A model generated the notes under the pieces. That model was not told the origin of the DNA, did not search any database, and was given only the letters and a program-made list of their open reading frames with translations. A stretch of 64,000 nucleotides of DNA, taken from Ohtaekwangia koreensis (lineage in GTDB: Bacteria > Bacteroidota > Bacteroidia > Cytophagales > Cyclobacteriaceae). The position numbers and the translations under genes were made by a program. Positions 1 to 64,000 of this stretch are shown piece after piece. The stretch lies in contig NZ_FUZU01000004.1 in the NCBI RefSeq assembly GCF_900167975.1, positions 868,001 through 932,000 on the forward strand, read 5' to 3'. Each line of letters starts with the position of its first letter. The stretch's first letter is position 1.

Positions 1-1401
1 AGACTTTGCGGGATCCAGCTTGTGGGCTATTTTCCATTCGTCTGGTATGCCATCGCCTGCAGTGCTAACAGGTACCGGAGTTGAATTCAATATTGGCCAG
101 CCACCAACATCGCTTTGTGTGTCGATGATACCATTCGTACTTCCATTCGAGCCGGGAAACGAAAACGTTCCCTTTCTCACATTATCAATTACGCGTACAT
201 CAACAGCATCACGTTTCAGTGATGCACCGCTATAATACAATACGCGCTCGTAAGCCAGTTGTGCAGTATGGGTTGTTACTGCATTGCTGATCACATGTGG
301 TTCCGATTTTCGCATGGCAGCTTTATCTGCATCGGACACCGTCCCATAACTTCCGTGAAATTGATTATACACTCCGTATGTCCAGTTATCCGCAGTAGCT
401 TGTGGGCTACCTTCCACATAATTTCCGTTGATATAGTATTTACCCCAGATGTTATATACCTCTGTTCCTTCATTCTTATTTTTATCGATGGATACAATGC
501 GCTCCTTCTTTACCGTGGCCGGGCCTGGTTTATAGTAACAGTTTACGATATTCACGTTCATCGCTTCACCACCGTAGCAACTGTTGTTCCCCCAGTTATA
601 GAGTACATTATTCCGAAGATCAACCAGGTCCGTTAATGCAAAAGCCTTACCAGCTTCTTCGCCTAGCCTGGGGTTGCGACTGTCGTGGTGCGCGATCAAG
701 TTATGATGAAACGATGCATTTTTACCGCCCCATATACCACCGTAGCCATGCGCGCCTTTGCCATGCACGGAGTTCCGAAGGCTTTCCGAAATTATACACC
801 ACTGCAGCGTTGTGTTTTCATTGGCATATATAGATACACACTCATCGGTTGACCAACTCATAGAGCAGTGATCTACAATTATATTCTTATGAAATCTTCC
901 CCCTATAGCATCGCCTTCCTGTTTTGCTTCATCGCCCATTCTAAAACGCATAAAGCGAATGATGACATTATCAGCACTGATACCCACCGGGTAATTTTTG
1001 AGACATATACCATCGCCAGGAGCGGTTTGTCCTGCAATCGTAATATCACCATTGTTAATGTTCAGCTTTGATTTCAATTCGATTGTACCAGACACTTTGA
1101 ATACTATATAGCGGGCGCCTGCCGCCTGAATCCCTGCGCGTAAACTTCCTTCTCCTGCATCGTTCAGGTTGGTAACGAAGAGAACTTTACCTCCGCGTCC
1201 ACCCGTAGCGTTACGGCCAAACCCTTCTGCGCCCGGAAATGCATACGCGTCTTCTGCAACCTGCACAGGCTTATCAGCATCGGGATTACTGTTGTTATCG
1301 GGCTCCGCTTCCGAGCTGCTACAACTCGGAATCACGATACCCAGCGACAACAATACCAACGTCACCACCACACGCACAAAGGAATGTATATATAGCTGCA
1401 T
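1..1401 (-). CDS. Pectate lyase, PL1 family, lipoprotein (3' end beyond the window)
   Basis: Beta-eliminating lyase expected to cut homogalacturonan at the cell surface. I translated it from the minus strand; it stays open to base 1, giving 467 codons without a stop. The start is ATG at 1401-1399. Residues 1-27 are a lipoprotein signal ending IPSC (C27). The mature part opens with AFPGAEGFGRNATGGRGG, the hallmark start of Bacteroidota PL1 pectate lyases, followed by a right-handed beta-helix with VDHCSMSWSTDE and HHNLIAHHDSRNPRLG. Near the window edge it reads GDGIPDEWK, a common C-terminal segment in this subgroup. It is last in PUL 1, 47 bases after the beta-helix lipoprotein gene, with a hairpin in between. 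Family call is firm; the C-terminal extent is unknown. Confidence 0.9.
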   Translation of the reverse strand, partial: MQLYIHSFVRVVVTLVLLSLGIVIPSCSSSEAEPDNNSNPDADKPVQVAEDAYAFPGAEGFGRNATGGRGGKVLFVTNLNDAGEGSLRAGIQAAGARYIVFKVSGTIELKSKLNINNGDITIAGQTAPGDGICLKNYPVGISADNVIIRFMRFRMGDEAKQEGDAIGGRFHKNIIVDHCSMSWSTDECVSIYANENTTLQWCIISESLRNSVHGKGAHGYGGIWGGKNASFHHNLIAHHDSRNPRLGEEAGKAFALTDLVDLRNNVLYNWGNNSCYGGEAMNVNIVNCYYKPGPATVKKERIVSIDKNKNEGTEVYNIWGKYYINGNYVEGSPQATADNWTYGVYNQFHGSYGTVSDADKAAMRKSEPHVISNAVTTHTAQLAYERVLYYSGASLKRDAVDVRVIDNVRKGTFSFPGSNGSTNGIIDTQSDVGGWPILNSTPVPVSTAGDGIPDEWKIAHKLDPAKS

Positions 1402-1412
1402 CGTAATGAAGA

Positions 1413-1437
1413 GGTGTGACTGTATAAAAGTCACACC
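1413..1437 (-). promoter_or_regulatory. Intergenic hairpin before the pectate lyase gene
   Basis: Perfect 9-bp inverted repeat: GGTGTGACT (1413-1421) and AGTCACACC (1429-1437) with a 7-base loop. It lies in the 47-base gap between the beta-helix lipoprotein gene and the pectate lyase gene and would form in their common mRNA. There is no U-run after it on the minus strand, so an mRNA-stabilising or processing hairpin is more likely than a full terminator. Confidence 0.6.
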
Positions 1438-1448
1438 ATTAAAGTAAA

Positions 1449-3119
1449 TTATAGTTTAGCACGCCAGCGCGGATCACCACTTGAATATCTGCCTGAGAAT
1501 CCGCTATCCTTGAAATTGAAATTATTTTTGGCAGGATCAGTCCAAAGAGCATCTTGTCCACTTGTATAGTTACCCAGTGGAAACCCAGCAATTTCGTAGG
1601 TAGCGATGAATGAGAAATCAGAAGTGCTAAAGGTACTCACCACTTCGATCGTAGTATTCGGCAATCCTTCCTTGCCGCGGACCGCGTATGCCTTCGTTCC
1701 GGCTTCATCCCATCCGTGGCCGAAGATCGAGTTTTTAATTACGATTCCACCCGTTACGTCATTATTGCCAGCACCACCTCTATATCTGAATATATAGTTA
1801 CTGCTGCCTGCTTGTACTAAATTTGCAAACGTACATGCATCAATCACGATCGATTGAGAATTATTTCTGGAAGTAATCCCCGCCTGCAGTTTATTGAATG
1901 TACTGTTTTGCAACAATATATTATTAACACGTGCCGTTGGAGTAACTGCATTCGGGTCGGTATCTGTAGTAAATATACCATAGCTACCCAGGCTGTCCAC
2001 GATGGAGTTGATGATCTTAAAATTATTCACCACTACATTTGAACCACGGATACGCATGATACCACGGATTGTTCCGATCTCACAGTTCTCGAAAAGTACT
2101 TCGTTAACGGATATATCATTTGCAGACGGGTTGAAAATATAGTCACCGGTGTAATCATCACCTCGCAATTCAAGATCTATGAAATGGATATGATCAATGG
2201 TAGAACCCGCTGCTATATTCCAGTTCGTTGTTGTAAACAGCTTCGCCCGTTTCGCACCAAAACCGTGGGCAGCACGAATGGTGATAGACTTGTTCAATGC
2301 TACCGTTGGCAAATCAAACGATGCGCCACGTTTTACCAGGATGATCGAACCATCTTGAGCAGCAGCCACTGCGTTGGCAACAGCTTGCGGATCTTCACTT
2401 TCGCGAAGATCTATTACGCCAGCAGCAGTGGGATCTATATCTGCAGTAAGTGTTTTATACTCTGCCCATCCACGAAGCGTCTCTCCGCTATAGATGGCAA
2501 TCTGGTATCCGGTAGCAGCATTCAAATTCCCTATAATCGCTTCTCCATCTGCCTGGTCTTCATCGGACACAGCAACCTCCGATAACGGAGTTGTGAGTTT
2601 AAGATCAGTGCCAGCAAATATTTTTATACCGGTAACCGGCAAACCGGCAACAGTCCATGTAACGCGTGCGGCTATATCCGTAACATCATAAGAGGCAGGT
2701 AAATTTAAAATAGTAGGAAACCGTTCTGTACGTACGCTACCCAGTTCAGATATTTTGCTATCAAATTCAGATTTTTCGGCGTGGGCTACAGCACGCACCT
2801 GGTATAGTGTATTCCAGAAGAGTGGATCACCATTCAACAATTCCTCATTGATCACAACATAGCTCGTATCGGACTGTATAGTGTAATCGATCGTCTTGAA
2901 TGTATCGCGGCTCACTTCCAATGTATAGGAGACAGCTTTTTTCAAGTCGCCCAAACGAACAATGATAGAATTGCCCTCTGCAAAGAGGTCTTCCTGCAGC
3001 ACAGGCCTGAAGAGGCGTGTTTCAGGATATACCTCTTCATCATCGCACGCTGTCAAAAATGCAGCGACAACACCAATGGCAAGGAGTATAGTATATATAT
3101 TTAATTTCTTGATTTTCAT
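1449..3119 (-). CDS. Surface lipoprotein, fibronectin-like N-terminus plus pectate-lyase-like beta-helix (DUF4957/DUF5123 type)
   Basis: 556 residues, probably displayed on the cell surface. Lipoprotein signal 1-25 (FLTAC, C25). Residues ~35-225 look like two fibronectin-III-like modules (VSYTLEVSRD, ARVTWTVAGLPVTGIKIF). From ~235 a right-handed beta-helix follows, with repeated short strands such as VLFENCEIGTI, NNFKIINSIVDS and NILLQNSTFNKL, and a C-terminal DPRW. These proteins follow susD in pectin PULs and occupy the SusE/F position. I see no convincing lyase or GH28 active site, so glycan binding is the likelier role. Position: 46 bases after susD, 47 before the PL1 gene. DUF assignment is from memory of family features. 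Confidence 0.75.
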   Translation of the reverse strand: MKIKKLNIYTILLAIGVVAAFLTACDDEEVYPETRLFRPVLQEDLFAEGNSIIVRLGDLKKAVSYTLEVSRDTFKTIDYTIQSDTSYVVINEELLNGDPLFWNTLYQVRAVAHAEKSEFDSKISELGSVRTERFPTILNLPASYDVTDIAARVTWTVAGLPVTGIKIFAGTDLKLTTPLSEVAVSDEDQADGEAIIGNLNAATGYQIAIYSGETLRGWAEYKTLTADIDPTAAGVIDLRESEDPQAVANAVAAAQDGSIILVKRGASFDLPTVALNKSITIRAAHGFGAKRAKLFTTTNWNIAAGSTIDHIHFIDLELRGDDYTGDYIFNPSANDISVNEVLFENCEIGTIRGIMRIRGSNVVVNNFKIINSIVDSLGSYGIFTTDTDPNAVTPTARVNNILLQNSTFNKLQAGITSRNNSQSIVIDACTFANLVQAGSSNYIFRYRGGAGNNDVTGGIVIKNSIFGHGWDEAGTKAYAVRGKEGLPNTTIEVVSTFSTSDFSFIATYEIAGFPLGNYTSGQDALWTDPAKNNFNFKDSGFSGRYSSGDPRWRAKL

Positions 3120-3165
3120 ATCTCAGACTTTAGGTGACAGAATGTTTTTAGGTTGTTCAAAGGCC

Positions 3166-4983
3166 TTATCCGCCACCAAAACCATAGCCATCATTTTTCA
3201 ACGTACCTTTACTGTTCTCTATTCCAATCGTTGGGATCGGGAAAATATAGCGAACTGTTCCATTCGTATAGTTCGCCCAGTCGCGGGTAATCCATTCATC
3301 ATATGTAAGTGTGTTATCATGAAGATCGATCAGGAACGGGCTTCTTGTCCAGGTTTCATCTGGTGCAGCCAGTATCTTCTTATTAGGGTTTAACACTTTA
3401 AATTTCCCGCTTGCATCGCGCTTCCAGTAAATATAGTCCGGTAGCGTTCCTGTTCCATTGAAAGCGTCATCCGCCATCTTCTTTAACCCCTCGACTGTTT
3501 CCGTCATTTTTTGAGAATATATACCCCAGCGGATCAACTCATACTTACGAATCATTTCGCCACCAAATTCCCATGCCCGCTCATTAACAATAGCGTTGAA
3601 GAATGACTCTTTTCCACCGGAAACATTGCTGATATACTCATCCACTTTAGTCGCCCAGTATGCTACAGGAAATGCACGTTCGCGAACCCTGCGCAGTGCA
3701 CCTTGAGCATCACCTGTCGGACCATTCAATTCGTTTTCTGCTTCTGCAAACATTAATAGCACATCTGCGTAACGAAGCATAGGCCAATTTATACCGGTAC
3801 CTTTTGCTGTCGATTTACCAGGAGGCGTATCGAGAAAATGACGACTCCATTTACCTTGCGCTATGTTGGTTGGACTTGGCGATGTACCTGCGCCAACAAA
3901 TTCCTCTTCAAAGTTCATATTGACTTTATACAAAGCACAGGTTACATCTCTACGAACATCTGTTGTATCAAAAGAATAGTAATAGGTTGGCGGAATTGCC
4001 ATGTAGTTATTACCGGATCCATAGTCGTGTAAGGATGTTGGGCCACCTTGTACAGTTATACCTATATTCCACCCTACATCGCCATTGCCAACGGCAAACG
4101 GCACTTCAAAAAGTATATCGCTGTTTACCGGGGCAATGAACTTACACTCATTCATGAATACTTGTCTATAGTCTGCAGGAAGCGGACGATCTTTCAGATC
4201 CATAAGCTTCTTGCTATAGTCTTTCGCAATCTGATAGTATTCGAGGTAATCGCCTTCACGTGCCATAGTCAGGTCGGGTTTTAAAAACCAACCACCGCGC
4301 TGTAACGCAAGCCGTGCGATCATACCCAACGTATATTCACGGTTTACTTGTTCGATACCATATGGAGTTTGATCGGCCCAGAACATGCCTGCTTCTGTAT
4401 CGATCATATCCTGGATTAACTGTGAAAGAATTACGTTCCGGTCTTCTTTCGGCAGGTAAAAATTACTTCCTGCTTTCGGTGCTTCGGTAATAAAGGGCAC
4501 ATCGCCGAAATAAAAGATGAGCATGCTATACCAGTATGCCCGTAATGTATAGGCCTCACCCAACAGATGGTGCATCGTTTTGGAAGTAACAGCATCCGGA
4601 GAATTGAAAGCGTTGCTTCCCAAAATTCCTTCAATAGAAATGTTAGCATCACGGATTGCACGATAGGCGAATGTCCAGACTATATCAAGGTCTTTGTTTG
4701 TCGGTGATGCTTTCAGGTCCCAGATCTGATAACGGTCGGCAGCACTGCTCCATCCGCTTTGATGTTCGATATCGGTGTTCCCCACCATGTTGTTGGACAA
4801 TCGCGAACGAAATGCATCTTGCCCAAAATAAGAGTATATAGCATTAACTCCCTTCCTGGCATCATCTACATTCGAGTATACAAATTCTGTATTGAACGTT
4901 GACAATGAATCGGGCTCCAGAAAATCGTTACAAGCACTTAGCATCAGTACGGTTGTAACCAATAAAATATTTTTGATTTTCAT
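3166..4983 (-). CDS. SusD/RagB family nutrient-binding lipoprotein (PUL 1)
   Basis: 605 residues. Surface lipoprotein forming the lid on the neighbouring SusC-type transporter. Lipobox LMLSAC (C18) after an MKIKNILL signal. SusD features: N-terminal FLEPDSLSTFNTEFVYSNVDDARKGVNAIYSYF, TPR-like helices with GEAYTLRAYWYSMLIFYFGDVPF, and the C-terminal MLRYADVLLMFAEAENEL and NERAWEFGGEMIRKYELIRWG segments. It starts 18 bases after susC ends, so the two are co-transcribed. Specificity cannot be read directly; the adjoining pectate lyase points to homogalacturonan fragments. Confidence 0.95.
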   Translation of the reverse strand: MKIKNILLVTTVLMLSACNDFLEPDSLSTFNTEFVYSNVDDARKGVNAIYSYFGQDAFRSRLSNNMVGNTDIEHQSGWSSAADRYQIWDLKASPTNKDLDIVWTFAYRAIRDANISIEGILGSNAFNSPDAVTSKTMHHLLGEAYTLRAYWYSMLIFYFGDVPFITEAPKAGSNFYLPKEDRNVILSQLIQDMIDTEAGMFWADQTPYGIEQVNREYTLGMIARLALQRGGWFLKPDLTMAREGDYLEYYQIAKDYSKKLMDLKDRPLPADYRQVFMNECKFIAPVNSDILFEVPFAVGNGDVGWNIGITVQGGPTSLHDYGSGNNYMAIPPTYYYSFDTTDVRRDVTCALYKVNMNFEEEFVGAGTSPSPTNIAQGKWSRHFLDTPPGKSTAKGTGINWPMLRYADVLLMFAEAENELNGPTGDAQGALRRVRERAFPVAYWATKVDEYISNVSGGKESFFNAIVNERAWEFGGEMIRKYELIRWGIYSQKMTETVEGLKKMADDAFNGTGTLPDYIYWKRDASGKFKVLNPNKKILAAPDETWTRSPFLIDLHDNTLTYDEWITRDWANYTNGTVRYIFPIPTIGIENSKGTLKNDGYGFGGG

Positions 4984-5001
4984 ATTCTGTTGTAGTCAAT
5001 C

Positions 5002-8000
5002 TTAAAATGAGATATCAACTCCGATAGTATAGGAGCGGCTTCTTGGAAAAGAAGAATAATCAACACCAGGTGTCAATGCCGCATACTCTGAGCTTCGTGA
5101 AGTACTTACTTCAGGATCGTAGCCTGAATACTTCGTCCAGATATGAAGATTGTTACCCGTTACATATACTCTGGCGCGCGACATGCCTGCTTTGGAAATT
5201 ATACTTCTCGGCAAAGAGTATCCTATAGAGAGATTATTCAGACGGATGAAAGATCCATCTTCAACAGCCCAAGAATGTATAACGGCACCCGCTATACCAT
5301 AGCTGTTATGCGACCACATGGTTTTACCGGCATTCATCTCCGCTAATTGACCAAGATCAGTCACTACTTCACCTGGTGTTCCGGTATAGGAGCCCTCTAC
5401 ATCTATATAGGTAAATCGATTATCAGAATTCATGGTGTTCAGCATATTGCCATAGGTTACGCGTCTGAACTGGTTGTACTGAATCTTGCCCGTGTTATAA
5501 ACATCATTACCATATTGGTAGTTGAAGAATACTGAAAGGTCGAATCCTTTATAGCTGGCGTTAAAACCTAAACCGCCTTGCACTTTTGGTAACGTATTTC
5601 CAATTACTTTTCGGTCATCTGCGTTGATCAAGCCATCCGTTGCATCGGGTATACCATCGGCATTCGTATCTACGGTGATCTGATCTACCAGCTTGAGAAA
5701 GCCCGGACGGATATTCGTATTGCCGACCACTGCACTTGAGTTGGCTACGCCACCTTTCAGTATATATTTACCGGTAGCAGCATCATAACTTTCAAAGTCA
5801 TCCGTAGTATACATGCCAGCTGTTTCGTATCCATATATATCGCCAACTCGGCCACCTACTTTGAAATAAAAATCATTGATGTTGTTCAGATCTGTGCTGG
5901 CCCAATTGGACTGAAAGAAGCGGCTGTCTGTACCGTCAAGCTTCTCTATTTTTCCGCGATTCATACCAATGTTAAAATTGGCAGAGAACGTGAAGTCATT
6001 TGATTCTATAATATAGGTGTTCAATCCGAGTTCAATACCTCTGTTAGACGTACTTCCTATATTATCCCATTGGGAAGGGAAACCGGTATTAGGAGGTATA
6101 GCGGATTGTAACAACAGGTCTTTCGTAGTATTATAGTATACATCCAGGCTACCTTCAATTCTTGACTTCAGCAGAGTGAAATCAAGACCGGCATTCCGGT
6201 TAATGGTTGTCTCCCACTTTATATTCGGATTATACAGTACTGTGCTACTCGGCGTATAGTATACATTATCTACATTTCCCCAGCCAGGTCCGCGTGTTGT
6301 CGTGCCTGAGAATAAGAACTGCGCTGCTCCTGCATCGATACGATCGTTACCGGTTTTACCATAACTCACGCGAAGCTTTGCCTCGTCTATAAAAGTGAGA
6401 CCAGTCATGAAACTCTCTTGCGATAATTTCCAGGCAACAGCTACTGCCGGAAAATATCCTACACGATTTTCCTTCGCAAATCTGCTGGAAGCATCCGAAC
6501 GAAATGTAACAGTAGCCAGATATTTACCTTTCCATTGGTAATCCATTTTTCCCAATAGCGAGAACCGATTGGAGTTGATCTTCTCCGTAGTTTCATGACG
6601 ATCCGTTCTACCGAACGCCATGTTGGCAAAAAGTTCTTCAGGAGCAATCGATGCCCTGAAATCTTCAGACCTTACAAAATTACGCTTGCCACCTTCTGAA
6701 GAAATTTCTTGCCCGACCAGAACTGTAAGGCTATGTTCACCTATATTTTTTACGGTATAGGTAGCTGTGTTGAACCAACGATAAGAGAAATCATTGTTCT
6801 CGGTTTTCTCACCCAGCGGTAAACTACTTCCGTTATTAAATGACTCGCTGGTTAACGGTCCGTAGAATCGAAGATTCTCATCGAATGTGCGGGAAGTTGT
6901 GAATGTACTTCTCAGATCAAGGTTATCCAATATATTCCAGGTAACGCCACCATTGAACACATAGGCATTTGTTGTTCTGTTTCGCCAATCTTGTTTGGCA
7001 AGTTCTTTCGGACTTACCAGACTCAAGAGAAACGATTGAAAGTCATCATCAGAATTTACTTGCGTCAGATCAATATCCATTTCATCGGCTATACCATTTA
7101 CAGGTCGTGTCTGTACGGCATCTTTAATGTTGATTTGCGCATTGCCTGAAGTACCTGCACCATCCACTTCTGTATTCGTAATACGTGCAGAGGCTTCAAA
7201 CTTTAATTTATTGGCGATCTGATGATCTACTTTAAAATTAATTACGGTGCGGCTATAGCCTGAGTTAAGCATAAGCCCTTCATCCGTATTATTAGTAAGA
7301 CTCAAACCAAGTTTGGTCTTCTCTGTTCCTCCGCTTATACTTAAATTATGATATTGAGACAATTTAGGATCACCGAATAGTTCATCCTGCCAGTCTGTTG
7401 GCTTCTTTGATTTATATAGCTCGAGATCGTCATACTTACCAAAGTACTTTTCAAAATCATCTACGTTTGTCTGAGAGCGCAGCTTGGCATATTCATAGTT
7501 CGCCATTACGTATTCATAAGGCGAAAGCACTTCATATTTTCTGTTTTTGGGTAGTTGTTTGGATTGCAAAAAGCCGCTATAGGACACAATCGTTTTTCCG
7601 GCTACAGGCCGCTTGGTTGTTACAACCACAACACCATTGGCCCCACGTGCTCCATATATAGCGGTTGCCGATGCATCTTTCAAAACATTTATACTCTCAA
7701 TATCGGTTGGAGGTATATCTCGTATACTTGAAACGATGAAACCATCTACAACATAGAGTGGCGAATTATCCTGTGTGATCGAGCCGCCTCCGCGAACGCG
7801 AATCACAATTTCTGCATCCGGAGAACCATCGGTAGTCAATACATTTACACCGGGTAGCCTACCCGTTAGCGCCTGTGCCGCACTGGACACCGGGATCCTG
7901 GAAAGATCTTTACCCGATAATGTAGCGACTGATCCGGTTAGATCGGATTTCTTTACAGTACCATATCCATAGTCTACTACAACAACTTCATCGAGCGTTG

Positions 8001-8322
8001 TGAGATCAGGTTGCATGGAGATGTCTAGTGTCGTTTGATTTCCTACCGTGATCTCCTGCGGTTTCATTCCAATGAACGAAGCCACTACAATGGCATCAGC
8101 AGAAACGGATAGTGAGAACTTACCCTCAGCATCTGTCACAGTTCCATTGCTCGTTCCTTTTTCAATGATGGAAACACCCGGAAGAGACGATCCATCATCT
8201 GACTTTACAATGCCAGTGACAGTCCTTGATTGGGCAAGCAGCGGGATGGAATCTGCAGCTATGGCAACCAGTGCAAGCAGCAGCGTTATCATCCATTTTT
8301 TTAGGTGTATAGGTATACTCAT
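5002..8322 (-). CDS. SusC/RagA family TonB-dependent outer-membrane transporter (PUL 1)
   Basis: 1106 residues. Imports oligosaccharides through the outer membrane with its SusD partner. Signal peptide 1-30 (ending SIPLLAQ), then a carboxypeptidase-regulatory-like domain (~33-110, VTGIVKSDDGSSLPGVSI), the LDEVVVVDYGYG segment, a plug domain (~120-235, with PLYVVDGFIV and NVLKDASATAIYGARGANG), and a 22-strand barrel ending in ...TIGVDISF with a terminal aromatic residue. No N-terminal STN signalling domain, so it should not signal to an anti-sigma factor. First gene of PUL 1; its upstream region holds GCAATCGATTGC, the LacI-type site shared with PUL 2. Confidence 0.95.
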   Translation of the reverse strand: MSIPIHLKKWMITLLLALVAIAADSIPLLAQSRTVTGIVKSDDGSSLPGVSIIEKGTSNGTVTDAEGKFSLSVSADAIVVASFIGMKPQEITVGNQTTLDISMQPDLTTLDEVVVVDYGYGTVKKSDLTGSVATLSGKDLSRIPVSSAAQALTGRLPGVNVLTTDGSPDAEIVIRVRGGGSITQDNSPLYVVDGFIVSSIRDIPPTDIESINVLKDASATAIYGARGANGVVVVTTKRPVAGKTIVSYSGFLQSKQLPKNRKYEVLSPYEYVMANYEYAKLRSQTNVDDFEKYFGKYDDLELYKSKKPTDWQDELFGDPKLSQYHNLSISGGTEKTKLGLSLTNNTDEGLMLNSGYSRTVINFKVDHQIANKLKFEASARITNTEVDGAGTSGNAQINIKDAVQTRPVNGIADEMDIDLTQVNSDDDFQSFLLSLVSPKELAKQDWRNRTTNAYVFNGGVTWNILDNLDLRSTFTTSRTFDENLRFYGPLTSESFNNGSSLPLGEKTENNDFSYRWFNTATYTVKNIGEHSLTVLVGQEISSEGGKRNFVRSEDFRASIAPEELFANMAFGRTDRHETTEKINSNRFSLLGKMDYQWKGKYLATVTFRSDASSRFAKENRVGYFPAVAVAWKLSQESFMTGLTFIDEAKLRVSYGKTGNDRIDAGAAQFLFSGTTTRGPGWGNVDNVYYTPSSTVLYNPNIKWETTINRNAGLDFTLLKSRIEGSLDVYYNTTKDLLLQSAIPPNTGFPSQWDNIGSTSNRGIELGLNTYIIESNDFTFSANFNIGMNRGKIEKLDGTDSRFFQSNWASTDLNNINDFYFKVGGRVGDIYGYETAGMYTTDDFESYDAATGKYILKGGVANSSAVVGNTNIRPGFLKLVDQITVDTNADGIPDATDGLINADDRKVIGNTLPKVQGGLGFNASYKGFDLSVFFNYQYGNDVYNTGKIQYNQFRRVTYGNMLNTMNSDNRFTYIDVEGSYTGTPGEVVTDLGQLAEMNAGKTMWSHNSYGIAGAVIHSWAVEDGSFIRLNNLSIGYSLPRSIISKAGMSRARVYVTGNNLHIWTKYSGYDPEVSTSRSSEYAALTPGVDYSSFPRSRSYTIGVDISF

Positions 8323-8421
8323 AGGCGGTTAAAATGATTGGATCAGATTTCACTTTTGTGCCGATTGCGCATACCGCAATAAAATGTAACGGAAAGCATA
8401 TTGGGGAATTCATAACATTGA

Positions 8422-8433
8422 GCAATCGATTGC
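8422..8433. promoter_or_regulatory. Candidate LacI-family operator (PUL 1)
   Basis: GCAATCGATTGC is a 12-bp perfect palindrome with the central CG typical of LacI-family operators. The identical 12-mer lies upstream of PUL 2 susC. It is 100 bases upstream of the PUL 1 susC start codon. The likely ligand is the LacI protein encoded at 20337-21368 (inference). Confidence 0.65.
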
Positions 8434-8469
8434 ACTATTTAGTAAAAGTAACAACATTTTTGAAATCAC

Positions 8470-8490
8470 AAAATCGTTACAAACGATTTT
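8470..8490. promoter_or_regulatory. Perfect AACGATTTT palindrome upstream of PUL 1
   Basis: AAAATCGTT (8470-8478) and AACGATTTT (8482-8490) are exact inverted repeats separated by ACA. The half site differs from the LacI-type site 37 bases away, so a second regulator may bind here. AACGATT-like half sites recur upstream of the PUL 3 susC (near 33829-33836 and 33892-33900). Confidence 0.45.
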
Positions 8491-8551
8491 TCAAACGTTT
8501 TTTACAAAGAACAATCGAATGCGCATTATTTAGGTATTTTACCGTTAATTC

Positions 8552-8587
8552 CAAAAAAATAGCCGCCCGGGAATAACCGGACGGCCA
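8552..8587 (-). terminator. Rho-independent terminator of the CE12/GH28-GH105-DUF4861 operon
   Basis: On the minus strand a GC-rich stem (GCCGTCCGG pairing with CCGGGCGGC, one G-U wobble) is followed by TATTTTTTT. It lies about 20 bases after the DUF4861 stop codon and separates PUL 2 enzymes from the PUL 1 promoter region. Confidence 0.85.
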
Positions 8588-8607
8588 CTAAAAATGAATA
8601 CTACCGA

Positions 8608-9861
8608 TTATTTTCGGGTGATCTCAATCTTAACTGGATTAGCCAATTCGAGGGATACTTTATTAATATAGTCCAGGAATTCCTTTTCGTTTTTTATTCC
8701 ATCCGGCTCTCCTATCCAAGCCGCCAGAAAGTAATAGTCAAGCTTACCTTGTTCAGGTCTGAGCTTTACTACATGACTGAATTCATCTTCTGTAAATTCA
8801 ATAATATTTGAGGGCTTGAATAAGACGGCAAGTCCAAGCTCATCATTATTGAGACTTTGTTTGCCATAGGTCGCCAGGTATGCCCAGTGTTTTGCATCAC
8901 CTTTTCCGGTGAAAAGTTTTGCCAAGTTATCTTTCACGATGCCGGTTGCTATATTATCAGGATCGCTGGAAATATCGAGCAGTGCATGCGTAAGGCGTGT
9001 ACCTTGATGAATGGATAACCGTGACTGCACATCGTGCTTCTTATCGGCTACAGCCCAGCCAATGTAATTTGTAAGGATGGATGAATATATATTTCCATTT
9101 TCAGTGATGCGGCAATTAACAGCATCTGTCTTTTCAACCCGTATAGCGGTGCCGTTGTGAAACGAACCTATAGAACCTATACCTAATGATTTTCCTACTT
9201 TCATAACATCCATACCCCAGGGCTGCATGTTGTGGTAAGAATCAAATCCATCCTGACCTGCGAGTTGCAATGCTACTTCCGGAGTTTTTTTACCAAACAC
9301 ATCGGAAGCATTACGTTGGTCGAGATAAAAACGATATCCTACTTTATCAGATTCCCACCCTGGACCTTCATAGCGTATAAACCATGAATGGTCTTTATGC
9401 TCTGGTGGCACTTGCAGAAAATCAACATTCTTAAAAGTACCCCCTATATATTCGCGATTCTTCCACTCGCCTCCTACTTTATGAGAAAGCTCTGCTTGTG
9501 TACGTTTCGTATAGTTACGTGGTATAGTTGCTGTAGGATGAAAGCGCACTACGATATCCCGCGATGCTGATGCTTCCAGTTTATCAAGTACAAAAACAAT
9601 TCCTTTATTGTCTTGATCCTGCTCATTATACTGGCTGGGTATTTCTTTACCTCCCGCTACTACAACAAAGGCTTTACTGTTGAATTTCTTTGATTGCTTG
9701 CTTACCTCATCAGGAGACAAGACAATCAAAACATTTTCGCGAGGTACACTGATCGTATTGGTGATCTTTACTTTAAAAGATTCCGGAAAATCCTTTTCAA
9801 GCGTCTGCGCAAAAAGACTGTTCGTGAAGAGTATAAATGCGAGGATGATACTATATTTCAT
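8608..9861 (-). CDS. DUF4861 family protein, secreted, pectin-PUL associated
   Basis: 417 residues with a cleavable signal peptide (~1-19, ending NSLFAQ). The body is beta-rich with no transmembrane segment. Recognisable family stretches are IRYEGPGWESDKVGYRFYLDQRNASDVFGK, split here as GPGWESDK and YRFYLDQRN, then NMQPWGMDVMKVGKSLGIGS. DUF4861 proteins are repeatedly found in PULs for pectin and other uronic acids and beside GH105 genes; no reaction is firmly known to me. It is six bases after the GH105 gene and last in its operon, before a strong terminator. An exported enzyme or carbohydrate-binding protein acting on the same oligosaccharides is plausible. Confidence 0.85.
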   Translation of the reverse strand: MKYSIILAFILFTNSLFAQTLEKDFPESFKVKITNTISVPRENVLIVLSPDEVSKQSKKFNSKAFVVVAGGKEIPSQYNEQDQDNKGIVFVLDKLEASASRDIVVRFHPTATIPRNYTKRTQAELSHKVGGEWKNREYIGGTFKNVDFLQVPPEHKDHSWFIRYEGPGWESDKVGYRFYLDQRNASDVFGKKTPEVALQLAGQDGFDSYHNMQPWGMDVMKVGKSLGIGSIGSFHNGTAIRVEKTDAVNCRITENGNIYSSILTNYIGWAVADKKHDVQSRLSIHQGTRLTHALLDISSDPDNIATGIVKDNLAKLFTGKGDAKHWAYLATYGKQSLNNDELGLAVLFKPSNIIEFTEDEFSHVVKLRPEQGKLDYYFLAAWIGEPDGIKNEKEFLDYINKVSLELANPVKIEITRK

Positions 9862-9867
9862 GTGGTC

Positions 9868-11067
9868 CTATTTTTTTGTCATCAGTTCGATTTCAATGCT
9901 TGCTTGTATGAACGGACCAACGCCCTTCAGGTCATCGGTACGAAGTGGCTCGCTGATATAGTATTCAAAGCTTCCATCACGATATGGAATACCACCTAAG
10001 CCGCCAACACTTACCGTCTTGACAAGATGTACCGTGCCGTCAGCATCCGTCTCAATGAAGTTTTTCAACATGCCTTCAAAACCTTTTTTAGCAAGTGCAC
10101 TATAACTTTTATCAATATACCCCAGACGTGAACCCTTTGCAAGTGCATATACAAACATGGCGCTGGCCGAAGCTTCGAGGTAATTTCCTTTCGTGGTGGC
10201 TTTATCCACAACTTGATACCATACACCCGATGCCGGGTCCTGGTAATTTTTCAGTGCTGCTGCCAGGCGCTGAAGTATAGCAACAAGTTCTTTTCGCCGT
10301 GGATGATCTTTCGGTATATAATCGAGTACATCTACCAATGCCATTGCATACCAGCCCATGCCACGGGCCCAAAAACCGGGGGCACGGCCTGTTTCGGGAT
10401 CAGCCCAGCGTTGCTTTTTACTTTCATCCCACGCATGGTATAGCAGGCCAGTTTTGCTATCACGAACATGTTTTTCCATCCAGACAAACTGATTAATCAC
10501 ATCATCGAAACCTTTCGTGTTATTGGTGATCATTGCATACTCGGCAGAAAACGGTTCGCCCATGTATAGACCATCGAGCCACATCTGATATGGATAACGA
10601 TGCTTGTGCCAGAAGCCACCTTCTTTTGTGCGTGGTTGCCAGTTCAGTTGCTCGTGCAACAAATCAGCTGCTTTCTTATACTTCTCTTCCTTTGTTTCGC
10701 TATACAACGCTAACACTACACGTCCTGGAGTAATGTGATCAATATTATACTCTAGCAGATCATATGTACGAATAGAACCATCCGCTTGAACGAAATGATC
10801 CATTATCTTTTTCGCATAGGTAAAGTACTTCTTGTCACCGGTGTGTTGTGACAGCACATCAAAACTTTTGAGAAGAACACCTTGCTCGTAGTCCCACCGT
10901 GTCGGGCGGTTTGCCACGACTTCCCCCGCTCTCTTTACAACTATAGAATCGGGATAAGTTTTGATCATGGTCTCCGCCATGCGTACGCCCCATGGTTTCT
11001 GCTGCGCTATACAAGAGTACATCAGGCAGCTGGTAAATGCGAGGAGCAGAATTTTTACTTTCATCAT
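9868..11067 (-). CDS. GH105 unsaturated rhamnogalacturonyl/galacturonyl hydrolase
   Basis: 399 residues. Removes the 4,5-unsaturated galacturonate left at the non-reducing end by pectin lyases, releasing the sugar that becomes 5-keto-4-deoxyuronate for KduI. N-terminal signal with a Cys (LMYSC, C19) suggests a lipoprotein, probably periplasmic. Family signatures are RPTRWDYEQGVLL, QMWLDGLYMG (Asp165 is the expected catalytic residue that hydrates the double bond) and APGFWARGMGWYAMALVD. The fold is an (alpha/alpha)6 barrel as in YteR. The start is MM at 11067; either Met is possible. It is 32 bases after the CE12-GH28 gene. Confidence 0.92.
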   Translation of the reverse strand: MMKVKILLLAFTSCLMYSCIAQQKPWGVRMAETMIKTYPDSIVVKRAGEVVANRPTRWDYEQGVLLKSFDVLSQHTGDKKYFTYAKKIMDHFVQADGSIRTYDLLEYNIDHITPGRVVLALYSETKEEKYKKAADLLHEQLNWQPRTKEGGFWHKHRYPYQMWLDGLYMGEPFSAEYAMITNNTKGFDDVINQFVWMEKHVRDSKTGLLYHAWDESKKQRWADPETGRAPGFWARGMGWYAMALVDVLDYIPKDHPRRKELVAILQRLAAALKNYQDPASGVWYQVVDKATTKGNYLEASASAMFVYALAKGSRLGYIDKSYSALAKKGFEGMLKNFIETDADGTVHLVKTVSVGGLGGIPYRDGSFEYYISEPLRTDDLKGVGPFIQASIEIELMTKK

Positions 11068-11099
11068 TTCAAAAATTTTATTACGAGGGATATATTTCG

Positions 11100-13436
11100 T
11101 TATTTCTTTTTAACCACCTTCTCAGAAACTCCTGCACCCAGCAGAATTTCTTTCTTTGCCTTTGATGCATCTGTGTTTAAAAGGCGAATGTCTTTCGACC
11201 GACTGCCGCTCACACTCAGCAATACATCGTTGGATTTATACTGTATATTTTCAAGGAGCAGATTTTTGCTGTCGTGAACCTCTACAACATTTTTATCATC
11301 ACAATAAAGCGTAGCATTTTTCAGCGTGATGTTGTCACCTTCCGTGCATTCGAAACCTTTTTTACTTTGGATCGATACATTCTCAATGGAAATGTTTTTG
11401 ATATTCATTTCAGGAAGGCCGCGAACGAAGATGCCGGTTTCAGCGCCTTTGCAAACTATATCTTTAATGTAAAAATCACGGAACTGAGGTGTTGCCTCCG
11501 ATACAGGCTGAAACTCTATTGACGGTTTCTCTTCGCCTGCAAACATCGCGAGTGGATCTTTCGCCATATAGTACATATCGAACAATACAGCCGCTCCACC
11601 AATGTTGCTCATGCTGATATTATTGGCATAAATCTTTTCAACGATACCACCTCTGCCTCGCGTAGTCTTAAAGCGAAGCCCTACATCGGTACCCAGAAAA
11701 TTACAGTCATATACATATATATTGCGTGCACCTCCACTCATCTCGCTGCCGATTACAAAACCACCATGTCCATGAAATACAGTGCTGTTCCTGACAATAA
11801 CATCTTCTGTCGGTACACCACGCTTTCTTCCTTCTTCATCACGGCCCGATTTAATACAGATCCCATCATCCCCTACATCGAACGTGCTGTTCTCGATCAG
11901 CACATAGCGACAAGACTCTACGTCTACTCCATCACCATTCTGTGCATTCCATGGATTACGAACTGTAAGATTACGAAGTGTAAGGTGTTGTGTTAACAGG
12001 GGATGCAGACACCATGCAGGAGAATTCTGGAAGGTTACTCCTTCCAGCAATACGCGTTTACAGCGGACTATATTTACCATGTTAGGACGCAGGAACTCCT
12101 TTATAGTCTCTGCTTTCTGTAAATCATATCCTTCCGCTACGACACCCGGCCGTTTTTCCTTAGAGCCCGCCAGTGCGCGCGCTGTTGGATACCAGGTGTC
12201 TTTCTTTTCATTCAGAAATCCTCCGGACTTCACAAGGTATTCCCATTCGGGAGGTGTAAGCTTACTTTTCTTTACCGGGCGCCATGCCTCGCCTGCACCA
12301 TCAAATATACCTTCACCTGTGATGGCTATATTGGATGCATCGGTTACATATATAGGGGAATGTGCACGGATGGCATCCAGGCCTTCCCAATTGGTTTTTA
12401 CCAATGGATAATCGTCAGGGTTATTACTGAATTGTATTACTGCTGCTTTCACAACATGAAGGTTGACATTGCTCTTCAATACAATCGGCCCGGTAAGCCA
12501 GAATCCTTTCGGAATCAAAACTGTTCCTCCACCGGACTGGCTACACGCATCGATCGCATCCCGAATAGGTTTTGTATTCAAGGTAATGCCATCCGCTTTC
12601 GCACCGTACTTGAGGATATTGAACGTATCCTTCTTGAAAGATACTTCCATTACTTTCGGAAGTTCATATACATACTTACCGCCTACTGGCCATGCCTTGA
12701 TTTCTTTCGATAGATCCAAGTTCAATTCACGAATACCTTCTGCTACCAGCGATGCCATGATGGAAGCACCGTATACTGTAAAGTGCGTATTGTCTTCTTT
12801 ACCATCCGGGTAATGTTTCCATATACCCTTGTCTACATTTAAAAATAATTTTTTGGATTCTTCAACGCCATGTTGCACGATGGCATCTTTACTTTTCGCA
12901 TGAAGATCAAGCACAGGCACTTTCATTTCTTTACCTACTTCCTTGACAACGCCTGGATAGTCACCATGTTGATCTACAAAGTTTCCTTTCTCATCAAATT
13001 TTCTTCGCATTACCGGAGTGATCAACAACGGGCGAGCGCCTTTGGATTTAATTTCGTTTATATACCGGATCAGATTTTTACGATAGTCTGTCTTTGCCGG
13101 TGCATAGCGTGTTGTATCGGACTCCTTCGAATCGTTGTGTCCAAATTGGATGAACACCCAATCACCTGGTTGCAGCTGTTCATATACTTTGCTCCAATGC
13201 CCCAGCGTGCGAAAACTTTTTGTACTCCTTCCATTGACAGCATGATTCTGTACTTCCAGATTTATATACTCTGGAAAAATCATTCCCCATCCCGTCTCGG
13301 GAGCAACCTCAATCGGTTTGTTTGCTATCGTTGAATCTCCAATCAAAAAGATTCTCGGCTTCTTATCGATCACGATAAAAGAAAGAAGCGTGCATGCTGC
13401 AAGTGCTATAGAAATTTTAAAGATTACTCTATTCAT
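11100..13436 (-). CDS. Two-domain pectinase: CE12 rhamnogalacturonan acetylesterase fused to GH28 polygalacturonase
   Basis: 778 residues with an N-terminal signal (~1-22). Residues 26-245 are an SGNH esterase of the CE12 type: FLIGDST with Ser35, the oxyanion Gly/Asn region (HAVNGRST), GHND at 99-102, and the DNTH Asp215/His218 pair. Residues ~265-775 are a GH28 beta-helix: NGDGVD (500-505), GDDGICIKSG (Asp523/Asp524), GHGGFVIGSE (His557) and RFK (588-590), the usual catalytic set. One polypeptide would deacetylate acetylated galacturonan or rhamnogalacturonan and then cut it. All catalytic motifs of both halves are present. It heads a three-gene enzyme unit placed 155 bases after PUL 2 susD, with a hairpin terminator in between. 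Confidence 0.92.
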   Translation of the reverse strand: MNRVIFKISIALAACTLLSFIVIDKKPRIFLIGDSTIANKPIEVAPETGWGMIFPEYINLEVQNHAVNGRSTKSFRTLGHWSKVYEQLQPGDWVFIQFGHNDSKESDTTRYAPAKTDYRKNLIRYINEIKSKGARPLLITPVMRRKFDEKGNFVDQHGDYPGVVKEVGKEMKVPVLDLHAKSKDAIVQHGVEESKKLFLNVDKGIWKHYPDGKEDNTHFTVYGASIMASLVAEGIRELNLDLSKEIKAWPVGGKYVYELPKVMEVSFKKDTFNILKYGAKADGITLNTKPIRDAIDACSQSGGGTVLIPKGFWLTGPIVLKSNVNLHVVKAAVIQFSNNPDDYPLVKTNWEGLDAIRAHSPIYVTDASNIAITGEGIFDGAGEAWRPVKKSKLTPPEWEYLVKSGGFLNEKKDTWYPTARALAGSKEKRPGVVAEGYDLQKAETIKEFLRPNMVNIVRCKRVLLEGVTFQNSPAWCLHPLLTQHLTLRNLTVRNPWNAQNGDGVDVESCRYVLIENSTFDVGDDGICIKSGRDEEGRKRGVPTEDVIVRNSTVFHGHGGFVIGSEMSGGARNIYVYDCNFLGTDVGLRFKTTRGRGGIVEKIYANNISMSNIGGAAVLFDMYYMAKDPLAMFAGEEKPSIEFQPVSEATPQFRDFYIKDIVCKGAETGIFVRGLPEMNIKNISIENVSIQSKKGFECTEGDNITLKNATLYCDDKNVVEVHDSKNLLLENIQYKSNDVLLSVSGSRSKDIRLLNTDASKAKKEILLGAGVSEKVVKKK

Positions 13437-13510
13437 GATTATGTATTTACCTCGTGCCCCGACTCTGCCTCGCGATCATTTATACTTATTTTATACTTCG
13501 ATGTTGAATG

Positions 13511-13550
13511 AGAAAATCCCGCAGAGCCTGCGAATGCTCATGCGGGAATT
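13511..13550 (-). terminator. Hairpin terminator/attenuator between PUL 2 susD and its enzymes
   Basis: On the minus strand TCCCGCA pairs with TGCGGGA and GAGC with GCTC around a short loop, followed by TTTTC. It sits about 40 bases after the susD stop. A partial terminator would give high susC/susD and lower enzyme expression. Confidence 0.7.
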
Positions 13551-13591
13551 CCCAATCTTAACCCAAATACAATGCATCTATATTTTATAAA

Positions 13592-15274
13592 TCAATAACC
13601 TGGATTTTGCAGGAAGTCGTCATTTTGATTTAAATCAATAGCGGACTGTGGAATAGGACGCAAAATTTTATCCTGTCCATTGGTACCTTTAAACGGATCT
13701 ATACCTTTTCTGAAATATTGATCACGGATCTCTTTGTTATATAATTCTGTTCGCTCTTTTAATTTACCTGTACGTTTCAAATCGAACCAGCGTTCATACT
13801 CACCAAACAATTCACGGGCGCGCTCATCAAGAATAAAATCAATAGTAACTTGATTTGCATCTGTAAGCACAAGGCTTCCGGGCGTACGCTCGGCTCTTCC
13901 TCTTACCTCATTTACACGCTCCATTGCAGTAGTGGCATTACCAAGCTTTACATACGCCTCCGTTGCGATCAGGTAGGTCTCAGCCAATCTTGCCAGATAT
14001 ATATCTCGCGTGCTGCTTCCGCTACCTGAGAATACAGAAGTCGGATCATCGAACTTACGTATAGCCGGAGTATTGTTATCAACGTTTACATTACGTTCCC
14101 ATGTCAGTATTTCAGATGTTGCTTCTTGGTAAGGTATAATTTTAGTCTTCCCACGGTGCGTTACATCTGTGGCACGCCATGCAGCTGTGTCTGCCACTTC
14201 CCACGACTGCGGAAAATAAAAGCGAACGTTCATATTTGCACGCTCTGATTTTGCTTTATCATAAAAATCATAATAGCGTTCATAGAATATATTCATGAAA
14301 GAACCTTCCCATCGAACATCATTTTGATTAAACAACCTGTAAACATAAGTAGTAGGCAATAATGTATAGGAGCGATACGGATATCCAAACTTTGCTCCTT
14401 CACCACCCAGGTAAGGTCCATAGTAAAGACTTTGTAGACTTCCTCCGTTACTAGCGTCAGATAAGGATGTCTTATCATATTGAATTGACCAAAGCACTTC
14501 TGTATTATTTTCCTTACCTGGCCAAAAAAGATTTTCGAATGATACAGAAGATAAATTGTAACCACTGATCGCATCATCAGCATATGCTGCAGCTTTTGTA
14601 AAATCATCGGCTGCCGCAAATGTCTCATACCCTCTTGTTAAATGTACTTTTGCAAGATAATGTTTTACTGCACGTGGCGTGACGCGACCAAATTCCTGGC
14701 CGCTGGCAGATGCCAATAGGTTTAGAGATTCCTCCATCTCTGCTAGAATAAAAGCATATACTTCCTCAGCAGAATTTCTTTCGAAGGATGTAACCGGTGT
14801 TGTAAGCATATCTTCCACCAGGCTCACTCCTCCGAACGATTGAACTAACAGAAAATAGTAATACGCTCTTATGAATTTAACCTCTCCCATACGCGTTGAC
14901 GTCTTCGCGGTTTGCTCGGTTAAATCATTATAGTGTACTGCTACATTACAACGCTGAATGGCTTTATAAACTGCAGTATAAAAGTTCAATACAGAAGGTT
15001 CTGTTGGAGAAAGAGAATTATACTCACTTATACCTTCTGGCTGTGCATTTCTTCCCTCTACATACATATCGGTTCCGGCCATGAAAAGCCACGGCTCGCG
15101 GTATACATCGCGTAGTGTTGAATAAACGCTTTTAACAAGGTTCTCATATCCGTCCGCCGTTTTATAAATTTCATCTGATAAACTATCAGACTTATTCTCT
15201 TCTTCGAGATAGTCGTTGCAATTTGACAGCGTGAATAAGAAGATAGCTGCCAGTAATATATTTCTGATTTTCAT
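13592..15274 (-). CDS. SusD/RagB family nutrient-binding lipoprotein (PUL 2)
   Basis: 560 residues. Lipobox TLSNC (C19) after MKIRNILL. SusD features: DYLEEENKSDSLSDEIYKTADGYENLVKSVYS, GEVKFIRAYYYFLLVQSFGGVSLVED, DIYLARLAETYLIATEAYVKLG and FILDERARELFGEYERWFDLKRTG. Its stop is followed by the hairpin at 13511-13550, and it begins 19 bases after susC. Expected to capture rhamnogalacturonan or decorated pectin oligomers, judged from the CE12/GH28/GH105 genes that follow. Confidence 0.95.
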   Translation of the reverse strand: MKIRNILLAAIFLFTLSNCNDYLEEENKSDSLSDEIYKTADGYENLVKSVYSTLRDVYREPWLFMAGTDMYVEGRNAQPEGISEYNSLSPTEPSVLNFYTAVYKAIQRCNVAVHYNDLTEQTAKTSTRMGEVKFIRAYYYFLLVQSFGGVSLVEDMLTTPVTSFERNSAEEVYAFILAEMEESLNLLASASGQEFGRVTPRAVKHYLAKVHLTRGYETFAAADDFTKAAAYADDAISGYNLSSVSFENLFWPGKENNTEVLWSIQYDKTSLSDASNGGSLQSLYYGPYLGGEGAKFGYPYRSYTLLPTTYVYRLFNQNDVRWEGSFMNIFYERYYDFYDKAKSERANMNVRFYFPQSWEVADTAAWRATDVTHRGKTKIIPYQEATSEILTWERNVNVDNNTPAIRKFDDPTSVFSGSGSSTRDIYLARLAETYLIATEAYVKLGNATTAMERVNEVRGRAERTPGSLVLTDANQVTIDFILDERARELFGEYERWFDLKRTGKLKERTELYNKEIRDQYFRKGIDPFKGTNGQDKILRPIPQSAIDLNQNDDFLQNPGY

Positions 15275-15293
15275 AATGATCTGTTTTTAAGAA

Positions 15294-18200
15294 TTAAAAT
15301 TTGAGATTAACTCCTAATTGGTAAGTAACTGAACTGATACCTCCATTGGCATAGGAAGCATCCGCCCACTCAGGATCAAAACCATCATATTCGGTAAATA
15401 CAAATGGGTTAAGGACGTTTGCATAAATTCTCAAGCTGCTGATCTTGGCCTTACTTAAAAGATCCCCTGGAAGATTATACCCTAACGTGATGTTTTTAAC
15501 TTTCACAAAGCTTGCATCCTTATAGAACCCTACGTTTTCCGTACTCCAGAATCTTCCTGAATTTTTTGGTTGAGGATACTCATTAGAGGCACGTGTTTCA
15601 GTTATAGGGTTCTCTTGCATATACCACCCCACATTGAGTTTGGCTCTTCCGCGATCTTCAAAGTTGAGAAACTCCTGATGAAAGGGACTTAACACCTGAA
15701 CACCTTGGCGGGTATATAATGAAGCCGTAAGATCGAAGTTCTTATAGGTAACTGTGGTTGAAAAACCTCCTGTCCAATCCGGCATCGGAGAACCTATTAT
15801 TCTTCTATCAGTCGGAGTAATAGTGCCACTATTATCGAAATCAACGACGCGTGCTTGGCCCGGCAATTGACCATACGAAACAGCAAGCTCTCTTTCACTT
15901 TCCTGCCATATGCCATTAAATACATAGTTATAGTTCACGTTGATTGGTTCACCATAAAACCATTTGGGAGGAAGATCTTTTCCATCAATCAAATCAACGA
16001 TCGAGTTATTATTTTTCGCAAAGTTGAAAGTAGTTGTCCAGGTTACATTATCAGTGCTGACATTCACAGTAGTTAAACCTACTTCAATTCCTCTGTTCCG
16101 AACACTACCTATATTTTGTACGATCACGCCATAGCCAGATTCCAACGGTAAAGGTCTTTCTATGATGAGACCATCGGATACTTTGTTATAAAAATCGATA
16201 GACCCTATAATCCTTGCTTGTAAGAATGAGAAGTCCAAACCAAGATCCAACTCTTTCGTCTTCTCCCACGTGAGTGTCTTGTTAGCAATTCCATCCGGGG
16301 CAATGCCCAGCGCCGAAGCTCCACCAAAATCATAATAAGTTGTAGTACTTGCTGTAGCTTGTGTATCATATGGCCCTACATTCTTATTATTACCAGTTAC
16401 ACCGTAGCTTGCTCTGATCTTCAGATTATCTATAGCATTAACATTTGTAAGGAAGTTTTCTTCAGATATTTTCCATGCTATAGCCGCTGATGGAAACGAA
16501 GCCCACTTGTTTCCTTTAGAAAGAACTGAGGCTCCATCCCAACGATTAGATACTGTTAATAAGTACTTGTCTTTGAAAGAATAGTTGAGACGCAGTGCAT
16601 AAGATAATATTGTGGACTTGCTATAGGTTGCTTCATTTATACGGTTCGCTGTTGGAGCTAGCCCTGCGTTGTAATAACTTTTTGCATTGGAAGGTAATTG
16701 ATCTCCAATCAGTTTACTTGTTTCATCTTGAAACAAGTTCAAAGAGTATAGTCCCATAAAATTGAAACTATGTTCATTGATTGCTTTATTTACAGATACC
16801 TGATTATCCCATACATATGAGAATGATTCAGTATTGGAGATCGTTGCCTTCGCTTTCCCCCCTACACGACCTTCTGAATCTACACCCAGAAATTCACCAT
16901 ACTTTTCATATTTATACCGCGGTGCAAAAGTTGTTTTTAAACTGATCCAGCTTGCAGGAGAATATTGTAAGAATACATTTCCTATAGCGTAGAAGCTTTT
17001 TGTTTCTCGTGAAGCACGCTCCATATCCAACAATGGGTTGGAAGAACTTGTAAAGTCTATATGTGTTATCTGATCTGGTTTACCAACGTTGATGATATCT
17101 TTTCCTGGCTGCACTAATAATGCACCACCTTCTGTCGCATAAGGCTTAACCAGTGGAGACATTCTGAATGCATTCACCATTGCGTTCGGGCTACCTTGTT
17201 CGTTGTCAACAACAGCCATATTCATATTCGCCCCTGCGCTCCAGCGCTCACTCAAGGTATGATTTATACTTGCCTTAAAATTATATCGCTTATAGTCTTC
17301 GTGTACAATGTTACCTTTCTCTTGCTGATAGCCAACACCAAAATTATATCCCATTTTATTATCACTCATGCCGGAAACAGATACCCAATGGTTCTGTTGC
17401 GTTCCATCTTGTATGAGAAGGTCAGGCCAGTTGGTGAAATCTTTTTCAGCAATTCTTCTGGCGAGTTCAGTACTATTCTTTGAGTTGTCACCAGGGTTCG
17501 TTGGAATCGCAGTTCCTTTTACAATTGCATCAGTGATAAAAGAATCTTGTCTGAAATTCCACCACTTATCGCCTGGCATAAAATCAGGCATGCGTACTGA
17601 TTGACGAAGCCCTACATATCCATCATACGATATAACTGATTTCTGTTTTACAGAGGCACCTTGTTTGGTAGTTACCAGCACAACACCGTATGCACCGCGT
17701 GATCCATAGATGGCCGTAGAAGAAGCATCCTTTAATATATCAATACGCTCTATATCCTGAGGATTCAGGAAATCAATTCCTCCTGTAATCACACCATCTA
17801 CTACATATAGTGGATCACCACCTTGTAAAGATTGTTGTCCACGGATTTGAATCTTGAAATTCGAACCTGCACGCCCTGTACTGTTTGATATATCTACGCC
17901 CGCGACCTGACCTTGTACAGCTTCCATCGGATTGAGCGCACCGCGCTTGGTAATTTGTTCTGGATCTACAACACCGACAGAACCAGTGAGGTCTGTCTTC
18001 TTTACTGTACCATATCCCACTACCACAACTTCCGAAAGCTCGGTAAGATCAGCAACGAGATTTACATCGATGGAAGTTCGTGAACCAACAACTGCTTCTT
18101 GTGGAGCATACCCTATAAATGTGAATACCAATACGGCATTCTGATCGGGCACTGTTAATTTATATACACCGTCAAAGTCTGTGGTTGTACCTGTTGATGT

Positions 18201-18398
18201 TCCTTTAACAAGAACAGATACACCAGGCAATGCGCCTCCATCATCTGATGATGTAACTTTTCCTGTAACGGTTAGTTGTTGTGCAGATACCTGAAAGGAC
18301 ATTGTTAATCCTGTCAGTAACAGTAGGCATACATTCCAGCATATATACTTCCGAAAGCGGAAAGCTGGAGGTAATTTTGTTTGTAAATAACGAATCAT
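15294..18398 (-). CDS. SusC/RagA family TonB-dependent outer-membrane transporter (PUL 2)
   Basis: 1034 residues. Signal sequence ~1-40 (hydrophobic CLLLLTGLTMSFQVSAQ preceded by a long basic stretch), carboxypeptidase-regulatory domain (VTGKVTSSDDGGALPGVSV), LSEVVVVGYGTVKKTDLTG, plug domain with PLYVVDGVI and DILKDASSTAIYGSRGAYG, then a barrel ending LGVNLKF. No STN domain. Divergent from kduI across a 295-base regulatory region. The long N-terminus before the hydrophobic core is usual for this family; no better internal start is evident. Confidence 0.95.
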   Translation of the reverse strand: MIRYLQTKLPPAFRFRKYICWNVCLLLLTGLTMSFQVSAQQLTVTGKVTSSDDGGALPGVSVLVKGTSTGTTTDFDGVYKLTVPDQNAVLVFTFIGYAPQEAVVGSRTSIDVNLVADLTELSEVVVVGYGTVKKTDLTGSVGVVDPEQITKRGALNPMEAVQGQVAGVDISNSTGRAGSNFKIQIRGQQSLQGGDPLYVVDGVITGGIDFLNPQDIERIDILKDASSTAIYGSRGAYGVVLVTTKQGASVKQKSVISYDGYVGLRQSVRMPDFMPGDKWWNFRQDSFITDAIVKGTAIPTNPGDNSKNSTELARRIAEKDFTNWPDLLIQDGTQQNHWVSVSGMSDNKMGYNFGVGYQQEKGNIVHEDYKRYNFKASINHTLSERWSAGANMNMAVVDNEQGSPNAMVNAFRMSPLVKPYATEGGALLVQPGKDIINVGKPDQITHIDFTSSSNPLLDMERASRETKSFYAIGNVFLQYSPASWISLKTTFAPRYKYEKYGEFLGVDSEGRVGGKAKATISNTESFSYVWDNQVSVNKAINEHSFNFMGLYSLNLFQDETSKLIGDQLPSNAKSYYNAGLAPTANRINEATYSKSTILSYALRLNYSFKDKYLLTVSNRWDGASVLSKGNKWASFPSAAIAWKISEENFLTNVNAIDNLKIRASYGVTGNNKNVGPYDTQATASTTTYYDFGGASALGIAPDGIANKTLTWEKTKELDLGLDFSFLQARIIGSIDFYNKVSDGLIIERPLPLESGYGVIVQNIGSVRNRGIEVGLTTVNVSTDNVTWTTTFNFAKNNNSIVDLIDGKDLPPKWFYGEPINVNYNYVFNGIWQESERELAVSYGQLPGQARVVDFDNSGTITPTDRRIIGSPMPDWTGGFSTTVTYKNFDLTASLYTRQGVQVLSPFHQEFLNFEDRGRAKLNVGWYMQENPITETRASNEYPQPKNSGRFWSTENVGFYKDASFVKVKNITLGYNLPGDLLSKAKISSLRIYANVLNPFVFTEYDGFDPEWADASYANGGISSVTYQLGVNLKF

Positions 18399-18479
18399 AC
18401 TATTTGGGTTTGTTTGAATAATTGCTGCTTGAATAAGTATATATGCGGTATTTTAAAAGGCCGCAATCGACTTAACTGC

Positions 18480-18491
18480 GCAATCGATTGC
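18480..18491. promoter_or_regulatory. Candidate LacI-family operator (PUL 2/kdu)
   Basis: GCAATCGATTGC, identical to the palindrome upstream of PUL 1 susC. It is 82 bases upstream of susC and about 200 upstream of kduI. The central CG with flanking AAT/ATT matches the general LacI-family operator pattern. Confidence 0.7.
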
Positions 18492-18552
18492 ATTTTAGGA
18501 AGGATTTTTTATTCCACCAAATGATCTTTTAAATATTTTATAAAAACGTCAT

Positions 18553-18585
18553 TATAGGTACTAAAAAGAAGTTTTAGTACCTATA
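18553..18585. repeat. Perfect 14-bp inverted repeat in the divergent region
   Basis: TATAGGTACTAAAA (18553-18566) and its exact complement TTTTAGTACCTATA (18572-18585) flank the 5-base spacer AGAAG. It shares no half site with the LacI-type operator. It could be an operator for another regulator, or a hairpin in the kduI leader if transcription begins upstream. The lack of any gene ending here argues against a terminator. Confidence 0.7.
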
Positions 18586-18676
18586 AAAGATGGTCCGACA
18601 TCGATTGCTGCCATTAATTATTAAAAATACTTCGTCTATCGAAATCGGTTTATAAATTTATTTTCTTTTATATTGC

Positions 18677-18688
18677 GCAACCGATTAC
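18677..18688. promoter_or_regulatory. Variant LacI-type site next to the kduI start
   Basis: GCAACCGATTAC differs from the perfect palindrome at two positions and ends six bases before the kduI ATG. Binding there would block transcription or initiation of the catabolic operon. Confidence 0.4.
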
Positions 18689-18693
18689 ACATT

Positions 18694-19527
18694 ATGTTGC
18701 ACACTTCCAGACACGCCATTCATCCATCGCAGTACAGAACATTTACTACCAGTCAACTGCGCGAAAATTTTCTCATCGAAAACATTTTTGTTCAGGATGA
18801 GATCTCATTAGTATATACGCACTACGATCGTCTTATCGTTGGTGGTGCCAATCCGGTTTCAAAGCCGCTGACACTGCAAACTTTCGATTCGCTGAAAGCT
18901 GATTTTTTTCTTCAACGAAGAGAGATCGGAATTATAAACGTAGGCGGCAAGGGGACTATCACTGTAGACGGAACCACCTATACCCTTGGCAACAGGGAAG
19001 CCTTATATATAGGACGTGGTTCGAAAGATGTAGTCTTTCATCCTGATCAAGCTACGAAGCCACTATATTATTTCAACTCAGCACCTGCTCACGCAGTATA
19101 CCCTACCCGTACGGTTACATTGGAGCAGGCAGATACAGTAGAGATCGGTGCGCTTGAAACATCCAATCAACGTACCATTCGTAAGCTGTTGGTGAACAGT
19201 GTGCTTCCTACCTGCCAGGTGCAGATGGGGCTCACTGAACTTAAGACCGGAAGTGTATGGAACACTATGCCCCCTCATACACATGACAGGCGCATGGAAG
19301 CGTACTTCTATTTTAATATACCCGATAATCAAACCGTTTGTCATTTCATGGGCGAGCCTCAGGAAACCAGACATATCTGGATGCAGAATCACCAGGCTGT
19401 TATATCACCACCATGGTCAATCCATAGCGGAGCCGGAACCAGTAACTATATATTCATTTGGGGAATGGCCGGAGAAAATTTAGATTACAGCGATATGGAT
19501 GGAGTAAAGCCAACAGAACTACGATGA
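18694..19527 (+). CDS. kduI: 5-dehydro-4-deoxy-D-glucuronate isomerase
   Basis: 277 residues. Converts 5-keto-4-deoxyuronate (from unsaturated galacturonate) to 2,5-diketo-3-deoxygluconate in the cytoplasm. Strong similarity over its full length to the E. coli protein as I remember it: VYTHYDRLIVGGANPV, LQRREIGIINVGGKGTITVDG, NTMPPHTHDRRMEAYFYFN with the zinc-binding His/Glu cluster, and PQETRHIWM. The start is ATG 18694; an in-frame TTG seven codons upstream overlaps a probable operator and would add an unrelated leader. The stop overlaps the kduD start as ATGA (19524-19527), implying translational coupling. Confidence 0.96.
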   Translation: MLHTSRHAIHPSQYRTFTTSQLRENFLIENIFVQDEISLVYTHYDRLIVGGANPVSKPLTLQTFDSLKADFFLQRREIGIINVGGKGTITVDGTTYTLGNREALYIGRGSKDVVFHPDQATKPLYYFNSAPAHAVYPTRTVTLEQADTVEIGALETSNQRTIRKLLVNSVLPTCQVQMGLTELKTGSVWNTMPPHTHDRRMEAYFYFNIPDNQTVCHFMGEPQETRHIWMQNHQAVISPPWSIHSGAGTSNYIFIWGMAGENLDYSDMDGVKPTELR

Positions 19528-20309
19528 AACTTTTTGATCTAACCGGTAAACGTGCCCTCATTACAGGTGGTACGCACGGCCTTGGTATGGCGATGGCAAA
19601 AGGCCTTGGATTAGCAGGCGCTAAACTTATTATCAACGGACACTCGCCCGATAAAATGAAAGATGCGCTGGCTTCTTATGAAAAAGAAGGTATAGCTGCT
19701 ACAGGATATCTTTTCGATGTAACCAGTGATCAGGCTGTAAAAGAAGGCATCGACAAGATTGAGAAAGAACAGGGCCCTATAGATATACTTGTAAATAATG
19801 CGGGTATAATTAAACGTATACCAATCCTCGATATGGAGGTTGCCGACTTTCAACAGGTGATCAATGTTGACCTGGTAGGACCTTTCATTGTCTCAAAGCA
19901 TGTAGGAAAGTATATGGTTCAAAGAAAGGCAGGCAAGATCATTAACATTTGTTCGATGATGAGCGAGCTCGGAAGAAATACTGTCACGGCTTATGCTGCT
20001 GCAAAGGGTGGATTGAAAATGCTTACCAAGAACATGGCCACCGAGTGGGCAAAGTATAACATCCAGGTAAATGGAATCGGCCCCGGATATTTCGCTACTG
20101 AACAAACTGCACCGATCCGCGTGGACGGACATCCTTTTAATGAATTCATTATAAACCGTACACCTGCGGCCCGTTGGGGTGATCCGGATGATTTGATGGG
20201 TGCTGCTATATTTCTATCCTCTGCTGCGAGTGATTTTGTCAATGGACAAATTATTTATGTGGATGGCGGTATATTAGCAACAATAGGAAAGCCGGCTAAT
20301 GAAGCATAG
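19524..20309 (+). CDS. kduD: 2-dehydro-3-deoxy-D-gluconate 5-dehydrogenase
   Basis: 261 residues. NAD(H)-dependent short-chain dehydrogenase that reduces 2,5-diketo-3-deoxygluconate to 2-keto-3-deoxygluconate (KDG). Start chosen at ATG 19524 (MKLFDLTGKRALITGG), which fits the family length and overlaps kduI by four bases. Motifs: TGGTHGLG cofactor loop (13-20), NNAG (~90), catalytic Ser in ICSMMSELG, and YAAAKGG for the Tyr-x-x-x-Lys pair. C-terminal FVNGQIIYVDGG is typical. It is 27 bases ahead of the LacI gene. Confidence 0.96.
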   Translation: MKLFDLTGKRALITGGTHGLGMAMAKGLGLAGAKLIINGHSPDKMKDALASYEKEGIAATGYLFDVTSDQAVKEGIDKIEKEQGPIDILVNNAGIIKRIPILDMEVADFQQVINVDLVGPFIVSKHVGKYMVQRKAGKIINICSMMSELGRNTVTAYAAAKGGLKMLTKNMATEWAKYNIQVNGIGPGYFATEQTAPIRVDGHPFNEFIINRTPAARWGDPDDLMGAAIFLSSAASDFVNGQIIYVDGGILATIGKPANEA

Positions 20310-20336
20310 GCTGAACAGAATGTAAACGGAGCCGAA

Positions 20337-21368
20337 ATGAAAAAAGAAAAAGCTACTATACACGATATAGCCCGCAAGCTGAACATTACGGCTTCTACGG
20401 TTTCCCGTGCGTTGAAAGATCATCCGCGCATTAGTGCGGAAACAAAAAAAGCAGTACAGAAAGTTGCAGCAAAATTAAACTATCAGCCGAATAATATAGC
20501 GGCTGCTTTGCGCAATGGCAAGAGCAATATCATTGGTATCATCGTGCCTACAGCAGACAGAACGTTCTTCTCTTCTGTAGTGCGCGGTATAGAAGAGATC
20601 GCGAATACAGCAAAGTATAACGTTATGATCTGCCAGACCTACGACAACTTTGATAAAGAAGTGTCTACGGTAGAAGCATTGTTAAATGCACGGGTAGATG
20701 GTATCATTGTTTCGCATGGTAAAGAGACGCAGAACTTCGAACATTTTCTGAAAGTAAAGGAACGTGGTATACCTATTATACTCTTCGACCGCTCGAACGA
20801 TGAGCTTGAAGTGAGTAATGTTGTGATCGATGATTTTCTGGGAGCTTATAAAGCCACAGAACATCTTGTTCAACAAGGATGCAAACGCATTGCTCACTTT
20901 ACCAATGCGCGCAAAATCAGTATATTTAAAGAACGCCTTCGCGGATATCGTGAAGCACTACTAGACAATGGTTTAAAGTTTGACGAATCGTTGGTGGTAG
21001 ACAGCAATCTTCAATTGGAAGATGGTCGCAGCAGTATGGAGCAACTTCTTAAACGTAAAGATATACCTGATGGTGTGTTCTCTTCCAGTGCGTATGGTAT
21101 ATTAGGTGCCATGCAGGTTTTGAAAGAAAAAGGATTTAAGGTGCCCGAAGATGTAGCGCTGGTAGGATTCAGTAACGAGCCCTTCACTTCATTTACGGAG
21201 CCGCCTTTGTCAACGGTAGACCAACACCCTATGCGCATGGGTAACGCTGCCGCGGAAATCTTCCTGGAAGAAATGGCTGCCAAAGACAAAAAGTTTATTC
21301 CTCAAAAGATAGTTTTAAAGCCTGAGTTGATCATTCGTCAATCATCCCTGCGAAAAAAGCCGAATTAA
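20337..21368 (+). CDS. LacI/GalR family transcriptional regulator of the pectin loci
   Basis: 343 residues. N-terminal helix-turn-helix ATIHDIARKLNITASTVSRALKDH (split: residues ~6-30) with hinge LNYQPNNIAAALRNGKSN, then a periplasmic-binding-protein-like sensor domain (~62-335; NIIGIIVPTADRTFFSSVVRGIEE, GIIVSHGKET, VALVGFSNEPFTSFTEPPLSTVDQ). Probably responds to KDG or a related uronate product (inference). It is embedded in the kdu-uxa operon, and GCAATCGATTGC palindromes upstream of both pectin susC genes fit this family, so it is the natural candidate to control PUL 1, PUL 2 and its own operon. Confidence 0.93.
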   Translation: MKKEKATIHDIARKLNITASTVSRALKDHPRISAETKKAVQKVAAKLNYQPNNIAAALRNGKSNIIGIIVPTADRTFFSSVVRGIEEIANTAKYNVMICQTYDNFDKEVSTVEALLNARVDGIIVSHGKETQNFEHFLKVKERGIPIILFDRSNDELEVSNVVIDDFLGAYKATEHLVQQGCKRIAHFTNARKISIFKERLRGYREALLDNGLKFDESLVVDSNLQLEDGRSSMEQLLKRKDIPDGVFSSSAYGILGAMQVLKEKGFKVPEDVALVGFSNEPFTSFTEPPLSTVDQHPMRMGNAAAEIFLEEMAAKDKKFIPQKIVLKPELIIRQSSLRKKPN

Positions 21369-21387
21369 TGTATATCAAGTCATTGTC

Positions 21388-21414
21388 CGTTCAGGGAATT
21401 GCCCCTGAATAACG
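21388..21414 (+). promoter_or_regulatory. Hairpin between lacI and uxaC
   Basis: CGTTCAGGG pairs with CCCTGAA(T)AACG, with the six-base loop AATTGC, 19 bases after the lacI stop and 26 before the uxaC ATG. Only a weak T-rich tract (TCTTGTTT) follows. It may act as a weak terminator or mRNA-processing site that separates regulator and enzyme levels. Confidence 0.5.
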
Positions 21415-21440
21415 TCTTGTTTATAAAGTATACGCATCGT

Positions 21441-22844
21441 ATGAAAAAATTTATAACTGAAGATTTTCTCCTCTCAAACGATTTTGCAAAAACGCTGTAT
21501 CACCAGTATGCAAAGGATCTTCCCATCATCGACTATCATTGTCACCTTTCTCCACAGGATATAGCCAACAACCGGCAGTTCGAGAACATTACCAAGGTAT
21601 GGCTCGAAGGCGATCACTATAAATGGCGGGCGATGCGTGCGCTGGGTATAGATGAGAAGTATATCACCGGTAATGGGTCGGATGAAGATAAATTCAAACA
21701 ATGGGCTTATGCTGTTCCGTATACCTTGCGCAACCCGCTATATCATTGGACGCATCTTGAACTAAAGCGATACTTTGGCGTTGACGAACTGTTAACGGAA
21801 GATTCTGCAACAAGCGTCTATAAAAAGTGTAATGATATAGTAGCGTCCCCCTCTCATAACACACGTAATCTGCTGACAAATATGAAAGTGGAAGTCGTGT
21901 GTACAACAGACGATCCGATCGATTCGCTCGAGCATCATCAAAAAATCAGGAAGGATAAATTTACAACCACTATACTTCCAACATTTCGTCCTGATAAAGC
22001 ATATGCTGTCGAAAATCCAACAACGTATATAGCGTATCTGGAAAAACTTTCAGCAGTGTCCGGTATAGAAGTTACCAGCTTCGATAAACTCATTGCTGCC
22101 CTGGAAAATCGTGTGGAGTTCTTCCATGCACAAGGATGTAAGTTATCAGATCACGGACTTGAACAATTATACTTTCCGGAAAATAAGCAAGCACACAACA
22201 TCTCCACACTCTTCGGTAAGCTTCAGAAGAAAGAGAATCTTTCTACAAGTGAAATTCAGTTCTTTAAGTATTCCGTACTGATTGAACTGGGTCGCATGTA
22301 TCATAAGAAAAACTGGACACAGCAATATCACCTTGGGGCTTTGCGCAACACCAATGAGCGCATGCTGCGCATACTTGGTCCTGATACGGGGTTTGATTCG
22401 ATTGGAGATTTTTCGCAAAGTGTTGCACTGTCCAAATTTTTAAATGAACTCGACAGCACCAATCAGCTTGCGAAAACTATACTATATAATCTGAACCCAG
22501 GCGATAACGAAGTGATGGGTACCATGATCGGTAACTTTAATGACGGATCAACCAAGGGAAAAATCCAGTTTGGTTCTGCATGGTGGTTCCTCGATCAAAA
22601 AGATGGCATGGAGAAACAGATCAATGCACTTTCAAATTTAGGGTTGCTGAGTTGCTTCATCGGGATGCTTACGGATTCAAGAAGTTTCCTCTCTTATCCA
22701 CGTCATGAATACTTCCGTAGAATTCTCTGCAACCTGATTGGTAAAGATGTAGCAAATGGCGAGCTGCCGGAAGATGAAAAATGGCTTGGTAAAATCGTAT
22801 CGGATATATGTTACTATAACGCAAAGAACTACTTCAAATTTTAA
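21441..22844 (+). CDS. uxaC: Glucuronate (galacturonate) isomerase
   Basis: 467 residues. Converts D-galacturonate to D-tagaturonate (and glucuronate to fructuronate) in the cytoplasm. Start chosen at ATG 21441 (MKKFITEDFLLSNDFAKTLY), which matches the family N-terminus and length; an upstream in-frame TTG would start inside the hairpin. Family motifs: IIDYHCHLSPQDIANNRQF with the metal-binding His-x-His, WLEGDHYKWRAMRALGI, TTDDPIDSLEHH, and the C-terminal LTDSRSFLSYPRHEYFRRI. It supplies tagaturonate to the UxaB encoded 79 bases downstream. Handles the saturated galacturonate that GH28 releases. Confidence 0.96.
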   Translation: MKKFITEDFLLSNDFAKTLYHQYAKDLPIIDYHCHLSPQDIANNRQFENITKVWLEGDHYKWRAMRALGIDEKYITGNGSDEDKFKQWAYAVPYTLRNPLYHWTHLELKRYFGVDELLTEDSATSVYKKCNDIVASPSHNTRNLLTNMKVEVVCTTDDPIDSLEHHQKIRKDKFTTTILPTFRPDKAYAVENPTTYIAYLEKLSAVSGIEVTSFDKLIAALENRVEFFHAQGCKLSDHGLEQLYFPENKQAHNISTLFGKLQKKENLSTSEIQFFKYSVLIELGRMYHKKNWTQQYHLGALRNTNERMLRILGPDTGFDSIGDFSQSVALSKFLNELDSTNQLAKTILYNLNPGDNEVMGTMIGNFNDGSTKGKIQFGSAWWFLDQKDGMEKQINALSNLGLLSCFIGMLTDSRSFLSYPRHEYFRRILCNLIGKDVANGELPEDEKWLGKIVSDICYYNAKNYFKF

Positions 22845-22923
22845 CTATATATTTCAACCACATCAATCTGAAAGTATAGATGCGGGTTCACTCTTAAAAT
22901 GTTCATTCAGGAAATTATACTAT

Positions 22924-24345
22924 ATGCTACAAAAATTAAATCGCACCACAGCCAATCTACCACAAAACAGACCGGTAAAAGTATTACAATTCGGAGAAGG
23001 TAATTTTCTTCGTGCGTTTGTAGACTGGATCATTGATATACTGAATGAGAAAGCAGACTTTAATGGAGCCGTTGAGATTGTGCAGCCAATCAGTAAAGGT
23101 ATGGCCAAGATGGTGAATGATCAGGACGGTCTTTACCATGTCGTCCTCAATGGGCTTCAGCATGGTAAAACAATTTCTGAGACACGCCTCATCTCAAGTG
23201 TAGCCGGTGCGTTTAACCCATACGAAGATTTCGGGCGCTTTTTGAAAACTGCAGAAAATCCTCATTTGCAATTCATCATCTCCAACACAACGGAAGCTGG
23301 CATTACGTTCAATGCGAATGACACAAATGCTTCGGTGCTTGCCGATAGCTTTCCTGCAAAAGTTACGCAGCTGCTCTACCATCGCTTCAAGCACTTCAAC
23401 GGTGCCGCAGATAAAGGTCTCGTACTTATACCTTGCGAACTAATCGAAAAAAATGGAGACACCTTAAAGCTAACGATACTTCAATATATAACACTCTGGA
23501 ACTTACCCAACGAATTTAAAACCTGGGTTGATACTGCTAATACATTCTGCAATACATTAGTAGATCGCATCGTGCCCGGATATCCAAAGGATACTATAGA
23601 TGAAATTCAGAAGTCTGTTGGTTACGAGGACAACCTCGTGGTAACAGCAGAGCCTTTTCACCTGTGGGTAATTGAAGCTACTGATGCAGTACGCAAATCT
23701 TTCCCTGCAGAGAAAGCAGATCTCCAGGTTAAATTTGTGAATGACCTCACTCCCTATAGAACACGTAAAGTAAGAATCCTGAATGGTGCGCACACTGCGC
23801 TTGTGCCTGTTGCTTACCTGCGTGGATTAAGAACCGTGCGTGAATCTGTAGATGATCAGTATACCGGAGAGTTTATCCGTAAAGCTATATTTGACGAAAT
23901 AATTCCGACTCTCGATCTTTCAAAAGAAGAGCTTACTCAATTTGCAAATGATGTGATCGAGCGTTTTCAAAATCCTTTCATTCGTCACGAGCTCATCAGT
24001 ATATCATTGAATTCTGTTTCAAAATATAAGGTGCGTGTGCTTCCTTCTGTTATCGAGTATACCAAACGTACTGGTAAGCTTCCTGAAAAATTGCTTCATT
24101 CCTTAGCAGCATTAATCCGATTCTATAAAGGTGAAGTAAAGGGAGAAGCGATTCCATTGAATGATACTCCTGAAATATTAGAGTTTTTCAAAAAAGCGTG
24201 GGCTACTAATAATCCTGTTCAGGTTGTTAAAGCAACATTATCGAATAAAACTTTTTGGGATCAAGACTTAACCCTTATTGAAGGATTAGAAAACAAAGTA
24301 TTGCACTTTGTTTTGAAGTATGAGGAAGAGTTACACTTCGCTTGA
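22924..24345 (+). CDS. uxaB: Tagaturonate reductase (altronate oxidoreductase)
   Basis: 473 residues. NADH-dependent reduction of D-tagaturonate to D-altronate. Start at ATG 22924 (MLQKLNRTTANLPQNRPVK); in-frame codons upstream overlap uxaC and are not family-like. Mannitol-dehydrogenase-type fold: VLQFGEGNFLRAFVDWIID (nucleotide-binding loop), NTTEAGITF, FHLWVIE and KVRILNGAHTALVP, with the conserved Lys and Asn/His. I prefer UxaB over the fructuronate reductase UxuB because of the QFGEGNFLRAF start and the uxaC partner. Last gene of the operon; no clear terminator after it. Confidence 0.92.
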   Translation: MLQKLNRTTANLPQNRPVKVLQFGEGNFLRAFVDWIIDILNEKADFNGAVEIVQPISKGMAKMVNDQDGLYHVVLNGLQHGKTISETRLISSVAGAFNPYEDFGRFLKTAENPHLQFIISNTTEAGITFNANDTNASVLADSFPAKVTQLLYHRFKHFNGAADKGLVLIPCELIEKNGDTLKLTILQYITLWNLPNEFKTWVDTANTFCNTLVDRIVPGYPKDTIDEIQKSVGYEDNLVVTAEPFHLWVIEATDAVRKSFPAEKADLQVKFVNDLTPYRTRKVRILNGAHTALVPVAYLRGLRTVRESVDDQYTGEFIRKAIFDEIIPTLDLSKEELTQFANDVIERFQNPFIRHELISISLNSVSKYKVRVLPSVIEYTKRTGKLPEKLLHSLAALIRFYKGEVKGEAIPLNDTPEILEFFKKAWATNNPVQVVKATLSNKTFWDQDLTLIEGLENKVLHFVLKYEEELHFA

Positions 24346-24632
24346 TATACTAAATCCATTTGCTGGAGTTTGCATTCTTTGAATGACAGGCTTCAGCCCA
24401 GGTAATCATTTTTGATCAGCTATATATAGCGCTAGAGCTGGGTGGTGTTGTAAAACTATATTCTTTCATGTTATACGATTGCGTTCTACGCAATACATTA
24501 TTATAGCATATATATCGTTTTCGATGTTGATGATCCTTATGATCTCGCTTCTTCCAACTCCAAATGACGCATTACTAATATATAAAAATCGATAATTACA
24601 GCCTCGAATCGTACATATTAAGTTCTTAATAC
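24346..24632. other. Intergenic stretch after uxaB, no gene seen
   Basis: An AT-rich 287-base segment between the uxaB stop and the convergent small gene at 24633. I see no coding region, no strong hairpin and no repeat. Confidence 0.6.
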
Positions 24633-24929
24633 TTAACCATGTCTCATTATCTGGGCTATTATATACCCACCCATACCCGATGCTGGGTTAAGTTCAAATA
24701 AAAAAGCTTTTTTTAACCTCATAACTTGAGGCACATCATTATGAGCATAAGTCTTAAGATCTAGGAGAAAATTTTGATAAGCAAAAGCAGAGAAATCCCA
24801 TCCTATTATATCCTCGAAGATTAAGTCAATTGTATTAGCATCTTGAAGTATACCTATTATTAGTGTATTTTCTTTTACGCGATGCTCAATCTTAAAAATT
24901 GAGGCATCATGATAATCAAATTTTTTCAT
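24633..24929 (-). CDS. Small hypothetical protein, possible orphan immunity protein
   Basis: 98 residues, acidic/aromatic, with no signal peptide or membrane segment: MKKFDYHDASIFKIEHRV followed by an alternating beta-strand pattern (NTLIIGILQDANTIDLIFED) and a helix-prone C-terminal half. I do not recognise a named family. The size, fold pattern and position directly after a stretch resembling the tail of a polymorphic toxin suggest an immunity protein left after loss of its toxin. That is inference; it could be an ordinary small hypothetical gene. Confidence 0.5.
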   Translation of the reverse strand: MKKFDYHDASIFKIEHRVKENTLIIGILQDANTIDLIFEDIIGWDFSAFAYQNFLLDLKTYAHNDVPQVMRLKKAFLFELNPASGMGGYIIAQIMRHG

Positions 24930-24938
24930 AGTTATAGC

Positions 24939-25040
24939 TTACATAGTTATTCTCCTGATTGGAGGTGTAACCTGGTCATGACCATAATTTTTTTCTTTAT
25001 AGACATTTCCGTTGCCGTCATACCATTTTTCTTGGAGCAT
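24939..25040 (-). pseudogene. Possible remnant of a polymorphic-toxin C-terminus (33 codons)
   Basis: Minus-strand reading frame from ATG 25040 to TAA 24939-24941 giving MLQEKWYDGNGNVYKEKNYG followed by HDQVTPPIRRITM. The WYDGNGNVYKEKNYGHD pattern resembles the very end of RHS-type or other polymorphic toxins, where a dipeptide-rich tail precedes the stop and the immunity gene follows. It begins 8 bases after the GH3 stop and ends 10 bases before the putative immunity gene. No upstream toxin body remains: the frame is closed by TAA two codons before the ATG. Could also be chance. Confidence 0.35.
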
Positions 25041-25047
25041 TTCTTAT

Positions 25048-27300
25048 TTATTGCAATATGAAGATTCCCTTTTTTAAATCCCTCGAATCACCCCCTATAT
25101 ATACTTCAAATTTACCAGGCTCTACACCAAATGACATGTCCTTACGGTAAAAAGATAAATCGTGTTGCGTAAGGGTAAAGGTGATTTCCTTGGATTCACC
25201 TGGTTGGAGCATGATCTTTTGAAAGTTCTTCAACTCTTTTACCGGGCGCGTTACACTTCCTACAAGATCGTGTATATATAGCTGCACGACTTCTTCACCT
25301 GCACGCTTGCCTGTGTTGGTAACCTTACAGGATACCTTCAACTCATCCTGCTGCGTGATCTGCGGGCTGCTTAGTGAAATGTCTCCATACGTGAATGTAG
25401 TATAGCTCAGTCCGTATCCGAATGGATAAAGTGGTTCGTTGGATTCATCCAGGTATTTGGAAGTATATTTATTGTTAGCATCCATGGGTCGACCTGTATT
25501 CTTCATGCTATAATATATAGGCACTTGTCCTACCGAACGCGGGAATGTAACGGTGAGCTTGCCGGATGGATTATAATCACCAAACAAAACATCCGCTATA
25601 GCATGGCCTGCTTGTGTTCCAAGAAACCACGTCTCAACGATGGCCGGTATATTGTCGTTGATCCAGTTAATGGTAAGTGGCCGTCCGTTAGACAATACGA
25701 CAACCACCGGTTTTCCCGTCTTCTGAATTTCCTCCACTAACTTTTGCTGCACACCGGGTAAATCCAATGCTGTGCGACTGGCGGCTTCACCGGTCATCAA
25801 TGCAGCTTCACCAACAGCAAGTACTACTACATCAGCCTGTTTCGCTGTTTGTATCGCTTGTGAGAAATACGTTGTTGTATCATCGTTTATATTACAACCA
25901 CGCGCATATAGTACCTGCGTAGAAGGAGTGACAGCTGCTTTGATACCTTCCAGTAATGTAACAGCTTTTGTCCAATCACCCGCTGCAGACCAAGAGCCGA
26001 TCATCTCGCGTCTTGCATCCGCCAGTGGGCCAATTACTGCGATACGTTTTATACTTTTGGACAATGGTAAAACTTGTTTTTCATTCTTGAGCAGCACAAT
26101 GGATTTACGGGCACCATCTCTGGCTGCATCCAGAAACTCTTTCTTCATAACGGTAGACTTCTCTCGTTCTACGTTGCTATATCTATAGGGATCATCAAAC
26201 AATCCCAACTCAAACTTCTTTCGCAGGATTCTGCGTACGGCCTCATCGATGAGTCCTTCTTTCAGTTTACCTTCCTTCACTAACTTCTCCAAGGCATCGT
26301 TGTAAAATCCTGCCTGCATGTCCATATCAACACCTGCTTCCAATGCAAGCGCTGCGGCTGAAGCAGTGTCCTCAGCTATACCATGTGGCAATAGTTCCAT
26401 AATAGAAGTATAGTCTGTAACAACAAAACCTGTAAAATTCCACTCCTTGCGAAGTATATCGGTCATCAGGTATTTATTACCCGTAGCGGGTATACCATCC
26501 AGTTCATTAAAGGAAGTCATAACGGTTGCAGCACCAGCATCGATAGCAGCTTTGTAAGGAGGAAGATATACTTCCCGCAATACTCTGTCAGACATATCGG
26601 TTGTATGATAATCCCGGCCTGCTTGTACTGCACCATACGCAGCGAAATGCTTTACACAGGCAAGAACAGAATTCAACGCTCCTATACCTTCGCCTTGAAA
26701 TCCCTTCACACGCGCTTCTGCAATTCGTGAACCTAAATATGTATCTTCTCCAGCACCTTCTGCCATACGACCCCACCGTGGATCGCGCGCTATATCACAC
26801 ATAGGAGCAAATGTCCAATGCAATCCTTCGGCTGATGCTTCTTCTGCTGCTATGCGCGCAGATTGCTGCATCACGTTTAAATCCCAACTGCATGATTCTC
26901 CTAATGGAATCGGGAAAATTGTACGATGCCCATGAATCACATCGTATCCAAATAACAACGGTATATGTAGCCTTGTCTCCTTTACAGCAATTTCCTGAAG
27001 CTTGCGCGTATAGTCTGCACCAAATGCATTGAAGATCGCTCCTACTTTTCCCGCCTTTATATCATCTTTATAGTTCTCGCGTATCGTAGGACCTGTAACA
27101 TCATAATCGCTGGTGAATAATGTTAGTTGACCTATTTTTTCTTCCAATGTCATTAACGCCAATACCGAGTCTACACGACCATCCACCTGGCTGTTGGCAG
27201 ACGATGGACTTGTATTACTATTTTTCTGACAGCCGGTAAAGATTGCTACGACTATCACTAACAAATATATTCTGTTCATAGCAGCGTGATATTTCTTCAT
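25048..27300 (-). CDS. GH3 beta-glucosidase, lipoprotein (BglX-like)
   Basis: 750 residues. Exo-acting beta-glucosidase, probably periplasmic-facing lipoprotein: signal with IFTGC (C24). Start may be Met1 or Met8 (MNRIYLLVIVV). GH3 N-terminal barrel with ARDPRWGRMAEGAGEDTYLG, KHFAAYG (Lys218-His219) and FVVTDYTS, whose Asp296 is the expected nucleophile; then the alpha/beta sandwich (KSIVLLKNEKQVLPL, PLYPFGYGLSYTTF) and a C-terminal fibronectin-III-like domain. Placed 128 bases after the GH144 gene, so it likely completes breakdown of that enzyme's oligosaccharides, e.g. sophorose to glucose (inference). Confidence 0.93.
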   Translation of the reverse strand: MKKYHAAMNRIYLLVIVVAIFTGCQKNSNTSPSSANSQVDGRVDSVLALMTLEEKIGQLTLFTSDYDVTGPTIRENYKDDIKAGKVGAIFNAFGADYTRKLQEIAVKETRLHIPLLFGYDVIHGHRTIFPIPLGESCSWDLNVMQQSARIAAEEASAEGLHWTFAPMCDIARDPRWGRMAEGAGEDTYLGSRIAEARVKGFQGEGIGALNSVLACVKHFAAYGAVQAGRDYHTTDMSDRVLREVYLPPYKAAIDAGAATVMTSFNELDGIPATGNKYLMTDILRKEWNFTGFVVTDYTSIMELLPHGIAEDTASAAALALEAGVDMDMQAGFYNDALEKLVKEGKLKEGLIDEAVRRILRKKFELGLFDDPYRYSNVEREKSTVMKKEFLDAARDGARKSIVLLKNEKQVLPLSKSIKRIAVIGPLADARREMIGSWSAAGDWTKAVTLLEGIKAAVTPSTQVLYARGCNINDDTTTYFSQAIQTAKQADVVVLAVGEAALMTGEAASRTALDLPGVQQKLVEEIQKTGKPVVVVLSNGRPLTINWINDNIPAIVETWFLGTQAGHAIADVLFGDYNPSGKLTVTFPRSVGQVPIYYSMKNTGRPMDANNKYTSKYLDESNEPLYPFGYGLSYTTFTYGDISLSSPQITQQDELKVSCKVTNTGKRAGEEVVQLYIHDLVGSVTRPVKELKNFQKIMLQPGESKEITFTLTQHDLSFYRKDMSFGVEPGKFEVYIGGDSRDLKKGIFILQ

Positions 27301-27428
27301 TCTAAATTCATGTTTATTGGCACCTCAGCAAGCCTCTCAAAAATGAGAGACTTTGCTAAAGTGGGGCTCCTCCTCAAGTATATCCCTGGCTGTGGATGGA
27401 TGCGGAAAGACCCCCGCGCCTTATGTTA

Positions 27429-29081
27429 TTATTCGTTTTTTGTAAAACCAAGTTTTGTTCTTGCAGCTTGTACTTCAGGAGCAGATTCAAATAAATCCCA
27501 GAGCAACTCACTCCTGTGGTTTTCAATCATGACAATGATTGGTCCTTGATCAATGGCCAGGTATGAACTAGCAGTCCAGCCATCGGATATATTAAACGCA
27601 TCATAAAAGCCATACTCTCCCCACAGACGATCTCCAAGTGTATAATAGAAAAACTTCAATGCCCGCATCGATTCTTCCGGTGTGTATGGAAATGAAGACA
27701 GGGCTGCCGTTGGCGTTATAACACCTTTGTCATTTACAGGAGAGTGCGCATCATAACCAGTAGCATTATCACTTGACGTCAAGCCCCAGCATGAATCGCT
27801 GTAGCCTATATATTTTCTAGGATTTGCAACACAGTACGAATAATTGATGCGCGATGCATTTACATTTTGTTCCCAATAATTTGCAAACTCATCTGAAAAG
27901 TGAGGATCCAATCCGAGATATGAATAATGTACCCAGAACAATGGACTCGGTGTACCCAATGGCAAAACATATCCATAGTATGTATTACCTGTTTTTATAG
28001 CACCCTTGCGTCCGTATCCATTCGTATATACAGTCTTTGGTATACTATGTGTTGGTGATGCAGCCGCCAGAAAATAAGTTATCTGTTCTTCAAAATAACC
28101 GTACATCGGAAAGTTCATGTCCCAATTATAGGTTGGCGACCAATGCCAGTATAGTACATCTTCATTATTCTTCCGGTACCAATCCCATTCAATATCTTTC
28201 CATATAGTATTGATTCGGTTGATCAGGTTGTTACCGGCCGTGTCGGATGGCTGCAGATACTGACGAAATGTAATAAGGCCTTGCACGAGAAATGATGTCT
28301 CCACTAAATCGCCACCATTATCCTTTGTACTGAAAGGTATAGCATCTCCGTTGTTACCGTTGATCCAATGAGACCACGCACCATGAAAACGATCGGCTCC
28401 TTCGAGGAACGTTACAATTTTGTTGAGGCGTTGAACACCTTCTGAGCGGGTAATAAAATTTCTTTCGATACCAACGATGATCGACATAATTCCAAATCCC
28501 GAACCTCCACTAGTCACCGTACTACCGGAAGTATTACGCTCTCGCGCCATGCCACTCACAGGGTCTGCAAAATCCCAGAAGTATTTGAAGGTTTGCTTTT
28601 GCACAAGTGTAAGAAGCTCTTCATCTGAAATCTCAGGAAAGTCTGGGGTTTCATCTATAGCGGTATAGAAGGGTTGCTCGCCTGGAGACAGTACACCACC
28701 ATTACTTCCGATTACACCTGCAGCTATTGTAAGCTGATGTTTTGACAGGTCTCTTAATTTATTAGCAAACGTAACTATGACTTTACTGTTTTCTTCCTGT
28801 AAACTTATTGTTGCAGGCACAGTACTATTTGTAACATCTTTCACATATATATTCTGTGACGTAACTGTGGAAGGATTAAGCGGCGAAGAGAACTTGATCT
28901 CAATCACAACATTCTCGCACGGAATGTTCATTGTGGCGGTTGCTTCGGTTACTTCATTTCCTGCTATCTTCAAAGATTCTATTTCCAAAGCATCTGGAAA
29001 AGTATCCTGTTTATTATCGTCTTCACTGCATGCCAGCAAGAATACAATTATTGCTACTATGCTTACGCTTCGTCTCATCAT
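27429..29081 (-). CDS. GH144-type endo-beta-1,2-glucanase (glucoamylase-like domain), lipoprotein
   Basis: 550 residues from the MMRRSV start at 29081; a longer frame exists but would add a non-signal leader. Lipobox FLLAC (C18). Residues ~30-140 are an Ig-like (Big_5-type) domain ending in YTAIDETPDFP. Residues ~155-550 form the (alpha/alpha)6 'glycoamylase' domain: KYFWDFADPVSGMARERN, TSGGSGFGIMSIIVGIER, FHGAWSHWING, KDNGGDLVETSFLVQGLI and VLYWHWSPTYNWDMN. GH144 was founded on an endo-beta-1,2-glucanase from Chitinophaga. With susC/susD upstream and GH3 downstream this makes a beta-1,2-glucan locus likely. Substrate is inferred from family and context. Confidence 0.85.
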   Translation of the reverse strand: MMRRSVSIVAIIVFLLACSEDDNKQDTFPDALEIESLKIAGNEVTEATATMNIPCENVVIEIKFSSPLNPSTVTSQNIYVKDVTNSTVPATISLQEENSKVIVTFANKLRDLSKHQLTIAAGVIGSNGGVLSPGEQPFYTAIDETPDFPEISDEELLTLVQKQTFKYFWDFADPVSGMARERNTSGSTVTSGGSGFGIMSIIVGIERNFITRSEGVQRLNKIVTFLEGADRFHGAWSHWINGNNGDAIPFSTKDNGGDLVETSFLVQGLITFRQYLQPSDTAGNNLINRINTIWKDIEWDWYRKNNEDVLYWHWSPTYNWDMNFPMYGYFEEQITYFLAAASPTHSIPKTVYTNGYGRKGAIKTGNTYYGYVLPLGTPSPLFWVHYSYLGLDPHFSDEFANYWEQNVNASRINYSYCVANPRKYIGYSDSCWGLTSSDNATGYDAHSPVNDKGVITPTAALSSFPYTPEESMRALKFFYYTLGDRLWGEYGFYDAFNISDGWTASSYLAIDQGPIIVMIENHRSELLWDLFESAPEVQAARTKLGFTKNE

Positions 29082-29101
29082 TCTCAACCGGTGATAACCT
29101 A

Positions 29102-29129
29102 AGAGGCTTCCGGCAAGCCGGAAACCTCT
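29102..29129 (-). promoter_or_regulatory. Hairpin between PUL 3 susD and the GH144 gene
   Basis: AGAGGCTTCCGGC pairs with GCCGGAAACCTCT around a two-base loop with one C-A mismatch. It lies in the 77-base gap after susD with no U-run. An mRNA-stability or processing element is most likely. Confidence 0.65.
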
Positions 29130-29158
29130 AAACCTAACTAACCTCCAAACTATATATA

Positions 29159-30616
29159 TCAATATCCGTTATTCTGCGGAATCGCGTTATTGGTAATATC
29201 AATCATTACCTGCGGAACAGGAAATACATCGTTCTTTCCACTTACAAATCCTTGTGGACCTAAAACCGTTGCAGCCTGACCAGTACGTACGAGATCAAAG
29301 AAGCGATCGCCTTCCATGGCAAGTTCAAGTCTGCGTTCGTTCCATATATCCTGAAGTGTTGGTGCTTCTATAGGATCAAGATCAACACGCTCTCTCACAA
29401 GATTCAATGATGTTGCAGCACCCCCTATATCTCCCTTCTGAACTTTTGCTTCAGCATCGATCAATAGTATTTCAGCATAGCGTAGTACGCGTATATTTTG
29501 TTCAGCACCTTCATTCACGCCACTTACTTGTCTATTACGAGGTACATATGACTTACCATTGTAACGCGGTATATTAACTCCTTCGAGCTCACCGTTTCCA
29601 ACACCTTCTATTACATCGCCATCTTCCGTAACATCACCTTTATATAGGATAGTCACTTTCTTACGGACTTCGTCACCGGCAGCATCAAACGCAGCGGCTA
29701 AATCATCGGAAGGTATATTGAAACCCCACCCAAATCCATTTGTACCGCGGACACCTTGTACTTGAGAATGCTGGCTATTGCTAAGATCAGCGTTACCTGC
29801 CACAGCAGATGCCTGGATTTCAAACAACGATTCTTTACCATTTTCAAAAGGTATACGGAATACGTCATAGAAATTTTCCTCCAAACCATAGCGATTGGAG
29901 TTGATAATAGCCGATGTCTGTTCGAGTACCTTATCCCATTCGCCCCTATATAAATATACTTTTGCAAGTAAACCACGTGCGGCACCATTCGTTGCACGAC
30001 CCACGTTAGCAGCATCATAGCTATCCGGAAGTACTGCTATAGCATCTGTCAAGTCCTGGATGATCTGCGCATATACTTCATCTTTTGGAGTACGTACCGT
30101 TGAAGCTTCCAGTACATTATCAATTGAAGTCGGCATCGGCACATCACCAAACGCACGCACCAGGTCAAAATAAAATAATGCGCGTGTAAATTTAGCTTCA
30201 CCCAATAAACGAGTCTTCAGGGTTTCATTCATTTCAATATCAGGAACATTGCTCAATACCTGATTGCTGAGATTTATACCTTCATACCGGCCATTCCAAT
30301 AATCTGTTATTGTGCCTTGATTGGAAGTAAACGTAAACTTGTCAAAATCATTTATAAAAGATGCATCACCCTGAGAACTGCCTTTAATGGAGTTGTCAGA
30401 AGTAATTTCCTGCATGATTACATAGGCAAATGCAACCATTTGCCAAGTACGCATGCGTGCATAAATTGCATTCACGGCAGACACAGCATCTTCCTGAGTC
30501 TGGAAGAATTCTTCGGTAGGCTTTACACCCTCCGGGTCTACATCCAAATAATCACTGCATCCAAAGGGTGCCAGCAATGTTAGTATCGCTACTAGAAAGA
30601 TTATATACTTTTTCAT
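29159..30616 (-). CDS. SusD/RagB family nutrient-binding lipoprotein (PUL 3)
   Basis: 485 residues. Lipobox APFGC (C20). SusD hallmarks are complete: DYLDVDPEGVKPTEEFFQTQEDAVSAVNAIYARM, GEAKFTRALFYFDLVRAFGDVPMP, RVLRYAEILLIDAEAKVQ, WNERRLELAMEGDRFFDLVRTG, and the final PQNNGY. It follows susC by 14 bases. Specificity for beta-1,2-glucooligosaccharides is inferred from the GH144/GH3 genes. Confidence 0.95.
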   Translation of the reverse strand: MKKYIIFLVAILTLLAPFGCSDYLDVDPEGVKPTEEFFQTQEDAVSAVNAIYARMRTWQMVAFAYVIMQEITSDNSIKGSSQGDASFINDFDKFTFTSNQGTITDYWNGRYEGINLSNQVLSNVPDIEMNETLKTRLLGEAKFTRALFYFDLVRAFGDVPMPTSIDNVLEASTVRTPKDEVYAQIIQDLTDAIAVLPDSYDAANVGRATNGAARGLLAKVYLYRGEWDKVLEQTSAIINSNRYGLEENFYDVFRIPFENGKESLFEIQASAVAGNADLSNSQHSQVQGVRGTNGFGWGFNIPSDDLAAAFDAAGDEVRKKVTILYKGDVTEDGDVIEGVGNGELEGVNIPRYNGKSYVPRNRQVSGVNEGAEQNIRVLRYAEILLIDAEAKVQKGDIGGAATSLNLVRERVDLDPIEAPTLQDIWNERRLELAMEGDRFFDLVRTGQAATVLGPQGFVSGKNDVFPVPQVMIDITNNAIPQNNGY

Positions 30617-30630
30617 GGTTATACTCTTTA

Positions 30631-33600
30631 CTATAAACTTATGTTAATCCCTAAATTGTAAGTCGCAGCCATTGGATATACATTGTTATCTATACCTTGG
30701 CTGGTTATGTTTGTTGTATTTTGTTGGTTTACACCTGGAATAGCGGTTGGTATTTCCGGGGAGAAGCCGTTGTACTTAAAGGCTACCAAAGGGTTGGCCG
30801 CATTGGCATATACTCTAAGTTTCGTAATGCCTATACGCGAAGTTGTTGTTGCAGGGAAAGTATATCCAACCTGGATATTCCGAATCTTAAAGAAGTTACC
30901 GGACTCCAGGTACCAGGAGTTAGCCTGCTTGTTAGCATCTGCTGAAAGATCAGCGGATGGATAATCATTGGATGTACCTTCACCATGCCAACGATGCTCC
31001 AGGAAGTCGCGATCATAATTTTCATTACCGATCTGACGATAACGTTTCGCGTTATAAATTTTATTTCCTCCTTGTGCGTATAGATCGATCGTGATATCAA
31101 AACCTTTATAGGCTCCATATAGGTTTACACCATAATTATACTTTGGAATAGCGGACCCCAGGAACACACGATCTTTATCGTTGATCTGTCCATCGTTGTT
31201 ACTGTCCTGATATTTAAAATCACCGGGTTTGGCATTGGGTTGTATAATTGTGCCATCGGCATCGGTATAATTTTCTATTTCAGCGTCATTCTGGAATATA
31301 CCGATCACTTTGCGTCCATAGAACTCACCAACGCTTTGTCCAACGACAGTATAGGTAGTAGGTGTTACGTTCACATAACCGCCATATATACCCACCGTAC
31401 CGGGACGCAAAGCATCTACCTTGTTTGTATTATATGCAAACACACCTCCTATACCATACGTAAAATCACCTACTTTATCCTTCCAATTCAATGCTACCTC
31501 AACACCCTTGTTTATAATATCTGCATTGTTATCAAGATAGTCTCTGTTTGAAGTTCCAAACACACCGTTGACCGTTACAGGAAAAATAGCATTGCTCGTT
31601 TTTCGATTATAGTAATCTATCTCAAAATTCAACTTGTTATTTAGCACATTACCTTCAACTGCAAAATCTACCTCCTTTGTTGTCTCCCATAATAAATTAT
31701 CGGGTACTATAAGAGTAACGCTCTCACCTGTTTGTGGAGTTCCTCCAAATACAGGGCTGTAGGTACCACCTGTCGAAGTATAGCTTACAACAGTGTTACC
31801 AGGTATACGGTTGTTACCCATTTTACCCCAGCTCGCCCGTAGTTTCAGAAATTGGAAAAAATTCTGATCGTCCATGAACGATTCGTTGGTCAACACCCAA
31901 CCCAAACCAAGTGAAGGGAAATAGTCATAACGATTATTCTTATCAAACACTGAAGTTCCATCTCTGCGTATCGTAGCGGTCAGAAGATATTTTTCCTGGA
32001 ATGCATAGGTCAATCTTCCAAAATAGGACAGTGCTTTAATGTTATAGCCTGCATCTGTAGTCGACTGCGAAGCATTTCCCAAATTCAAGTACCATGTATT
32101 TTCTCCAAAGTCTTCAACACCTTGGCGTATTCCCGTAAGAGAATAAAAGCGCTGCTGCTGTGCGTTCATACCAGCAAGAAGCGTAAAGTGATGATCAGAG
32201 TTTAATGTAAAATCGTAGGTAAGTGTATTGTCCCAATAGTAACTAAAGTAGTTATCGATTTTTCTTGTCAACGTTTTTGTTGTATCACGTTGCGTTGATG
32301 AAACAAAATACGGAGGAACATACTTCGTATTTTGGCTATAGCTTCCATCTACTCCGTAAGCAGTTCTAAAAGTTAGCCCTTTGGCAAGGGTTACATCTGC
32401 TGACACTGCACCTACTAAACGTATACCTTTTGTCTTATCATTGTTATAGTATTGAGAAGCAGCAGGGTTTGCGAAATCACCAAAGGCTTGAGGACTTGCA
32501 AATGTATTTTCATCAATACGAACTGGTATAGCGGGTGGTGCTATATATGCACTCGTGAACAATGATGCAGGAGCGTTAGTTGATTTAAAGTTCGACAGGT
32601 TTGCATTCACGCCAATCTTCAAGAACTTTGTTACTGTTGACTCCACTGACGTTCTTAAATTTAAACGTTCGTAATCTGTTTTGCTTGCAAGGCCTTCCTG
32701 TTTGAAATAACTGCCGCCCATTGCATATACACTTTTTTCACTTCCACCGGTAACACTCAAGTCATGGTTTTGTATAGAAGCTCCACTTCTTAGAATTTCA
32801 TCATACCAATCTGTAGAATATGGATAAGCTGCGGGGTCACGTGGAGTAAAACTTGTTCCGTTGCGGCTGGCTGCAATAGCATCTTTTTCATTCAGTAACT
32901 GTACATAATCAGAACCTGAAGCCATGTCCACCATGTTGATCGGATTCTGAACGCCAGCATATCCTGAATAAGCAATTTTTGGCTGCTCGTTCTTTCCACG
33001 TTTCGTTGTAATGATTACTACACCATTCGATGCACGAATACCATATATAGCAGACGCTGAAGCATCTTTCAGGATGTTCATACTTTCGATATCGTTGCTT
33101 CCAAGGAAACTGATGTCATCCACTAATACACCATCAACTACATATAGGGGTTCAACTCGTGAACTAACAGAACCTAATCCGCGAACGCGAATTGTTGGTG
33201 CGCTGCCAGGGGTACCGTTGGTTGTTACCTGTACACCAGCAACTTTGCCTTGCAACGCTTCAGCTGCTGTCGATACGGGTATCTTATTAAGATCTTCTGC
33301 CCGCACTGAAGCGACAGCACCTGTAACATCTGATTTCTTCTGAACACCATATCCAATTACCACCACTTCAGTCAGCGATGTTATATCAGAACCCATCGTC
33401 ACATCTATTACCGTTCTATCACCAACCTCTTCCGTGATGGTTGAAAATCCCACGAACGTAAACACCAACGTGTTTTCAGAAGCCGACAACTGTATCGAGT
33501 AATTACCCTCGGCATCGGTTGTCGTACCCTTTGTTGTACCCTGAACAACGACATTCACTCCTGGCAAGGTCGTTCCATCTTCTGCGGCTGTTACCTTCCC

Positions 33601-33681
33601 GGTTATCTGCTTGTCTTGTGCCCAAACTGTTGTCCACAACAAGCTGGGCAACAGCACTGTCAATAGTAGTTTTCTTATCAT
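30631..33681 (-). CDS. SusC/RagA family TonB-dependent outer-membrane transporter (PUL 3)
   Basis: 1016 residues from ATG 33681 (MIRKLLLTVLLPSLLWTTVWAQ, a clean signal peptide). An in-frame ATG 30 codons upstream would add a basic leader and overlap probable operator sequence, so I reject it. Carboxypeptidase-regulatory domain (ITGKVTAAEDGTTLPGVNV), LTEVVVIGYGVQKKSDVTG, plug domain with PLYVVDGVLVDD and NILKDASASAIYGIRASNG, and a barrel ending LGINISL. No STN domain. Transports oligosaccharides with the SusD encoded just downstream. Confidence 0.95.
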   Translation of the reverse strand: MIRKLLLTVLLPSLLWTTVWAQDKQITGKVTAAEDGTTLPGVNVVVQGTTKGTTTDAEGNYSIQLSASENTLVFTFVGFSTITEEVGDRTVIDVTMGSDITSLTEVVVIGYGVQKKSDVTGAVASVRAEDLNKIPVSTAAEALQGKVAGVQVTTNGTPGSAPTIRVRGLGSVSSRVEPLYVVDGVLVDDISFLGSNDIESMNILKDASASAIYGIRASNGVVIITTKRGKNEQPKIAYSGYAGVQNPINMVDMASGSDYVQLLNEKDAIAASRNGTSFTPRDPAAYPYSTDWYDEILRSGASIQNHDLSVTGGSEKSVYAMGGSYFKQEGLASKTDYERLNLRTSVESTVTKFLKIGVNANLSNFKSTNAPASLFTSAYIAPPAIPVRIDENTFASPQAFGDFANPAASQYYNNDKTKGIRLVGAVSADVTLAKGLTFRTAYGVDGSYSQNTKYVPPYFVSSTQRDTTKTLTRKIDNYFSYYWDNTLTYDFTLNSDHHFTLLAGMNAQQQRFYSLTGIRQGVEDFGENTWYLNLGNASQSTTDAGYNIKALSYFGRLTYAFQEKYLLTATIRRDGTSVFDKNNRYDYFPSLGLGWVLTNESFMDDQNFFQFLKLRASWGKMGNNRIPGNTVVSYTSTGGTYSPVFGGTPQTGESVTLIVPDNLLWETTKEVDFAVEGNVLNNKLNFEIDYYNRKTSNAIFPVTVNGVFGTSNRDYLDNNADIINKGVEVALNWKDKVGDFTYGIGGVFAYNTNKVDALRPGTVGIYGGYVNVTPTTYTVVGQSVGEFYGRKVIGIFQNDAEIENYTDADGTIIQPNAKPGDFKYQDSNNDGQINDKDRVFLGSAIPKYNYGVNLYGAYKGFDITIDLYAQGGNKIYNAKRYRQIGNENYDRDFLEHRWHGEGTSNDYPSADLSADANKQANSWYLESGNFFKIRNIQVGYTFPATTTSRIGITKLRVYANAANPLVAFKYNGFSPEIPTAIPGVNQQNTTNITSQGIDNNVYPMAATYNLGINISL

Positions 33682-34065
33682 AAACTTGCGTTTTGTTGGT
33701 TGCGCAGAGCCGAATTTTACATTTGTCAAGCTCTTCACAGAACTTTTTTTAAAAAATGAGACCAAATGCAATCGTTGAAGGGATGATTTTCAACGACAAT
33801 TTTTCCAGATAAAAAACATTGATTTCAAACGATTCCAAAGAATATTTATAGAAGTATCAGACACTTCTTCCAGAAAAAAAACAAACGATTTTAAGATGTG
33901 AGATTAAGGGATAGAGAAAATTCAGTTGGACGTTTTATTTCCTCGAACTCCAGATGAGTCCGAGGTCACTACATTTTATTATAAAGCCAACTTCCCCACA
34001 AGAGGATTAAAGCATTTAGACTAAAGCCTCACTTTGCTTTTGTTATTGGATACACAACTGGTGTA
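33682..34065. promoter_or_regulatory. Upstream region of PUL 3 susC (384 bases, no gene)
   Basis: Contains LacI-like TGCAATCGTTGA at 33767-33778 overlapping an 8-bp inverted repeat TCGTTGAA/TTCAACGA (33772-33779 and 33789-33796), and TTCAAACGATTCCA at 33824-33837, with another AAACGATT near 33892. These resemble, without matching, the GCAATCGATTGC sites of the pectin loci. A LacI-family repressor is a reasonable guess, but no dedicated regulator gene is present beside PUL 3. The remainder (33900-34065) shows no recognisable feature. Confidence 0.5.
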
Positions 34066-34833
34066 TTACAAACGCCCAAAATTGGTTTTGGGATTTCCAG
34101 GAAATAAAGAACGGTTTAACGACACTACTTCTTCATGAGACGGTGGCGTTGTACGTTTCATCAGCGTAACGATTGAAGAATCTCTGATATAAGCTGCATT
34201 TTCTTTTACTCCTTCAAAAAGAGCTTGGTTAAGTTCTATTCTATCCAGCTCTGTGCAATAAGCTGGCGTGCCAGGTTGATGTCTCCAGGATGCCGATAAA
34301 GTACCTGCATCAACAACATCAAAACCTGTGTCGTTAATTAAGTTGGATATTACCGCTTTCATCTTTCCATCATCTCCGGATATAGCCATTGCTATCCGTC
34401 CTTCGGCCCCTTCAGGCTTGCCTCCGTGTTCGAGACTATACGCCAACAGATTATTGAAAGCCTTAATGACGGGACGTCCTATTTGTTCTGAAACCCATAC
34501 ACTTTCAACCTTACCGTTGTTGAGTTCTTCGATCTGTCCATCACGGAATGGATAATAATTAGAGGTATCAACTACGATAACATCTTCCGAAATATTAGCA
34601 AACAACTCTTTTGGCAGGCTGGGAATTGCAGCAGTCGGTATAGATATGATAACGACATCAACATCTTTTACTATATCATATAGTGTTGAAGGCAATGCAC
34701 CTAATTCGTGAGCACGGGTTTTCAGTTTATCAAATTCCTGTGTACTATATATTTTTACAACATGGCCTGCAACAGCCAACTTTTTTGCTATTGTCCCGCC
34801 TATCGCCCCAGCACCAATTATTCCTATTTTCAT
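34066..34833 (-). CDS. NAD(P)-binding Rossmann oxidoreductase (F420H2:NADP reductase-like)
   Basis: 255 residues, cytoplasmic. N-terminal Rossmann motif KIGIIGAGAIGGTIAKKLAVAGH (split: GxGxxG at residues 7-12), followed by VDVVIISIPTAAIPSLPK and IVVDTSNYYP, as in the coenzyme-F420-dependent NADP reductase-like and ProC/beta-hydroxyacid dehydrogenase superfamily. Bacteroidota are not known to make F420, so the substrate is unknown. It is divergent from an HxlR regulator with a perfect palindrome in the shared 171-base gap. Redox or electrophile-stress induced expression is likely by analogy with other HxlR-oxidoreductase pairs. Confidence 0.75.
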   Translation of the reverse strand: MKIGIIGAGAIGGTIAKKLAVAGHVVKIYSTQEFDKLKTRAHELGALPSTLYDIVKDVDVVIISIPTAAIPSLPKELFANISEDVIVVDTSNYYPFRDGQIEELNNGKVESVWVSEQIGRPVIKAFNNLLAYSLEHGGKPEGAEGRIAMAISGDDGKMKAVISNLINDTGFDVVDAGTLSASWRHQPGTPAYCTELDRIELNQALFEGVKENAAYIRDSSIVTLMKRTTPPSHEEVVSLNRSLFPGNPKTNFGRL

Positions 34834-34956
34834 TTTTTAATATTTTAAAGATCAGTCAAGCAATCAAATCCCCTATTCTACCTGGTATCAGAACCAAATC
34901 AGAAGCAGGAATAGCATTTAGACGTTGCAAAGTTAACAATTCATACTTTCCTTTGT

Positions 34957-34984
34957 ATAGTACTTTCCCAAAGGAAAGTACTAT
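34957..34984. promoter_or_regulatory. Perfect palindrome, candidate HxlR operator
   Basis: ATAGTACTTTCC (34957-34968) and its exact complement GGAAAGTACTAT (34973-34984) flank CAAA. The inner TACTTT...AAAGTA arrangement resembles known operators of HxlR/YodB-type repressors. A further TACTTTCC half site is at 34944-34951. It ends 20 bases before the hxlR start codon and is 123 bases from the divergent oxidoreductase start. Confidence 0.75.
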
Positions 34985-35004
34985 GGCAAAAAGTGGAAAT
35001 TAAA

Positions 35005-35352
35005 ATGGCACAAAAGAAAACGTACTGCGATTGTCTTAATACAGTGAAGCCCGTCCGAGATGCTCTTGATGTAATCAATGGAAAATGGAAATTGCCTATT
35101 ATCATTTCTGTGGGAGTTGGTAATGATCGCTTCACTGACATACAGGAAAGTATACCTGGGATTACTCCTAAAGTGTTGGCCAAGGAGCTTAAAGATTTAG
35201 AGCAACACAAATTGATAAAGCGTACTGTGTTGGATGAATATCCGGTTAAAATCTCCTACACGTTAGAGAAGTATGCAAATACTTTAACACCCATTATCTA
35301 TTCGCTCAAGGATTGGGGAATTAACCACAAAAAGAAAGTAACAGAGCAATAA
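35005..35352 (+). CDS. HxlR family winged-helix transcriptional regulator
   Basis: 115 residues from ATG 35005; a GTG four codons upstream is in frame but less likely. HxlR signatures: CDCLNTVKPVRDALDVINGKWKLPII, ITPKVLAKELKDLEQHKLIKRTV and the winged-helix VKISYTLEKYANTLTPIIYSLKDWG. Two N-terminal cysteines (C8, C10) are near the position of redox-sensing cysteines in related proteins such as YodB/HypR. It likely represses itself and the divergent Rossmann oxidoreductase through the palindrome at 34957-34984. Confidence 0.92.
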   Translation: MAQKKTYCDCLNTVKPVRDALDVINGKWKLPIIISVGVGNDRFTDIQESIPGITPKVLAKELKDLEQHKLIKRTVLDEYPVKISYTLEKYANTLTPIIYSLKDWGINHKKKVTEQ

Positions 35353-35443
35353 TGCTCTTCCAAAAGTATACCGGAGCTGACTACTATAGAATATGGTTGC
35401 ACTACCACTATATATAGTAGCCCCGAGTCGAACCGGAATTGCT

Positions 35444-37396
35444 TCAACCCTCTACTTGCTTCACCACTTTGCGCTGCGATTTCTTCGAAGCTTTGGAGCC
35501 TGGCTCCGGCAGAAGGATCACTTCATCCCATCGGGAAGCGTTGGGTTTATGTCCTTTTTTCTCCAATTCAAGTATGCGGTCAGCAACTTTATGCCTAAAG
35601 CCCCAGAGGGTATTAACTCGCAATTCCAATTGCTCAGCTAGACTTTCAAGGGTATAATCTTTATGTCCTACAACGGTGAGGTAGGCGATGTAAAAGGCTT
35701 TTTCAATCGGAAATTTGATGCTGTGAAAAATAGTATATGCTGTAATCGATTCGTTATAGCCACAACGGGTACATCTCCTTGAAAACTTCTGTGCGCCATC
35801 GAAGTACTTTTCGTTCGCGCATTTGCGACAATGAAAATCTTTTGTCCATTTCAAATTTTCCAGAAAGCGATAACACGCTAGCGTATCCGGATATATAGTC
35901 TTGAACTGGTTATAGTCCATCGTCTTTTCCATCAGGCGCTCGTTGAGAACTTCCTTGATGCTATTCTTTAATTTCCAGTTGTCAAGATCAAGTATAGAGT
36001 TGATCTGGTTGATCTCATACGACTGCCGCTCGAGTTTGGTGTTCGTTTCTTCAAGCTGATGATTCTTTTCATTCAGCTCCAGCGTTCGTTCCTGTACTTT
36101 CTGTTCGAGTTCGCGATTTACTTTATCCTTCAACCGCATGTTCACTTCATGCTGGTGAATGATTCTGCGCAAGGCACGATCGCGCATATCTTTGAGAATC
36201 CGGATCCTGTCTCCCAGGGCGAACGTCAGGAACAACATCTCCAAAACAAAACTGAAGTGCAGGCTATAATGCAAAGGTGTTGTAAACGGAAGGGCATTGA
36301 AATATACCAGCGACCGTATAAAGAAACCCATAAATAAAATTCCGTAGGCAATTACAAAAAAGCGTGCTGGTCTATATCCTTGCCGCCACACTTTTATACC
36401 AGTATAAAAAATCAACGACAACGGAATGATCTCAACGTTTCTATAGGTCAGCAGCTGTGGCAGGAAAAATAGTTCAACGATAAACCATATCGATCGCGCT
36501 ACAATCATCCATCGTATCGCGAGATCAAGAACGGGTACATTTGCCTTCGTGCTTAAGAATCTCCGCGTGAAGATGAGGCCCCAGATGATTACCAGGTACA
36601 ACGTTATCCCTACTGCATAATTATTCCATTCCGGATGATTGGGCCACAGGTATTGAAAACCGATACCGTCATAACTCATCGCATAGGCCGCTACACTCAG
36701 TATATAAATGATATAATATATATTCTTGATCTCGCGGATAGCCAGGTATACCAGGAAATTATAGAGGCTGATGATGAGGATCATCCCGTAGAAGGTACCG
36801 AACAAGAAGTACTCATTCAACGCATAGTATACAAAGCGGTCAACCGAACGGAAGGCTATACGGATGTCTGCAAACTCGTGCGAGCGTACATTGAAGTAAT
36901 AGTACATCGCAGTATCAGACTTGATATCGAGGATAATTTCGAAATTCTTGTGACGAAGCGTCCGTTGTGCAAAAGGCTGTTCATCGCCCATCAATACATT
37001 CCGGTAGGAACCATTCTCCTGCGGAACATACGCCTCTATATGATCGATCGTTTGATCGTAAAATTCCAGAAGCCATACTTTACTACTCTCTGCTTTGTGG
37101 CGAATCGGCAACCGAATCCAATACGAAGCATTTGTTTTAAAGTCTTTATTCTGATAGTCAGAATGCTTTTGAAACCGGTTAGAAAAACTATTGGAAGAGA
37201 TCTGATAAAAGGAAAGTGAGTTGGTAGTATCCAGGTAATACTCCAATTCATACGGCATGAAATTCCGTTCTATATAACTATCGTCTACCTCAAAAAAATC
37301 CTGTCCCTGAGCAGTGCAACAAAATAAAAGCAACCACACGGCTAACATGTACTTCACGTTGCAGGCGGTTGAATATGGTTGTCCAGGTTTATACAT
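35444..37396 (-). CDS. 7TMR-DISM membrane receptor fused to an IS1595-transposase-type zinc ribbon/HTH domain
   Basis: 650 residues. Signal peptide ~1-31; periplasmic beta-domain (~35-185, 7TMR-DISMED2-like, ASYWIRLPIRHK, WLLEFYDQTIDHIEAYVP); seven-helix 7TMR-DISM membrane region (~193-398); coiled coil (~405-500, LEQKVQERTLELNEKNHQLEE). Then, where a kinase or cyclase would be expected, residues ~505-625 match the N-terminal part of IS1595-family transposases: zinc ribbon Cys523, Cys526, Cys542, Cys545, the segment ITAYTIFHSIKFPIEKAFYIAYL, and an HTH-like YTLESLAEQLELRVNTLWGFRHKV. The DDE nuclease is absent. I infer a membrane-tethered DNA-binding regulator. Convergent with hxlR, 262 bases downstream of rhaT. 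Confidence 0.85.
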   Translation of the reverse strand: MYKPGQPYSTACNVKYMLAVWLLLFCCTAQGQDFFEVDDSYIERNFMPYELEYYLDTTNSLSFYQISSNSFSNRFQKHSDYQNKDFKTNASYWIRLPIRHKAESSKVWLLEFYDQTIDHIEAYVPQENGSYRNVLMGDEQPFAQRTLRHKNFEIILDIKSDTAMYYYFNVRSHEFADIRIAFRSVDRFVYYALNEYFLFGTFYGMILIISLYNFLVYLAIREIKNIYYIIYILSVAAYAMSYDGIGFQYLWPNHPEWNNYAVGITLYLVIIWGLIFTRRFLSTKANVPVLDLAIRWMIVARSIWFIVELFFLPQLLTYRNVEIIPLSLIFYTGIKVWRQGYRPARFFVIAYGILFMGFFIRSLVYFNALPFTTPLHYSLHFSFVLEMLFLTFALGDRIRILKDMRDRALRRIIHQHEVNMRLKDKVNRELEQKVQERTLELNEKNHQLEETNTKLERQSYEINQINSILDLDNWKLKNSIKEVLNERLMEKTMDYNQFKTIYPDTLACYRFLENLKWTKDFHCRKCANEKYFDGAQKFSRRCTRCGYNESITAYTIFHSIKFPIEKAFYIAYLTVVGHKDYTLESLAEQLELRVNTLWGFRHKVADRILELEKKGHKPNASRWDEVILLPEPGSKASKKSQRKVVKQVEG

Positions 37397-37658
37397 GCGT
37401 TGGAGTTAACACAAATCCTGATGATTACGTTTATGAAAGCAACAAATTGTGCTCTGGCAAATTTATTTATCGGACTTCTCTCCAGAGAAGCCGGCAGTAT
37501 CTGCCACTGAAATATCGGAAGAATTTTCGGATCGACAGGACGAATTCTTTAAACGGCATGCAGCCGCACTACGTCATGAACGAAATACTATACCAGTCGC
37601 TTCTTTTAAGCGACCAACAAATGGCTATAGCCTACAGAAATTAGAAATACATTAGATG

Positions 37659-38720
37659 CTATATATCTTCGATCGAGTTACCATACCCTACAATAATAAC
37701 GGAGAGTATAATTATAAAGATACCCATCAGGATGGTGGAATATGTTTTCTTGCTAACACCTTTCCATTCTTTCAATAATATTCCCCACATACTGGAGACA
37801 AGAATGATAAAAGCCATGTGCAGGATCCAGGAGCTGGCCCCATTGCCCAATTTACTTTCCCCCATCCCATAGAAGAAAAATTGCAGAAACCACGTTGTAC
37901 CGGCAAGCGCCGCAAATATATAGTTGTTCAAAAGTGGAGTTCTGTTATTGGTGTAGTCACCAAATGTTTTGTTTTGAAAATTAAGCAGTATACACCAGAT
38001 GAAGTTTGTTGTAAGCCCTCCCCACAGTAACACCACAAAAATTACGTTGTTCTGAAAAAGCGGATTGCTGCCATTCGCTACAGCTGCCACTGCCATCGGT
38101 TTTCCGGCTTCTATACCAAAGTTAAAACACGCGCTCAACACACCGGATATTATAGCCACTACTAAACCTTTGGAGAGATTGAATTCCTGAATACTGTTTT
38201 TCTTTTGCTCGTCTGTGAGTTCTTTCTCTTTTAGAATACCTGCACGCCCGCATACAAATATTCCCGTAAGACAAACTACAACACCTGCCAACACAACTTG
38301 TCCACCTGTACTGCTAAGCATCGCTGAAAAGGTATGCTCGGTGCTGTTGGTAAAAAGATCGCGATATATAGGGGGCACCAGCGAACCGAACGCAGATGTC
38401 AAGCCGAGTATAACAGACATCCCTAATGATAAACCAAGATAGCGCATACCCAAGCCGAACGTTAATCCGCCAACACCCCAGAGCAATCCCATAACGAATG
38501 TCCAGAATATAATGGAAGCATCTGTAGTCCTGATGATCTGCATAAAACCAGGCACCGTTAAATAAGCCGCCAGCAGTGGAATAAAGAGCCACGAAAATAA
38601 ACCACCTACAATCCAGTAGCTTTCCCACGACCATCCCTTTACTTTTTTATACGGGATATAAAAACTACCCGAAGCGAATCCACCTATAAAGTGATAAATG
38701 ATACCTGCGATTACCTGCAT
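37659..38720 (-). CDS. rhaT: L-rhamnose/proton symporter
   Basis: 353 residues, about ten membrane helices, inner membrane. Start taken at Met 38720 (MQVIAGIIYHFIGGFASGSFYIPYKKVKGWSWE), matching the family N-terminus; a Met ten codons earlier is in frame. Family stretches: GLLWGVGGLTFGLGMRYLGLSLGMSVILGL, EFNLSKGLVVAIISGVLSACFNFGIEAGKP and WFLQFFFYGMGESKLG with KEWKGV near the end. Rhamnose is a backbone sugar of rhamnogalacturonan I, so this transporter fits the pectin loci on the left although it is not in their operons. No rhamnose isomerase or kinase gene is in the window. Confidence 0.9.
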   Translation of the reverse strand: MQVIAGIIYHFIGGFASGSFYIPYKKVKGWSWESYWIVGGLFSWLFIPLLAAYLTVPGFMQIIRTTDASIIFWTFVMGLLWGVGGLTFGLGMRYLGLSLGMSVILGLTSAFGSLVPPIYRDLFTNSTEHTFSAMLSSTGGQVVLAGVVVCLTGIFVCGRAGILKEKELTDEQKKNSIQEFNLSKGLVVAIISGVLSACFNFGIEAGKPMAVAAVANGSNPLFQNNVIFVVLLWGGLTTNFIWCILLNFQNKTFGDYTNNRTPLLNNYIFAALAGTTWFLQFFFYGMGESKLGNGASSWILHMAFIILVSSMWGILLKEWKGVSKKTYSTILMGIFIIILSVIIVGYGNSIEDI

Positions 38721-38857
38721 AACTAGATTGTATTTTACCGAAAGATTCAATTCTGCTAATGGAAACTGTCCTGAACTATCCTGCCGATCACATCGAAACT
38801 TAACATTCAGGTTTGAAAAAGTATTTTCGTTAGTATTTTTATTTAAATGAAAAGCTC

Positions 38858-40450
38858 ATGACCTACATGGTGAATATACGGAATAGTAATGCCTTTACAT
38901 CAAAAGGTATTCTTATGCTTTGGTGTACTATATTTCTGTTAAACAGTGCATGTGAAGAAAAGAAATCTGCTTCTGCTGATTCGATTACCGTTAAGAAAAT
39001 AGACCATGTTAAACCACGGAATGTAATTTTTATTTTGTCGGATGATCATCGTCATGATTTCATGGGGTTCACCGGCAAGGTACCGGGACTACAAACTCCT
39101 AACCTTGATAAACTTGCACGCGAGGGTGCGCATTGTGTTAACGCGTTTGTGAGTACTTCACTTTGTTCACCAAGCCGTGCTTCCATTCTTACAGGTCAAT
39201 ATGCGCATACACATACTATTGTTGACAACCAGGCTCCGATGCCGAAAGGATTAAAAATGTTTCCGCAGTATTTACAACAGGTGGGCTACCAGACGGGATT
39301 CTTTGGCAAGTGGCACATGGGCAACCAGGGTGATGAACCTCAAAAGGGATTTGATCATTGGGTAAGTTTTAAAGGACAAGGTTTATACTATAATCCTGTG
39401 TTGAATATAAATGGAAAAGAAGTCGCCTATGAAGACAGTACCTATATAACCGACTTGCTGACTGACCATGCGCTCGAGTGGCTCAAGGAGAGAGAACAGG
39501 ACAAGCCATTCTTTTTATACTTGTCCAATAAAGCGGTGCATGCCGAGTTTATGCCTGCGAAGCGTCATAAGGGAAAGTATAAAGATCAGAAGATTGATTA
39601 TCCGAAGTCTATGTTCCTTACGGTTACAGATACCAGCAAGAGTTTTGATCTCAGTAAAAAACAACTCACACCCGAAAAACCTATACAAGCAAACCTGCGG
39701 GATATACCGGAGTGGGTTCGAAGACAACGGTATAGCTGGCATGGTGTAGACTATATGTATGATGGTCAGATAACCTTTGAAGATTTCTATCGACAATACC
39801 TGGAAGTACTCACGGGAGTTGATGAAAATATAGGCCGGCTGCTTGCCTATTTAAAAGAAGCAGGTCTTGACCAATCTACTTTGATAATATATATGGGCGA
39901 TAATGGTTTTTCATTTGGTGAACATGGGCTGATCGATAAGCGACACATGTATGAAGAATCCATGCGTGTTCCGTTACTGGTAAGATGCCCCGAAATGATT
40001 GACGCCAACACGAAGATCAAGTCGTTGATTCAAAACATCGACATCGCTCCTACTATCCTGGAGTTTGCAGGTATACAAAAGCCGGAGCAGATGCAGGGAA
40101 TGTCATTTGTGCCACTGCTACAGCAAAAGGAAATTGCGTGGCGCGATAAAGTATTCTATGAGTATTATTGGGAAGATGCGTTTCCGCAGACACCTACTAT
40201 TTTTGGAGTTCGCACCGATCGCTACAAATATATTTTCAATCATGGCGTTTGGGGAATCAACGAATTGTATGATCTCGAAAATGATCCGTTGGAAGTAAAC
40301 AACTTGATTCGCAATCCGGAATACGATTCACTGGCGAAAAATTTAAAAAATGAAATGTGGACATGGCTGGAGGAAACGAAAGGGGAACAAATTCCACTGA
40401 AGCGAATCCATGGCAAGAAGAACGACCATCTGTATCGCGGTACGAATTGA
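38858..40450 (+). CDS. S1 family sulfatase, lipoprotein
   Basis: 530 residues. Hydrolyses a sulfate ester on a carbohydrate; substrate unknown. Lipobox LLNSAC (C32); the start could also be Met4 or Met20. Formylglycine consensus CSPSRAS at 103-109 (Cys103 modified), metal ligands in FILSDDHRHD, GKWHMGNQGDEPQKGFDHW and IYMGDNGFSFGEHGLIDKRHMYEE. The C-terminal subdomain (RTDRYKYIFNHG, ELYDLENDPLEVNNLI) is typical of N-acetylglucosamine-6-sulfatase-like S1 enzymes, but that does not fix the substrate. Requires an anaerobic or FGE maturase, not found in the window. It stands alone, with a weak hairpin after it. Confidence 0.92.
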   Translation: MTYMVNIRNSNAFTSKGILMLWCTIFLLNSACEEKKSASADSITVKKIDHVKPRNVIFILSDDHRHDFMGFTGKVPGLQTPNLDKLAREGAHCVNAFVSTSLCSPSRASILTGQYAHTHTIVDNQAPMPKGLKMFPQYLQQVGYQTGFFGKWHMGNQGDEPQKGFDHWVSFKGQGLYYNPVLNINGKEVAYEDSTYITDLLTDHALEWLKEREQDKPFFLYLSNKAVHAEFMPAKRHKGKYKDQKIDYPKSMFLTVTDTSKSFDLSKKQLTPEKPIQANLRDIPEWVRRQRYSWHGVDYMYDGQITFEDFYRQYLEVLTGVDENIGRLLAYLKEAGLDQSTLIIYMGDNGFSFGEHGLIDKRHMYEESMRVPLLVRCPEMIDANTKIKSLIQNIDIAPTILEFAGIQKPEQMQGMSFVPLLQQKEIAWRDKVFYEYYWEDAFPQTPTIFGVRTDRYKYIFNHGVWGINELYDLENDPLEVNNLIRNPEYDSLAKNLKNEMWTWLEETKGEQIPLKRIHGKKNDHLYRGTN

Positions 40451-40503
40451 ATAAATCGAGAAAGCCTATAACGACACTTCTAAGCGTTCACTACCAGTAA
40501 AAA

Positions 40504-40523
40504 ACAGGCGATACCTTGCCTGT
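40504..40523 (+). terminator. Weak hairpin after the sulfatase gene
   Basis: ACAGGC (40504-40509) pairs with GCCTGT (40518-40523), followed by AAAATCG. Short stem and no U-run, so at most a weak terminator. An AATCGATT core lies immediately downstream (40526-40533), inside GTAAAATCGATTAC, 75 bases before the gluconate-dehydrogenase-like gene; it resembles the LacI-type sites imperfectly. Confidence 0.35.
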
Positions 40524-40607
40524 AAAATCGATTACAGAAGTGATTAGTTTTATCAATTAGTTTTATCTTTCGGATTACAACTACCGCACCTAACCGCATA
40601 CTAAATT

Positions 40608-41153
40608 ATGAACAGACGTCTGGTTTTAAAACAGCTTGCTATGGCTACTGCGGGCGCCATGCTCTTACCCGCCTGTGGCGTGGATCCTAAAAAAGTATCC
40701 ATTGCACTTAACAATCTAAAAGTTTCCGGTGATGAAGAAGATCTGATCGCTGAGATTGCCGATACCATTATTCCTGCAACGGATACGCCAGGCGCCAAAG
40801 CCGTAGGTGCTCATCTGTTTACATTGGTAATGGTAGATGATTGCATGGAAAAGTCAGAGCAGGAAAAATATCTGAAAGGCCTGCGATCATTTAATGATTC
40901 AACGAAAAAGATTACCGGTAAATCATTCATCAAGGCATCGCCTGAAGAGCGATTGGAAATCTTGACAGCGCTCGAAAAAGATAGAGATAATCTACCGGAA
41001 GAAACCAAAGTTTTTTATTCCCGCACAAGACAATATATAGTACAGGGATATACCTCTTCACAACATTTCCTGACGGACGTAAAACCTTATCAATTAATTC
41101 CTGGTCCGAATTACAAAGGATGTATACCTGTAACAGAACAAAAACCTGCATAA
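40608..41153 (+). CDS. Gluconate 2-dehydrogenase subunit 3 family protein, Tat-type lipoprotein
   Basis: 181 residues. Small partner subunit of membrane-associated GMC-type sugar dehydrogenases. N-terminus MNRRLVLKQLAMATAGAMLLPAC has a twin-arginine-like RR followed by a hydrophobic stretch and lipobox LPAC (C23), suggesting folded export with a cofactor-bearing partner. Body segment EDLIAEIADTIIPATDTPGAKAVGAHLF is the usual family hallmark. It lies four bases before the GMC oxidoreductase gene, so the pair forms a complex. No cytochrome c subunit gene follows. Confidence 0.9.
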   Translation: MNRRLVLKQLAMATAGAMLLPACGVDPKKVSIALNNLKVSGDEEDLIAEIADTIIPATDTPGAKAVGAHLFTLVMVDDCMEKSEQEKYLKGLRSFNDSTKKITGKSFIKASPEERLEILTALEKDRDNLPEETKVFYSRTRQYIVQGYTSSQHFLTDVKPYQLIPGPNYKGCIPVTEQKPA

Positions 41154-41157
41154 CCAA

Positions 41158-42858
41158 ATGGCTAACCTTAATATTGATAATATAAAAGAACGCACCTACG
41201 ATGCGATCGTGATCGGTTCCGGAATTAGTGGTGGCTGGTCTGCAAAAGAATTGACTGAGCGCGGATTAAAAACACTGGTACTGGAGCGTGGACGTGATGT
41301 AAAACACAACGTTGATTATCCTACCACGAACATGATGCCGTGGGAGTTTAAACACCGTGGCCAGATTCCACAAGAGATACAAAAAGAAAATCCGGTTGTT
41401 AGTCGTTGTTATGCTTTCCGTGAAGATGCTCAGCATTTCTTTGTAAAAGATAAAGAACATCCCTATGTACAAGAGAAACCTTTTGACTGGATCCGCGGAT
41501 ACCAGGTTGGTGGTAAGTCTTTGTTATGGGCACGTCAGACACAACGCTGGAGTGAATTTGATTTTGAAGGTCCGGCTCGCGATGGCTTCGCAGTAGACTG
41601 GCCGATCCGGTATAAAGATCTTGCACCATGGTATAGCCACGTCGAAAAGTTTGCAGGTATATCTGGAAACAAAGATGGCCTAGCAGAATTACCGGATGGT
41701 GAGTTTCTTCCTCCTATAGAACTTACGTGTGTTGAAAAACATTTTAAAGAGCAGGTAGCGCAGCACTATAAGAATCGCCACGTGATCATTGCGCGTTGCG
41801 CGCACATCACCGAGCAGCAGCCTATCCATGCGGAACAAGGACGCGCGCAGTGTCAGCACCGTACGTTGTGTCAGCGCGGTTGTCCATTCGGAGGATACTT
41901 TAGCAGTAACGCATCAACACTGCCATGGGCAGCACGCACGGGTAAACTTACACTTCGTCCCAATTCTGTTGTACACTCTATCATCTATGATGAAACAAAA
42001 GGTAAAGCAACCGGTGTACAAGTTATTGATGCGCTCACAAAAGAAGCTGTTGAGTACTATGCACCGATCATTTTTGTGAATGCTGCTGCTATAAATACCA
42101 ATCTGATTCTGTTAAACTCGAAGTCTAATCGTTTTCAAAACGGATTGGGAAATGACAACGGGTTGCTGGGTAAATATGTAGCGTTCCATAATTATAGAGC
42201 AAGGATCTCGGGTGAGTATGATGGCTTTCTGGATTCAACAACAAAAGGCCGCAGACCAACCAGTGGATATATACCGAGATTCCGGAATGTATATAAACAG
42301 GAAACTGATTTCCTTCGTGGGTATGCCGCAGGCTTCGATGGAGGACGTTACAATGAGACAAGCCACGATGGACTTGGTGCTTCATTAAAAGAAAAACTTG
42401 CAGAGACTAATTTAGGTCCTTGGCGAGTAGGCTCTCACATGATGGGTGAAACAATTCCGAAAGAAAGTAATTATGTTGCGCTTGATCCAACCTTAAAAGA
42501 TGAGTGGGGAATGCCGCAGCTGAAAATCTCTATCGACTATGATAACAACGATGAGAAAATGATCGCTGACTTTTTCGAGCAGCTAACGGAAATGTATACC
42601 AAGGCAGGGTTCAAGAATATACAGACCCACGATTCCAAGCAGGCTCCCGGACTTGATATTCACGAGATGGGTGGTGTACGCATGGGACGTGATCCAAAAA
42701 CATCTTTACTGAACGAATGGAACCAGCTTCATGCTTGTAAAAATGTTTTCGTAACCGATGGTGCCTGCATGACTTCAACGTCTACACAGAATCCTTCGCT
42801 TACCTATATGGCCTTATCTGCGCGTGCTGTAGATTACGCAGTGAAAAATTTGAAATAG
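41158..42858 (+). CDS. GMC family FAD-dependent oxidoreductase (gluconate dehydrogenase large-subunit-like)
   Basis: 566 residues. Oxidises a sugar or polyol alcohol group using FAD. N-terminal FAD loop YDAIVIGSGISGGWSAKEL (Gly20, Gly22, Gly25), then GYQVGGKSLLWARQTQRW, the Cys-rich CQHRTLCQRGCPFGGYFSS, and the C-terminal HEMGGVRMGRDPKTS and TSTSTQNPSLTYMALSARAVDYA. No signal peptide of its own, consistent with co-export with the Tat-type small subunit (hitchhiker transport). A terminator follows at 42878. Substrate not predictable. Confidence 0.92.
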   Translation: MANLNIDNIKERTYDAIVIGSGISGGWSAKELTERGLKTLVLERGRDVKHNVDYPTTNMMPWEFKHRGQIPQEIQKENPVVSRCYAFREDAQHFFVKDKEHPYVQEKPFDWIRGYQVGGKSLLWARQTQRWSEFDFEGPARDGFAVDWPIRYKDLAPWYSHVEKFAGISGNKDGLAELPDGEFLPPIELTCVEKHFKEQVAQHYKNRHVIIARCAHITEQQPIHAEQGRAQCQHRTLCQRGCPFGGYFSSNASTLPWAARTGKLTLRPNSVVHSIIYDETKGKATGVQVIDALTKEAVEYYAPIIFVNAAAINTNLILLNSKSNRFQNGLGNDNGLLGKYVAFHNYRARISGEYDGFLDSTTKGRRPTSGYIPRFRNVYKQETDFLRGYAAGFDGGRYNETSHDGLGASLKEKLAETNLGPWRVGSHMMGETIPKESNYVALDPTLKDEWGMPQLKISIDYDNNDEKMIADFFEQLTEMYTKAGFKNIQTHDSKQAPGLDIHEMGGVRMGRDPKTSLLNEWNQLHACKNVFVTDGACMTSTSTQNPSLTYMALSARAVDYAVKNLK

Positions 42859-42877
42859 TTAATTACTATACGCTCCA

Positions 42878-42916
42878 TAAAAAAATCACCTGACTCATAA
42901 TCGGGGGATTTTTTTT
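42878..42916 (+). terminator. Rho-independent terminator after the GMC gene
   Basis: Stem AATCACCTGA pairs with TCGGGGGATT (one mismatch, one wobble) around CTCATAA, flanked by an A-run upstream and eight T downstream. It starts 19 bases after the GMC stop codon. The flanking A-run means it could also work on the minus strand for the GH92 operon coming from the right. Confidence 0.85.
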
Positions 42917-42974
42917 GATATCTGGTTCATGTTATTAACAGGAATATTCCTTCTGTATAGAAGTATCCCTTGAA

Positions 42975-43026
42975 TGTCCAGTTTTTGACGAAAACTGGAC
43001 AGATACCCATTTCTTGTCCAGTTTTT
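42975..43026. repeat. TGTCCAGTTTT inverted repeat plus third copy
   Basis: TGTCCAGTTTT (42975-42985) and AAAACTGGACA (42991-43001) form a perfect 11-bp inverted repeat with spacer TGACG; a third copy TGTCCAGTTTTT is at 43015-43026 in direct orientation. It lies between the convergent ends of the GMC gene and the first GH92 gene, away from any start codon, so its purpose is unclear. Confidence 0.6.
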
Positions 43027-43091
43027 ACAATGCTGAAAGCCAAATGTTCAATAAATCAGCTTTCCGCGACATTTGTATATACTCAAAACGC

Positions 43092-45386
43092 TTATCGCTT
43101 TGGCTTCGCGCTCATATAAAATACCAGCTTTCCACCTTTTACGATTTCATCGTGTGTTAAGAAAGGACGTGTTAGTAGTTTATCGTTCAGTGTAACTTTC
43201 TGTACGTAAACATTTTTTTTACTCTGATTTATAGCCTCGATCTCGAAAGTCTTACCATTCTCCAACGGAAGAACTGCAGATTGTATAGCCGGACTGCCCA
43301 ATGCATATTGATCAGAGCCCGGTGCAACCGGATAAAATCCGAGAGAGGTAAATATATACCAAGCACTCATCTGCCCACAATCATCATTGCCACCCAAGCC
43401 ATCGGGTGTGGCGTGATATTGTTTCTGCAGGATCATTCGTACGCGCTCCTGCGTTTTCCAGGGCTGATCTGTCCAATTATATAAATAAGCTGCGTGGTGT
43501 GCCGGTTCATTACCATGAACATAATTACCGATGATACCTTCCCGTGTGATGTCTTCAGTATGCGCAAAAAATTCGTCCGGCAGGTTCATGGTAAAGAGTG
43601 AATCCAGGTGTTGAACAAAACGTTTCTTCCCTCCCATCAATGCTATCATTTGCTCCGGATCTTGCGGAACATATAAACTATAATTCCAGGCATTTCCTTC
43701 TATATATCCCTGACCGTGCGTGCTGAGTACATCAAATTCCTTTCGAAACTTTCCGTCACTCAGTTTTGGACGCATATAGCCGGTAGAGGCATCGTATACA
43801 TTCCTCCAGTTTTGCGAGCGCTTTGTAAACTCATCATATATAGCTTGCTTGTTCAGCTTTTTGGCCACCTGTGCAATGCACCAGTCGTCATACGCATACT
43901 CCAAAGTCTTTGAAACAGATGACCCACTTTTGTCCTCCGGTACATATCCCGACTGAATATAGTATTCCAACCCATCATATGATTTATGACGCGCAGTCGC
44001 GACACACGCATCCAGCGCCTGATAAGCATCACCTTGAAAATTACCTTTGATTATAGCATCACTAATTACCGATACGCTATGGTATCCAATCATACACCAG
44101 TTCTCATTTGCATGATGCGACCACACCGGCAACATTTTGTGAACACTCTGATCATAATGTGCCAGCATCGAATTTACCATGTCGCTGTTTCGCTTGGGCT
44201 GTATAACATTAAACAGCGGATGCAGCGCACGATATGTATCCCACAGTGAAAATGTAGTATAATTTGTAAAACCCGCTGCTTGATGATTGTTCTGATCCAA
44301 ACCACGATATGCACCCGTTACATCCATATAGGTTGTCGGTCCCAGAAAAGTGTGATATAGGGCAGTATAAAAATTAATCAGATCATTCTTGTCAGACGCC
44401 TTTACCCGGATACGCTGCAATTCCTTTTGCCATTGCTGTTGTCCATCATGTTTTGCTTTTTCAAAATCCCAATGCGGAAGCTCGGTCTGCAGGTTTTCCA
44501 ACGCACCCTTTGTACTCACCGATGATAATGCAAACTTGATCTTTACCTTCTCACCCTCCTGTGTTTGAAAATCAAAATACATGCGGATCTGTTCACCCGC
44601 TATATCTGGAAAGTTCTTGGTCTGATCAAACTTGCGCCAAAATCCTTTATATACATCCGGCTTAGAAAAATCTTTCATGCCGTACTGCTTGATAGGTTTT
44701 GAAAACGTCATGGCGAAATATACCGTACGTGTGCGCGCCCAGCCATTGGTCTGGCGATAGCCTGTAACAAGTGTGTCGTTCTCAACACGTACAAAAGTCC
44801 ATATATTTTTACCGGCATGATTATAGATACCATACATCAGGTCGAGTATAATATGCGCCTGGTCAGCTTGCGGAAAAGTATATTGATGAAAGCCTACCCG
44901 ATTAGTGGCGGTTAGTTCCGCTACTATATTATCGTCATCCAGTTTTACTCTATAGTAATTAGCTTCGGCCTTTTCATTGCTGTGAGAAAAAGCAGAACGA
45001 AAGCCACTCTTGGGATTTTGCTCTGTACCTGGATTCAGCTGCAACTTCCCCACAGAAGGCATGATCAGGAAATCACCCAGATCAGAGTGACCAGTACCAC
45101 TGAAATGCGTATGCGTAAACCCTACGATGGTAGGATCATCATACTGATAGCCTGCACAATATTTATATACCAGCGGATTATAGTGATCGTCTGCTTCATA
45201 CGGTATCGTATCTGTTTCAGGACTCAGCTGCACCATTCCAAACGGAACAGTTGCCCCGGGGTATGTATGTCCCATCTTATGGGTGCCTATCAACGGATTC
45301 ACATACTGGACAAGGTTATCTTGCGCAACGGAGTAGCTGTACGCCAACACCACCAACACAATAGTAAGCAGATTCTTTATTTTCAT
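43092..45386 (-). CDS. GH92 alpha-mannosidase (first of two)
   Basis: 764 residues. Calcium-dependent exo-alpha-mannosidase with a cleavable signal peptide (~1-21, ending SYSVAQ), probably periplasmic. GH92 start VQYVNPLIGTHKMGHTYPGATVPFGMVQLSPET; TTFSLWDTYRALHPLF; HHAAYLYNWTDQPWKTQERVR; and GGNDDCGQMSAWYIFTSLGFYPV, whose Asp pair holds the catalytic base region. It follows the second GH92 gene by 72 bases in an operon with a GH29 fucosidase. Linkage specificity (1,2, 1,3, 1,4 or 1,6) cannot be read by eye. Confidence 0.94.
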   Translation of the reverse strand: MKIKNLLTIVLVVLAYSYSVAQDNLVQYVNPLIGTHKMGHTYPGATVPFGMVQLSPETDTIPYEADDHYNPLVYKYCAGYQYDDPTIVGFTHTHFSGTGHSDLGDFLIMPSVGKLQLNPGTEQNPKSGFRSAFSHSNEKAEANYYRVKLDDDNIVAELTATNRVGFHQYTFPQADQAHIILDLMYGIYNHAGKNIWTFVRVENDTLVTGYRQTNGWARTRTVYFAMTFSKPIKQYGMKDFSKPDVYKGFWRKFDQTKNFPDIAGEQIRMYFDFQTQEGEKVKIKFALSSVSTKGALENLQTELPHWDFEKAKHDGQQQWQKELQRIRVKASDKNDLINFYTALYHTFLGPTTYMDVTGAYRGLDQNNHQAAGFTNYTTFSLWDTYRALHPLFNVIQPKRNSDMVNSMLAHYDQSVHKMLPVWSHHANENWCMIGYHSVSVISDAIIKGNFQGDAYQALDACVATARHKSYDGLEYYIQSGYVPEDKSGSSVSKTLEYAYDDWCIAQVAKKLNKQAIYDEFTKRSQNWRNVYDASTGYMRPKLSDGKFRKEFDVLSTHGQGYIEGNAWNYSLYVPQDPEQMIALMGGKKRFVQHLDSLFTMNLPDEFFAHTEDITREGIIGNYVHGNEPAHHAAYLYNWTDQPWKTQERVRMILQKQYHATPDGLGGNDDCGQMSAWYIFTSLGFYPVAPGSDQYALGSPAIQSAVLPLENGKTFEIEAINQSKKNVYVQKVTLNDKLLTRPFLTHDEIVKGGKLVFYMSAKPKR

Positions 45387-45458
45387 CAGGGAACAGTATT
45401 TAGCTTTTTACTTAGCTTTAACTTTGAGTATTTACTTCAAGTTTTTTACGTCAAACTT

Positions 45459-47762
45459 TCACTTTTTGCTTTTTTTCTCCCGCGAAAGCGAATACGGAAA
45501 ATCTTCCTCGCCTATACCACGTTGCTTGTCGGGTTGCGCTGTCATTGTAAAATCAATCGTCACTCCTGAGGTTAGTTCCAGGTGACTCACCCAGTTCTTC
45601 GTAAAAGGTTTACCATTCATGGCAGCAGCAGATATATACTTGTTATCGTTACTGTTGGCTGGTGCGTTTATTACTACCTTCTTGCCATTCTCAAGATTTA
45701 GCGTTGCTTTCTTAAATAAAGGAGCGCCCACTATATATTGATCTGTTGCAGGGCACACCGGGTAAAAACCCAATGCAGAGAAAACATACCAGGCAGACGT
45801 TTGTCCATTGTCTTCATCACCACAATAACCATCGGGTGTTGGCAAATATAGGCGATTCATCGTTTCGCGAACCCAATATTGTGTTTGCCATGGCTGACCT
45901 GCATAGTTATATAGATAGATCATGTGCTGGATCGGTTGATTACCATGCGCATATTGTCCCATATCAGCTATCTGCATTTCGCGGATCTCATGGATAACAC
46001 CACCATAATAAGTATCATCAAACACCGGTGGCAACGTAAATACCGAATCGAGTTTGGCTGTGAATTTTTCCTTGCCTCCCATCAGGTCTATCAAACCTTG
46101 AACATCGTGAAATACTGACCATGTATAGTGCCAGCTGTTTCCTTCGGTGAAGGCATCGCCCCACTTTACAGGGTTGAAAGGCGTTTGAAATTTGCCATCC
46201 TTATTTTTACCGCGCATCAGTCCGGTTTGTTTATCAAACAGGTTCCTATAATTCTGACTACGCTTGGCAAACAATTCAATTTCTTTTTTCGGACGATTCA
46301 ATGCCTTAGCCAGTTGATATATAGTAAAATCATCGTATGCATATTCGAGCGTTCGTGCTGCATTCTCATTTATACCTATATCATAAGGAACATAGCCCAA
46401 TGTATTATAGTCTTTCACTCCGGCTCTGCCCACAGCGGTCATCGGGCCTTCGTTGTTCGCGTTCTTCAAAACAGCTTCATATAACGCATTGATATCGTAA
46501 CCGCGAATACCTTTTATGTAGGCATCGGATACAATGGATGCCGAATTTGATCCAATCATAATATTCCTATAGCCTGGACTCGCCCACTCCGGAAGCCAGC
46601 CTCCTTCTTTATAGGCATTCACTAGTCCTTCCTGAATATTTGCACTCAACGATGGATACATCAGGTTTAAGAATGGAAACAACGACCGGAATGTGTCCCA
46701 GAAACCTGTATCGGTAAACATATAGCCTGGAAGTACTTGTCCGTTGTAAGGACTGTAGTGAACCACTTTTCCTGCCGCGTCCAATTCATAAAACTTCCTT
46801 GGGAATAACAATGCGCGGTATAGGCATGAATAAAATGTACGCAGTTGATCCGCTGTACCACCTTCCACAACGATACGGCTAAGCTCTTTATTCCAGGCGG
46901 CCTGACCCTTTTGTTTTACGGCTTCAAAATTGTCTGTCCCAATCTCTTTCAGGTTCAGTTCGGCTTGTTCAAAGCTGATGAAGGAAGAGGCAACACGAAC
47001 ATGTACTTGTTCATCCATTGAAGTTTTAAAACCTATAACGGCACCGGCATGATCGCTGGTAATTTCACTTCCACTCTGGAGCAGATACTTATTCCAGGTT
47101 TTGGCCAACGCAAAAGGCTTGTCGAAATAAATGACGAAGTAATTTTTGAAGTTCTGTGGTACACCACCACTGTTACGCGTTGTATATCCGATAATCTTCT
47201 GCTGCTCCGGTATAATTTTAATATAGGATCCGCGATCAAAAGCATCTATAACTATATAGGATGAATCGGACTTGGGATAGGTAAACCTGAAAATAGCGGC
47301 ACGCTCTGTTGGTGCAAGCTCTGCGGTGATATTATGATCCGCCAGGTATACACTATAATAATAGGGCTTCGCTATTTCTGATTTATGTGAGAACCAGCTT
47401 GCACGTCCCTCTTCACTCAATTCTAATTTACCGGTTATCGGCATGATGGAGAATTGTCCATAATCATTCATCCAGGGAGAAGGTTGATGTGTTTGCTTGA
47501 ACCCTTTGATCTTGGAAGCGCTATAGGTATAGGCCCAACCATCGCCCATCGGGCCAGTCTGTGGCATCCAGAAATTCATGCCCCAGGGTAAAGCAATTGC
47601 CGGGTATGTATTGCCGTTGGACAATCCAGGATTGGAAGCTGTTCCGATCAACGGATTAACATACTCTGTGAGATCACTGAAAGGCTTAACAACTTCTTGT
47701 GCACACACAGAAATTGTGAATGAAGCTGCTAACAGGCAGCCGGAAATAATACGAAGAATCAT
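45459..47762 (-). CDS. GH92 alpha-mannosidase (second of two)
   Basis: 767 residues, signal peptide ~1-21 (TISVCAQ). GH92 segments: TEYVNPLIGTASNPGLSNGNTYPAIALPWGMNFWMPQTG, DTGFWDTFRSLFPFLN, HMIYLYNYAGQPWQTQYWVRE and GYCGDEDNGQTSAWYVFSALGFYPV. The GDEDNG variant contrasts with GNDDCG in the neighbour, and the GWAYTYSASKIKGFKQTHQPSPWMNDYG region differs too, so the two paralogues probably cut different mannosyl linkages. 163 bases after the GH29 gene. Confidence 0.93.
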   Translation of the reverse strand: MILRIISGCLLAASFTISVCAQEVVKPFSDLTEYVNPLIGTASNPGLSNGNTYPAIALPWGMNFWMPQTGPMGDGWAYTYSASKIKGFKQTHQPSPWMNDYGQFSIMPITGKLELSEEGRASWFSHKSEIAKPYYYSVYLADHNITAELAPTERAAIFRFTYPKSDSSYIVIDAFDRGSYIKIIPEQQKIIGYTTRNSGGVPQNFKNYFVIYFDKPFALAKTWNKYLLQSGSEITSDHAGAVIGFKTSMDEQVHVRVASSFISFEQAELNLKEIGTDNFEAVKQKGQAAWNKELSRIVVEGGTADQLRTFYSCLYRALLFPRKFYELDAAGKVVHYSPYNGQVLPGYMFTDTGFWDTFRSLFPFLNLMYPSLSANIQEGLVNAYKEGGWLPEWASPGYRNIMIGSNSASIVSDAYIKGIRGYDINALYEAVLKNANNEGPMTAVGRAGVKDYNTLGYVPYDIGINENAARTLEYAYDDFTIYQLAKALNRPKKEIELFAKRSQNYRNLFDKQTGLMRGKNKDGKFQTPFNPVKWGDAFTEGNSWHYTWSVFHDVQGLIDLMGGKEKFTAKLDSVFTLPPVFDDTYYGGVIHEIREMQIADMGQYAHGNQPIQHMIYLYNYAGQPWQTQYWVRETMNRLYLPTPDGYCGDEDNGQTSAWYVFSALGFYPVCPATDQYIVGAPLFKKATLNLENGKKVVINAPANSNDNKYISAAAMNGKPFTKNWVSHLELTSGVTIDFTMTAQPDKQRGIGEEDFPYSLSREKKSKK

Positions 47763-47876
47763 GCACGAAAATATTAAACCAGATATTAATTCCTAATAAC
47801 TATGAGGATTCCCTGCACAAGAAGTCCACAGTTGGTCAATATCTTTTTTGGTATCGTGCCAGGCTTTACGCGTGTG

Positions 47877-47901
47877 CCAGCCGTGTGATGCACACGGCTG
47901 G
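47877..47901 (-). promoter_or_regulatory. Perfect 11-bp hairpin between GH29 and GH92 genes
   Basis: CCAGCCGTGTG (47877-47887) and CACACGGCTGG (47891-47901) with a three-base loop, about 25 bases after the GH29 stop. It is very stable but has no U-run, as with the other intergenic hairpins before enzyme genes; processing or stabilisation is likelier than termination. Confidence 0.65.
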
Positions 47902-47925
47902 TCATTCACATAATATATCTATATA

Positions 47926-49356
47926 CTATCGTCTCTCATTATATACGCCTACCTCTGTAATAGAAGGCGTTTCGCTGAATTCATCGATCACGATTTTTAC
48001 TTTACCTCCCCACACCCGATCGAAACGATGCATCTTGAATTTACCGGCAGTAGTTGCCGAGAGCAAATTCTTCCAGGTGCCATTCGCAAAATACTCTATA
48101 TGATATTTACGAATGCTTCCATGCTGTTCATATATCGTAAGTGTATTAAACGGCTTCTCCCGATCGAACTCCACTTCAAACCAAGGTTGCTTAACGGTAG
48201 GGTTAGACGCCCACGATGTACTAAAGTCGTCATCGTTCGCGAAGTCCATAATCCACATATCATCGCCCCAGCTACTGGTGCTTGGCTGATGCTTGGCAAT
48301 GTTGGAAGAAATTATAGGAGCGTCCGCTGAAGGTAATTTAGCGACAGGGCCCTGGTTCTTCCATAGCTTTCCAATTTCCTTTAATGCTCCTATAGCATTG
48401 TCATCAATCAGCCCATCACGGTTCGGAGCAACATTCAAAATAAAATTACAATACGCGTTGTTGAAAGGTATAATATTATCATTTACCATTTTGGCAGGGT
48501 CTTTCACAGCTTCACGCGGAAACCTTGTTTTCCAAAACCAGGCGCCATTAATCGGTAAGCACGATAATGCCGGCAGTCTATTAGTCTCTTTCGATATGTG
48601 TTGCCCTGCACCTTGCTCATATGATTTTATGTCCGTATAGTATAATGCTTCCGCAGGATACTTGGCAGCGTTCAGATCCATCACCAAACAGTTTGGTTGA
48701 ATGGATTTGATCAGAGAGTATACTTCTTCGAAAGGTATATCATCATACGAAATACGCGACCAGGGTGCATCCCAGCCATCGATGATCAGGGCAGTGATCT
48801 CTCCATAATTGGTCAGCAGTTCTGTGAGCTGTGCTTTTACCGTTTCAATGTGCTTCCTCGTAATTTGTTTTGGGCGAAGCTTGTGATGCGTATCCAGAAT
48901 GGAATAATATAGCATTACCTTTAATCCGTTGGCACGAAAGGCATCGGTATACTCTTTCACTACATCTCGCTTTAGCGGACTGTTCATCACATTATAGTCT
49001 GTGGTTTTTGTATTCCATATAGCAAACCCGCTATGATGCTTGGTGGTGAGACAACCATAGCTCATGTTAGCAGACTTTGCGGCTTTGGCCCATTGATCAC
49101 AATTTAATTTTAACGGATTAAAAATCGATGGCGATGCTTCGGGATCGGCCCAATCCTGATCCATAAACGTTGGTATATTAAAGTGAATAAACATGCCGAA
49201 GCGAAGGTCTACAAATTCCTGCTGCAACTGCGCCAGCGATTTTGACGAAGTGCTTTTTCCGGCAGTTTCCTTTTGTGCTACAGTGGGTTGAAATGAAAGG
49301 CTAATAAAGAGAAAGAGGGATGCTAATGCACCTCTGACTATATTTTTACAAATCAT
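47926..49356 (-). CDS. GH29 alpha-L-fucosidase with C-terminal F5/8-type (CBM32-like) domain
   Basis: 476 residues, signal peptide ~1-28 (LSFQPTVAQ). Retaining fucosidase: LRFGMFIHFNIPTF, YGCLTTKHHSGFAIWNTKTTDYNV, RANGLKVMLYYSILD, and ALIIDGWDAPW with Asp193 the likely nucleophile. NFILNVAPNRDGLIDD follows the family pattern. Residues ~350-476 (FSTSWASNPTVKQPWFEVEFD, FNTLTIYEQHGSIRKYHIEY) form a galactose-binding-like beta-sandwich. First gene of a GH29-GH92-GH92 unit suited to trimming fucosylated, mannose-rich glycans; no susC/susD adjoins it. Confidence 0.92.
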   Translation of the reverse strand: MICKNIVRGALASLFLFISLSFQPTVAQKETAGKSTSSKSLAQLQQEFVDLRFGMFIHFNIPTFMDQDWADPEASPSIFNPLKLNCDQWAKAAKSANMSYGCLTTKHHSGFAIWNTKTTDYNVMNSPLKRDVVKEYTDAFRANGLKVMLYYSILDTHHKLRPKQITRKHIETVKAQLTELLTNYGEITALIIDGWDAPWSRISYDDIPFEEVYSLIKSIQPNCLVMDLNAAKYPAEALYYTDIKSYEQGAGQHISKETNRLPALSCLPINGAWFWKTRFPREAVKDPAKMVNDNIIPFNNAYCNFILNVAPNRDGLIDDNAIGALKEIGKLWKNQGPVAKLPSADAPIISSNIAKHQPSTSSWGDDMWIMDFANDDDFSTSWASNPTVKQPWFEVEFDREKPFNTLTIYEQHGSIRKYHIEYFANGTWKNLLSATTAGKFKMHRFDRVWGGKVKIVIDEFSETPSITEVGVYNERR

Positions 49357-49489
49357 GATGGGTTGTTTATATACTTAAAGGGTTCAAGTTAAGAAACTAC
49401 ATCTTAATTTGAAATAAAGAAACCGACCGTGTGCCGTGCAACACACAATTTATATCGTGAGACTAAGTATATAGTATAATTGTAAACTC

Positions 49490-50137
49490 TTAGACAGTGC
49501 TTTTCATAGACTTCAGCAACAGATCACGCACTTCCTCTTCCTTCACTGTTGGCAAAGAAGCATATATATTCCGAACGGGCTCATTACTTGATTCCTTTTT
49601 GAGAAAGACCACGTCATCTGCTTCTAAACTTATAGCACGAAAAGCAGCGGCAGTAACAATGGGTATAGCAACAACAACGTCAGTGGGGTTTTGCTTTTTT
49701 ATACTTCGCAGGCATGCAATTATAGCATTACCTTCTTCCAATACATCATCGGCAATAATAACGGTTCTATTCTCAATGATCGGCCGTGGTTTATTTGCAT
49801 AGTAAAAATTAAACTCACGTTCGATGCCAATTCGCGATAGTAAAATTTGGTGATATATATAGTCTTGTGGTATACCATGAATGTCTTCCAGCATAAGCAC
49901 CTCGTTCATGCTTACAGAACCAATCGTTTGTGCGCTGTTTGCCGGATGCTTGATTTTACGGCACGGTATAACAGCGAAAGAAAGCTGAAGCGCATGGGCA
50001 ACATGGTAACCGACAACAGCTCCTCCATGTCCTAACCCCACCACCAACGCATTCGAATTTTTATAGAGCAGCAGTTTCTTGCTGAGCAGATAACCAGCTT
50101 GCTCGCGATCTTGTATCGTCACCTCTTCCCTTACCAT
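49490..50137 (-). CDS. Phosphoribosyltransferase-like protein
   Basis: 215 residues, cytoplasmic. PRTase type I fold: ALVVGLGHGGAVVGYHVAHAL (the PRTase substrate loop), and the PRPP-binding motif VIIADDVLEEGNAIIACLRSIKK. It belongs to the 'predicted phosphoribosyltransferase' group often stand-alone or fused to dienelactone-hydrolase domains. Real substrate unknown. Single gene with 125 bases to the subtilase gene on the same strand. Confidence 0.82.
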   Translation of the reverse strand: MVREEVTIQDREQAGYLLSKKLLLYKNSNALVVGLGHGGAVVGYHVAHALQLSFAVIPCRKIKHPANSAQTIGSVSMNEVLMLEDIHGIPQDYIYHQILLSRIGIEREFNFYYANKPRPIIENRTVIIADDVLEEGNAIIACLRSIKKQNPTDVVVAIPIVTAAAFRAISLEADDVVFLKKESSNEPVRNIYASLPTVKEEEVRDLLLKSMKSTV

Positions 50138-50262
50138 TTGCGTCCTTTTATCTGATAAGTAATTTACCGCTTTCCTTTATTGCAAGTATCCGGGTTGACG
50201 CAATTTATTTTGCATGCTTAAACATGGACTTCATCTTGGGATGTTTTTGAATAAATCCGGTC

Positions 50263-53031
50263 TCAATTCACTACTAGCCTGCCGGAAGCCACAGGTTTTG
50301 AATTGCGAAAGATGCGGTAGATATAAAATCCGCGTGTCAATTCTGCAATTGAAAAACGGAACAATGAATTATAAAGGTCTTGGCTCTTCAAAATTTTTCC
50401 GGTCATATCATAGAGTACCATCTTGAGGTTGTCCCCGTTCGTGAGCACTTCAAGCTCCTGCTCTTCAGCCTTTACAGGATTAGGATATACCAGGTAAGTT
50501 TTATCATCGCCATAATATAATACCGATGTATCAGAATAGACAGCGCGACCATCGCTCAAAAGGATAGCAGCTCTATATCTTATTACACCACCCCGGATCG
50601 ATTCATCTATATATTCATAGAGCAGGTTACTGTTTACCGGCACGACATCAAGAGGTGTAAAGCTCCCGTCAATCTCCTTTTCAAATTGAATACCAGTCAC
50701 ATTATATACTGTGCTTATATTGAGCGAAAGCTTTGCTGTTTCTGCTTCCGTCAGCATGGCAATAAAATTCCGATAATAACAATGCACACCTTGGTCACTG
50801 TAATTATAAGCTACACCTTGCAATGCAACCTTGTTATCAATTACCGGCTGAATAGCATAATATAGGGACGCAAACTGATCTTTATCAAAAATAAAAGACG
50901 TATCAGCTGATATATAGATCGGTTCCATATACTTTCCCTGCATCGACAACACTCTATATTGTGTTGCACCGGGAATTTTATTCCACGTCAGCAATACTTC
51001 ATCATCGCAGTTATAACCAACTTTCAAAGGTATTGAAGGCGCAATGGTAAATGTATCGGAGCGATAGTAATCATTACCAATTTTCATTCGTGCTACTGCT
51101 ACACCCAAGCCAGCAGGCGTTTTCCAGGTATAGGCGTCATCCGCTATAGCGATGTTTTCAGCGATCGTCTCGTAGGGGCTTCCATTCACACTAACTTCAA
51201 GCGTTCCTGTATCTTCAAACGAGCTGTTCCATCGAAAGTATATTTCACTTTCAGCCTCGGTCTTATCGGAGCCTGTAGGATACGTCCATTGAAACACATT
51301 AGCAGTATCCAACCAATAAGCAACGTGAAAGTCCTGTGTATCGGTCGCCAAATTTTTTGACGTTACTTGTAATTGATACGTGCCGGCAGCGGGATCGTCA
51401 ACCGTTATATATTCGACAGTATTCAGATGATCAGGTTTGCGTATTGCAGCTTTCGAAAGTGAATCAGCATGCGGATAATGACTGAGTACCCAGGGATGCC
51501 ACTGCAAGTTCCCATTCGTAAGTTTACCGTCGAGATCATTTACAATTGCTATTGCATCGCCAGCGGCTGCAGCGGGATCATTCCAGGTTACGGCTACACG
51601 CAAGGTCTTTATACCGGAAGGAATATGAATGTCCATCGTCTTCGTTTCATTTTGACCGATGTTGTCATTCTTAAAGAAAGCGGCTTTCACAAGCTGTATG
51701 GCCTGGTAAGCATTGACAGCCCCGTACCCGGAAATGAAATCGATCCCTCTATTTTCCACATCATCTGCGGAAGCAATCAATATAGCTTTCACCAAAGCCG
51801 CAGATGGAAGCTGCGAATATATATTCTTATAGGCATGTTGCACAAGTATACTAATTCCCGATACCATCGCGGCAGCGTCCGATGTTCCTTCAGATCCAAA
51901 CGCAACAAGTTCAGGCTTAAGACGTCCATCATATGCAGGGCCTCTTGAGTTCAATGTGCTTACTTCTCTGGTTTTATCGGTGGCGCTTACGGTAAGTACA
52001 TTTTTTGCCATTTTCATGTTGCCGCTCAAATTCGCGTAGCCGGCAATACCTGCATAGGTTCCCGATGTACTTACAGTTGAACCGGAATTACCAGCAGAAA
52101 ATATATGTAGCAACTCCGAATTATTATTAACGCTTACATCGTAAGCATGAGCTTCTGCTCCATATATATTGTCAACGCTTACTCCGTACGAATGATTTTG
52201 CACGGAAATGCCCAAAGAGGAAAGTGTTGCACCATCATCGGGTAGCAGGTTCGAGAAACTTGACGCGGTAATGCGGCTTGCCCATGCGGCTCCTTTTGAA
52301 GCCGGTATTGAATTTCCGCCACCTGCGATGATCGTAGCCATCTGCGCTGCGTGTAATGATCTCTCTTCGTCCGTGAGCATTGAGGTAAATGCCCTACCCG
52401 CAAGGTCTATATCTGTTGTATCAAATGATCGCTCTTTGATACACACATTCAATCCTTCACCACTCAATTCGTGGTATATATTATGAACTATATTTACCTT
52501 ATTAACACCTATATCTTGAAAACTATTGGATGTTTCTTCGATTATTTCCTCAGGTGATATACCTATAAATACTACCACATCACATTCTAATAGTATATCA
52601 AGGTCGTTTTCTGCATTCAGTCTAAGTAAAATTGTATTCGAAGCTGCGTGTTCATTTAAAATTTCACACCTGGATATATGTTCGCGTATATACTGTTTAA
52701 ACACATATACATCAACTACCTGGACAGAAAGTATATTACCGGTAATATCGGTTTTCGTAAATGCTGGCGCTAGTTTCCAGCGATTGTCGTTTATATACTC
52801 ACCCCGCAATCGTTCTCTCCCTTGTGCATTTTCATTAAAAAAACACACGTAATCTCCTGACGGTAATGCTCTTGCAAACTTTATAGCATGCGTCCGCTGC
52901 AATTCATTTATTTCCTCACGCGATGCCTTCACTAAAATGTGCTGCAACTTATTTTGACTATATATAGTAGAGTAAATAAATATCAACGCTATACTTACTA
53001 CCAACCTCTTTATAATATAGTATACATTCAT
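50263..53031 (-). CDS. T9SS-exported subtilisin-like (S8) protease with Glu at the catalytic-Asp position
   Basis: 922 residues. Signal peptide ~1-25, propeptide-like region ~27-180, S8 domain ~185-460, beta-sandwich domains, and a C-terminal T9SS type A sorting domain (~848-922, YLVYPNPVKAEEQ, LYDMTGKIL, GFYIYRIF). His227 (SLHAAQMATIIAG), oxyanion Asn315 (FSAGNSG) and Ser384 (GTSDAAAM) are present. Where subtilases have VxDTG, this reads VCIKERSF; ungapped comparison with thermitase through DLAGR puts Glu200 at the Asp site. Activity may be altered. Divergent from the M57-type protease. Confidence 0.88.
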   Translation of the reverse strand: MNVYYIIKRLVVSIALIFIYSTIYSQNKLQHILVKASREEINELQRTHAIKFARALPSGDYVCFFNENAQGRERLRGEYINDNRWKLAPAFTKTDITGNILSVQVVDVYVFKQYIREHISRCEILNEHAASNTILLRLNAENDLDILLECDVVVFIGISPEEIIEETSNSFQDIGVNKVNIVHNIYHELSGEGLNVCIKERSFDTTDIDLAGRAFTSMLTDEERSLHAAQMATIIAGGGNSIPASKGAAWASRITASSFSNLLPDDGATLSSLGISVQNHSYGVSVDNIYGAEAHAYDVSVNNNSELLHIFSAGNSGSTVSTSGTYAGIAGYANLSGNMKMAKNVLTVSATDKTREVSTLNSRGPAYDGRLKPELVAFGSEGTSDAAAMVSGISILVQHAYKNIYSQLPSAALVKAILIASADDVENRGIDFISGYGAVNAYQAIQLVKAAFFKNDNIGQNETKTMDIHIPSGIKTLRVAVTWNDPAAAAGDAIAIVNDLDGKLTNGNLQWHPWVLSHYPHADSLSKAAIRKPDHLNTVEYITVDDPAAGTYQLQVTSKNLATDTQDFHVAYWLDTANVFQWTYPTGSDKTEAESEIYFRWNSSFEDTGTLEVSVNGSPYETIAENIAIADDAYTWKTPAGLGVAVARMKIGNDYYRSDTFTIAPSIPLKVGYNCDDEVLLTWNKIPGATQYRVLSMQGKYMEPIYISADTSFIFDKDQFASLYYAIQPVIDNKVALQGVAYNYSDQGVHCYYRNFIAMLTEAETAKLSLNISTVYNVTGIQFEKEIDGSFTPLDVVPVNSNLLYEYIDESIRGGVIRYRAAILLSDGRAVYSDTSVLYYGDDKTYLVYPNPVKAEEQELEVLTNGDNLKMVLYDMTGKILKSQDLYNSLFRFSIAELTRGFYIYRIFRNSKPVASGRLVVN

Positions 53032-53142
53032 CGGACGTAAAAAAAGATATATTTAACTACAAAGTGAATTAAAAACTTGATAAGTTAAACCTAATTCATT
53101 TACTTGTTGCTATTAATTAACCATTACCTAAACTTAAAAGTT

Positions 53143-53940
53143 ATGAGAAAGATGTACGCAACTTGCTGCGTGGCTATTCTATTTGCCGCGCTTTCTTGTC
53201 AGGAACAAGAAGAAGCAAAAAATGAAGTTTCACCTAAAATTGTTGAACAACTAAATGCCGCAGGTTTTGACACCAGTGAAGGATTGTCAAAACTAAGTGA
53301 TGGCACTTATCTTGTTGAAGGTGATATCAAGTTAACAGAAGCCCAGATCTCCAAACTCGATGGTGCCGTGAACCTCAGTCCTGGTGCAGATGAAGAACAC
53401 TACCGCACAACAAACCTGGTAACCAGTACACCCCGTACTATATATGTATACCTGGATGCTGGTTTCGGTACCTATATGCGAAATTCTTTTAACACAGCGT
53501 TGAGCCGCTACAACGCGCTTGGTCTTACGTTGAACTTCCAATCTACTACCAATGCCTCTGCTGCTGACATCCAGATTTTGTCATTCTATGAAAATAGCAA
53601 TACACTGGGTTTCAGTGCCGGCTTCCCTACCGGTGGCGATCCTGCAAGTCCAATTCAATTGAACACATATTACTATAACAACACATCACAACGTGCTGAT
53701 GCTGCTACGGTAATTGCGCATGAGATTGGTCATGCTATCGGGTTTCGTCATACAGACTATATGAGACGCAGATATAGCTGTGGCTCTGGCGGCACCGAAG
53801 GTACTGCTGGTGTTGGTGCTGTTTATATTCCAGGTACACCAACAGGTCCATCTGCTAATTCATGGATGCTGGCATGTTCCAACGGTACCGATCGTCCGTT
53901 TACTTCAGCCGATCAAACTGCTTTGACAACTGTATACTAG
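53143..53940 (+). CDS. M57-type HEIGH zinc metalloprotease, lipoprotein
   Basis: 265 residues from ATG 53143 (MRKMYATCCVAILFAALSC); an upstream TTG would place charged residues before the signal. Lipobox AALSC (C19). The active site is ATVIAHEIGHAIGFRHTD with zinc ligands His193, His197 and His203 and catalytic Glu194. N-terminal KLSDGTYLVEGDI and LTEAQISKL match the 'dual-action HEIGH' metallopeptidase family common in Bacteroidota. Short, single-domain, extracytoplasmic. Strong terminator follows at 53955. Divergent from the S8 protease across about 110 bases. Confidence 0.92.
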   Translation: MRKMYATCCVAILFAALSCQEQEEAKNEVSPKIVEQLNAAGFDTSEGLSKLSDGTYLVEGDIKLTEAQISKLDGAVNLSPGADEEHYRTTNLVTSTPRTIYVYLDAGFGTYMRNSFNTALSRYNALGLTLNFQSTTNASAADIQILSFYENSNTLGFSAGFPTGGDPASPIQLNTYYYNNTSQRADAATVIAHEIGHAIGFRHTDYMRRRYSCGSGGTEGTAGVGAVYIPGTPTGPSANSWMLACSNGTDRPFTSADQTALTTVY

Positions 53941-53954
53941 ATTAATAAGTGCTT

Positions 53955-53994
53955 AAAACTGCCGCGGTCTTCACGGGATCGTGGCAGTTTTTTT
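53955..53994 (+). terminator. Rho-independent terminator after the M57 protease
   Basis: AAAACTGCC pairs perfectly with GGCAGTTTT, with further CG and TC/GA pairs inside around TTCACG, then a T-run. It starts 14 bases after the stop codon. Confidence 0.92.
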
Positions 53995-54076
53995 AAGATC
54001 CTTTCGTCTTTGTAGTGTATGCTATAGTACCAGTATATATTCCAGAAAAACCACTCTTGAAAAAAATTCATACCTC

Positions 54077-54091
54077 CGATTTTCAAAATCG
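54077..54091. promoter_or_regulatory. Small palindrome upstream of tetR-type gene
   Basis: CGATTTT-C-AAAATCG is a perfect 15-bp dyad about 146 bases upstream of the TetR start. Its CGATTTT arm also occurs in the larger palindrome after the gene (54856-54882). An autoregulatory operator is possible but unproven. Confidence 0.3.
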
Positions 54092-54237
54092 TCCACGCCA
54101 TAGTCACATAGTCATTATAAAGCCATTAAAAAATGACTTTATAAATAGATTCTTAAGAAAGAATACTGACTGATTACTTGGATTTGATTTTTTTGATGTA
54201 TTTTTGGACTGAAAAACGGATAGAGTCTAAAATTTTA

Positions 54238-54840
54238 ATGAGCCAGTCTCTGCACATGACGAAAGATGAAGCGATACGCGTTGAGGTGTTGAAAGCGGCG
54301 CGTGCACTTTTCCAGCGGTTTGGTTTATTTAAAACCACGATGGAGGACATCGCGAAAGCCACTGGTAAGGGAAAAAGTACACTTTACTACTACTACGCGA
54401 GCAAAGACGAAATCTTTGACGCTGTGATCAGTGAGGACATGGAAGAAGTAATAAACCTCGTCACGATTGCCGTAGATAAGGTGTCGTCCGCTGAAGATAA
54501 ACTCAAAGCTTTTACTTCTATAAGAATTAAATTATTAAATCAGAAAGCGAATTTATATAGTATCATTTTCGGTGAGATATCCGAAAATCCAAACCTTATC
54601 AGGAAACTCAAAAAGAAATACGAGAACAGAGAACTTGAAACCTTGAAGGATATCTTGTCGTATGGCGTACAGACCAAGGAGTTCAAAATTGAAGATGGAG
54701 ACCTTGACGACCTTGCATACGTGATGCTCTGCGCATTTCGCGGAATTGAGATGGGAATATTTGAAGATAACCGCATCAAGAAAATAGGTGATCGCATGGA
54801 TATAATTCTTGATCTATTAATTCACGGTTTCAAAAAATAA
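54238..54840 (+). CDS. TetR/AcrR family transcriptional regulator
   Basis: 200 residues from ATG 54238 (MSQSLHMTKDEAIR); the longer in-frame leader is hydrophobic and unlike the family. HTH at ~30-62: LFKTTMEDIAKATGKGKSTLYYYYASKDEIFDAVI. The ligand domain is helical with no recognisable subfamily motif. A 12-bp palindrome begins 16 bases after its stop. The downstream plus-strand genes are the acyl-carrier-like/LpxR group, so control of lipid genes is possible (inference). Confidence 0.92.
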   Translation: MSQSLHMTKDEAIRVEVLKAARALFQRFGLFKTTMEDIAKATGKGKSTLYYYYASKDEIFDAVISEDMEEVINLVTIAVDKVSSAEDKLKAFTSIRIKLLNQKANLYSIIFGEISENPNLIRKLKKKYENRELETLKDILSYGVQTKEFKIEDGDLDDLAYVMLCAFRGIEMGIFEDNRIKKIGDRMDIILDLLIHGFKK

Positions 54841-54855
54841 TTTTTTTGGACAATA

Positions 54856-54882
54856 ATCGACCAAAATACGATTTTGGTCGAT
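54856..54882. repeat. Perfect 12-bp inverted repeat downstream of the TetR gene
   Basis: ATCGACCAAAAT (54856-54867) and ATTTTGGTCGAT (54871-54882) around ACG. The size and symmetry suit a TetR-family operator; it also could form a hairpin at the end of the tetR mRNA, but no U-run follows on the plus strand. Confidence 0.6.
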
Positions 54883-55160
54883 AAATCAAAATAGTGAATC
54901 TATACCTGACATGGTCTTTTAACCGTGCAAGAGACTATATCAGTGAAAGGCAAGATGTATATGAGCACGAGCTGAAAGTCTTGCAAAGGCGTTTACATTA
55001 TATAGGCAGTGTTTGCTTGTTACCAGAATACTTATACTTCCTAAATCTGCTCTGTAATCGTTTTCGTAAAAGTGGTAAAGCGGTTGCCTGTTTATATGCT
55101 TCATTGATTAAACTAAAAAATAATTCACATCTGTGACACTTTTTTGAACGATTAGGGGTT

Positions 55161-55221
55161 AGGACTCGGCACCGGTATATATAGAGGTTTAGGGGTGTTT
55201 CTTTTACCGGTTGCCAGTCCT
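55161..55221 (+). ncRNA. Candidate structured RNA: long stem-loop
   Basis: AGGACT, GGC and ACCGGTA (55161-55177) pair with TACCGGT, GCC and AGTCCT (55205-55221) with two single-base bulges, giving a ~16-bp stem and a 27-base loop. It lies in a gene-free stretch 170 bases before the acyl-carrier-like gene. Leader element, small RNA or mobile repeat are all open. Confidence 0.35.
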
Positions 55222-55279
55222 TTATAAAAAAGAGCATTCTACTATAGATGAAGGATTTGTGAAGTTGATTAGCGGGTAT

Positions 55280-55319
55280 ACCGGTTGCAGCTGAGATGGG
55301 GTATGTCACTGCAGCCGGT
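55280..55319 (+). promoter_or_regulatory. Second stem-loop ahead of the acyl-carrier-like gene
   Basis: ACCGGTTGCAG (55280-55290) pairs with CTGCAGCCGGT (55309-55319), one G-U wobble, with an 18-base loop. It is 71 bases before the start codon of the acyl-carrier-like gene. It repeats the ACCGGT theme of the preceding stem-loop. Confidence 0.35.
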
Positions 55320-55390
55320 GATATCTGATAAAAGAATCACGAAGTACAATATAAAATATACCAATACGTCTAGCGTGATAAAACTTTAGC

Positions 55391-55648
55391 ATGAAAAATT
55401 TATTTTACTATCAAAACCTGAACAGAATCAAAGCGGTACTGTCACTTTATGGAATCGCTTCTGCGCGCGTTAAGCCTGAGACAGATCTGGTTCATGATCT
55501 TGGATTCCGTAATCTTGAAATGCTTTCATTGATGCTTGAGATCGAAGAAGCACTTCACGCAGAGTCGCTGTTCGATGGGCCCGATGGAATGAAAACGATC
55601 GATGATATACTTCTCAACATTGAGAAGAAGCACCTGGTGCCCGCATAA
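55391..55648 (+). CDS. Acyl-carrier-protein-like protein lacking the phosphopantetheine serine
   Basis: 85 residues. Length, helix pattern and motifs match ACP: RIKAVLSLYGIASARVKPETDLVHDLGF, LMLEIEEAL, and MKTIDDILLNIEKK. In ACPs the loop reads DLGxDSL with the Ser carrying phosphopantetheine; here it is DLGFRNL, with Asn41 at the Ser position and Arg for the Asp. It should therefore not be charged with an acyl chain. A structural or regulatory role, or a partner of the neighbouring lipid enzyme, is possible. 11 bases before the LpxR-like gene. Confidence 0.75.
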   Translation: MKNLFYYQNLNRIKAVLSLYGIASARVKPETDLVHDLGFRNLEMLSLMLEIEEALHAESLFDGPDGMKTIDDILLNIEKKHLVPA

Positions 55649-55659
55649 CGATTGTATAT

Positions 55660-56638
55660 ATGCGTTCGTTTGTATTCGTGCTGATGCTTCTTTCTGCCGC
55701 CGCTATAGCGCAGCAGCAGCCGGTACAAATGTTCAGACTATATGAGGAGAATGATCTGTTTACTCCTAACAGTACAGACAGAGGCTATACTAACGGGGCG
55801 CGTCTCGATTTTTTCTATAGGAGGCCACAACCAGGGAAATCAATCTTTAACAGCTTCCTTAAAGGCTGGCGACAACAGTGTCAATACCTATAGCTGGAGT
55901 GTCATGCAGACCATGTATACTCCGGAAAACATTTCAACCACTAGTCCAGATCCATTTGACTATCCATATTCCAGTGCACTGTTCATAAGCAGTGCGCTGC
56001 ACTCGGCAAACCCTGTGAGGAAATATATACTTCAAACCGAGTGGATCGCAGGTGTGATGGGTAAATACGCTTTCGGCGAGCAGATTCAATCCTTTGTTCA
56101 CAACCATACCAACAGCCCGAAACCCATGGGCTGGGATCATCAATTGTCACCAGCACTTCTGATCAATCTGAATTTACGATTTGAGAAATCGCTTGTTCAG
56201 AAAAAATTCATTGAGATACTATACGGAAGCGATGTATATATCGGGACTTTACAAGATGGTGTTAAATTTCATTCGACCTTTCGTATTGGAAAAATGGCTT
56301 CATACTTTTCAGGATATATCGAGCAGTATTCATCATTCAACAATACTCCCAGACTCAAATCATACTTTACCGTTCGCCCTGCTTTCGATATTGTACTTCA
56401 CAATACGATGATCGAAGGCAACGTCTTCAAGCGTGGTATATTTACCAGTGATAGTCAGGAGAAAAACATCCCGGTTCCGAAACCTGTTGTGAATCGGTTT
56501 CTAAAGTCAATAGATATAGGATATGTTATCGCTTATCGAGGCGTTGGTGCGTCCTTCACCTACAAACTATCATCTTCAGACATTCATAATCTACCGGCAC
56601 ACGCAGTAGGAAATATCTCTATTTACATTTTACCGTAA
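55660..56638 (+). pseudogene. LpxR-type lipid A 3-O-deacylase (DUF2219) with a frameshift
   Basis: Two overlapping frames join into one ~325-residue outer-membrane protein. The first (55660-55893) carries the signal peptide (FVLMLLSAAAIAQQ) and RLYEENDLFTPNSTDRGYTNG with the END motif of LpxR enzymes. The second continues with NTYSWSVMQTMYTPENI, GEQIQSFVHNHTNSPKPMGWDHQL (His of the active site) and the barrel strands to YILP. The switch is one base near 55858-55866 (CTTAAAGGC). Both halves are otherwise intact, so a recent mutation, assembly error or +1 recoding are possible. LpxR removes the 3'-acyloxyacyl group of lipid A. Confidence 0.75.
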
Positions 56639-56827
56639 CCTAAATTTCAAAAAAATCGTAGACAAATTATAGTAATATATAATTACAACATGTGGCGAAA
56701 GTTGGTGGGGCCGATCTTTTTATAAGTATAGGAACGGTTTTTTATAGCTACAACTTCGATCATCTCAGTTTGCATATCCCCAGCTTACTCAATCTTAAAA
56801 TTATTTTAACCCTGAATATATTCTGAC

Positions 56828-57616
56828 ATGCGTCTTCTCTTTTTTAGTTTAATTTTTATTCTAACCGATTGCTCTTTGTTTGAATACCATCCCTATGAAG
56901 TAATCGTTCCCGATGACGAGCAGGATCTGAATGCAAAAGCTATTCAAACGATTCAAGCTACTGTTCCACAAAAGGATACCATGACGCTTATACTCATGGG
57001 AGACACGCAACGATTCTACGATGACGTTGACGATTTTGTAGCAAGCGCTAATACATACGCTGCAGATTTCGTGGTACTGAACGGTGACATTACTGATTTT
57101 GGAATCAACGATGAGTTCCATTGGGTTCATGACATCATGAAAAAATTAAACAAGCCTTACCTGGCGGTGATCGGGAATCATGATGTATCGGGGAACGGCG
57201 AGCTCATATTTAAAAAAATGTATGGCCCCCTGAACTATTCATTTATTAAAAACGGATTCAAGTTTATTTTTCTGAACACAAACTCCCGTGAATATAGATT
57301 TAACGGACACGTACCGGATACAACATGGCTTAAAGATCAATTGAATGGTGACGACTTCAGTCATGGCGTTGTTTCATCGCACGTCCCTCCTTTTGACAAT
57401 GATTTTGATCCAGCGTTGGAGAATGCCTATGCCAGGATATTACGGCACTCGAACAAAGTAAATGTGTCGCTGCATGGTCATTTGCACAGTTACTCAAATT
57501 CACAACCATACGATGATGGTATTCAATATATAGTATCAACCAGTATGGATCAGCGTATGTACCTGATCTTAAAATTATGGAGCGATAAATTCAGCGTGAA
57601 GGAGGTTTATTACTAG
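56828..57616 (+). CDS. Calcineurin-like metallophosphoesterase, lipoprotein
   Basis: 262 residues. Short signal with lipobox ILTDC (C15), so extracytoplasmic. Complete metallophosphoesterase motif series: LILMGDTQ, VVLNGDITDFG, AVIGNHDVSG, VVSSHVPPFDN and SLHGHLHSYSN. Could hydrolyse a phosphate ester of a lipid or nucleotide; the neighbouring LpxR-like gene hints at lipid A, but this is inference. One base before the next gene, which is thus co-transcribed. Confidence 0.9.
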   Translation: MRLLFFSLIFILTDCSLFEYHPYEVIVPDDEQDLNAKAIQTIQATVPQKDTMTLILMGDTQRFYDDVDDFVASANTYAADFVVLNGDITDFGINDEFHWVHDIMKKLNKPYLAVIGNHDVSGNGELIFKKMYGPLNYSFIKNGFKFIFLNTNSREYRFNGHVPDTTWLKDQLNGDDFSHGVVSSHVPPFDNDFDPALENAYARILRHSNKVNVSLHGHLHSYSNSQPYDDGIQYIVSTSMDQRMYLILKLWSDKFSVKEVYY

Positions 57617-57617
57617 T

Positions 57618-58226
57618 ATGAAAAAGAATTACAAATTATTCACAATAGCTATAGCATTATTTTATTTTGTTACCGGCATAACCCTGGCACAAGATAGCAC
57701 GGCTATCAAGCCGAGGCCCAAATGGTATATTCCTGATGCACTGGATCTGCAATACGCAGGGAGCATTGGTTTTTTATCTGCCGGAGCGGGATACGATATC
57801 ATTCATAAGAAAGCGAGCATTGATATACTCTTTGGTTATCTACCCAGAGCGATTGGTGGAAATGATATATCCACAATCACTTTAAAATTCACAGCACTTC
57901 CCTGGAAGATACGAGCCGGAGACAATACAACTATTTACCCCATCACGGTCGGTACATTTTTCAGTTATACCATGGGGGAGAAATATAGTTCTGATTTGCC
58001 TTCCTGGTACCCAGATGGATATTACTGGTGGAGTGAGGCAGTACGTGTAAATATATTTATAGGAGGTAAAGTCCGCCATAAGTTCTCGAAAAATATATGG
58101 GAGGCTTACTACGAAGTCGGCACCAACGAATTGAAACTGGTAAGCTACGTTCAGAACACCGGGTATCTTACCGTTTGGGATATACTCCATGCCGGTGCAG
58201 GCGTCCGCTTCTACCTGAACCCATAA
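57618..58226 (+). CDS. Hypothetical envelope protein, likely small beta-barrel
   Basis: 202 residues, signal peptide ~1-25 (TGITLAQ). Alternating amphipathic strands with many aromatics (IDILFGYLPRAIGG, VRVNIFIGGKVRHKF, GAGVRFYLNP) and a C-terminal pattern usual for outer-membrane barrels. No named family recognised. It directly follows the metallophosphoesterase gene. 30 bases separate its stop from the convergent lipid operon. Confidence 0.75.
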   Translation: MKKNYKLFTIAIALFYFVTGITLAQDSTAIKPRPKWYIPDALDLQYAGSIGFLSAGAGYDIIHKKASIDILFGYLPRAIGGNDISTITLKFTALPWKIRAGDNTTIYPITVGTFFSYTMGEKYSSDLPSWYPDGYYWWSEAVRVNIFIGGKVRHKFSKNIWEAYYEVGTNELKLVSYVQNTGYLTVWDILHAGAGVRFYLNP

Positions 58227-58256
58227 GTACGAGACATCGATAAACAGAAAAGTTAT

Positions 58257-59204
58257 CTACGAAATAGTATTTCTATAGCGCTCGATCAGTCCGCTAATTT
58301 TTTTGTTTTTGGTCAAGAGATTGTACCCGGCAATCCCAAGCGCGGCTGTTAGTATACCTGCGAGAACATCAAGAACATAGTGATGCCCGGTATATACAGC
58401 TGCAAACCAGATCCCTACCGTAATAGTGACGAACACTATATTAATCCATCCTAACCTGTACTTTAATCCTACATAAGTAACAATGAGCGGATAGGCAGAA
58501 TGCAACGATGGCATTGCTGCAAATACATTCGAGCCTTTGGCATAGAGTGAGGTAAATATATTAATGCCAAAGAATTGATCGAAACGCACCAAGCCGGCTG
58601 TATTTCCGGGAGTGCCTGCATGAAATTCAAAACCGAATTGGTGTACATACCAGGGTGGTGCCGCAGGGTATATATAGTAAACGACAAATCCCAGTAGGTT
58701 TACCAGGAGAAAGGTAAGTGCAAATTCGAGGAACTGACCTTTGTCTTTGTAGAACAGATAGCCAGCAAATGCCAATGGAACAGGAATCCAGCAGAGATAA
58801 AATATACCTGTCATCACATCTACAAAAGTATAACTATGCTGCAGCCAGAACTCGTTAGGTGTAAGGGTAATGTTGTCTTGTAGTATACCAAAAATGTTTT
58901 TCTCGGCATCGTACAAACTTTTAATATGAACAGGATTGAAAGCATAGTTTGGAAATGCTTTCATATAGTCGTAGATAATCCAGTAAACAATAAAGATCGA
59001 GAAGCCCAGAATGAATTTACGCGTAACAGAAGACGCCAGGTAAAGCGTACTGAACAATGCGATTAAGAAGAGCTGATCGGTTTTAAAACCAATTAGACCC
59101 CACGATACCAAAAGATATATAGCGGAAGCAACACACGCTACCAGCACATGTCGAAGGGTAAAATTAAACATGGACTGGTCCAGGTATTTCGTATTATTTC
59201 TCAA
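58257..59204 (-). CDS. Inositol phosphorylceramide synthase-like PAP2 protein
   Basis: 315 residues with about six or more membrane helices. Transfers phosphoinositol from phosphatidylinositol to ceramide in related proteins (AUR1/PAP2 superfamily). Motifs: YPAAPPWYV (179-187), MPSLHSAYP (231-239) and YTGHHYVLDVLAG (271-283) with catalytic His residues. Its start overlaps the end of the hydroxylase gene by 11 bases. It is last in an operon with a CDP-alcohol phosphatidyltransferase, which supplies the phosphoinositol donor. The general PAP2 call is firm; the IPC synthase call rests on motifs plus context. Confidence 0.85.
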   Translation of the reverse strand: MRNNTKYLDQSMFNFTLRHVLVACVASAIYLLVSWGLIGFKTDQLFLIALFSTLYLASSVTRKFILGFSIFIVYWIIYDYMKAFPNYAFNPVHIKSLYDAEKNIFGILQDNITLTPNEFWLQHSYTFVDVMTGIFYLCWIPVPLAFAGYLFYKDKGQFLEFALTFLLVNLLGFVVYYIYPAAPPWYVHQFGFEFHAGTPGNTAGLVRFDQFFGINIFTSLYAKGSNVFAAMPSLHSAYPLIVTYVGLKYRLGWINIVFVTITVGIWFAAVYTGHHYVLDVLAGILTAALGIAGYNLLTKNKKISGLIERYRNTIS

Positions 59205-59820
59205 AATCAGATCTGAATATTTTATCCCATAAAGCAGAGCTCACACCATATCCACGGTCAGGATTTGCATAGTGATGCTGCATGTGATGCTGCTTTATTT
59301 TTTTCATGATGGGATTGGTAAACGTTAAATGGTGCATGGCATAGTGTGAAATGTCATATACCAGGTATCCAAAAATAAAGGCAGCAAAAAAAGCACTCAC
59401 GTATTCATAGGGAAGCAACCAGAGGAACAGGAAATAAAAACCTGTGGCCAGTGGAATGCTTACGGAGGGAGGCATTACAAGACGAAGACGATCATTAGGA
59501 TAGTCATGATGAACTCCATGAAAAATAAAATGCATTCTTAGTCCCCATTTTGATTTCGGCACAAAATGAAAAACAAACCGGTGAAGTATATATTCTGTCA
59601 ATGTCCAAAATAACAAGCCACCCAAAAAGGTTACTATAAAGGTTGTTATATTATTGTGGGCAACGGCAAACGCTTTCCATGAAAAGTATATAATTACCGG
59701 TACAAAAATAAAAATCGGCACAGAGAAATGTACTTTGGATAATTTCTCCATCCAATCCATTTTAAACATGCGTGTGGATTCCTGTGAATTGGAAACAAAA
59801 TTCTTTTTCATAGCACTCAT
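59194..59820 (-). CDS. Fatty acid hydroxylase superfamily, probable ceramide/sphingolipid hydroxylase
   Basis: 208 residues, four membrane helices. Di-iron histidine clusters in order: HRFVFH (80-85), HGVHH (101-105), HYAMHH (159-164) and HHMQHH (178-183), as in FA2H-type enzymes; HGVHHDYPND is a strong FA2H hallmark. Expected to 2-hydroxylate the N-acyl chain of ceramide using oxygen. Start at 59820 overlaps the DUF4833 stop as ATGA. The enzyme's position next to the IPC synthase gene indicates hydroxylated inositol sphingolipids (inference). Confidence 0.88.
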   Translation of the reverse strand: MSAMKKNFVSNSQESTRMFKMDWMEKLSKVHFSVPIFIFVPVIIYFSWKAFAVAHNNITTFIVTFLGGLLFWTLTEYILHRFVFHFVPKSKWGLRMHFIFHGVHHDYPNDRLRLVMPPSVSIPLATGFYFLFLWLLPYEYVSAFFAAFIFGYLVYDISHYAMHHLTFTNPIMKKIKQHHMQHHYANPDRGYGVSSALWDKIFRSDFEK

Positions 59821-60368
59821 GGTTTAAACCGTTCTATTATTTCAGCTCCTGTATCCGGGTCTACTCCCGTCACTTCTGCACAGACTACATTTGGAAGCCA
59901 AAATGATCCGCCTTCTATTTGTAAGAAAACGCGGGAGACCTCTATATCTTTCTTGTTGATCGTTGCTATAATATGATAGCGATTGTCGCGCTTTGATTTC
60001 ACGAGGTAAAACGGAAGCTTCTTATAGGACACAAAGCGTAATTCATACTTATTGTTTCCAAGATTTTCAGTCTTCAAACCGTAAGCATAGTTACGTTGAA
60101 TAAATGAAAGCTCTTCCTTCTGCCCTTCCTCCTGATACCGGATCCAGTATGGATGCACCGGCTCGTCCTCGTCCAATAATCCCTTGTCACCAAAATTCAA
60201 TACATACATGATTGTATTTGTATTGGGCGTACGTTGTATATAGAAAAGTGTCTGCTGATCGGTCGGAGGAATCGGGAATTTTTCCTGACCTTTACAAACA
60301 CAGGTCTCATCGGGTGGAGAATAGTTTAAAGCACCAACAAAAAACAGACTGATCAGAAAATTCATCAT
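59817..60368 (-). CDS. DUF4833 family protein
   Basis: 183 residues with a short signal peptide (~1-16). Family features: TLFYIQRTPNTNTIMYVLNFGDKG, PVHPYWIRYQEEGQKEELSFIQRNYAYG, LPFYLVKSKRDNRYHI. A conserved Bacteroidota protein without an assigned reaction; its place inside the inositol-lipid operon is the main clue to function. Four bases after the phosphatidyltransferase gene and overlapping the hydroxylase gene by four. Confidence 0.82.
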   Translation of the reverse strand: MMNFLISLFFVGALNYSPPDETCVCKGQEKFPIPPTDQQTLFYIQRTPNTNTIMYVLNFGDKGLLDEDEPVHPYWIRYQEEGQKEELSFIQRNYAYGLKTENLGNNKYELRFVSYKKLPFYLVKSKRDNRYHIIATINKKDIEVSRVFLQIEGGSFWLPNVVCAEVTGVDPDTGAEIIERFKP

Positions 60369-60371
60369 GTC

Positions 60372-61124
60372 TTATTTCGATTCTTTTAATTCCAGTGAGC
60401 GCTTCGCATCACGTAATCTGTTGATTGCCGTAATGTTTGTTAGAATCGCCATCACTGTTAATGGTACAGTAAATATGGATATCGTTTCGAATACCTGGAA
60501 CGGAATACCGGGGATGAATAATTTATAATTACCTCCCACTATATTTGCCGTTATACCGCATGCAATGGCGGTTACCCCTACCGTTACAACACGTTCCGGA
60601 CGCTGCATCAATCCTCCTTTGCATTCAATGCCTAATCCTTCTGCACGCGCTCTCACATAACTTACCATCATGGAGCCGATCAATGCTATAAATGCAAACA
60701 ATGAACTCAGAAAATAATGATGCCCAATCAGGTAGTAACAGATTCCCAGGAACATAATCATCTCGCTATAGCGGTCCAGTACAGAGTCATACAATGCTCC
60801 GAATGTGGAGCTCATATTTCCCAACCTGGCAACTTGTCCGTCAAGCATATCGAATAGTCCTGCAAATAAAATCAGCCCTCCTGCCCAGCCAACATACGAC
60901 AGGTCTCCACGGTTCCCTTCCTCCACACCAATTACAAAAATAATAGCGACCCCTACATTAAGTATCAAACCGGTTGTCGTTACTGCATTGGGCGTGAAAC
61001 CGATCTTGATCAAAAACTTAACAAAAGGATTAATGACCTTATAAATGAGTTGTTGAAGTACTATACGAATCGGTTGTGATTCCATTCCTGTTTTATTTAA
61101 AGGCTTCTGCACTATATCTCCCAT
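60372..61124 (-). CDS. CDP-alcohol phosphatidyltransferase, probable phosphatidylinositol(-phosphate) synthase
   Basis: 250 residues from Met 61124, chosen because the earlier in-frame Met overlaps the preceding gene. Full family motif D92-x2-D95-G-x2-A-R100-x8-G109-x3-D113-x3-D117 in [13 protein letters not shown]...[13 protein letters not shown], then membrane helices. Couples CDP-diacylglycerol with inositol or inositol phosphate at the inner membrane. The IPC synthase and hydroxylase genes downstream make an inositol acceptor more likely than glycerol phosphate. No inositol-phosphate synthase or PIP phosphatase is in the window. Four bases after the DUF5686 gene. Confidence 0.88.
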
Positions 61125-61128
61125 ACAA

Positions 61129-63717
61129 TTAAAAATCAAACTTAAATCTTCCACGGATTCCCCACTTAGGAACTTCCGGATGATCGTAATACGACAAACG
61201 TCTTACCAGATCAAATCTGAGTAGCTTAAAAATATTCGCTATACCAAAGCTTGCTTCCATATACGGTTCATTCGTTAATGAATATGTAGTGGGCACTCCC
61301 TGATCGTTTACCGGGAATACGAATTGTGAAGCATTGTGGTATGGATCATTCTCATTGCGCAGACTTCCATATAATATTTTAAACGTAGCAACCTCGCGCC
61401 ACTTTAGCTTTTTAAGCAATGGTATTTTATTAAAAATGAAACCGTTGAAGTAGTGATCGAAGTTTACGCTGACATACTTATCACTCACGAATTCCAAGAA
61501 GTTCATCAGGTTATACGACTGCAACTGATACGAATACGTCTGGTTAGCACGATGGATCGCCAGCAAAGGAAAAGGTACTTTACCCATTATATATCCTCCT
61601 TCAACAACTATATCGGTATATCCGAATTGTGACAGGTATACTCGCTTATATATATTCAGGGCGAGGTTCTGATAATTATACTGGCTGTTGAATACACCCT
61701 TTACTCCACCAATGAAACGCATCGTAAAAATCGGATACCGGTTCGGGATAGGGATACGATACGATTTACCTTGGTAAAATTGTTCACCCGGAGCCCAGCG
61801 CAACTCAAGTGAAAGTTCCGTTGTTGTAAGCTCCTGTATCGTAGTAGAGGTTTCGTTATTCTGAATGGTATAGTACAGCCCGCCTGTTGGCATCTGTTTC
61901 CAGTTTTTAAAACCGAGTCTGTATGAGAAATGATTATCGAACTCATTCAGATAATCCACCGTCCAGATGTCGTTGTATAGCCATTTGTCGTTAACACCGC
62001 GTTTGAATGATAAGAGGAAGTTATCTTCCTGCACGAACTGAAGTTCCTGTCCCGGAATTTTAGTATCGTGCTGATAGGCCACACGAAGTGACTTCACAGG
62101 AAACTGCCAGATCGATTTTCCGGTAAACGAATATGTAGCGCCCAGGTAGTATTTCCATTTCTCATCTTTAAAACCATACGCTCCATACGTTTCAAGATAT
62201 AGTCTTTCGCTGAAGCGTGTGGTTGTTCTTCCGCCGATACGAAGACGGAATCCTTCTACCGGGTTGAAGCTATAGAACGTGTTTACAGGTCCCAGCTCCC
62301 ACCAACCAAAACTCTTATATCCTGCCAACAGCAGCGTTGCTATATCCATCGTGCGTTTGAACGATGGCATTTTTTGGAGGCTATCTATATTCTGATATAC
62401 TTTGGATTCTGCACGCGATAAAGAGTCGTGACGATGTTCAAGCCAATAGCTTTCATCATTAATATCCTTATTGGCAGGCGCCTCTGCAGTTGCAGAACTT
62501 TGTTCTTTGTTTTCATAGAACGAATCCTGGCGTTCGTTGTTTATTGTAAAATTCTTGTAGGAAACCAACCGTTCGCCATATATACCACCTCGGTCTTTGG
62601 AGAGACCAAAGTCCGCGCGCATCCGGCTTTTCACAACGTGATACTTGCTATCTTCCCCTTTTTCAAAATCCTGTTCTACATATAGTTCACGTACCCAGTT
62701 CAAATTGATATTCTTATTGACAGTCATATCAACTTTTTGCACGGCATAATTACTATCGAGTGTTACAAAAAGTTTTCCCTGGAATAAAAAATCGCTGGCA
62801 TTCCGGGGAACGAAAACAAGTTCTATAAGCTTCGGCGTTACATCTTTAAGCGTATCCGTGATATAAAATTTATAGAACGTTGGCGCAGCATCCGCTATAG
62901 GACTTAAGAACTGGTTGGTAAGTATGGTGATATTGTTATCGTATATATCTATATCATTGTACAGATAATTCAGATAAGTACTTAAACCCTGGTTATCGAC
63001 ATAATCATCGAAGCTTACTTTTTGATGCGCCTTCTGTACAGTTTTTTTCTTTTCAGGAGATTTGCGGAAGTATTTATCGGAAATGGTTTCCTGCAAATAG
63101 ATCGGCAACAATGCTTTTCCTTCTATAGCAGTTGTATCAACGTTATCAAACAACCATTTATACTTACGGAACAATCGTCTTTCTTTAAATTTATTAGAGA
63201 CGTTGCTTAAAGACATTTGTAGTTTTTCGTACTCTTCGTACTCCACAAAATTATAGCTCTCGATGCGGTTTTGTCTTTTGTGGTCGATCATCTCGCGCAC
63301 AAGATCAACCGCAGGGTTGTTCTTATTACGATATTTTTCGCGCTTGTTATCAACGGTAACTTCTACTTCGTTGAGGAGTGTAGCTTCAGGTTCGAGACGT
63401 ACATCGATTTTATTTTCTTCGCCAGGCTTTATAGATCTGGTTACGGTTTTATACCCTATAAATGAGAACTGCACTTGTGTATACGGTTCTGTTGTTTGGA
63501 TCTTGTAGTTTCCGTCCATGTTGGAAACAGACCCTACGGTGGTTCCGGCAAACACTACGTTTACAAATGGAATCGGATCCTTACTTTCCTTATCGATGAT
63601 CGTTCCGGTAACTGTAGTTTGTGCCTTCAGCCCTACCGATGCGAACACAAAAAGTATACTCAGGATCAACGCTCCCCTTTCAATCGCTACCATTATCGTG
63701 TTTCGAACCAAGTTCAT
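61129..63717 (-). CDS. DUF5686 outer-membrane protein with carboxypeptidase-regulatory-like domain
   Basis: 862 residues. Signal peptide ~1-33 ([10 protein letters not shown]), peptidase-regulatory-like domain (~35-120, [28 protein letters not shown]), then a DUF5686 region ([42 protein letters not shown]) and a long C-terminal barrel ending [11 protein letters not shown] with a terminal Phe. No plug domain, so it is not a TonB-dependent receptor. It overlaps the GtrA-like gene by four bases (ATGA) and is four bases before the phosphatidyltransferase gene. A link to outer-membrane lipids is contextual only. Confidence 0.88.
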
Positions 63718-64000
63718 TTAAATACAAAATATTTTTGCATGGGATATGTATACGCAACGCTGGCGATAACAGAAGATGTTACTTTTGAAACGAGATAATT
63801 TATCTTCATATAGTCAGCGAATACAAATACCAGAAAGGTTGTGAGAAATACATAACCACACCAGACTAGTCCATACCTCAGCATTTGGTGTCCAATTGCT
63901 TTTTCAGAATTGAAAACCCATCCTCTGCCTACTGTAAAATGTGTTACAGCTCCGGCACCATTGCCTATTACGCTTGCTATAGTATAGCGTATAGCAAGGC
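63714..64000 (-). CDS. GtrA-like membrane protein (5' part beyond the window)
   Basis: Translated from the minus strand; 94 codons plus a partial one, open to the window edge, ending FVFK then TGA at 63716-63714. The sequence shows IASVIGNGAGAVTHFTVGRGWVF, a hallmark of GtrA/DPMS-associated proteins, then two hydrophobic helices (YGLVWCGYVFLTTFLVFVFA) and the C-terminal PMQKYFVF. GtrA proteins help move polyprenyl-linked sugars across the membrane. The stop overlaps the next start (ATGA), so it is translationally coupled to the DUF5686 gene. Confidence 0.85.
   Translation of the reverse strand, partial: LAIRYTIASVIGNGAGAVTHFTVGRGWVFNSEKAIGHQMLRYGLVWCGYVFLTTFLVFVFADYMKINYLVSKVTSSVIASVAYTYPMQKYFVFK

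Follow-up and report, generated by a model that had tools for sequence, protein, structure and literature searches.

A 7TMR-DISM receptor with an IS1595-type DNA-binding domain as a candidate membrane-tethered regulator of PULs in Bacteroidota

In a 64,000-nucleotide stretch of the Ohtaekwangia koreensis genome (contig NZ_FUZU01000004.1, positions 868,001 to 932,000; hereafter, the window) we identify a membrane receptor that ends in the zinc ribbon and HTH of IS1595 transposases, and we consider it likely, with a probability of about 0.8, that it regulates transcription of the polysaccharide-utilisation locus (PUL) next to it, as its sequence and that of its surroundings suggest. More specifically, it probably works as a membrane-tethered one-component regulator of a glucan PUL, for which we infer the ligand, dimerisation, DNA binding and sign of control. 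Bacteroidota rank among the main degraders of polysaccharides, yet most of what is known of PUL control comes from gut Bacteroides, in the form of SusR, hybrid two-component systems (HTCS) and ECF. The receptor offers a widespread candidate regulator of PULs for which a predicted operator and target operons are in hand, and which can therefore be put to the test directly. With it, moreover, bacteria offer a clean example of a transposase DNA-binding domain that has become the output of a signalling protein. That a domesticated transposase domain might serve as the output of a one-component membrane regulator had been proposed in an earlier note made from the letters of the window, and this proposal gains support from the clade formed by the receptor domains, from selection, from operon linkage and from a candidate operator. 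The PUL context, the candidate operator and the parallel with SusR are additions to that note.

Domain architecture of the receptor

The features discussed here are collected in Table 1. In Pfam searches, the 7TMR-DISMED2 model matches residues 51-180 of the receptor (E 7e-27) and the 7TMR-DISM_7TM model residues 195-397 (E 1e-45), while Zn_ribbon_IS1595 (PF12760) matches residues 507-547 with an E value of 6e-6 and 26.6 bits, just over its curated cut-off of 25.4. Positions 3-72 of the 215-position NCBIfam IS1595 transposase model match residues 561-629 with 24.2 bits against a cut-off of 75, a score expected for an N-terminal fragment. The AlphaFold model of the whole receptor (pLDDT 85.5, pTM 0.63) has a signal-like helix at residues 14-26, which would be the N-terminal signal peptide, a domain rich in strands (up to residue 184), the membrane helices (up to about residue 400) and a helix spanning residues 378-484, followed by a low-confidence segment (472-491), the ribbon and three helices (564-613). 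Upon modelling the C-terminal 145 residues alone (AlphaFold, 65 sequences; pLDDT 92.7, pTM 0.86), the ribbon strands and the three HTH helices were again obtained. The IS1595-type domain thus comprises a zinc ribbon (C523, C526, C542, C545) and a tri-helical HTH (564-576, 583-590, 594-613), and the chain stops 105 residues beyond the fourth cysteine. The earlier note had the limits of the gene right, on what is the minus strand, and its reading of a DISMED2-like domain, seven helices, a long coiled coil, the four cysteines and a helical segment of IS1595 type was borne out by Pfam, NCBIfam and the models, including the profile search and structure prediction that it had suggested for the C-terminal part (residues 500-650 for the former).

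Foldseek searches with the whole receptor model returned human WLS as the top match and the periplasmic domain of RetS (3jyb; TM 0.61 by target) as the second. The C-terminal model gave nothing at E <= 0.001, its weak matches (E >= 0.4) including HTH proteins and TFIIB/TFE ribbons, and sequence searches found no solved structure related to the ribbon-HTH, the best match being a kinase zinc domain with an E value of 0.04. A 194-aa ORF on the plus strand (window positions 36635-37219), antisense within the receptor gene, is most likely spurious.

Table 1. Coordinates of the receptor gene, its domains, neighbouring genes, candidate operator sites and the SusR-type proteins compared (window positions, except where a locus is named)
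Feature	Coordinates	Strand	Basis
Receptor-regulator gene, 650 aa	35444..37396	minus	ORF
Periplasmic DISMED2 jelly-roll domain, ~residues 33-184	36845..37300	minus	Pfam 51-180; modelled strands 43-184
Seven-helix membrane domain, residues 185-400	36197..36844	minus	Pfam 195-397; model
Long helix / coiled-coil linker, residues 401-495	35912..36196	minus	Modelled single helix 378-484; low confidence 472-491
Captured IS1595-type DNA-binding domain	35558..35911	minus	Pfam, NCBIfam, models, tree, cysteine comparison
HxlR-type regulator between receptor and susC	34993..35352	plus	Domain search, neighbourhood
NAD(P)-binding oxidoreductase between receptor and susC	34066..34833	minus	Domain search, neighbourhood
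Distal candidate operator site	33867..33888	minus	Held-out best pair in 64-kb window
Proximal candidate operator site, direct repeat 65 bp from distal	33802..33823	minus	Same held-out pair
susC-type TonB-linked receptor	30631..33681	minus	TIGR04056 E 1e-250; likely ATG 33681; ORF open to 33771
susD-type lipoprotein	29159..30616	minus	SusD_RagB, SusD-like_3
PF10091 glycoamylase-type glycoside hydrolase	27429..29162	minus	E 2e-70
GH3 beta-glucosidase, BglX type	25048..27300	minus	NCBIfam BglX equivalog 921 bits, cut-off 666
SusR-type proteins compared	L211:120-1724, L212:15799-17469, L214:1924-3582		Match Pfam DUF6377 (PF19904)

The DISMED2 domain, seven-helix domain and coiled coil are those of 7TMR-DISM receptors, which usually end in kinases, cyclases, phosphatases or other domains, whereas the output of the window receptor is an IS1595 DNA-binding domain. 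With IS1595 transposases it shares the N-terminal-type zinc ribbon and HTH of about 110 residues; unlike them, it has no match to the DDE catalytic domain in Pfam or NCBIfam, as the earlier note had noticed, and no inverted repeat pair (>=14 nt) flanks its gene within positions 35000-37900. Its place beside PULs is that of the HTCS and ECF sigma/anti-sigma regulators, which together with SusR are the PUL regulator types proposed in the available part of PMC3878776, but Pfam finds no kinase, receiver, AraC-type or sigma domain in the receptor, in which it differs from them. A figure legend in PMC8092284, a source available in part, lists 7TMR-DISM among the architectures with a ChiS DNA-binding domain, and the fusion of such a receptor to a DNA-binding domain therefore has a precedent as such. 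An earlier description of a 7TM receptor with an IS1595 domain as a PUL regulator was not found in the open-access literature, where the ribbon family itself turned up in work on Merlin.

Distribution and conservation

A survey for the same architecture, likewise suggested by the earlier note, recovered 29 full-length proteins with the receptor layout and one cut by a contig end from 59 related genomes, as judged by alignment. A scan of named genomes returned at least 569 stretches encoding some relative of the receptor, a ribbon not being required of all, and the best 80 of these (the named loci) come from Chryseolinea, Fulvivirga, Roseivirga, Marivirga, Algoriphagus, Cyclobacterium, Echinicola, Litoribacter, Chitinophaga, Pedobacter and many MAGs. 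The CxxC...CxxC pattern is kept in 79 of these best 80, the exception (L085) being cut by the contig, and in 79 of the 80 the chain ends 81-110 residues past the fourth cysteine, which leaves no room for a DDE domain. Both DISM Pfam models are matched by all 48 receptors scanned, and PF12760 by 41 of them at E <= 0.001; the cysteines equivalent to Cys523, Cys526, Cys542 and Cys545 are invariant in the 48 receptor domains compared. One record among the loci (L121), titled 'Rickettsiales bacterium', is a typical Cytophagales receptor-PUL locus and probably a mislabelled MAG.

A profile of the linker, ribbon and HTH found matches at E <= 1e-25 in 126 of 245 genomes sampled from the receptor's family; in 117 of the 245 a listed match spans the linker in a frame of 597-715 aa, the other nine of the 126 having only weaker matches below the table cut. 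Receptor-type matches (linker covered, frame >600 aa) were obtained in 16 of 395 genomes sampled from the class and 11 of 395 from the phylum, and the remaining matches in these two samples are mainly in transposase-sized frames of about 300 aa, with some shorter.

Association with PUL genes

Gene neighbours were labelled by clustering of ORFs, with Pfam and NCBIfam searches covering the window genes and examples from the clusters. By these labels, the 81 loci formed by the window and the best 80 of at least 569 stretches contain a susC-type ORF in 73 cases, a susD in 68 and a PF10091-type hydrolase in 62. A same-strand susC lies within 600 bp downstream of the receptor in 67 of the 77 loci of this set with at least 2.5 kb of downstream sequence, and at some distance downstream in 72, including the window, where the distance is 1,673 bp. 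The five others are L050, in which the contig ends, the Fulvivirga loci L087 and L089, L101, in which susC is divergent and adjoins the receptor, and L116, which has a GH30 directly downstream. The usual order in Cytophagales is receptor, susC, susD, often a laminin-G-type protein, the PF10091 enzyme and GH3. In the Chitinophaga/Pedobacter-type loci (L119, L120, L124-L127 and L129) the receptor is followed by susC, susD and an ORF of the GH30 cluster; the enzyme of L124 scores 408 bits with the NCBIfam BT3312 endo-1,6-beta-glucanase model, under the cut-off of 700.

The linkage is looser in a second set of 20 loci, which holds mostly divergent receptors and shares a few members with the named loci. 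Here susC is directly downstream in six (L017-L019, L044, L045 and L047), and GH30, GH3, susC or susD adjoins the receptor in other orders in seven more (L016, L020, L025-L027, L046 and L048), so that 13 of the 20 have one of these genes beside the receptor. No such label is seen in the other seven (L021-L024, L028, L029 and L049), which counts against the receptor being a PUL regulator throughout; of these, the sequence of L022 stops 1.5 kb past the receptor, and in L029 a 1033-aa ORF without a label lies downstream. Neither a ribbon nor a directly downstream susC was found for any of 20 control 7TMR-DISM ORFs from 19 hand-picked loci, five of which contain an ORF matching the susC profile elsewhere.

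Candidate operator upstream of susC

The gaps between receptor and susC carry a conserved motif, approximately TGnTwTTnAAGCGnnA, present as two direct repeats. De novo motif search in 67 such gaps (150 starts) gave tcaaTGTTTTTaaagcGtaA with a score of 410, compared with 140 for one Markov-shuffled set (80 starts). Without recourse to any motif, the best direct-repeat lag falls at 64-68 bp in 30 of the 67 gaps, against a mean of 2.6 and a maximum of 7 in 200 shuffles; six of the seven loci of Chitinophaga/Pedobacter type have their best lag at 92-93 bp, which counts against a uniform spacing. An extra conserved TTATCA-like element occurs between the repeats in these loci (L119-L129).

We trained a 22-bp matrix on the best two sites of each gap, with no use of their spacing; it places these sites 64-66 bp apart in 48 of the 67 gaps and 92-93 bp apart in four. 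A wider model of 26 bp slid into A/T runs and was set aside. Ten loci outside the training set, the window included, served as a held-out test that is not fully independent, because relatives of these loci are in the training set, and the pair was found at the expected place in seven (the window, L061, L109, L097, L116, L101 and L050), the pair of L101 being weak (11.5) and that of L050, at a contig end, being placed by synteny with the window. The expected pair is missing from L100, L087 and L089, and in the last two no susC adjoins the receptor. Over both strands of the 64-kb window, the top pair scores 21.0 and the next 10.4; the sites of the top pair start 207 and 142 bp before the likely ATG of susC, so that the candidate operator has stayed with susC despite the two genes between receptor and susC. 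In the 63 training loci that measure 10 kb or more, the gap pair ranks first in 50 and is absent from the top pairs in 13. With a motif derived from the other clades (ta.TG.TATTaAAGCGtaA), the 64-66 lag is found again in 19 of 36 Chryseolinea-type loci, where chance gives about 0.5; transfer in the opposite direction is weak, with four of 31 other loci recovered by the Chryseolinea-type motif (chance about 0.5), and counts against the proposed regulation. When the known lags are imposed, and hence not as an independent test, a pair can be placed in 61 of the 67 gaps.

De novo search for a promoter motif yielded low-complexity sequence only (score 156, against 100-111 in three shuffled sets), and a fixed-offset count was therefore used instead. 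TAnnTT, which we take to be the Bacteroidota -7 box, starts 105 bp from the start of the proximal site in 20 of the 61 gaps, and at offsets 104 and 106 in seven and three, the mean over offsets being 0.95. The window has TAAAATTCG as its -7-like box, which is shifted by one base from the usual register. The Fulvivirga receptors of L087 and L089, which have neither a susC-type gene nor an operator pair alongside, may be orphan regulators with targets elsewhere.

Comparison with SusR

SusR is described, in the part of PMC3878776 available, as a membrane regulator with a periplasmic sensor and a cytoplasmic C-terminal DNA-binding domain that resembles no known one. The receptor is like SusR in its predicted layout, with a sensor in the periplasm and a DNA-binding domain at the cytoplasmic C-terminus, and in having its gene beside susCD, with long-spaced direct repeats upstream of susC; the spacing is mostly 64-66 bp at the receptor loci, compared with the 67 or 77 bp (centre to centre) predicted for SusR in the same part of that source. 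These repeats raised the idea that SusR might carry the same IS1595 domain, which was rejected upon comparison with three SusR-type proteins (Table 1), chosen by synteny (SusE/F-type genes) and architecture in place of BT3705 itself. All three have TPR/DUF6377 regions, a single TM past the signal region in a hydropathy scan and no zinc ribbon, unlike the DISMED2, 7TM and IS1595 ribbon-HTH of the receptor, and the two kinds of protein share only weak coil and HTH similarity. The receptor would therefore be SusR-like in its working but is not a member of the SusR family; SusR, by these sequence matches, appears to belong to the DUF6377 family, a domain of unknown function. A verified susC lies directly downstream of the SusR-type gene in two of the three loci fetched. 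BT3309 is given as SusR3 in the available text of PMC3878776, and its nearness by locus tag to BT3312 suggests that the same type of glucan PUL may be served by either regulator.

Proposed mode of regulation

We hypothesize that the DISMED2 domain detects, in the periplasm, an oligosaccharide that the SusCD system has released or imported, and that the signal would travel through the seven-helix domain and the long coiled coil, re-orienting the coiled coil and the pair of ribbon-HTH domains. The cytoplasmic ribbon/HTH domains, contributed by one dimer or by two, would then grip the two direct repeats, and the susC-susD-glycanase operon would be switched on. By analogy with the pairing of transposon ends by a transposase, the receptor may bring its two operator sites together; the candidate operators show no obvious resemblance to transposon ends, for which only few elements gave plausible terminal repeats.

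The same kind of regulator might instead be a repressor released by the sugar. We consider this unlikely, as the candidate sites do not cover the -7-like box but have their centres about 95 and 160 bp upstream, and the parallel with SusR, in the available part of PMC3878776, is with an activator. It is less probable still, and in our view improbable, that the receptor and the repeats both take part in PUL control and are uncoupled, another conserved regulator, to which the motif could belong, binding the repeats and the ribbon/HTH acting as a protein-protein or dimerisation module. Ribbons and HTHs are reusable for protein contacts, and the seven of 20 mostly divergent receptors that have no labelled PUL neighbour would also fit such an arrangement. 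It sits poorly with the HTH, in which T596 (kept by all 48 receptors) and W598 (by 44 of the 48) stay as in transposases, where each occurs in 22 of 24, with the absence of the pair beside the two Fulvivirga receptors that have no PUL, and with the finding of no pair above a score of 11 in 357 kb of control loci.

Origin of the DNA-binding domain

The domain through which the receptor would act on its PUL is related to those of transposases. In a midpoint-rooted tree of 77 domains, the reading of which is limited by the rooting and by its few columns (119), the 48 receptor domains group as one clade, with support of 99/90 and recovery in 98% of bootstrap trees. This clade is nested among the domains of 24 IS1595 transposases, and its closest neighbours are L030, the G218 copies and the stand-alone 137-aa protein L142. 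A transfer in the reverse direction, from receptor to transposase, would be less parsimonious. Nei-Gojobori omega values of the ribbon-HTH are 0.019-0.076 in the six of 14 pairs with measurable dS (dS is saturated in the other eight), and the C-terminal tail is looser than the ribbon-HTH in most measurable pairs; as judged by these substitution rates, the DNA-binding domain is under purifying selection. We think it reasonably likely that a single ancient capture of the DNA-binding domain of an IS1595 transposase by a 7TM receptor gave rise to a further class of PUL regulators in Bacteroidota, sugar-sensing and membrane-tethered, which would have converged on the layout of SusR (a gene upstream of susCD, and paired direct-repeat candidate operators about six helical turns apart) and would serve PULs that SusR/HTCS serve elsewhere.

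The nesting of the domain among transposases would also suit a receptor that anchors DNA or transposition at the membrane, for example in the control of IS1595 elements, and plays no part in transcription. This is very improbable: the linkage is to PULs, and in the window's genome PF12760 exceeds its cut-off for the receptor alone, with no other intact IS1595 ribbon ORF above that cut-off and three weaker matches that all have internal stops, including a remnant in a 33-aa frame. A chance or recent fusion (an IS remnant, read-through or an assembly error, of which the earlier note had raised the first and the last) would account for the transposase relationship of the domain but is refuted by the conservation of the receptor layout across the named loci of many genera, the profile matches and modelled ribbon, a 99% identical gene in a separate assembly, the low dN/dS and the absence both of flanking inverted repeats and of another intact IS1595 ribbon ORF over the cut-off, and we give it next to no weight.

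Apart from the membrane receptors that we regard as PUL regulators, stand-alone proteins of 137-185 aa with an IS1595 ribbon-HTH region are encoded at L142:1194-1607, L144:1477-2034 and L159:1486-2043. They are DDE-less by length, L159 is without the four-cysteine pattern, and all three are possible further domesticated DNA-binding proteins, or remnants.
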